In this document: positions 1 through 28,483 of the stretch, piece by piece | How positions within the stretch are numbered: the first letter of the stretch is position 1 | Layout: every line of letters begins with the position of its first letter | From: Chrysophaeum taylorii | Taxonomy: Eukaryota > Sar > Pelagophyceae > Pelagomonadales > Pelagomonadaceae | Length of the DNA: 28,483 bases | Direction of reading: 5' to 3' | NCBI GenBank assembly: GCA_029834535.1 | Contig: JAQMWT010000442.1 | Location: forward strand, 1 to 28,483 | Made by a program: the position numbers and the translations under genes | The notes under the pieces: model-generated | The model's database searches: none | The model's input: the letters and a program-made list of their open reading frames with translations, nothing else | What the model was told of the DNA's origin: nothing

Positions 1-16
1 ACCTCATCACCATCGG

Positions 17-357
17 TTGCCTGGACCTGGTACACTTACGTTTATAGTTGGTCATATTTATAGACGACGAGACGGGCCGAAGTTCGCAACGACTTTAGGC
101 GTGGATGGAATGGCTGATGTCTCCTATATTTGTCGTGGGATGGTCGAAAAACTGAAGGATAGCATGAAATCCTTGACCGGGGCGATCTTCCAGTCGAGCG
201 CACCCTGTACGGGTCAGGATTGAACAAGACGACTATCCACAAATGGGTCGCATTGCGGATTGCGCTTGCGGACGACGGCCGTTCAGTTGTTGCTATTGTG
301 GCCGATACTAGTCATCTATTTTGCTGGGAGCGCGCGATAGGGTGTTGGGAGCCATAG
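17..357 (+). pseudogene. Retropepsin (aspartic protease) domain of the Ty3/gypsy element, frameshifted
   Basis: The first frame (17-223) has a retropepsin-like layout: a beta-strand segment, then VDGMADVSYI followed by a helix-like RGMVEKLK. The family expects Asp-Thr/Ser-Gly-Ala where this copy has Asp-Gly-Met-Ala, so the catalytic triad is not intact. The similarity continues in another frame from about 205 to the stop at 355-357, where a protease-like strand pattern (LYGSGLNKTTIHKW, then RIALADDG) follows. The frame change near 205 fits the loss of one base. The assignment rests on pattern and on position just before the pol spacer of a gypsy element. There is no start codon issue to settle because the real start lies in gag, off the left edge. 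Confidence 0.6.
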
Positions 358-1217
358 TGGACTACCCGCGAAATCGCATTGCGTTTCTCCGCACACAAGT
401 CGTTTATGGGCGCAAGAAGTTAAAGGTGCAGGATCGACGAGTCGTTCTCCGATTTTGACGTTCAGAACAACTTATGACGAGCGCAATCCGTGGTAGTTCA
501 GGTTTATGGGCAACAGCACCATGCGATGCAAAAAGCCTGAGCACGCACCGAGTCTACGCTCGCTTGTGCAAGATTGAAGACCTCCAGCGTCCACCGCCGA
601 AACGAGCGGGAGCTTCGACGACTTGGGAGTCCCAGTTACGCCTTCTCAAAGTTCGAACAGCGATGCCTATGAAGTGATAGCCTATGCTGCGCGCACGATG
701 AAGGTCGAGCCTGGGCGCACCTACCTCGTTGCTACGTCCTTCTGGGTACGAGCAACGCAACTCGAGGTGAATGTGTTCTTCTCCTGAGGATCATGATAAG
801 TTCGCAGCTCGAGTGGCGATATCCTCTACCCAGGATGCGCCGACCGTGATTACTCAAGGTGAAGTCCTTGCTTTTGGCGATATTGTTCGTTTTGATGACG
901 AGCTGAATGATGAGACGGTCGACGATTTAACGAAGGATGGTGAAGCCGAATCTAACAAGGCTAACCTATCATTCACTGTTTCGGTCGCAAGCCATCTGAC
1001 TCAAGGCGATGCGGCTCCCGAACCGATGCTTTTGAGCTCGGTGCAGAAGGCGTCTCCTTCTGCCGATCAGAAGAAGAATTCTCGTCGAGAATCGCTCGGT
1101 GACGACGATTTCGACCGACGAACTGACGAGGAGGAAAAGAAATGCCGAGAAGTTACAGAAGGCGAGATTCGCCGAAGGTTTGAAATTGGGTGCCGATCAC
1201 GTATCGCAAGGTTGTGA
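358..1217 (+). pseudogene. Protease-methyltransferase spacer region of the Ty3/gypsy polyprotein
   Basis: Coding-like text continues in several frames. One block lies at about 360-461. Another at about 590-787 ends with a strand-rich stretch (VEPGRTYLVATSFWV). A third at 771-1217 has ISSTQDAPTVITQGEVLAFG. This 'EPG...LVA...V...G.V.A' arrangement resembles the beta-rich linker found between protease and RT in many Ty3/gypsy polyproteins. The part after about 890 is acidic and low in complexity (DDELNDETVDDL and a later DEEEKK stretch), as expected of a flexible linker into the methyltransferase. Changes of frame near 358, 461-590 and 785 and the shift near 1195 break continuity. No catalytic role is visible. 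Confidence 0.5.
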
Positions 1218-2173
1218 TGCTCTTTAGCGGCGCCGGAGGAAGTACTTTAGGACTGCAACGAGCGAACGAGTTGTGCGGGATGTCGTTTCGAGTCGTCCTT
1301 GCTCTTGACTCTTCAACAGCTGCCAACAAGGTTCATCAGAAGAATTTTCCAAAGATACCTGTGGTTCAGCACACGCTCTGCGGACGATATGGCTCGACCC
1401 TCCGATTGATCAAGGCGTATTTGCCTGAAGCGGAATGGTCATCGTCGATGTGTATAGCGTCTCCACCCTGCGTTCTTTCAGCACTCTGCAACTTGACATC
1501 CAGAGATGTTGGCAGGGGTGTTACGGCCACTAACTGGACGATGAAGCTGTGCAAAATGGCTGGCTTCATGATGTGGCTGATCGAACAGGAGGCGTCCATT
1601 ATTTCTTATATAGCGCGCTTACACCCTTACGTGTACGTCGTCAATTTTCATGATATCACGCCCACTCTGATGAGCTCTCGCGTGCGATTGTTGGTTTCCA
1701 GTCACCCACTGCACTTGCAAGAGGCTCCGAAGACATGTGTGAACATGCAACAAAAATTTGCTGCAGCTTTAGGTTATGCTCATGAACGCCACCTGCTCCA
1801 GCTGAATAATCTTGGCTCGTCCCGAGAAGCAACAGATACGGCTTACACCGTTACGCGAGTTCCTCTTCGTTTGGGACCGCATCGCTCGGACACTCAGCCT
1901 TTGACTCTCGAGATGACGGCCGAGTTGCTCACGATGCCGGTGGACCATGATTGGGCTAGCTTGTCTAAGACAGATTCGTTCAAACATTTAGCGTCTGTCG
2001 TCCCTCCAGACACTCTTGCGATTTTAGCAGTCGATCTGCACAACTCCGTGACCAGAGGTTTCCGCCAAAGTGGCGAAGTCCTGCCGACCGCGTTGAGCCC
2101 GACAGATCGATCCTTGCAGCAGTATTTGCGAATTTCCGACACCCCCTTCGTCACGTACAGATTCCGCTGTTAA
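1190..2173 (+). CDS. C5-cytosine DNA methyltransferase domain inside the Ty3/gypsy pol region
   Basis: This 327-residue frame shows the motifs of C5-cytosine methyltransferases in order. Motif I is FSGAGGSTLGL (12-22, SAM binding). Motif II is VVLALD followed by the typical NFP (35-54). Motif IV is SPPC (91-94), with the catalytic Cys94 encoded at 1469-1471; the usual following Gln is Val. WLIEQ (129-133) may replace motif VI ENV and keeps the Glu. SSRVRLL (162-168) stands for motif VIII. TAYTVT (218-222) and a C-terminal LASVVPP (267-273) correspond to motifs IX-X, where IGNAVPP is usual. The family transfers methyl from SAM to cytosine in DNA. The frame opens without a convincing ATG, so it is a polyprotein segment, and shifts separate it from both neighbours. 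Several motif residues are altered, so activity of this copy is uncertain. Confidence 0.85.
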   Translation: MPITYRKVVMLFSGAGGSTLGLQRANELCGMSFRVVLALDSSTAANKVHQKNFPKIPVVQHTLCGRYGSTLRLIKAYLPEAEWSSSMCIASPPCVLSALCNLTSRDVGRGVTATNWTMKLCKMAGFMMWLIEQEASIISYIARLHPYVYVVNFHDITPTLMSSRVRLLVSSHPLHLQEAPKTCVNMQQKFAAALGYAHERHLLQLNNLGSSREATDTAYTVTRVPLRLGPHRSDTQPLTLEMTAELLTMPVDHDWASLSKTDSFKHLASVVPPDTLAILAVDLHNSVTRGFRQSGEVLPTALSPTDRSLQQYLRISDTPFVTYRFRC

Positions 2174-2719
2174 ATACGCGTACTCGTGTCGTTAAGTGGG
2201 TGTCAAAAGATGATCTCCAGGATCCCACGAAATGGGAACCGCCAGAAGTCCCTATGCTTCCGCTTCCAACAGATGCGCCGGGGACGGCTCATGCTTTTCT
2301 GCTGCCCCCCGACAATCAAAAGTGGACGTTCCGCCGGATCCTGAACCTGAACAGGAGCCGAAGTAAGGAGCGAGCCGAATGTGCGCGTCAAAGGTGAAAA
2401 GATCAATAAGAGCCACCCTGAGGTGAGGTTCAAATACGAAGAAAAGTTCGATGTGCCATGGAAGGATGCGCCGCGCGACGCGGACGGTGTACCGTTACCG
2501 CAGACTCCGGAGCACGTCAAGGACAATGATGCGATGAAAGTCGTAACTCCGACGAAGGAAGAAGTCGAAAAGGCTGTTCGAGAACTGGGAATTCCCGACA
2601 ACCCGCATCTGGATGAGGATGCGAAGATGATGTTGAGCCACTGCGTGCAATACGCGTGGGCCTTTTTTGATCCGATTATGAGACCCGTGGACTCGCCACC
2701 GGTTTCTCTACGATTTTAA
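2174..2719 (+). pseudogene. Methyltransferase-RT linker and RT N-terminal part, two frames, in-frame TAA
   Basis: After the methyltransferase the coding text resumes one frame lower (about 2161-2397, with DDLQDPTKWEPPEVP) and then moves to the frame of RT at about 2381. The 2381-2719 block (KYEEKFDVPWKDAP and later TKEEVEKAVRELGIP) is charged and helix-rich. It runs in phase with RT but ends at a TAA at 2717-2719, only a few codons before the recognisable RT text (AVDLRQLN). The section where RT normally has its fingers and the 'W..P.V.V.KKDG' segment is missing or unrecognisable. I read this as a linker plus a damaged RT N-terminus. Confidence 0.55.
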
Positions 2720-2731
2720 GACGCAAACCCA

Positions 2732-3925
2732 TTGCGTGCTGCAGTTGACTTGCGTCAGCTCAATGATCAGCTGGTCAATGACAGTTGGCCGAATATTCGT
2801 CAAGATGATGCTTTGGCTTTTCTTGCCATGCGCCGTTGGCGGACGTGCATTGATATTCGATGGGGTTATCATAACCTACGTTTGGACGCCGCCGCTCAGG
2901 ACGCCGTTACGATGGTTAGTCCACATGGAGCCCATAGTTTCTTGCGCTTGCCTCTGGGAGTAAAAACAGCAGGAGCTCGCTTCTGTAAGCAGATGGCTAG
3001 CGATTTGTCCACATGGATGTATAAGGACTTGGTCGCGTTTGTCGACGATATTGTGATGGGATCGGATGAACTCCACCGACATTTACAAGTCTTGATTCAA
3101 GTACTGTGCCATTTAGCGCAGCGAGGATATAGTGGACGAACTTCGAAGTTCCACCTCCTCAAAGATGAAATCGAGTTTTTGGGACACATTTCGACTCCGG
3201 AAGGCTTGAAGCCGAATCCCAAGACGTTAGAAGCGTTGCAGCAGATGCCGATTCCCGGTACGTTGCCGAACACGTCCCCGAAGACCCAGATTCGATCTTT
3301 CATCGGCATGAGCAACTATTGCCGCCGATATGTGAAGAATTATTCGAAGATTGTGGAGCCGCTGAGGCGATTGTGTCTTGAAGGCGTTAAGTTTGAGTGG
3401 ACGCCTGAGTGCCAAAAGGCATGGGACACGATCATCGAAGCTTTGGTGGACTCTCGCGAAGTTTATCATCCTGACTACGATCTTCCTTTTCAGATCCGCT
3501 CGGATGCTTCCAAGGATGGTCTGGGCGCGTATCTTTTTCAGCTCGTGGAAGTCAAGGACGAAACCGGCAAGGTGACACGAGAGGAACGAGTAATTGAGTA
3601 TTGGAGCCGAGCTGTGCCGAAAGAGATGCGGAACTATGAGCCTCGCCGGCTAGAGCTACTGGCAGTTATTCTTTCTCTTGAGCACTTCCGCTCTTATATC
3701 GAAGGTCACAAGACGATCCTTGAAACGGATCATCGCAACTTGACGTTTTTACGAAAGGCGAAGCAATCGTCTGGGCAGTTGGCTCGATGGGCGATGCGGC
3801 TCGCCAATTTTGATCCTGAATTGGGTTACAAACCAGGAAAGTCGCCGGGAATGAGTATCCCTGACATCTCCCTCGCAATCCTATCGATCATGTCATCGAG
3901 ACGGGTGAGTTTGGTGAACCCTTGA
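2732..3925 (+). CDS. Ty3/gypsy reverse transcriptase and RNase H
   Basis: The enzyme copies element RNA into DNA (RT) and removes the RNA strand (RNase H). RT motifs are CIDIRWGYHNL (39-49, motif A, Asp41), LPLGVKTAGARFCK (73-86, motif B) and FVDDIV (103-108, catalytic Asp105-Asp106). The thumb/connection region (SFIGMSNYCRRYVKNYS, 189-205) is typical of Ty3/gypsy. RNase H carboxylates are visible as Asp258 (RSDAS), Glu308 (RRLELLAV) and Asp333 (LETDHRNL). At residue about 377, just after the PGK segment, the frame breaks: the conserved 'PD.LSRNP' ending continues one frame lower from about 3865. This fits a one-base deletion near 3862-3864. The last residues of the printed frame are therefore not authentic. 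An in-frame TAA at 2717 lies just upstream. Confidence 0.9.
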   Translation: MRAAVDLRQLNDQLVNDSWPNIRQDDALAFLAMRRWRTCIDIRWGYHNLRLDAAAQDAVTMVSPHGAHSFLRLPLGVKTAGARFCKQMASDLSTWMYKDLVAFVDDIVMGSDELHRHLQVLIQVLCHLAQRGYSGRTSKFHLLKDEIEFLGHISTPEGLKPNPKTLEALQQMPIPGTLPNTSPKTQIRSFIGMSNYCRRYVKNYSKIVEPLRRLCLEGVKFEWTPECQKAWDTIIEALVDSREVYHPDYDLPFQIRSDASKDGLGAYLFQLVEVKDETGKVTREERVIEYWSRAVPKEMRNYEPRRLELLAVILSLEHFRSYIEGHKTILETDHRNLTFLRKAKQSSGQLARWAMRLANFDPELGYKPGKSPGMSIPDISLAILSIMSSRRVSLVNP

Positions 3926-4337
3926 ACCACGCGTATCTAGTGTGCCAAGAACTTCCTCGCCCTGTCGATGATGAAGGAGTACCTTTACCTGGGTGCTATG
4001 TCATTCTGTCGTTTGTTACGACTGAGTTACCTGTGGAGGAAGAAGAAGAGGATCTCGATGATCCGATACAATTGGTCACGTCTCATGCTACGAGACAACG
4101 TCAGAAGCAACGTCTGCAGACCCGACCTAGTATTTTCCGTGATGTCGATGATTACCAAGAGTACATCGACAAGAACGCGGATAATTTGACTTTGGAGGAG
4201 ATAGCCAAAGAGCAGATCACTGATGCTGCTTGCGAGGACATTCGTTATCGCATGGCTCAGGGCCATTCTCTTCGTCGGCACGGAGCCAATTATCGCTATC
4301 AAGTGGTGAAAGGAGTTCTCTACCGTGCCGCACCTGA
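3865..4337 (+). pseudogene. RNase H end and integrase N-terminal linker of the Ty3/gypsy element
   Basis: The frame entered after the shift near 3862 starts with HLPRNPID, the conserved tail after RNase H in Ty3/gypsy. It continues through an acidic stretch (VEEEEEDLDDP) and then DDYQEYIDKNADNL and VVKGVLYR. The last element is the short strand that normally precedes the integrase zinc finger. A TGA at 4348-4350 ends this frame, but the text has already moved to the integrase frame at about 4338, again fitting the loss of one base. An apparent TTG-initiated ORF at 3922 in this frame is not a separate gene. It belongs to the polyprotein. Confidence 0.7.
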
Positions 4338-5906
4338 CTTGCACCCGTGATAGTCGCACCCCGAACTTTACGGACGCGCATCATCCGATTGTACCATGAC
4401 ACACCTCTCAATGGTGGTCACATGGGTCGTCAAAGTACAGTGCAGTCGATACTTGAACGTTTTTGGTGGCCCCACATGTCTAATGAGGTGGGTGCTTATA
4501 TTGCTGGTCGCATAGTGTGCAAGAAAGCTCGTACGCCTGAACCAAAGAGACCAGGTCTTCTTCAGCAACCGGTGTATGATGGTGATTGCGCCGTGCTTTG
4601 TATGGATTTGTTCGGACCTTTGCCTAGTGCTGGTCCCGAGACATATCTGATCATCTTTTTTGATCCATTTTCTCATTTCTTGATTCTTGACGTACTACAC
4701 CATAAGACTGCTGAGTCAATCCTCGAGTCTTTTGTCGCGAGTATATTACTCAAAGGTTATCTACCTCAGAGGATTCGTACCGACAATGGGAAAGAGTTCG
4801 TCAGCAAATTGATGGAAGAGTTTTGTCATCTCTTCAATGTTCGGTGTAGTACCACGATTCCGTATCATGCTCAGGCTAATCCTGCGGAAAGGGTCAGCCG
4901 CTTTATCAAGGCTTTCCTTCGAGCGTGTCTTCAAAACCGCAAGATCACAGACTGGCCCGAATTCGCGGAGTACATTGCTTTTTGCTACAATCGTAAGTTT
5001 ATTCCGGGAACTCAGATCTCACCTTTCATGCTTCGTCTCAACCGGCAGCCTCTATTGCCCACAGATTATACGATCATGGATCTTGATGTCCGCCGCCTGC
5101 CGAAAACTCGCTCCGATGTTGTGGCAGAGACTCGCGAGAGGTTGATATTCTATACCGCTACGGTGAACGAAGCTCGCGAGAAGGATCTTCGTAAACAACG
5201 TCTCGCTTACAATGCGGGCCATGTCGATGTGGAGTATGAAGAAGGTTCACATGTTCTGCTCTACATCCCTTTTCTTCAGAACAAGCTTCGACCGGAATGG
5301 CGCGGTCCATTCGTTATTTTGGAGCGCTTGTCTCCAGTCACTTACAGGGTTGAGTCTCTTGATTCTCCTCCTGAACGCCGTTGTGTTCATGTCAGTCAGA
5401 TCACCCCTGTGATGGTTTCTCCAGTGGTCGATCGAGCTGTGCCCAAACCCAAGGAGACATTTCGGGATGATTACAAGCACGGTAAGTTCGTTGTCTTTCG
5501 GATTCCAGATAACAAACTGTCCGACTGGCGAAAGAAGATTTACGTAGCTGAAGTTTATGAGCCCTATGATTTTGTGAATGATCGACTCGCTCTGCATTTT
5601 TATGCTGATCTTGGTCCCCATGACAAGGTTGCTTATTACAAGCCCACCTCACATCTCTATACTCGCAAGCTTAAGCCGGAATACAAGGACGTGGACGGTC
5701 GCAGTTTCACCGACAAGACCAACGTCAACAACAGTACCACTCCTTGTGTCACCGACTTCGCCCCGCATGAGATCGATGTGTTGATTCCCAAGTTCACTTT
5801 GCGTAGTGGACGCGTTCCCGAACCTGTCGTTGAACGTGTCTACAAGAAGATTCGTTCCCGAGATGCTCATTCAGCCAAGGCTCGTGATTCTCACCGGACT
5901 CGCTGA
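4338..5906 (+). CDS. Ty3/gypsy integrase with GPF/SH3-like and extra C-terminal domain
   Basis: Integrase inserts element cDNA into host DNA. Numbering from the GTG at 4347, the N-terminal zinc finger keeps His17, His25 and Cys58, but its first Cys is replaced (AGRIVCKK), so zinc binding is doubtful. The catalytic core has Asp87 (CMDLFGP), Asp146 (RTDNGKEF) and Glu181 (ANPAERVSRF). The Asp146-Glu181 spacing is one residue shorter than the usual D-D35-E. A C-terminal SH3-like segment follows (LRPEWRGPFVIL). After residue about 375 comes a further strand-rich domain (GKFVVFRIPDNKLSDWR, then LALHFYADLG, YTRKLKPEYKD) of the kind that follows integrase in some Ty3/gypsy lineages. I do not recognise a canonical chromodomain. 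The frame is open for 519 codons, the best preserved part of the element. Confidence 0.88.
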   Translation, partial: LAPVIVAPRTLRTRIIRLYHDTPLNGGHMGRQSTVQSILERFWWPHMSNEVGAYIAGRIVCKKARTPEPKRPGLLQQPVYDGDCAVLCMDLFGPLPSAGPETYLIIFFDPFSHFLILDVLHHKTAESILESFVASILLKGYLPQRIRTDNGKEFVSKLMEEFCHLFNVRCSTTIPYHAQANPAERVSRFIKAFLRACLQNRKITDWPEFAEYIAFCYNRKFIPGTQISPFMLRLNRQPLLPTDYTIMDLDVRRLPKTRSDVVAETRERLIFYTATVNEAREKDLRKQRLAYNAGHVDVEYEEGSHVLLYIPFLQNKLRPEWRGPFVILERLSPVTYRVESLDSPPERRCVHVSQITPVMVSPVVDRAVPKPKETFRDDYKHGKFVVFRIPDNKLSDWRKKIYVAEVYEPYDFVNDRLALHFYADLGPHDKVAYYKPTSHLYTRKLKPEYKDVDGRSFTDKTNVNNSTTPCVTDFAPHEIDVLIPKFTLRSGRVPEPVVERVYKKIRSRDAHSAKARDSHRTR

Positions 5907-6485
5907 GGGCAGCTCGTATTCTCACCAGAGGAGTCTTGTGGCGGCAACTCCTGACCGCTAAGGCTTACCCTCCCTTCTCGCGGCTTGATGCCCGTTCAAA
6001 AGGACGCCTTTTCCTACTTTCCTAGTGACATCATACCTCTCCCTCGTGAGAAGCGTATCTTGCAGCATTCTCGTAGCATTCTTGCTATCATATACCATCT
6101 CTCCATCTTGTTGAGAGGCTTGGTGAGCGCGAGCAAGGTGTGTGGCGAGCATATCCGACCCCGAGTCCGAGTTTTCCTCGTTCAGTGAGGTCTAGGACGA
6201 GTCGGTGAGTACCCCCTTTGTCACCCGGGGGTCGGGAGTGGTTTTTCTGTGCCGCCGCCATAATCCCTGTGGACCTGCTTGTGCGGAGGCGTCATCTCCG
6301 CTAACAGAACCAGAGGTTTTGGCTGGTTTGGTGGTTGGTTTGGTTGCATTGCTCAGGTTGATCCGCGTTCGCCTGGTTGGTTGGGTTAGATTTTCTAGGG
6401 TCAAAAAATTTTGGTTAGTTAGATTTTCTGGGATCGCAGTTTTTCGGGACGTTGGAACGGCCACCTAGTCGGAACGGCTCGGCTA
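5907..6485 (+). other. Non-coding stretch: likely 3' LTR of the Ty3/gypsy element and promoter of the next gene
   Basis: No supported gene is present. The first half is moderately AT-rich and should contain the polypurine tract and 3' LTR. A possible LTR runs from TGTGGCGGCAAC (about 5938) to a CA near 6184, but the matching 5' LTR is outside the window, so the ends cannot be confirmed. From 6318 to 6430 the strand is rich in G and T, with repeated TTGGTTGG/GGTTTGG words and two copies of TTAGATTTTCT (about 6387 and 6421). The remainder up to 6485 would serve as upstream region of the GDPD-like gene. Confidence 0.4.
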
Positions 6486-7478
6486 ATGACGGTAAGCCAG
6501 ACACGCATGCCACGGAGGAGAAGAAGAAGAGGCCCAACGGCGGGTGCGGCGGCGGCGCTTTTTGTGGTGATAATAATTTGCTACTATGCGATGGGTTGGC
6601 GCAAAGCGTCGTCCCACCGGTCCCGCGCCAAGGCTTCGGTCGCGGGCAGACGACACCGGCGTACGCTGCGTGCACTCGACGACGTGCGGTGGCACCCAGA
6701 AGACACGCTCGTGATCGCTCACCGGGCTTGCCACGCCACCTTTCCCGAAAATTCTGCCGAGGCAATAGCGGCCTGCGCCTCCGAGGGCGCTGTCCTAGCA
6801 GAAGTCGATCTCGACATGACTCGCGACGGCGTCGTCGTTCTGATGCGCGACAGCTCGCCCAAACGAACGACCACTAGCGCGCGCGCGAACAGGACCCGGA
6901 CCATGCTCTACAGAGATATCGCTGCCCTACGCCTCGTGGACGCCAGGAGAAACCCAACGGAATTCCGGGTTCCAACGCTCGGTATGGCGATCCGGGCCGC
7001 GCGCGACTCGGGCACCGTTCTCTGGCTCGACACCAAAAAAAGTCTCTTTAGGGACTTTTTGCTCGCGAGCCGCGTTCGCGACATCATTCGCCGCCATCGC
7101 GCCTGGCCTCATGTCGTCCTCTCGAGCCTCGACCTCCGCAAAGGATACCAACGCAAACCCCCGCGGCACTACCTCGCCGCGAATAATGCGTTGGCCGACT
7201 TCGACGCGGCAAAACCCGAGCTCCGCAAATCCTCCGCCAACGCCTGGGCCCCGAAACACCCGCTCAGAACTAACGCCTCGGCCCTCTGCCGCCTCCGCGA
7301 CCTCGCAGGTATCGGCCCCGTCCTCAACGTCCTCAAGGAGGAACGCGCCGCCGCCGCCGCTGCCCATGACGCCGCCTCCCCATTCTACAAGGACCTCGCG
7401 ACCCGAGCCTGCGTCCGCTTCCTCGTCACCGAGTACCCGCGAGCAGCCTGCGCCCAACTCAACTCCTCCTTCTGTTGA
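6486..7478 (+). CDS. Glycerophosphodiester phosphodiesterase-like membrane-anchored protein, catalytic His missing
   Basis: A 330-residue protein. An Arg-rich N-terminus (9-15) precedes one hydrophobic segment (19-37), giving a signal-anchor; the GDPD-like domain would then face the lumen or exterior. The GDPD signature begins at VIAHR (76-80) with PENS (87-90), then AEVDLDMTRDGVVVL (105-119). His79, Glu106 and Asp108 match the general acid/base and metal ligands. Where the family has the second catalytic His-Asp ('HD..L.RTT') this protein has Arg121-Asp122 followed by RTTTS. The usual HRG is HRA. It is therefore either a pseudoenzyme or has altered chemistry. Active members hydrolyse glycerophosphodiesters to glycerol-3-phosphate and an alcohol. 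ATG 6486 is the first Met; ATG 6507 is an alternative that keeps the anchor. The C-terminal third matches the barrel poorly and contains an Ala run (about 288-293). Confidence 0.8.
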   Translation: MTVSQTRMPRRRRRRGPTAGAAAALFVVIIICYYAMGWRKASSHRSRAKASVAGRRHRRTLRALDDVRWHPEDTLVIAHRACHATFPENSAEAIAACASEGAVLAEVDLDMTRDGVVVLMRDSSPKRTTTSARANRTRTMLYRDIAALRLVDARRNPTEFRVPTLGMAIRAARDSGTVLWLDTKKSLFRDFLLASRVRDIIRRHRAWPHVVLSSLDLRKGYQRKPPRHYLAANNALADFDAAKPELRKSSANAWAPKHPLRTNASALCRLRDLAGIGPVLNVLKEERAAAAAAHDAASPFYKDLATRACVRFLVTEYPRAACAQLNSSFC

Positions 7479-8122
7479 GTAGTAAGACGGTTTTTGTTGG
7501 AAGGATGATTTCTCCATGTGCGCCAAAGTTGCGCGCTTGGTGGACGTTTCGCGCTATGAACCGGACTTCCCCCCAAAGTTGATGCAGCGGCGGTGGCTTC
7601 TTATTTCGTAGATGGATGGATACCTGAGGTTGTTACGTTGACGGACGTGCGAGACCACCCTCGTCGGTCTACTTCTCTGTCGTCGTCGTCGTCGTCGTCG
7701 TCGATCCCTTTCCTTGGTAACCTTCTTACTGAAAGACTACTTTTTTTTCATGTCTCGTTCTGACGAGCGAGCGAGCTTCCTTGATGCCAATCGCAGCAAC
7801 GACTCTAGTATTGATCACCCCACGCAGGAGCTACAATTCTCGAAATCGCTGTGCGGCATAGTCCCGGCCCTGGGTATTTCTCCCCGCGCATGCCAGTGAT
7901 GGGGTCGTAGCCATAATAGACTATGCCGTAAAACAACACCCTGCGGTTACAACCACGAGGCAGTACGAGGCAGTACTGCCCCGTGGTACAACATCGACAA
8001 CACCCCTCATTCCAACGGACGGAACTCCGTAGCAGCTGTTGAATAATCAACGAACCTCAACAGTCTCCACAGCAGGGTGTTGTTTGTTAACACGAAACGC
8101 AACCTTCTTTGCGAGATTTGAG
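7479..8122. other. Intergenic stretch with microsatellite and small palindrome
   Basis: I see no supported gene here. It holds a (CGT)n run of about eight units (about 7679-7703), a T8 run near 7741, and a 10-bp direct duplication (GAGGCAGTAC) at about 7961-7980. The second copy overlaps a perfect 12-bp palindrome, GGCAGTACTGCC. These look like slippage products. The region presumably contains the 3' UTR of the GDPD-like gene and the upstream region of the next small gene. Confidence 0.5.
7679..7703 (+). repeat. (CGT)n microsatellite
   Basis: About eight perfect CGT units. The same triplet, in either orientation, recurs at 8339-8362, about 10405-10420, about 11590-11607 and 20985-21016, inside and outside genes. 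Confidence 0.9.
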
Positions 8123-8521
8123 ATGGAGGTTCCCGACACGGTGCGCGCGAGGTTGGAGACCGCCGAGGTTGTGGTCGCGCATCCGAGCACGCACAGAATT
8201 GTATGTCGGCCGCAGCACAAAAAAACCGCGGCGCCGAGGCTCAAGAAGAAGAATGTGGACACCACGGCCGTCATCGCCGTCGAGGTCCGCACGGCCTCGA
8301 GTGCCAGAACCTACCGGCGGTCAAAAAGCTCAAGAGTGACGACGACGACGACGACGACGACGAAGGTGTCACCACCACCGAGGCAGCGGCCCGAGACTCG
8401 TGCCTGGCTCATCGCGCGTGCACGGTTGCGCCGCGCTTTCTACTCGGTCGGGCTCCTTATTCTTGCAGTGCACATCGTCGGTGTTCTCCCGGCTCCCAAC
8501 TCGGTCCGGCTGACTTCATAG
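8123..8521 (+). CDS. Small hypothetical protein with C-terminal membrane segment and poly-Thr run
   Basis: The ATG at 8123 opens a 132-residue frame; the ORF extends further upstream only with a TTG start. The N-terminal half is basic (PRLKKKNVDTTAVIAVEVRT). A run of eight Thr is encoded by a perfect (ACG)n repeat at 8339-8362. A hydrophobic segment near the C-terminus (AFYSVGLLILAVHIVGVL) is followed by only about ten residues, which fits a tail-anchored protein. No family is recognised. It ends 7 nt before the stop codon of the convergent TPR gene. The low-complexity repeat and lack of homologs leave open that this is a chance ORF, but the clean ATG and terminal membrane helix support it moderately. 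Confidence 0.45.
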   Translation: MEVPDTVRARLETAEVVVAHPSTHRIVCRPQHKKTAAPRLKKKNVDTTAVIAVEVRTASSARTYRRSKSSRVTTTTTTTTKVSPPPRQRPETRAWLIARARLRRAFYSVGLLILAVHIVGVLPAPNSVRLTS

Positions 8522-8528
8522 CATTATA

Positions 8529-9575
8529 TCATACTTCGTCCTCGAGATCGAGGGTGTCGTGCCAGGCCGTCAGGAGATCTCGGAGAAAGTCGCGGGTAGA
8601 TGGTCGGGCGTCCGGAGGCGCGAGCTTGACGGCGAGCTTGGCGTGGCGGAGGGCCGCGTCGATGTGTCCTTTGGCGGCATAGAGCTCGGAAAGGGCGAGG
8701 TGGGCGTCGAAGACATCGGCCAAGGCGACGGCCTTTTCGTAGGCAAGAAACGCCTTATCCACATCGCCGTTCGCACGGCGGAAGGCCCCCAGGTTGCAGA
8801 GGTAGTCGACGTCGTCCTCGATGTCGCAGGCGATCTCGAAGTGGGAGGCGATCTCCTGGGGGTCGCCTCCCCGAGTCGCGTCGAGCAAGAGGGCGAGGTT
8901 GTTGCGGGCTGCCGCGTACCCGGGGAACAAACGAATCGCCTCTCTATATTCGGCGAGGGCCTCCTCGGAGTTCCCGAGATCCTCGAGGGTTGCGGCGAGG
9001 TTATACCGGACCGTGGCATCTTCCGGTGCCGCGTTCCGGGCTCGACGGTGCGAATCGAGCCCCCGATCGGTGGATCCGAGGGCCGTGCCGAGATTCGTCA
9101 ATGGATTGGGATCCTCGCCATTCGAAAGCTCGATCGCGCGCTCGTAGGCCTCGATAGCCTCCTCGAGGCGGCCGACGGTCTCGAGAGCGATACCGCGGTT
9201 ATTCTCGAGGTCTGCGAGGTCGCGCGGCTCGCCGTCCGACCACGACAGAACGGCCAGGGCCTCCTCCATTTCCCCGCGCCGCAATTTCAACACCCCCAGG
9301 TTCGTCCGAGCGCGCACGTGCCCCGGAAACGCATCGAGGGCCTTGCCATACAAATCCTCGACACCCTCGCGACCCAGGCGCTCCCGGACCTTGGCGAGGT
9401 TGAACAACAGGTCGGCGCGAACCTCCGGTGGTGGCGATCGCGTCAGCGCGGTCTCGTACATCCGCTCGGCCTCGAGGTCCCCGCGCGGCTCGTTGTTGTT
9501 GCTGTCGGAGGACGACGCAACTGCTGGTGCTGTTCTGACGACATCCCCCGCCGCCATCCCGTCCGTTGGTCGCAT
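8529..9575 (-). CDS. Tetratricopeptide (TPR) repeat protein
   Basis: A 348-residue protein made almost wholly of TPR units (34-residue helix-turn-helix repeats used for protein-protein binding). Recognisable repeats include residues about 53-86 (LLFNLAKVRERLGREG...A...FPG), 87-119, 123-153 (NNRGIALETVGRLEEAIEAY), 157-186, 188-221 (VRYNLAATLEDLGNSEEALA), 222-255, 257-289 (LCNLGAFRRANGDVDKAFLA) and 291-323. Consensus Ala/Gly/Tyr/Pro positions are retained. There is no catalytic domain, signal peptide or membrane segment, so it is a soluble scaffold or co-chaperone-like protein of unknown partner. The first 30 residues are low-complexity (SSSDSNNN). The ATG at 9573-9575 overlaps the start of the divergent membrane protein gene; Met7 (9557) is an alternative. 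It ends 7 nt from the convergent small ORF. Confidence 0.85.
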   Translation of the reverse strand: MRPTDGMAAGDVVRTAPAVASSSDSNNNEPRGDLEAERMYETALTRSPPPEVRADLLFNLAKVRERLGREGVEDLYGKALDAFPGHVRARTNLGVLKLRRGEMEEALAVLSWSDGEPRDLADLENNRGIALETVGRLEEAIEAYERAIELSNGEDPNPLTNLGTALGSTDRGLDSHRRARNAAPEDATVRYNLAATLEDLGNSEEALAEYREAIRLFPGYAAARNNLALLLDATRGGDPQEIASHFEIACDIEDDVDYLCNLGAFRRANGDVDKAFLAYEKAVALADVFDAHLALSELYAAKGHIDAALRHAKLAVKLAPPDARPSTRDFLRDLLTAWHDTLDLEDEV

Positions 9576-10512
9576 GGCCCGAAGGAAGAAGAGGTGTGCT
9601 GGTTTCTTGTTCTACTCGGCACCGCGGCGGTGCGACGCCCTGACCGATCCGTGGGGGGACCGCCCGGGCGTCGAGGCGCGGTCGAGCTGGTCCTGGACCT
9701 CGGGCGACTCGACGGTCGTGCTTCATGTTGGATTCTGGGATGTCCGCTCGGGGTTTTACCCCGGCGAGCCCCCCGATATCCACGACCTCTCCACCCGGGC
9801 CCTGAGAGCAGCTTTGGTGGGACTCCTCGTGATGCCATTGGTCTACGCTGCCCTCGCAATCACCTACGGCGCCGCCGGGGCCGGGCCCGAGTTCAACTTC
9901 GCGCTTTCGGGAATTTTCTGGTCGGTCGCGCTGCACGCCTCGCTTCTCGTGTGTTTGGTCCGCGCCGTTCAAACCCGCGATGCACCCTACTGCGTCGACT
10001 GGTGCGGCTGCTTCGCGTGCTGCGGCGCCAGCCGACTCAAAATGTTCCGCTGCTACACCGTGCTTGCCCAATCCGCTTACGTAATCCTCGGCGTCGTCCC
10101 CGTCTTTTCCGTCCACCCCGAGGCCATCGTTCTCCTCCTGGTCGCACTTTTTGCCTGCTATCTGCTCCACCGCACCGCATTGATTGCAAGACGACTCCAG
10201 GACCTCCTTCCGAAGAACGACGTCTTTGAGGGCGGCGCCGTCGTTCTCGAGGAAGCAAACCTCCGCCCTCGACGAGACCGCGACAACAACAACAACAACA
10301 ACCCACCCACCGACGAGGATGCCAAACTCCCGGATGCTATTCAATCCGGACGACCATCTACACCGGCCGATGAGAATCTCTCGGAGACCACCCGTGCTGA
10401 AGACGACGACGACGACGACGGAGCCGACCGCGTAGTCGTTAGTGTCGAGAGTCCACCTGCCCAGCTGCAGGAGACTCCGACCGCAGATCTTCCAAAGGCG
10501 GTGGTCCCTTGA
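9574..10512 (+). CDS. Four-helix membrane protein with Cys-rich loop, family unrecognised
   Basis: A 312-residue protein from the ATG at 9574. Hydrophobic segments lie at about 77-98, 109-130, 160-180 and 184-203. Between helices 2 and 3 is a Cys-rich loop (YCVDWCGCFACCG, 139-151), suggesting metal or disulfide chemistry or palmitoylation. The N-terminus begins with a basic patch (ARRKKR). The C-terminal about 110 residues are hydrophilic with a poly-Asn run (238-243, from AAC repeats) and a poly-Asp run, so probably cytosolic and disordered. I do not recognise a family. The frame stays open 77 codons upstream, but that part is antisense to the TPR gene and its codons are constrained by it. 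The ATG overlaps the TPR start in a shared CATG, so one of the two starts may be mis-set. Confidence 0.7.
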   Translation: MARRKKRCAGFLFYSAPRRCDALTDPWGDRPGVEARSSWSWTSGDSTVVLHVGFWDVRSGFYPGEPPDIHDLSTRALRAALVGLLVMPLVYAALAITYGAAGAGPEFNFALSGIFWSVALHASLLVCLVRAVQTRDAPYCVDWCGCFACCGASRLKMFRCYTVLAQSAYVILGVVPVFSVHPEAIVLLLVALFACYLLHRTALIARRLQDLLPKNDVFEGGAVVLEEANLRPRRDRDNNNNNNPPTDEDAKLPDAIQSGRPSTPADENLSETTRAEDDDDDDGADRVVVSVESPPAQLQETPTADLPKAVVP

Positions 10513-11147
10513 TCGACCTCCCACCGCCGCCGCCGCCGCCGCCGCACGGGCGCCATTTTTTTTTGTAGTTTAGAACCTCGCCCTTATGTCCGACGCGCCG
10601 AAAAGGAAGGGTGGCCGCTTCTACGGCGGATAGACTCTACTGTCTCGTTTCGACTTCGAATTTTCAAGCACATAACACTAAGTAGTGGGTCTCGTCGGCG
10701 GCGGCCGCCGCCATGGCGGTACGCGAAAGCATCATCATCGTCGGAGTAGTCGTCGGAGTAGTCGTCGGAGTAGTCTCTTGGCAGATATCTTGTGTGCCGT
10801 CGACGACGTCTATGCCAATGGCGGGCAGAAAGGAAGAAAGGGAGGCAGGCCTGCAGGAAGTCCAAGGAAGGGAGAGAGGGAGGATGAAAAGAGGGCGTAG
10901 ATTCCTTTTCCCAAGAGAGAAAGAGGAGGCGGACACATAGTATTATGGGGGGCTTGACTTGCGACGCGACCCCCTTTGCTGCTGCGTGAATTGGTTTGGT
11001 TTGGTTTGGCGTGTTGATACGGGAGTTTGGGGGTTGAGATAGGCAAACTCGTGCCGCCGCCCACGTTTTTGTGTGTGTAGATTCGGAAGAAGTGAGAGGA
11101 GCGGACATAGAAACAGATCCTCGTTGTCGCGAGCCGACGTGGGCCAC
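10513..11147. other. Intergenic stretch with simple repeats
   Basis: The span between the membrane protein stop and the K+ channel stop holds no supported gene. It contains (CCG)n at about 10521-10543, a T run at about 10555-10563, three exact tandem copies of the 12-mer CGTCGGAGTAGT (10739-10774), a purine-rich block (about 10830-10930) and GGTTTGGTTTGG (about 10992-11008). The overlapping ORFs here are translations of these repeats. The two flanking genes are convergent, so this is shared 3' flank. Confidence 0.55.
10739..10774 (+). repeat. 12-bp minisatellite, three perfect units
   Basis: The unit CGTCGGAGTAGT is repeated three times without mismatch, preceded by a short (CAT)n run. It lies between two convergent genes. 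The length is a multiple of three, as for most repeats in this window. Confidence 0.9.
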
Positions 11148-12611
11148 CTACACCCCGTCGGAAAAGCTTCGGGAGACGATCCGCGAGGGCATAAACGCGA
11201 CTTGGTCAACGAAAACTTCGACGTCTTCCTGCTTGGTTTCGATAGGAACGACCATGCTGACGTCCTTGGTCGGTATTTTCGATGGTCGATTGTTGGTTAG
11301 GCTCTTGGCAACGCGCTTGCGCGCGCACAGGAGCGTGCTGTCGGATCTCTTGAACGAGTCGTCGATTGAACCGTTACGCAGCGCTCGACCGAGTTCGCGA
11401 GCCTGCTGCAGCTGCGGATTCCAGTAGTCACGACGCCACTGCTCGTACGAGATGCGCGAGCGATCCGTATCACTCAATCTCGAGAGATATGATTCTTCTT
11501 GGCGCAGTTGCGGCGAAGAGGCATACCGGGACGGGAGCTTGGGCGGGACGAGGTTGTAGGGCGCGCGATCCGCGCTGTCGAGGGAATAAGGCGACGACGA
11601 CGACGACTTTCCCCGCGTCAACCCCCCCGAGACGGCCCTCAGCAAGAGCTGCGCCGGGTTGGGGTTGCGGGGGCGGTACCATTTCTCGTAGATGCTCTTG
11701 GCGTTTATCCCGTGGAGCGCGTTCCCGGGGTTTTGGCACGCGTACGCCGTCCAATAGTAGGCGCGCCGGATGGAGACGATGATCTGCTTGTCGATGAGGC
11801 CGTCCTGCAGCAAGGCCTCGACGATGTATTCGGACTCGGTGACGACAGGCTCCTCGAGGCTCTCGGGATCGTCCTGGGCCTTGTTCATTATGATCTTCTC
11901 GACGTCGACGCGCGCGAGCTTGCCGCGTCGCACGCGGCACCTCGTGCTGATCACGAGGATTTCCGAGATGGTGTTGGACATAACGCACACGAGCGCGAGG
12001 AGGAAGACGCTGCAAACTGCACGGTCGACGGGCCTCTCGGGCGAGATGTCGCCGTAGCCGACGGTCGTCATGGTGACGATCGTGAAGTAGAGGCTATCGC
12101 TCCAGCTCAACTTCATGCGGTAGTGGGCCGCGAAAAAGCACATGACCATCAGAACGACGAGCGGCATGAGAGCGCTCGCGTATTGGCGGGTATACTGCGC
12201 CTGGGCTTCGACCTGCTCGGGGGTGTGCGTCTCGACGGGCAGCTCGTCGAGCAGCACCGTCTTGAAGCCCAACGAGCCGAGGACCTTGCGATGGAGCCTC
12301 TCGTAGACGCGATGGCACACCATCGCGTACTGCTTCATCAGGGAGAAAATCAAGGTCATCCCCACGATTATCATCACCGTCACGAACAACCGCGCCGATT
12401 GGCGCTTGCCGACTTCGGGGTAGCCGTACCCGACGGTCGTCACCGTAACGCTGATGAAGTAAACGCGGTCAATGTAGCTCCACTCCTCTTCGACGATGCC
12501 GAGAATGACGACCGAGCAGATGTAGAAGGCCACGATCAACCCGGTGTCTCGGACAAATGGGCGAACCCCTTCGTCGTCGAAGAGTTTGGACGAGATCACC
12601 GCCGTCAGCAT
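11148..12611 (-). CDS. Two-pore-domain (TPK-like) potassium channel
   Basis: A 487-residue protein with two pore units. Transmembrane segments lie at about 22-42 and 73-93 around pore 1, and at about 146-163 and 197-222 around pore 2. The selectivity filters are TVGYGYP (59-65) and TVGYGDI (183-189), both carrying the K+-selective GYG. Family members conduct K+ across plasma or vacuolar membranes and act as dimers. The C-terminal cytosolic region (about 265 residues) starts with a segment resembling the TPK post-pore helix (SEYIVEALLQDGLIDKQII); I see no clear EF-hand loops and a Ser-rich, probably disordered tail. The start at 12611 (MLTAVISS) is chosen because the 72 codons upstream look like untranslated sequence. 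The next gene is divergent. Confidence 0.9.
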   Translation of the reverse strand: MLTAVISSKLFDDEGVRPFVRDTGLIVAFYICSVVILGIVEEEWSYIDRVYFISVTVTTVGYGYPEVGKRQSARLFVTVMIIVGMTLIFSLMKQYAMVCHRVYERLHRKVLGSLGFKTVLLDELPVETHTPEQVEAQAQYTRQYASALMPLVVLMVMCFFAAHYRMKLSWSDSLYFTIVTMTTVGYGDISPERPVDRAVCSVFLLALVCVMSNTISEILVISTRCRVRRGKLARVDVEKIIMNKAQDDPESLEEPVVTESEYIVEALLQDGLIDKQIIVSIRRAYYWTAYACQNPGNALHGINAKSIYEKWYRPRNPNPAQLLLRAVSGGLTRGKSSSSSPYSLDSADRAPYNLVPPKLPSRYASSPQLRQEESYLSRLSDTDRSRISYEQWRRDYWNPQLQQARELGRALRNGSIDDSFKRSDSTLLCARKRVAKSLTNNRPSKIPTKDVSMVVPIETKQEDVEVFVDQVAFMPSRIVSRSFSDGV

Positions 12612-12969
12612 CTTCCAATCAAAAAGAACAACACTGAGCGGTGAATCTTTGGACGGGTGGTAACCCCTGCGGGGTGGTTTCTTACGCGAGATCTCCCACA
12701 ACCGGAGGCCGCGCGCATTCGGTGTGTTCTCTCCGGTTATCCTCTCAGTCGGGGTGCGGGGACGGAGAGCGACCCATCTATATATGACTGACTTTTCTAG
12801 AGTGTGCGAGAACTGTAATAAATTCACTGGGTTGAAGCTACACTGGCCAGAAGCAGTTGCCTAAAAAAAGAAACTTCGGGGCCAAACGTAAGGAAAATTT
12901 GAGGAAAAGTCTCGCTGGGTTCCCATCACACAACAACTTCACCCCTCGCTTCCTCGCGCCACGTCAGGC
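12612..12969. promoter_or_regulatory. Shared divergent promoter region between K+ channel and cryptochrome/photolyase
   Basis: The 358 nt between two divergent ATGs must contain both promoters. A TATATA-type box (ATCTATATATGAC, about 12777-12789) lies about 170 bp upstream of the channel ATG and reads CATATATAGAT on its strand, so it is the best TATA candidate for the channel. No comparable box was seen for the cryptochrome gene. An open reading frame upstream of the channel ATG covers part of this region but shows no recognisable protein text. Confidence 0.4.
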
Positions 12970-14520
12970 ATGAAATCAACGACGACCTTGGTTTGGTTCC
13001 GCAAATGCCTGCGGCTCCATGACAACGCGGCTCTCGTCGAGGCGGTGTCGTCGTCGTACGTCGTGCCATTGTTCGTATTGGACCCAACCCTCTACGCGAC
13101 CCCTCATCGCCTGCGATTTCTCGTCGAAAGCCTCGAAGATCTTGACCGCGAGCTCGTCCGGCGCAAGAGCCAGCTCTTCGTGGTGCGGGGAAACCCTCCC
13201 AAGGTCCTCGAGGCGATCTTCGCACGAGAAGGCCCCCTCGGCGACCTCCGCGTCGACCGGTGTCTGTGGGAAGCTGATCCGGCAGACCCTACGAGCATCG
13301 ACTCGGCCGCCGCCGCGATCGCCTCGACGCACGGCGTCGAGGCCCGCGCTGTCCCGGGGGGGCACACCATCTGGGACCTCGAGGCGACGCTCCGAGTTAT
13401 CGGCACCGGATCTGTCCCAACAACGATGCGTGCTATGGAACGGCTCGCCGACAAGCTTGGACCGCCGCCCGCGCCCCTGGAGGCACCCGCGGAGATTCCC
13501 CCGGTTCCTCCCAACACGAGGATCGTCAGGGAGGTGCCCGCGGCGCCTCCGGGTGAGGGGATCGTATCCGGCGGCGAGACGCGCGGTCTATTGCGCCTCG
13601 CCGACGTGCTCGGTCGCGACGGCGGAAAGTTTGCGGCGACCTTCGAGAAGCCCAAGACGCGGTCTACGACGGTTTCGACCACGCTCTTAAGCCCCTACGT
13701 GTCCTTCGGGTGCGTCTCGGCCCGGCGCTTGTATGCTGACCTCGTTGTCGCGCTCCGGCCGTTTGGCGCCGAGACGTCGAAGCCCCCCGCGTCCCTCGTC
13801 GGCCAGCTCTATTTTCGCGAGTTATCCTACCTCCACGGCCTGCGCGTGGGAAGCGGCTTTGGCACGCAGCGGGAATCCCCCGTGTGCGTCGACGTCCCGT
13901 GGGACGACAATCCCGCCCTCCTCGACGCGTGGGAGCGGGGGAAAACGGGCTACCCGTACGTCGACGCCTGCATGCGCATGCTCGCCTCGACGGGGTACCT
14001 TCACCATCTCGCGAGACACTCGTGCGCCTGCTTCCTGACCCGCGGCGACCTCTGGGTCTCGTGGGAGAAGGGCGCCGCGGTCTTCGAAAAACACCTCCTC
14101 GACTTTGATTGGGCCGTCAACAACTTCAACTGGCTCTGGCTCGCCGGCACTGCCCCGTGGTCGGCCCCGTACTTCCGCGTCTACTCGCCGACCCCAGATC
14201 CTCGCAAGTCGGCGCTCAACGTCGACGACGAAAACGGCGACTTCGTGCGACGATACGTCCCCGAGCTCGAGCACTTTCCCGCCAAACACATCTATGCCCC
14301 CTGGAAATGCCCCATCGCGGACCAGCGCAAGGCCAGCTGCATCATCGGCAAGGACTACCCCAAGCCCGTCGTCGACCACGCCGCCGTCTCCAAGGCGAAC
14401 ATTGCCCGCTTTAAGCAGGCTGTCGACCTCGACAAGCGACGACGCTCCCCGGCGTCTTCTTCTGCGAAAACGGCGACTACGACCAACCTCCAAGCGAACA
14501 AAAAGTTCAAGCGAGCGTGA
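12970..14520 (+). CDS. Cryptochrome/photolyase family protein, animal-cryptochrome/(6-4)-photolyase type
   Basis: A 516-residue flavoprotein that either repairs UV (6-4) photoproducts or senses blue light. The N-terminal alpha/beta domain starts at LVWFRKCLRLHDNAAL (7-22). FAD-binding text includes LLSPYVSFGCVSARRLY (239-255), WDDNPALLDAWERGKTGYP (311-329) and the DFDWAVNNFNWLW block (378-390). Trp321, Trp365 and Trp388 align with the photoreduction triad of E. coli photolyase (W306, W359, W382), and Asn384 with the FAD-N5 Asn378. His346 and His350 (YLHHLARH) match the catalytic pair of (6-4) photolyases. Oddly, the usual WRE motif is FRE (Phe282) and PW.D is PYVD (Tyr330). The basic, Ser/Thr/Lys-rich tail (KRRRSPASSS, KKFKRA end) may be a nuclear signal. 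There is no transit peptide. Confidence 0.92.
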   Translation: MKSTTTLVWFRKCLRLHDNAALVEAVSSSYVVPLFVLDPTLYATPHRLRFLVESLEDLDRELVRRKSQLFVVRGNPPKVLEAIFAREGPLGDLRVDRCLWEADPADPTSIDSAAAAIASTHGVEARAVPGGHTIWDLEATLRVIGTGSVPTTMRAMERLADKLGPPPAPLEAPAEIPPVPPNTRIVREVPAAPPGEGIVSGGETRGLLRLADVLGRDGGKFAATFEKPKTRSTTVSTTLLSPYVSFGCVSARRLYADLVVALRPFGAETSKPPASLVGQLYFRELSYLHGLRVGSGFGTQRESPVCVDVPWDDNPALLDAWERGKTGYPYVDACMRMLASTGYLHHLARHSCACFLTRGDLWVSWEKGAAVFEKHLLDFDWAVNNFNWLWLAGTAPWSAPYFRVYSPTPDPRKSALNVDDENGDFVRRYVPELEHFPAKHIYAPWKCPIADQRKASCIIGKDYPKPVVDHAAVSKANIARFKQAVDLDKRRRSPASSSAKTATTTNLQANKKFKRA

Positions 14521-14715
14521 ATATTTGCATCGCGAGGTGCGCTACGCCGAGGCCCCAGCAACGATACGATACGACCTGACGTGACGTGACGTGACGTGCC
14601 GTGCTTCCCCGCAAGATCAAGATATACATCGCTGGGTACTGCTTCGGCATTCGCCGGTGGCCTTTTTTTGCGTGTCAGCGGCTTCCCTTTCCCACGAGGA
14701 GTGTTCACACCCAGC

Positions 14716-14748
<33 letters not shown>

Positions 14749-14922
14749 GTGGCTGTCGCGCCCTATCAATAGCTGGTATGGTCCTGTGCTTTACTTCTTT
14801 GGGGGGCCTGATTGCGGAGAAAAATGATTTCTGCTTTTTATACGAGTTATTATCATTACAGCCTTAATAACTACTTCCGCGTTTCTTGCTTGCTTGCAAC
14901 CACCCTCGACGGAAAGTTGCTC
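14521..14922. other. Intergenic stretch with TGACG repeats and (GTT)n microsatellite
   Basis: There is no supported gene between the cryptochrome stop and the DUF3291 start. A tandem ACGTG array (CTGACGTGACGTGACGTGAC, about 14576-14595, then GTGCCGTG) contains CRE/G-box-like TGACGTGA cores. A (GTT)n run of about nine units lies at about 14717-14750. The region would hold the cryptochrome 3' UTR and the promoter of the next gene. Confidence 0.5.
14576..14602 (+). promoter_or_regulatory. Tandem TGACG/ACGTG array, possible bZIP sites
   Basis: Four TGACGTG-like 5-bp-phased units lie about 330 bp upstream of the DUF3291 ATG and just after the cryptochrome stop. TGACGT and ACGTG are core binding words of bZIP factors in general. 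Function is inferred, and simple 5-bp repeat expansion is an equal explanation. Confidence 0.3.
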
Positions 14923-15455
14923 ATGGCAAAGAGGCTCTTGGCAACGACTCGTCGCGTCCTTCAGGTCGCCGAGGTGAACATCGCAAGGTCCAATTCCCCC
15001 TCGATTCGCCCGAGATGCGGGAATTTGTTGATGGTCTTGACACCGTCAACGCCGCAGCCGAACGGTCCCCGGGCTTCGTGTGGCGCCACGTCGACATTGT
15101 CATCGACGGCGCCTACACCATACCGAATCCATGGCCCGACGACATCATCGTCAATATCTCGGTCTGGGAGGACGTCGACAGCCTGAGGGCCTTCACGTGC
15201 GACGACCTCCACAGGTACGATATGCAGAAGCGACGGAGCTGGTTTCGCCGAATGCGAACTGCGCACCTCGCGCTCTGGTGGGTCGACAGAGGCCACCAAC
15301 CCTCCCTCGCCGAGGCGCATGCCAAGATCAACCTTCTCGACCAAAAGGGCCCCACGCCTGACAGCTTCACCTTCAAGCACACTTCTATTCGCACCACCGC
15401 CTTCGAGAACAACAACCACCCGGTGAATCACTACCACGACGACGACCGGATATAG
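14923..15455 (+). CDS. DUF3291 (antibiotic-biosynthesis-monooxygenase-like fold) protein with a one-base frameshift
   Basis: The first frame (ATG 14923) gives VLQVAEVNIAR, the conserved opening strand of DUF3291. The rest lies one frame lower, from about 14990 to the stop at 15453-15455: QFPLDSPEMREFVDGLD, SPGFVWRHVD, NISVWEDVDSLRAFTC, RRSWFRRM, LALWWVDRGHQPSLAEA, KGPTPDSFTFK. This covers the whole family signature, so the protein (about 177 residues) is complete apart from the frame change near 14986-14990, which fits loss of a single base. The family is common in bacteria and some algae and has a ferredoxin-like dimeric fold; its function is unknown. The frame change is either an assembly error or a real lesion; no intron fits. 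The C-terminus is rich in Asn/His/Asp. Confidence 0.75.
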
Positions 15456-15655
15456 ACCTCTCCTGCGCCCTTGATTGACGTATCTGCGCGGGATCCACCT
15501 GCTGCCCCGTTCCACTCCTCAACATTCACACCAGCCACAAGAAAGTCCAGGAATTATTTTTCGTTATATATTTTCTGTAGCAGAATAGCAAATCGAGAAG
15601 GATTTGAGAAGGATTTGTAGAACAGGACGACGACGACGCAAGATTTGTTATTCGA

Positions 15656-16732
15656 ATGAAGCGCAAGCTTGAGACGGTCGCCAGGAGCGCGCTCCACGTG
15701 CTTGTGGGCATGGACGCCGTGGTGTTGCTGAATTGTGTCGACGAGGTGACCCAGGGCCGCGAGGCGCAACGCGGCGCAGTGCACGCCATGATCGAGAACG
15801 ACGAGTGGTTGTTGGGGATTCTCGACGGCGTTTCCAACGATGCGCTCGCCGCATTGTCGAACAGGCACGCAAGCCGCCACGAACACCTCGTCGAAATCTC
15901 CAAACTCTTTGACAAGGTCGGCGTTCGGCGGCACATCCGCTCTTTGCTCGAGATCATGATCCCGGGCGTCGAGTACGACCCCGTTATCGACGACAACATC
16001 CAGTTGCCGAGTGGCGTGCGGCAATCAAGAAACACCAAGGGCGTCATCGAAGCATTCAAGGTCTGAGAGACATCAACATCTAGCTGACAACGCGTTGCGC
16101 AGGAGTTTGTCGAGCTCGGCGCGATCAACTGGGTCGCGTGGATGGTCCAAAAGAACGGCACTTTTTTGCGGAGTCGCGCGTGCAAGATTGCAGCTCGCGA
16201 AGGTACTCTTGAGGTGCTCAAATGGGCTCGTGCCAACGAGTGCCCCTGGGACGAAGACGTGTGCGAGGAGGCAGCCCGCGGCGGTCATCTGGATGTCCTC
16301 AAATGGGCTCGCGTCAACGGGTGCCCGTGGAACGCGGCGGTCTGCACCGCCGCGGCTCGAGGTGGTCACATCGAGGTCCTCAAATGGGCAAGGGCCAACG
16401 AGTGTCCGTGGAATGAATGGACGTTTGCCGACGCCGCCTTTTACGGCCACCTCAACGTCCTCACCTGGGCGCGCGCCCACGGCTGCCCGTGGAACCAAGA
16501 AACTTGCTCTCAGGCCGCGAGGGCAGGCCACCTCGACGTCCTGAAATGGGCCCGTGCAAACGGCTGTCCCTGGGACAGCGGAACCTGCTCCTGGGCAGCA
16601 TTCGGCGGACATCTCGACGTGCTAAAATGGGCACGCGCCCACGGGTGCCCGTGGTTCGACTCGATTTGTGCAGATTCGGACCACGCTGATGTTCGCGAGT
16701 GGGTGCGAGCACATTGTGATCACCACCATTGA
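15656..16732 (+). CDS. Ankyrin-repeat protein of the 'KWAR..GCPW' type, two exons
   Basis: Exon 1 (15656-16060) and exon 2 (16103-16732) join in phase 0 across a 42-nt intron to give 344 residues. The N-terminal about 145 residues are helical (ALHVLVGMDAVVLLNCVDEV, then LLEIMIPGVEYDP) and look like the lead-in found in such proteins. From residue about 160 there are six or so repeats with a 27-residue period, each of the form VLKWAR(A/V)NGCPW followed by a short variable part and AARGGHLD. This Trp/Cys-rich ankyrin subtype is abundant in stramenopiles and giant viruses and mediates protein binding; the partner is unknown. The end carries DHHH. ATG 15656 is preceded by AT-rich leader. No catalytic domain or membrane segment is seen. 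Confidence 0.85.
16061..16102 (+). other. 42-nt spliceosomal intron in the ankyrin gene
   Basis: The boundaries are AAG|GTCTGA at the 5' end and TTGCGCAG|GAG at the 3' end. A CTGAC word (16084-16088) matches the branch-point consensus CTRAY about 15 nt before the AG. Unspliced, the frame stops at a TGA inside the intron (16064-16066). Splicing joins the two open frames in phase 0 and makes continuous protein text (IEAFK then EFVELGAIN). It is the only intron I can support in this window. Confidence 0.85.
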
Positions 16733-17012
16733 GACTTGTTGGTTCGACCTACACCTACGCGAGTACGAGGTTAATTGTGAACATAAAACAGCGCTTACGG
16801 ATAGTGTGGCCTCGGTCACATGGTCGAGTCAAGGCGATGCCGACGGGGGTGGCATCATAATTTCTAGGCTGAGGGCAAATCGTCATTTCTTTTTGTTGAT
16901 TATGTGGAAACTTTTAAAACAAAGCCTTATGACGGGGATGTTCCCGGGATGACTTCTCAAAGAGTGGTAGTGATAGGGCGGGGGACTGGTCGGAAATTAA
17001 TTGCCTTTTACG
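16733..17012. other. Intergenic stretch without recognisable gene
   Basis: Moderately AT-rich sequence follows the ankyrin stop. I see no coding pattern, RNA gene or repeat except that its last bases (TTTTACG, 17006-17012) match the bases just after the following repeat. Confidence 0.5.
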
Positions 17013-17211
17013 GGGCGAAGACGGAAGGTTATCGACGAGTTGGTTGTCAGTCGCATCGCGGTCTCCTCGTCGCATGGCGACAAGCTTGATGGTCACTCTC
17101 CGCCGACCGACCTTTCGGCGCTCCTCGTCTACAGGCCCGTGATTCCGGACTGGCTCCTGTCGGTCCGGCCTGGCTCCCATGCTCGGGAGAGGTCTGAAGT
17201 TAGTTAGTTAG
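17013..17211 (+). repeat. SINE-like dispersed repeat, copy 1
   Basis: About 200 bp that recurs almost unchanged at 24111-24312. It starts near GGGCGAAGACGGAAGG, ends in TCTGAAG and then a (TTAG)n tail. The heptamer TTTTACG occurs immediately before (17006-17012) and after (17212-17218), so it may be a target-site duplication. Direct orientation, short size, simple-repeat tail and flanking duplication fit a non-LTR-mobilised non-autonomous element. I do not see clear Pol III A and B boxes. Both strands stay open for 60-80 codons, but nothing resembles a known protein. Confidence 0.75.
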
Positions 17212-17218
17212 TTTTACG

Positions 17219-18837
17219 AAGAAGCAAAATTGTACAGACGCAATCACTTGAGCACAACGCGAAGTTTGCCACTATTTTTAAGGGCTGGATATTGCGCTTT
17301 TTAGATGCACGCATTCGCGAAGGCGAGATAGCTTTGTCGCGCGACACTGTTTCAAAGGCGAGCGAGTAAAAAGGTACGTTGCCGACGACGGTATTTATCG
17401 CGATTTCCTGGCAGCCGGTAAGGATGACAAGGATGGGCAATAGTCTAGGCCTTTCCCACTGTTCCGAGAGTGATGATATTTGTCCCCAGAAAAAACGGGT
17501 TCGTCGCTAAGAGTGACGACGTCGTAATCGGGCACCGTCGATTGGGCCAGTCCGATGTGGTCTTCGTGCACTGGGGGGGATTGCGGACGCGTGCTCTCCG
17601 GGCACTGTAGCGAGGACCAAAACCTGCAAAAAAAAAACGGTGTGTTTCTTCTGCAGCATCTGCTATATTGCTGCTGTGAGCTATAGTTGATTCGCATCCC
17701 CTTCGTACGAGTAGTGTTTTCATGCCAAAGTTTTGCCACTTTTTGAACGTCACCATGGGCGAGCCGCTGCCGACGCCGAAAGCAAAAGTCGTCGAATCTC
17801 ACATAGAATTTTTTTTCCTGTGCACGTGTATTCGATAGACCTTAAAAACTGGTCGGATTCACGTCTGAACCGAACGCTCGCGTCGAGCATGGCGGGGCAT
17901 TCCCGAGAACTACGGTGACCATCTCCCTACTCCACGGCCATAAGCTGGTAGGCCTTGGTGTCGATCGACCCGCCAACATCAAACTAACTAACGAAATAGA
18001 GGCCAGCCCAATGCATGGGGCGTAGGCTAATCCCAGCGCCATGGCGCGTGGGAGTAGGGTCAATGGGCGATGAGACGGAAGCGTAGAAAGGGGGATTGAG
18101 GACGAGTTGATTTGTTGTCGCCAGTTGCCACGGTATTGACCGAGGGAGTACCAGGTCGTTCGTTCGGGGTACGTTGAACTCGCGGAGTGCCTTGTTGAGA
18201 CCACGGAAGTACGTGCTCTGTTCAACACCTCAGGAAAATGCCTAAGTGTCCCGTTCACACTTTGCGAAGCTTTATTACCGCCCGCCTTGATTTGACGCAT
18301 AAGTCATTGAGGATATAGACCAGCGGTCAATCCGTGATGAACTTGGTGCTGTACTGTCAGACGACGAGCTTCGTCGTGCTGTGCGGGAGATATGCTGATC
18401 GACATCGTGCTTAGATGCCGGTGCCGCTGTTTAAACAACTTTACGAGCTCGTACGCGCACGCACATTCAACAGATGACGACTGCATTCCCGAATGCTGCG
18501 ATCTCGACGTCGTTCATCGTCCCTGTTGCGCGCACTACCAGTCGCGTCGACTGTGATAGTTTTCGGTGGAAAAATACGCCCGTTGTAAATCTCTCTCGCT
18601 CTCTCTCACTCTTGGTGGTGCATGGGCTTTTGCAGCCGTTGCGAGGATGCACATGTGCGCCCAGGGGCTTACCGCGTAAACGTGTTGGGCCTGGAGTAGG
18701 AGGACGGCACCTTGCTCTAGCCGACGCGTCTCTTCGGCATGGCATGCGCGACGAAGCGCGTGCCTCCGTGTGCACATTACCGGGCTACGTATCGACAACA
18801 ACGGACAACAAATCTTTAGTATCTTGCTTGTTATCCA
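17219..18837. other. Long stretch without a supported gene
   Basis: About 1.6 kb lies between the repeat and the first zinc-ribbon paralog. ORFs of up to 150 codons occur on both strands, but none shows domain text, biased codon use or a conserved motif. It has an A9 run (about 17627), a CT-rich microsatellite (about 18590-18612) and a TTAGTTAGTTT word on the minus strand near 17985. It could hold diverged retroelement UTR or LTR remnants, which I cannot prove. Confidence 0.45.
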
Positions 18838-19671
18838 ATGGTCCACGACGGCACGCGACGAGGCGTTTCAGTGCTTCGACGCGTGCGCGCGATTCCACGC
18901 GCGGAGACCACCAAGGGTCGACGTCGAACGACGCTCCCAAGGCCTAGTTTTTTGTCATCGCGGCCACACACCGCGACGTGGGAGCTGAAGGACTGCATGA
19001 GCTTCAGCGAGGTGGTCAAGTGCAACATATGCCAAGGGCAGACCTATTTTTGCAGCGACTGCTGCCAAAAATTTGACCAGCTCGTGCCCGCACACGTGAA
19101 GAAGCAGATTGCGTTCGGCCCCGAGGTCGAACACGAGTTCAATGCGATGTACGAGGACCTCGACCGGCGCGTCGAGGAGCAGACGCGCCAGAACCGCCGG
19201 AATGAGTCGCGGCCGGGCGGTAGCATGACGACCAAGGAACGTCGGTTGACCGAGCAGCGCGTTCTCGAAGGCATGAATCTCGCTGTCATCACCCAGAACA
19301 TTCAGAAGGAGAAGACGGAGCAAGCTGGTCTCCTCGTCAACCGGAGTCCACTGGATGCCCTTCCGCGCGAAGCGGTCGTCTGGCTCGCCGGCATTGACGA
19401 CGAGACGCGGCACTGGCTGCACTCTCACCAGCGGGCTCACGAGAAGTACCAAAAGCGCATCCAGTCGAACCCCCTCGACCGGGACATCAAGCGACAGCAC
19501 GACGCGATCGACCTACACCATCGCTTCTCGGCGATCGACGCCAATCTCGAGGTGCTCCCTCTCCGCGAGAGCGATCTTGGAAGGCCCAAAGCGGCGTCTC
19601 GCTTGCCTCCTACGCTCCACGATGTCAACGCCCGGATCGAGGGCAGGAAGCTTCGTTATCTGGCGTCCTAG
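18838..19671 (+). CDS. Zinc-ribbon-like protein, first of a tandem paralogous pair, family unrecognised
   Basis: A 277-residue protein. Four Cys in the pattern C-x2-C-x6-C-x2-C (62, 65, 72, 75; VKCNICQGQTYFCSDC) suggest a small zinc-binding knuckle. The rest is charged and helical, with blocks shared with the neighbour at 19889: QNRR.E..PGG (118-128), a GLLV..SPLDA.P stretch (164-176), AGI.DETR.W.H (184-195) and RLPP.LH.V.ARIE (255-268). There is no membrane segment. Residues 1-50 are Arg-rich and not shared with the paralog; they could be a targeting leader or untranslated sequence, with Met54 (18997) as alternative start. I do not recognise the family and infer only a metal-binding, probably nucleic-acid- or protein-binding role. 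Confidence 0.7.
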   Translation: MVHDGTRRGVSVLRRVRAIPRAETTKGRRRTTLPRPSFLSSRPHTATWELKDCMSFSEVVKCNICQGQTYFCSDCCQKFDQLVPAHVKKQIAFGPEVEHEFNAMYEDLDRRVEEQTRQNRRNESRPGGSMTTKERRLTEQRVLEGMNLAVITQNIQKEKTEQAGLLVNRSPLDALPREAVVWLAGIDDETRHWLHSHQRAHEKYQKRIQSNPLDRDIKRQHDAIDLHHRFSAIDANLEVLPLRESDLGRPKAASRLPPTLHDVNARIEGRKLRYLAS

Positions 19672-19888
19672 CTATAGCTAGCGAGCTCGGTCCGAGAAGG
19701 AGGATCTCGGCCGCAGGAAAAAATATTATAATGAGACTTGTGATGAATGACATGACGTGACCCCCCCCTCTTCGGCGCAGAAAAGCCCAAACCCTCGCGA
19801 GAGAGAGGGCTGGGTTTTTGGCGATGAAAGATAGGGTAGTGCTGACGCATTCTCTTCCTTTAGGGAGTGTTTTGTCCACTCACGGGGG
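19672..19888. other. Spacer between the tandem paralogs with a small hairpin
   Basis: 217 nt that contain the first paralog's 3' flank and the second's promoter. An imperfect inverted repeat (AGCCCAAACCCTC ... GAGGGCTGGGTTT, about 19784-19818) could form a hairpin with a GCGAGAGA loop. An AT-rich spot (AAAATATTATAA, about 19720-19731) may be a poly(A) or promoter element. Confidence 0.35.
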
Positions 19889-20809
19889 ATGATGATCGCC
19901 CAAGAGCATTTGCCAACGTGCAGCCGGGGGCAAGCATGCATCGCGGGTCGCCGCGAGCCTCCCTCGGAATCGGTTGTGCTCGCCGGCGTCCGCGGGCGGC
20001 GTCGGCGAAACAATCAGGACCTCAAGGCCACGATCAAAATAAGCTTCGGCGACATGGTCAAATGCCCGTACTGTAAAAGCCAGACGCAATTTTGCAGGAC
20101 ATGCAAGGCCAAGTTCGCCGACATGATCCCTCCGCAAATGCTCGAGACGATCGCTCGGACGGAGGACGATGACGAGAACAAGAGCGTCAATCTCTTCAAC
20201 GCTCTAAGGGAGCTCGTCGACGAGCAAGAGGCTCAGAATCGTCGCGTCGAGGCGACGCCGGGTGGGGCTACGACGCGGAGCGAACGACGGCAAACCCGAA
20301 TGCGCGCGTTGGGCGGCCTCGCGGTCGATACAATCGCTGAAAATCTCGCTCGCGATCGACGAGAAAAAGAAGGGATGCTCGTCTCTCAGAGTCCGCTAGA
20401 CGCGATGCCGCCCGACTACGTTAAGTGGATCGCCGGAATCAACGACGAGACGAGATCCTGGATGCACGCCTACCAGAAGCGGGTTGAAGCGCACAAGGCG
20501 TGGCTCTCGTCCCCCGAGATCGAGGCCGTCGTGCGCGAAGACGAGGCGATCGACGTTAACGCCCGCCTTCCCGGCCTCGACAGCCGCCCGCTCAAGATGC
20601 CGCGCCACGTCGGCAAGCCTGCTGCCGCCGCCAAGCTGCCGCCCGTGCTCCACGAGGTCCACGCGCGAATCGAGAAGCGCGCCAAGGCATACCTCGAAGA
20701 GCGGAACACGTATGGCTACCACCACCGCCTCCCGTCACTCGCGCGCCACCGCCGCCGGTTCGACGCCAACCGCACCAACAACAAACCCATGGTTATTACC
20801 TGTTGCTAA
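19889..20809 (+). CDS. Zinc-ribbon-like protein, second of the tandem paralogous pair
   Basis: A 306-residue paralog of the preceding gene. The Cys pattern is identical (C-x2-C-x6-C-x2-C at 59, 62, 69, 72; VKCPYCKSQTQFCRTC). The shared blocks follow in the same order: QNRRVEATPGG (116-126), VSQSPLDAMP (165-174), WIAGINDETRSWMH (180-193), then KLPPVLHEVHARIE near 250. Divergence is high outside the blocks, so the duplication is old or fast-evolving. The second copy has an extra about 35-residue basic C-terminus (LARHRRRFDANR) that the first lacks; its stop (20807-20809) overlaps the stop of the convergent MFS gene. ATG 19889 is the first Met, but homology with the neighbour begins only at about residue 45. 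Function unknown. Confidence 0.72.
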   Translation: MMIAQEHLPTCSRGQACIAGRREPPSESVVLAGVRGRRRRNNQDLKATIKISFGDMVKCPYCKSQTQFCRTCKAKFADMIPPQMLETIARTEDDDENKSVNLFNALRELVDEQEAQNRRVEATPGGATTRSERRQTRMRALGGLAVDTIAENLARDRREKEGMLVSQSPLDAMPPDYVKWIAGINDETRSWMHAYQKRVEAHKAWLSSPEIEAVVREDEAIDVNARLPGLDSRPLKMPRHVGKPAAAAKLPPVLHEVHARIEKRAKAYLEERNTYGYHHRLPSLARHRRRFDANRTNNKPMVITCC

Positions 20810-20983
20810 CTTTTTGTCGTGCTATTGCTCGCCGGAACAAAAAAGGAGACGTCCTCGACGTCATCGACGTCCTCGACGTCGGCGGTCGAATTCGGCCGCT
20901 CGTCATCATCCCCAGCAGCATCATCCCCAGCATCATCATCACCATCATCGTGCGGCTCCTGGGGAGACTCCACGTCCTCTTCC

Positions 20984-21016
<33 letters not shown>

Positions 21017-22332
21017 AGCGGGGAGTCGTCGGTCTTCGCGACAAGGCGGTGATGGCCGTGCGATGGATTTTCAACTCCGTCGTGGAGTTTGAAAGTAGCG
21101 AGCGCGGCGGCGTAGAGCGCGGAGGCCATCGCGAGAAAGGTGATCGCGGCGCCCTTGAGGCCTGGCCAGGTGGCGATCGAAACGGCGAATGCCGTCGCCC
21201 CAAGCGTAGGTCCGGCCGCTTTCCCAAAGGCCTCGAAGAAGGTGGCGATGCCGTTGGCGGCGCCTCTGAGGTCGTCGGGCACGGAGTTGTTGATGATCGC
21301 GGTGACGGCGGTGAAGCTAAGGGAGCCCGAGGAGTAGAATGTGGCGACGAGGGGAGTCAACGCGGCGAGCTGCGGAGGGTATGATTCGTGGCACAACGCG
21401 CGGCCGACGAGAGGGATGGCGGCGAGGGCGGTCGCGCCGGCGACGGAGGCGACGCGCAAGGTCGAGCGATGGCCGAGCGCGCGCACGAGGGGGGAAATAA
21501 CGAATATATTGAAGCAAAGTTGCGCGGTTGCCGAGAGGCACAAGACGAGCGCGAGGTGGTTCCGCGAGAGGGCGAGTCCGCCCGAGCGGCGCGAGGCGAT
21601 GCCCCAGAGCGGAAGGACGTCGAAGGTCGAGAAGAGAACGACGCCAGTAACGACCCGAAGCGCGGTCCCGATCGCGAAAGCCGAGTTGCCAAAGAGGAGA
21701 ATAGGCGAGGTCGTCGATTCTTTCTGCTTGGATGTTCCCGATGCAGCAGCAGTCTCGGGGAGCCAGGCGAGACCAAAGCCAAACGCGAGGGCGGCGATGC
21801 CCGCGCCGAGAAGCGACGGCGCGAGCGCCGGATAGCTCGGCCAGGCCAAGCCGTAAAGCAGCGCCGCGACCGCCGGACCCAGCAGCTGGACCGCGCTGCC
21901 CGAAGCCATCATCCAGGCCGTCACCTCACTTTGGAGGGCCTTCCCGGCGATCTCGCCGGCGACGGTGCCTTGGATCGTGACCCAGCCGTTACCCATTCCC
22001 AAAAAAACGAACCTCACCAAAAGCGCCGTTCGCAGCGATCGAGTAGTTCCGAACAGGATGTTGCCCACGATCAGAGACAAGAAGCACAGGAGGATGCAGG
22101 GCCGCCGCCCATACCGGTCGGCGGCAACCCCCCACAGGACGGCCGTCGGGAGCCGCCCAAGAGTGAGCGAGGTCCCGAGCCACCCCGCAACAAAGCCGGC
22201 GCGGTCGACGTTCGAGCTCCATCCGAGCTCCACGGTCAGGAACCCGGCGTAGCTGAACAACGAACAGATCGTGTAGAAGTGGGCCATGTTCCCAATGCCC
22301 AGCACCAAGACGGCGCGCCATGGTAGGCCCAT
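20806..22332 (-). CDS. Major facilitator superfamily transporter
   Basis: A 508-residue polytopic membrane protein with about twelve hydrophobic helices in two halves. MFS motif A is present between helices 2 and 3 (GVAADRYGRRP, 68-78). LVRFVFLGMGNG (105-116) matches the conserved helix-4 region, and a hydrophilic loop (ASGTSKQKESTT) separates the halves. In the second half, LTPLVATFYSSGSLSFT and DDLRGAANGIATFFEAFGKAAGP resemble the helix 10-11 region of ZIFL/Tpo1-like antiporters. The substrate cannot be told; ZIFL-type transport of small organic or metal-chelating molecules is a guess. The last about 85 residues are a cytosolic acidic tail with a ten-Asp run from (GAC)n. The start is the ATG at 22332; upstream only a TTG extends the frame. 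A TATATATA word lies at about 22617-22624. Confidence 0.88.
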
Positions 22333-24110
22333 GATGACGTGAGACAACGAATCTTGGGAAGGGTTTCGAGAACGCGGATCCGCCGAGTCCGTTGCGGATC
22401 AGAGTGCAGGGCGAGGAGCTTCGAGCTGAATGCTTGCGCAAAGAGGTTGCGGGTTGAACAGCAGAAGACGGTCGAGGAGGAGTACTATGGGGCGATGATG
22501 ATCGCGACTCTACTTATGACAGAACAATTCGTTGAGCTTCGAGAGGGCGATCGACAATGCGAAGCGGAAGGCGGCGAGTGCCCTGACAGGCGGCTCAGAC
22601 GGGCATGCGCAGAGCTATATATAGTCGACAAAGGCGCGCCCCTTTGCCAAACGAGAGAGCAAAGTGCGTCTCGCAGATACCTGGCATGCTCCCGATGTAC
22701 GAAGAGTATCGCGTTGGTCCTGGGCGGCGAGACATCTTCGAATAAGGTGGCCGTGGAGCACTTGGTGGAGTTGTGTGAGTGTCGGTAATTGTTGGCAACT
22801 AGGAGCGGCTGATTGCGCGCTGGACGGATTCACGCGCAGCATAACGCACGCCGCCGACGTTCTGCTGCTTTTTCGCGCGAGCGCGCGTCTATGTCCTTGG
22901 TGCATCACTTTTTGTCTGACTGACAAGAGCGGACGTGCAAAACACGTGCGTTCGAGCGTCTTCCTTTTCGGGTAGAATGTGCGATTTTCCTGGCGGCGTG
23001 CTCGACGATGTCGCAGAAAATCACGCCAACGGCTCGTCGTCGCGGGACGGAACGCGACGTACCGCGTGTGATCTCAACAAGTTTTGTGCGTCGTAGGCGA
23101 TGACAGTTTTCGGTAAAATTAGAGATACATACGGCTCGAGACTTTCGGATCTCCTGTTTGCCGCCGGCTCGTGGTCGCGCGCGAGAGTGTGACGTCGCAA
23201 GCGCCGCCGCTCGCAGCCAGCCCTAATAATGACTAGAGCGTAACCGAGCACCCGAAATTGATCATACCCTGTGGCGGACGCGGCCGGCTGCCTCTTTCCT
23301 TTCAGGCGACGACGAACACGGTCTCGGCGTTGCTTACTCAAAGTAAGGTATGTCGTTGTTGACACCGGTGCAATGGCAACCACGCGGGGCGCCCCGAGGT
23401 CTTCGCCTGCTGCGACTTTTAGACGATGATCTAACAAGGTGGACAGATTTGACCCTCTCCGGGTACATGGTAGAGACTGCGTGCAGTCTTAGGCGTGTAC
23501 AGACCATTCCGCTTGTCACATGCTACTACACAAGGTAGGGATTTAAGCCCTAACTCCTTAAGGACATTAGGTCCCATAGAAGCGTTTACACTGACAACGA
23601 GGAACGAAGCCTCTGTTAATTAAACAGAACACCCCGTACCTGACGGTACGCACCTGGAGGCCTACTCCATGTTGGAAAAGAGCTTCAGACTGGGTTCTTC
23701 ACAGTCATGAAAATATATAATTGCGGAAGGGTAAGGAAGGACAGGAGGAACGAGGGCAAGCCGTATTACGGAGAGAAAACCCTCGTGTAGAGATAGGTGT
23801 GAAATGTTCCAGTGTCGCACACATAATTAATAGTGTAACTCTCTGGACCCCCTCAACGCGTGAAAACGGTTTTTGCATTTCGGACGTTCTTGAAGCGGAG
23901 CTTGTGCAATATACATGAGAACAGTGAACAGTGAAACAAACAACAACAGAACAGGACAAATTAATTGTGATGTCGAGCGTGTTGTGATGTTGCGCAAAGA
24001 AGCTGTATCGGTATCCACAACATTAGATGTGTGGTCCAATTCACCTATTCGCCTCCCGGGCGGGCCGGTTGGCAGCCGGAACGTTCGCAGTGGGACGGGG
24101 TATGGCCGGG
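22333..24110. other. Long stretch without a supported gene
   Basis: About 1.8 kb between the MFS start and the second SINE-like repeat. A palindromic CTATATATAG (about 22616-22625) could be the MFS TATA box, about 285 bp from its ATG. A perfect 6-bp hairpin, CGTACC-TGAC-GGTACG, lies at about 23635-23650. The frame containing VVDTGA near 23355 is short and broken. Composition shifts to AT-rich from about 23500, suggesting the start of retroelement-derived sequence belonging to the copia element on the right, but I found no LTR boundary. Confidence 0.4.
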
Positions 24111-24312
24111 GGGCGAATACGGAAGGGTATCGACGAGTTGGTTGTCAGTCACATCGCGGTCTCCTCGTCGCATGGCGACAAGCTTGATGGTCACTCTCCG
24201 CCGACCGACCTTTCGGCGCTCCTCGTCTACAGGCCCGTGATTCCGGGCTGGCTCCTGTCGGTCCGGCCTGGCTCCCATGCTCGGGAGAGGTCTGAAGTTA
24301 GTTAGTTAGTTA
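24111..24312 (+). repeat. SINE-like dispersed repeat, copy 2
   Basis: Direct repeat of 17013-17211 with only a few substitutions over about 200 bp (for example GTTATCG against GGTATCG, and GGACTGG against GGGCTGG). It has the same (TTAG)n tail. The 5' flank (24061-24110) is GC-rich and does not match copy 1. No flanking duplication is evident for this copy. It sits immediately beyond the 3' side of the minus-strand copia element. Confidence 0.75.
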
Positions 24313-24409
24313 TTATCGTCCAGTTCCTTTAACTCTGGAGAAGACGAATTATGATCATCTGAGGATAGGTCGTTCGCAGTGTTGGTATTGTGCGTAGTCA
24401 TTGCGTCAC

Positions 24410-24844
24410 TCAAGGTGACATGACAGACGAAAGGAAAGACATAGCAGCATCTGGTGTAAGAGCGTGTAGATCCAATGCAGGAATAACACGATCATGTGCA
24501 TCAGACATAGCTGTGTGGAGGTGATGAGGTGCTGCGTCGATTAGAACTCGCTGTGCCTCATTATACGTATCTGGAGGGAGCTGTCCAATAGACGAGATTA
24601 GCGACCGAGAAATGATATGGACAAACACAGCAGAGGTCGGGATTATGGTGTTCTGATGCATTTAAAGACTTGACAAAATGTTATCTAATAAAGAAACATG
24701 TTTGATGTTCACGGTCACTTGAGTATTGAGAGTTTCGTAGGTTTCTTGCATCTGTGTGAGAGAAGTTAGTGCGAGCGATAATTGATTTTCTCGTGCCATC
24801 AATTGCTGTTCGGTGTTAGTGAGACGTAAAGATAAAGACCGAAT
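24410..24844 (-). pseudogene. In-frame continuation of the copia 3' ORF through TAG and TAA stops
   Basis: Reading on past the TAG at 24845-24847 in the same frame gives 60 codons of heptad-like text (IRSLSLRLTNTEQQLM, then QLSLALTSLTQMQETYETL), which continues the coiled coil begun just before the stop. A TAA at 24662-24664 follows, then 83 more codons in the same frame (MHQNTIIPTS ... FLSSVMSP) to a TGA at 24410-24412. The ancestral protein was probably about 600 residues. Host genes here end in TAG, TAA and TGA alike, so recoding is unlikely. The stops are lesions or sites of readthrough. Confidence 0.6.
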
Positions 24845-26224
24845 CTATTCTTTTAATTGGTGTAAGGATTCAGCCATATTGTCGTTAGCTTTATCTGGCG
24901 TGGGCTCAGCGGGTGGATTATCGATCGGCGCTGGTGACTTATCTTCGGAAGGGGTATTATTAGAGAAAGTGTCAATGATATGGGATGGGTAGCCAACTTG
25001 GATTAACACGCTTTTAAATGCTAGTTGTTGATTAGGTGGAAGTTGGTGAAAGTAGTGTAGCATTGGCGGTACCGTCTCGGAAGAAGTTGCGTCAAGTTGA
25101 TGAGAAACATCGTTAACAAAGCGTTCGATGAGCACGTTAAGTAACTCCTCAGGATTGGTAACTACGCAGGTTTTATATTCCACAGATTGTAACAAAGACC
25201 AAGCTGCTACAAGAATCTCAAGATTTACACTCGAAATGAAGGGCAGCTGCAGCAAGAGCATGGGGTTAGCGTCAGGGTTGACGAGGATTTTAGAAGCATC
25301 AATGTTACGGGATGTTGCGGTCTGCATGATTGCCTCTTTGAGCAGCTTGTTAATAGCAATGGACTTTCCAAGACGGAGGATTATGGCTCTTATGTGGGCA
25401 GCTGGATCATTATAACAAGAGAGTTGGAAGGGCTGCTGATTATTGCGCATTAACGCTATCCCATGATTCGACAAGCTACACATCACACAAATCAACAGAA
25501 AGAAAGGGCGCGGTACATCGAAGCAGTGCGATGCATGTTGCTCAGACGCGAGATGATCCTCAATAATTCGTCGAATCCTGTCAGTTTTAAGCTCATCTTC
25601 AGTACAGATGATGAGCACGAGGGGTGTGCCTGGCATCTCAGTTTTATTATAGCACTCTGTACAAGCCACATGTACTTTGACAACCCCTTTAATGGGTGGA
25701 AAGCGGTGAAAACGTATACCTTCATTAGGAGATATAGCGGGGGCATTCCGAATGCGCTTTGCTTTGACGCACAGCAATGAACTAAGATATTGGATGTCGT
25801 CCACGAAGTCTGTCTGTTGTGCTTCGGTAAGCAGCTGCTGCACAGACTTAAGCCAACACTGAGGATTCTTATGCTGAGGGATGAGGAAGTTTGGCGGGTA
25901 TGCACCAAGGGCGGATGTGTTCCCTGACATCATCGCAAGTGCGTCAAATTTGCAATGTTTAAGCAGGAAATACACAGACTTTGATGGTTGCGATTTAGAC
26001 GGTTGTTGGACAGTTGCCTTGGGTACCTTAGGCGTAACGGGCGTAGATTGATGTCCTTGAGCCACCGACAAATAGGTTTGATGTTTCCGATTAGGGGAAC
26101 TAGTCGGTGCAGCGCTTAGAGTTAGAGCATTAAAAGGCGGGGATATTGACGGTGCACCACCACGACCACGGTTCAGGGTAGAATGGCGCCGGCTCGCAGC
26201 ATCTTTGTTTTTTGTGGGATTCAT
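24845..26224 (-). CDS. Extra 3' ORF of the copia element: zinc-finger-like protein of unknown function
   Basis: A 459-residue frame downstream of RNase H on the same strand. The N-terminal about 80 residues are basic and rich in Ser/Pro/Thr/Gln (RRHSTLNRGRGG) and look disordered. A zinc-finger-like pattern follows: Cys188-x2-Cys191 with His224-x5-His230 and His233-Cys234 (VACTECYN ... DHLASEQHASHC), reminiscent of BED or C2H2 fingers. The next about 200 residues are mostly helical with many Leu. The C-terminus is Pro/Asp-rich, then enters a coiled coil that the TAG at 24845-24847 interrupts. It has no CCHC knuckle, so it is not a plain Gag, and no membrane segment, so it is not a plain Env. 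The start is the ATG at 26224; a GTG lies 14 codons upstream. No family is recognised. Confidence 0.65.
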   Translation of the reverse strand: MNPTKNKDAASRRHSTLNRGRGGAPSISPPFNALTLSAAPTSSPNRKHQTYLSVAQGHQSTPVTPKVPKATVQQPSKSQPSKSVYFLLKHCKFDALAMMSGNTSALGAYPPNFLIPQHKNPQCWLKSVQQLLTEAQQTDFVDDIQYLSSLLCVKAKRIRNAPAISPNEGIRFHRFPPIKGVVKVHVACTECYNKTEMPGTPLVLIICTEDELKTDRIRRIIEDHLASEQHASHCFDVPRPFFLLICVMCSLSNHGIALMRNNQQPFQLSCYNDPAAHIRAIILRLGKSIAINKLLKEAIMQTATSRNIDASKILVNPDANPMLLLQLPFISSVNLEILVAAWSLLQSVEYKTCVVTNPEELLNVLIERFVNDVSHQLDATSSETVPPMLHYFHQLPPNQQLAFKSVLIQVGYPSHIIDTFSNNTPSEDKSPAPIDNPPAEPTPDKANDNMAESLHQLKE

Positions 26225-26340
26225 CGTAAAAGGAGTATCCACATCGCATCTTTCATTGCATTTCACATTTTAGCGAGCCAGTATTCCTTTACATAGCAGG
26301 GCTAGTTTAAAGTCATTTCGGACATAATGAAGGGTAAGGA

Positions 26341-26604
26341 TTAACCATCTTGTTGAGCTATGGGTTGTTGTAAGCCAAGTAACGTGCGAAGTCTGCTGAA
26401 GAGCGGAGCTCCAAAGGGTTTAGTAAATCCATCGGCGATATTTTGGGTACCAGAAACATGATGTAGACGTATGCGTTTTAACTGTACATAGTCGCGAATA
26501 CGGAACCAACGTGTGCTAATAGCTTTGGCCTTAGTCGCACTATCGGGGTTATTGGAAAGATGAATACGACAAGTCCGATGGGAGGGGATTTTCGTGAGCA
26601 TCAT
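26341..26604 (-). pseudogene. Copia RNase H C-terminal segment
   Basis: An 87-codon frame with the end of copia-type RNase H: SHRTCRIHLSNNPDS, ISTRWFRIRDYVQLKRIRLHHVSGTQNIADGFTKP in outline, where the conserved 'H...I..ADi.TK' text keeps His and Asp (HVSGTQNIADGFTK). The preceding part of the domain is in another frame; the two join near 26590. The ORF ends with LLGLQQPIAQQDG and a stop, a natural pol end, 117 nt before the ATG of the extra ORF. Confidence 0.8.
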
Positions 26605-27487
26605 AATCTAGTAGCAAGTCTTTCCCTGAAGGTTGACGGAGATAGAAGTGAGGATTTATAGCGAATGCCATTTCTGTTAACAATTTGCGTAACCAGACCA
26701 CATCATCGGCACACATATTAAGGGCGATAAGTTCACTTTCATGCGTAGAAGTAGCTGTAATAGGCTGCAACTTAGACTTCCAAGTGATGAGAGAACCAAA
26801 CAAAAAGATAGCGTAACCGGTTGTAGATCTGCGGTCTTGTTCATAGGAGGGTGCATTATCGGCATCGACGAACGCGACCAGCGGATCAAAATTACGTGAA
26901 TTAACTTGTTCTTTAGTGTAATCCAACATGGTGGCCATGTCAGTACGATTACCGATAAGAAGTCGAAGATGGCCCACTAGAGCGGAAGAACGAGAGTAGT
27001 ACCAGAGGCGAAGATTGCGATTTTCGGGCTTGCGCAAGTAGCGGAGCGTTCCTGTTAGTACTCGAACATGTAGAAATGCTGGATTGTGCATTCCTCGAGA
27101 GCAACGACTAAGATCTTGTGATAGATCGGGGCGACAGGCCAATTGGACAAACGTGAGCTTGCCGAGTAGAGTAGAGTAGGTGTGAAGGATGAACTTTTCC
27201 ATATCAGAAGATGGCTCTCCAGTTTTATACGTTGCTGATGGTGGCATCGGTGTGGAAGTGGGACGTAACTGCATTAAAATGGGGTACTCTTCGAACAATG
27301 CATCAAGTTTAGCCTGACAGTCCAGTGATATAGAACCATCAGTTGTACGCGTTATGCGCATGCCTAGGAGAGTATGGACTTCCTCGAAGGTGTCGACTGA
27401 GTATTCCTTTTCAGGGCTTGCTGGAACTCCCGACGTAGAGTTTCCGAAGTGCAAGTAATGACGACGTCGTCTACTGAGAGCGTGCAA
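26549..27487 (-). CDS. Copia RT C-terminal part and RNase H
   Basis: A 312-codon frame. From residue about 28 it reads EYSVDTFEEVHTLLGMRITRT, the segment after the RT active site, and then STLLGKLTFVQLACRPDLSQ, the typical copia 'Y....G.L.Y....RPDI...V' connection. RNase H begins at VAFVDADNAPSYEQDRRSTTGY (Asp catalytic), LITWKSKLQPITATSTHESELIAL (Glu catalytic) and VVWLRKLL. The first about 25 residues are out of frame: on the neighbouring frame the same DNA reads SVDDVVITC, the catalytic YVDD-type box of RT (about 27477-27450), continuing into TLRREFQQALK. So two single-base shifts flank the catalytic motif. The last residues after DAHENPLPS are also out of frame. Confidence 0.82.
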   Translation of the reverse strand: MHALSRRRRHYLHFGNSTSGVPASPEKEYSVDTFEEVHTLLGMRITRTTDGSISLDCQAKLDALFEEYPILMQLRPTSTPMPPSATYKTGEPSSDMEKFILHTYSTLLGKLTFVQLACRPDLSQDLSRCSRGMHNPAFLHVRVLTGTLRYLRKPENRNLRLWYYSRSSALVGHLRLLIGNRTDMATMLDYTKEQVNSRNFDPLVAFVDADNAPSYEQDRRSTTGYAIFLFGSLITWKSKLQPITATSTHESELIALNMCADDVVWLRKLLTEMAFAINPHFYLRQPSGKDLLLDYDAHENPLPSDLSYSSFQ

Positions 27488-27488
27488 A

Positions 27489-28163
27489 TTAAAATGTAGC
27501 GTCAGCTTGGACTTTAGCGTATATGCATGTATCTGTTCGAAATCGTGTATAGCCTAATGAATCAAAGAAGCCGTTTATGGTTTGATTCCAAAGGGCAGGG
27601 CTCTGACGTGTCCATAAGAGATTTAAGTAGCTTTGGGAGACGACGGCCTTGTATTTAGTATCTTCGGATCGAGAAGGTAAATGCGTTGGTAGTTTGACAT
27701 AGACATGAGAATCGATGGGAGCTTGAACAAAAGCGTTAGGGACGTCGACATGGTAGACGGGAAGTCGCAGATGAGCTGCTAGCGCCAGAACACAACGGAT
27801 GCCAGTAAGCTGTGCCATAGGGCTGAATGTGTTGAAAAAATCGGTGCCCAGAGAGGCTAAGAATCCTCGTAGGACCAGGCGTGCTTTATGTTTAATGTAC
27901 TGACCAGCAGCGTTGGTTTTTATACGTAGGACGAGACGGGTGTCAATAGGCTTTGAGTTGACCATTGGCAGCGCTAGTTTAAAGCAGCCAAACTTAACAA
28001 TATCAAAAATCTCCTTGGAGATGGCAGCAACGTAAGCTGTGCGATCAGCGTCTGAGACGAGGCAGAACGGACTTTCATCATCAATTTTGATGGGCTTGAA
28101 TCTTGTATTCGCCCGAACCAACCGTGCTGGGGTCATGGTCGTCGTCAGATGGTAATTGCGCAA
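27489..28163 (-). CDS. Copia reverse transcriptase N-terminal part
   Basis: A 224-codon frame with RVT_2-type text: AAISKEIFDIVKFGCFKL, PIDTRLVLRIKTNAAGQYIKHKARLVLRGF in outline, FFNTFSPMAQLTGIRCVLALAAHLRLPVYHVDV and NAFVQAPIDSHVYVKLP. This covers the fingers and palm up to motif A (the Asp of HVDV). Further on, SYLNLLWTRQSPALWNQ stands for the usual 'SLYGLKQ..R.W' and TDTCIYAK for 'D.C.Y'. Fingers Lys and Arg (KHKARLVLRGF) are intact. The stop at 27489 lies just before the active-site box, which is in another frame. The nearest ATG is ten codons in (28136), but the true start is in gag-pol, off the right edge. Confidence 0.85.
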   Translation of the reverse strand: MRNYHLTTTMTPARLVRANTRFKPIKIDDESPFCLVSDADRTAYVAAISKEIFDIVKFGCFKLALPMVNSKPIDTRLVLRIKTNAAGQYIKHKARLVLRGFLASLGTDFFNTFSPMAQLTGIRCVLALAAHLRLPVYHVDVPNAFVQAPIDSHVYVKLPTHLPSRSEDTKYKAVVSQSYLNLLWTRQSPALWNQTINGFFDSLGYTRFRTDTCIYAKVQADATF

Positions 28164-28483
28164 ACGACATTATCGTGCAGATGAGCGTGATCGGGATCTT
28201 CGACGGTTGAACAACAACTAGTAGAGGAGCATCACCAAGGTGGGCCTCAATGTAATCGATTGCACGGTGATATAGTCTTCGATGGCGGAGAGATGAGGCT
28301 CGAGGCACCATATAATCGTCATTATGATCCAAAATGGAGTGGGCGTGAACAAAGCAGAAACATATTGAGCGGGAGGAACTTTAAAAAGCAAACAGGCCGT
28401 GAGCATGTTCAGAAATTAAAAAAAAACGACAAAAAACAAAAAAGGAGAACACACGGCACCACCCAGGGACAAAAACGGGGGGG
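28164..28483 (-). other. Upstream part of the copia element up to the window edge
   Basis: The region before RT should encode the integrase-RT linker. One minus-strand frame (28332-28081) contains DHNDDYMVPRASSLRHRR and LPSDDDHDPSTVGSGEYK and runs into the RT frame with a shift near 28150, so it may be linker text. No integrase motif is visible. The last bases are a run of A-rich then G-rich sequence ending in GGGGGGG at the window end. Confidence 0.4.

What the first reader, a model, noticed from the sequence alone, without database searches (positions are those of the whole stretch)
1190..2173. A cytosine-C5 methyltransferase embedded in a Ty3/gypsy polyprotein between protease and RT
Motifs I, II, IV (catalytic Cys at 1469-1471), VIII and X are readable, and the domain lies in the same strand and order as retropepsin, RT, RNase H and integrase. 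Retrotransposons carrying their own DNA methyltransferase have been described in charophyte (Ty3/gypsy) and dinoflagellate (copia) genomes. The neighbouring host genes here look stramenopile-like rather than charophyte or dinoflagellate, so this may be an independent capture. The proposed role, self-methylation of element copies to escape or exploit host silencing, is inference.
Basis: partly seen in the sequence, partly recalled or inferred. Interest (0 to 1): 0.92.

Follow-up and report, generated by a model that had tools for sequence, protein, structure and literature searches.

The report
Retrotransposon with its own DNA methyltransferase
In the genome of an unnamed photosynthetic alga, two unrelated families of copy-and-paste jumping genes each carry an enzyme of the kind that puts methyl marks on DNA, an unusual case that would let one test whether jumping genes mark their own copies.

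Summary
Window 1187-2170 encodes a C5-cytosine-methyltransferase-like domain (PF00145; catalytic Cys codon 1469-1471) in a broken Ty3/gypsy copy. It is no one-off insertion: at least 167 loci in this genome hold the domain. Two natural copies read gag, protease-like region, MTase, RT, RNase H and integrase as one frame of 3,063 and 3,067 codons; one has LTRs identical over 336 bp. Protease-to-RT spacing is kept in 43 of 46 linked pairs, and MTase dN/dS is far below 1.

Otherwise a DNMT5 and a DNMT2 were found; 6 of 38 PF00145 matches stayed unassigned.

DNMT-bearing retrotransposons are known (charophyte gypsy, dinoflagellate DIRS and LINE). Different here: neither domain groups clearly with DNMT3, word-based searches of 5.8 billion proteins found no relative, and two LTR superfamilies carry one in a single genome. 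Most likely the domain is packaged with RT and methylates the element's own nucleic acid. Activity, substrate and origin are not shown; a CpG footprint was sought and not seen.

The parts
29..330 (+). protease-like region of the gypsy copy (DGMAD motif at 104-118), frame broken
   Evidence: aligned by tblastn to C5b, motif; not recognised by Pfam
1187..2170 (+). C5-cytosine-methyltransferase-like domain, 328 codons open
   Evidence: PF00145 E 8.4e-6; 21 of 21 copies match PF00145; 122 places scored
1223..1240 (+). motif I, FSGAGG
   Evidence: alignment
1460..1471 (+). motif IV, SPPC; catalytic Cys codon 1469-1471
   Evidence: Cys kept in 21 of 21 aligned copies
1577..1591 (+). LIEQE in the place of motif VI (ENV)
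   Evidence: Glu kept in 20 of 21, EQE in 19 of 21
1676..1693 (+). motif VIII, SRVRLL
   Evidence: both Arg kept in 21 of 21
1982..2008 (+). motif X-like, KHLASVVPP
   Evidence: by eye
2351..2719 (+). frame between MTase and RT, aligned to the C5b polyprotein
   Evidence: no Pfam family
2720..3925 (+). reverse transcriptase and RNase H
   Evidence: RVT_1 1.2e-12, RT_RNaseH 1.1e-27
3865..4350 (+). frame between RNase H and integrase, aligned to the C5b polyprotein
4338..5906 (+). integrase: H2C2 zinc finger, rve core, p58 C-terminal domain
5937..6256 (+). 3' LTR, matched part
   Evidence: 94.5% identical to the 3' LTR region of copy C686

Best explanation
The window holds a decayed copy of a high-copy Ty3/gypsy LTR retrotransposon whose polyprotein carries a C5-cytosine-methyltransferase domain between the protease-like region and RT. 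Shown: the domain is a recurrent, selected part of a recently mobile family. Inferred: it is translated within gag-pol, released with RT and integrase, packaged in the particle, and methylates the element's own nucleic acid, most likely the cDNA before or at integration. The host has a DNMT5, an enzyme described elsewhere as unlocked by hemimethylated DNA, so a mark set once by the element could then be kept by the host.
For: At least 167 distinct loci in two subfamilies. Single frames of 3,063 and 3,067 codons holding all domains. LTRs with 0 of 336 differences in C5b, and 5-bp target duplications in C477 and C679. Protease-to-RT spacing 1,547-1,570 nt in 43 of 46 linked pairs. MTase dN/dS 0.026-0.065 between subfamilies over 30 pairs, 0.13-0.37 within subfamily B over 10 pairs, against 0.62 for gag in the one pair compared. 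Catalytic Cys in 21 of 21 copies. A second superfamily in the same genome carries a different C5-MTase before its integrase, with dN/dS 0.12 and 0.10 in two pairs. A retrotransposon DNMT of the DIRS type was shown to methylate CG in yeast (PMC5890265, section 10).
Against: No activity, expression or methylation data. PF00145 scores only motifs I-II; motif VI is EQE. Both AlphaFold2 models failed (mean pLDDT 31.6 and 32.7). No CpG depletion in the elements and no excess of transitions specific to CpG. The weak likeness to DNMT2 would fit an RNA substrate as well. In the yeast test of the 2018 paper the gypsy-borne and LINE-borne DNMTs showed no activity, which its authors call inconclusive. One copy (C119) lost the domain, and 64 of 138 RT loci had no listed domain upstream, of which only 9 could be checked. 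dS between subfamilies is saturated.
Confidence: 0.6

Rival explanations
1. The domain is an RNA methyltransferase of DNMT2 type: it methylates the primer tRNA or the element's RNA, to stabilise it or tune priming, and does not act on DNA.
For: The only C5-MTase chains matched by the gypsy profile in the PDB are DNMT2; DNMT2 is the best match outside the family for 4 of 4 gypsy sequences in the panel; the tree joins gypsy with DNMT2 at 88/100, not starred; no CpG footprint.
Against: Scores are about 15 bits; the tree has long branches and rejects no alternative tested; the copia MTase leans to M.HhaI instead, so this would not explain both elements.
Confidence: 0.2
2. The domain has lost catalysis and is kept for nucleic-acid or SAM binding, or as a structural part of the polyprotein.
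For: Motif VI reads EQE instead of ENV in 19 of 21 copies; Pfam scores only motifs I-II; no methylation footprint.
Against: Cys of motif IV and both Arg of motif VIII are kept in 21 of 21 and the motif VI Glu in 20 of 21 copies.
Confidence: 0.14
3. A host gene fragment was inserted once into a dead element and was copied along passively.
For: The window copy taken alone is broken in several places.
Against: Many copies in two subfamilies with dN/dS far below 1, intact single frames and identical LTRs; the host DNMTs found, DNMT5 and DNMT2, are not close to it.
Confidence: 0.03

Closest known systems
KnitGypsy-Dnmt3 of the charophyte Klebsormidium nitens (de Mendoza et al. 2018, PMC5890265, section 9 read)
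   Same: A gypsy-type element with a C5-DNMT inside the Pol frame, several copies, purifying selection on the DNMT.
   Different: There the domain is a DNMT3 and the repeats are arranged as in DIRS; here the best weak matches are DNMT2, the LTRs are ordinary, and a copia element in the same genome carries another DNMT.
SymbioDIRS-Dnmt3 and SymbioLINE-Dnmt of Symbiodinium (same paper, section 6 read)
   Same: High-copy retrotransposons that carry their own DNMT; the LINE type is an orphan DNMT.
   Different: DIRS uses a tyrosine recombinase and LINE has no LTRs; here both elements are LTR retrotransposons with an rve-type integrase (in the copia element matched only below the Pfam cut-off).
DNMT2 family (tRNA C38 methyltransferases)
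   Same: Best match outside the family for the gypsy domain, about 15 bits.
   Different: Very low similarity; the C-terminal half was not matched in the PDB profile search.
DAM- or DCM-bearing retrotransposons as reviewed by Morozov et al. 2019 (PMC6338049, passages seen)
   Same: Accessory methyltransferase in a retrotransposon polyprotein; the text names stramenopiles among hosts of DAM- and DCM-encoding Ty3/gypsy and DIRS elements.
   Different: DAM is an adenine MTase of another family; the passages seen describe no stramenopile gypsy or copia C5-MTase in detail.

Membership tests
Ty3/gypsy LTR retrotransposon | pol order RT-RNase H-integrase with gypsy-type Pfam domains | tested here: met
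   RVT_1, RT_RNaseH, H2C2, rve in this order in the window and in C5b
Ty3/gypsy LTR retrotransposon | LTRs with TG..CA ends and short target duplications | tested here: met
   LTRs TGTGGCG..CGCCACA; 5-bp duplications in 2 (C477, C679) of 4 copies examined, not in C5a and C5b
Ty3/gypsy LTR retrotransposon | aspartic protease with D[S/T]G | tested here: not met
   motif reads DGM; no Pfam protease match
C5-cytosine methyltransferase (PF00145) | profile match over the curated cut-off | tested here: met
   window 25.9 bits and isolated C5b domain 26 bits, cut-off 22; C5b inside a long polyprotein piece 19.5 bits
C5-cytosine methyltransferase (PF00145) | catalytic Cys of motif IV, Glu of motif VI, Arg of motif VIII | tested here: met
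   21, 20 and 21 of 21 aligned copies; ENV reads EQE in 19 of 21
C5-cytosine methyltransferase (PF00145) | class I MTase fold | tested here: inconclusive
   AlphaFold2 model useless, pLDDT 31.6
DNMT3 (as in KnitGypsy-Dnmt3) | groups with DNMT3 | tested here: inconclusive
   no profile score with DNMT3A (-2.5 bits); held together with DNMT3A p-AU 0.089; one DNMT3 sequence only
DNMT2 | groups with DNMT2 with support | tested here: inconclusive
   88/100, not starred, branch of 3.08 changes per column
KnitGypsy-Dnmt3 | DIRS-like arrangement of repeats | tested here: not met
   ordinary direct LTRs in C5a, C5b, C477, C679
KnitGypsy-Dnmt3 | purifying selection on the DNMT across copies | tested here: met
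   dN/dS 0.026-0.065 between subfamilies, 0.13-0.37 within B
active self-methylating retrotransposon | methyltransferase activity on its own DNA | not testable with these tools
   no methylation data held; no CpG footprint seen

The most novel reading that the evidence does not exclude
In this alga the only de novo C5-cytosine methyltransferases are carried by retrotransposons: two LTR superfamilies each took up a different, non-DNMT3 enzyme between protease and the next pol domain, set the marks on their own cDNA, and the host's DNMT5 maintains them, so that the host methylome is seeded by its transposons.
Probability: 0.15. Interest if true: 0.92.

Novelty: new variant of a known kind. Interest (0 to 1): 0.72.

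Why it matters
How genomes whose only DNA methyltransferase found is a DNMT5 get their first methyl marks is an open question. A genome with one DNMT5, one DNMT2 and hundreds of retrotransposon-borne MTases makes it testable whether transposons write the marks themselves. That two unrelated LTR superfamilies carry an MTase at the like place in the polyprotein argues for a shared advantage over an accident.

Tried and rejected
One-off capture into a dead element: rejected by the copy data. Relatives elsewhere: none at E 1e-3 for the window domain and none at E 10 for the C5b and copia domains in 5.8 billion proteins; none in viral contigs or prokaryote genomes. These searches need short exact words, so distant relatives could be missed. 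AlphaFold2 of both domains gave useless models, so no fold search was run. Profile comparison of the gypsy and copia domains found no similarity, and the tree does not reject one origin (p-AU 0.30). CpG decay as a methylation footprint: not seen. A sister family without the domain: 64 of 138 RT loci had no listed domain upstream. Of these, 9 could be checked by protease-RT spacing: 8 keep a domain-length stretch (1,440-1,570 nt) and C119 lost it. The other 55 are unexamined, and the capped lists cannot tell loss from a broken or unscored domain. Naming the host: not achieved; a paper search for the contig count gave nothing fitting.

Rows left out: copies with a stop in the domain (L023, L027) were dropped; the comparison between subfamilies used 3 of 5 B copies and 10 of 32 A entries, among them one locus entered twice (C10 and L005) and an allele-like pair (L005, L006). 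The CpG count used 28 distinct A copies.

Full report
What is there. The window is a whole contig (C442, 28,483 bases) of a 70.8-Mb assembly of 697 contigs. Its first 6.3 kb are a Ty3/gypsy copy, cut at its 5' side by the contig end and broken into several frames. The frame at 1187-2170 (328 codons) matches PF00145 at 25.9 bits, E 8.4e-6. The motifs stand in the canonical order, with the catalytic Cys codon at 1469-1471. RT-RNase H and integrase follow and a 3' LTR starts at 5937.

Copies. A search of the own genome with the window domain scored 122 of 1,023 candidates, every listed one at E below 1e-168. A search with the domain of copy C5b scored 122 of 1,046. Together they give 167 distinct loci. 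This is a lower bound, although some contigs look allelic (C10 and C297). Two subfamilies are evident: A, mostly above 85% identical to the window domain, and B, 77-81% identical to it and mostly above 90% identical to C5b; a few broken copies were not assigned.

Intact elements. Copies C5a and C5b (subfamily B) each hold one frame, 3,063 and 3,067 codons from stop to stop. In two pieces of the C5b frame Pfam finds the DNMT (19.5 bits, under its cut-off there), RVT_1, two RNase H models, H2C2 and rve, all in the second piece; the first 907 residues match no family over a cut-off. The LTRs begin TGTGGCG and end CGCCACA. They differ at 0 of 336 aligned sites in C5b, at 0 of 336 with one indel column in C477, at 2 of 340 in C679 and at 5 of 340 in C5a, one of these beyond the LTR's end. 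C477 and C679 have 5-bp target duplications; C5a and C5b have none. Two bases after the 5' LTR comes a stretch starting TGG, like a primer site for a tRNA; the tRNA was not sought. So the family moved recently.

A recurrent part. An RT search listed 138 loci (of 1,110 candidates) and a search with the 440 residues before the MTase listed 99 rows, 96 of them used. 46 pairs lie on one strand within reach. 43 keep a protease-RT spacing of 1,547-1,570 nt, which has room for MTase and linkers; one has 1,440, one 1,923 and one (C119) 529, a loss of the domain. 74 of 138 RT loci have a listed MTase upstream; 64 have none. Of these 64, 9 could be checked by spacing: 8 keep the stretch and C119 does not. 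For the other 55 the capped lists cannot tell a lost domain from a broken or unscored one, so a group of copies without the domain is not excluded.

Selection. Between subfamilies the MTase has mean dN 0.115 and dS 2.46 (saturated), ratio 0.026-0.065 over 30 pairs; RT has 0.019-0.020 over 3 pairs; the protease-like region 0.058-0.107 over 4 pairs with a usable estimate. Within B the MTase has 0.13-0.37 over 10 pairs, RT 0.04 and 0.08, integrase 0.05-0.11, gag 0.62 in one pair. Of 21 aligned stop-free copies the catalytic Cys and both motif VIII Arg are kept in 21 and the motif VI Glu in 20; motif VI reads EQE instead of ENV in 19.

A second element. A PF00145 search of the own genome scored 123 of 474 candidates and gave 38 matches at E 1e-6 or better. 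One (C634, L049) is a DNMT2: best PDB match 1g55 at 3.9e-39. One (C621, L050) is a DNMT5: PDB 7r76 at 3e-143, an entry whose molecule is named Rad8 and which I recall as Cryptococcus Dnmt5. Of the other 36, 29 overlap loci of a copia element found, one more is such an element by alignment, and 6 were not assigned. In its copy L053 (C96) this copia element has a gag frame and a pol frame of 1,952 codons with a DGGA protease-like motif, the MTase (TLPCQ and VENV), rve (17 bits, under the cut-off) and RVT_2. A stop codon separates RT from RNase H in this copy, and its LTRs were not identified. The MTase search gave 117 match rows, about 110 loci when split pieces are joined. dN/dS is 0.12 and 0.10 for the two pairs compared. 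None of the 38 matches is a gypsy MTase; Pfam sees that domain only weakly.

Relationship. Profile comparison shows no similarity between the gypsy and copia MTases; the gypsy profile against the native DNMT2 gives E 0.0026 at 11% probability. The gypsy profile's only C5-MTase matches in the PDB are three DNMT2 chains at E 0.08-0.8, beside three unrelated chains; the copia profile's are M.HhaI chains and one other C5-MTase at E 0.08-0.44. In a panel of 15 sequences the 4 gypsy sequences score best outside their family with DNMT2 (about 15 bits) and the 2 copia ones with M.HhaI (about 12 bits). The tree puts gypsy with DNMT2 at 88/100, not starred. Holding gypsy with DNMT3A is not rejected (p-AU 0.089), nor with DNMT5 (0.139), nor with copia (0.30); both TE branches are about 3 changes per column and the program warns of long branches. 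Origins are therefore open. No relative was found in 5.8 billion proteins, viral contigs or prokaryote genomes.

Host. A gene beside L049 is a chlorophyll a/b-binding protein, so the host is photosynthetic. The Phaeodactylum paper (PMC9998398, passages) lists DNMT5a in diatoms, bolidomonads, pelagophytes, dictyochophytes, haptophytes, a green alga, a euglenid and fungi. The host could not be named. Searches with human DNMT3A and DNMT1 found only the DNMT5 at E 0.18 and nothing; these searches are six-frame and without introns, so intron-rich or divergent genes could be missed.

How it may work. Inferred: the MTase is made within the polyprotein, freed by the protease, packaged with RT, and acts on the cDNA in the particle or before integration. 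DNMT5 is described as locked until it binds hemimethylated DNA (PMC9998398 passage), so a mark set by the element could be maintained. What the element gains (escape from a host system that attacks unmethylated DNA, or self-limitation) is open. Against lasting CpG methylation: CpG o/e is 1.0-1.3 in the elements and 1.3-1.5 in the host stretches examined, and at CpG both transitions and transversions are raised (0.025 and 0.011, against 0.018 and 0.004 elsewhere), which is not the pattern of deamination. The lean to DNMT2 leaves an RNA substrate possible.

What is known. de Mendoza et al. 2018 (PMC5890265; abstract and sections 6, 9, 10, 11 read) described DNMT3 in a Klebsormidium gypsy element, DNMT3 in Symbiodinium DIRS elements and an orphan DNMT in Symbiodinium LINEs. 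They showed CG methylation in yeast for the DIRS type; the gypsy and LINE types gave none, which they call inconclusive. A 2025 survey (PMC12344493; passages and section 5 read) writes of DNMT3 in 'LTR Copia and DIRS' and of orphan DNMTs in dinoflagellate LINEs. Morozov et al. 2019 (PMC6338049; passages) names stramenopiles among hosts of DAM- and DCM-encoding gypsy or DIRS elements. The Ectocarpus TE paper (PMC12477816; passages) describes a different MTase in a Sola DNA transposon. Seven paper searches listed no report of this pair of elements; most subscription journals are not held. I therefore call it a new variant of a known kind.

Noticed in passing
L053 (C96:61000-70000); L051, L052; loci: A Ty1/copia element in the same genome carries its own, very different C5-MTase between protease and integrase.
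   Followed up: yes
window 104-118; L053 pol residue 80: The protease motif reads DGM in the gypsy element and DGGA in the copia element instead of D[S/T]G; both have Gly after the Asp.
   Followed up: no
C5:520000-554000 (L031-L034): Two intact copies lie about 14 kb apart; the 5 bp before the 5' LTR of C5a (AGGAG) equal the 5 bp after the 3' LTR of C5b, and neither copy has its own target duplication, as after an exchange between them.
   Followed up: partly
window 24845-28169, minus strand: A second, DNMT-unrelated copia RT (RVT_2 7.6e-26), 37% identical to the RT of L053, followed by a 474-codon frame that matches no Pfam family.
   Followed up: partly
window 17012-17213 and 24110-24311: A 202-bp direct repeat, 98% identical, 7,098 bp apart; possibly LTRs or another repeat.
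   Followed up: no
RT loci: Frames of 1,231-1,272 codons around RT recur in many copies, five of exactly 1,233, which suggests a shared stop between MTase and RT in part of subfamily B (for example C331, MTase frame 518, RT frame 1,233).
   Followed up: no
window 16177-16662: Tandem 81-bp units encoding ankyrin-type repeats, a protein type I recall as common in some stramenopiles.
   Followed up: no
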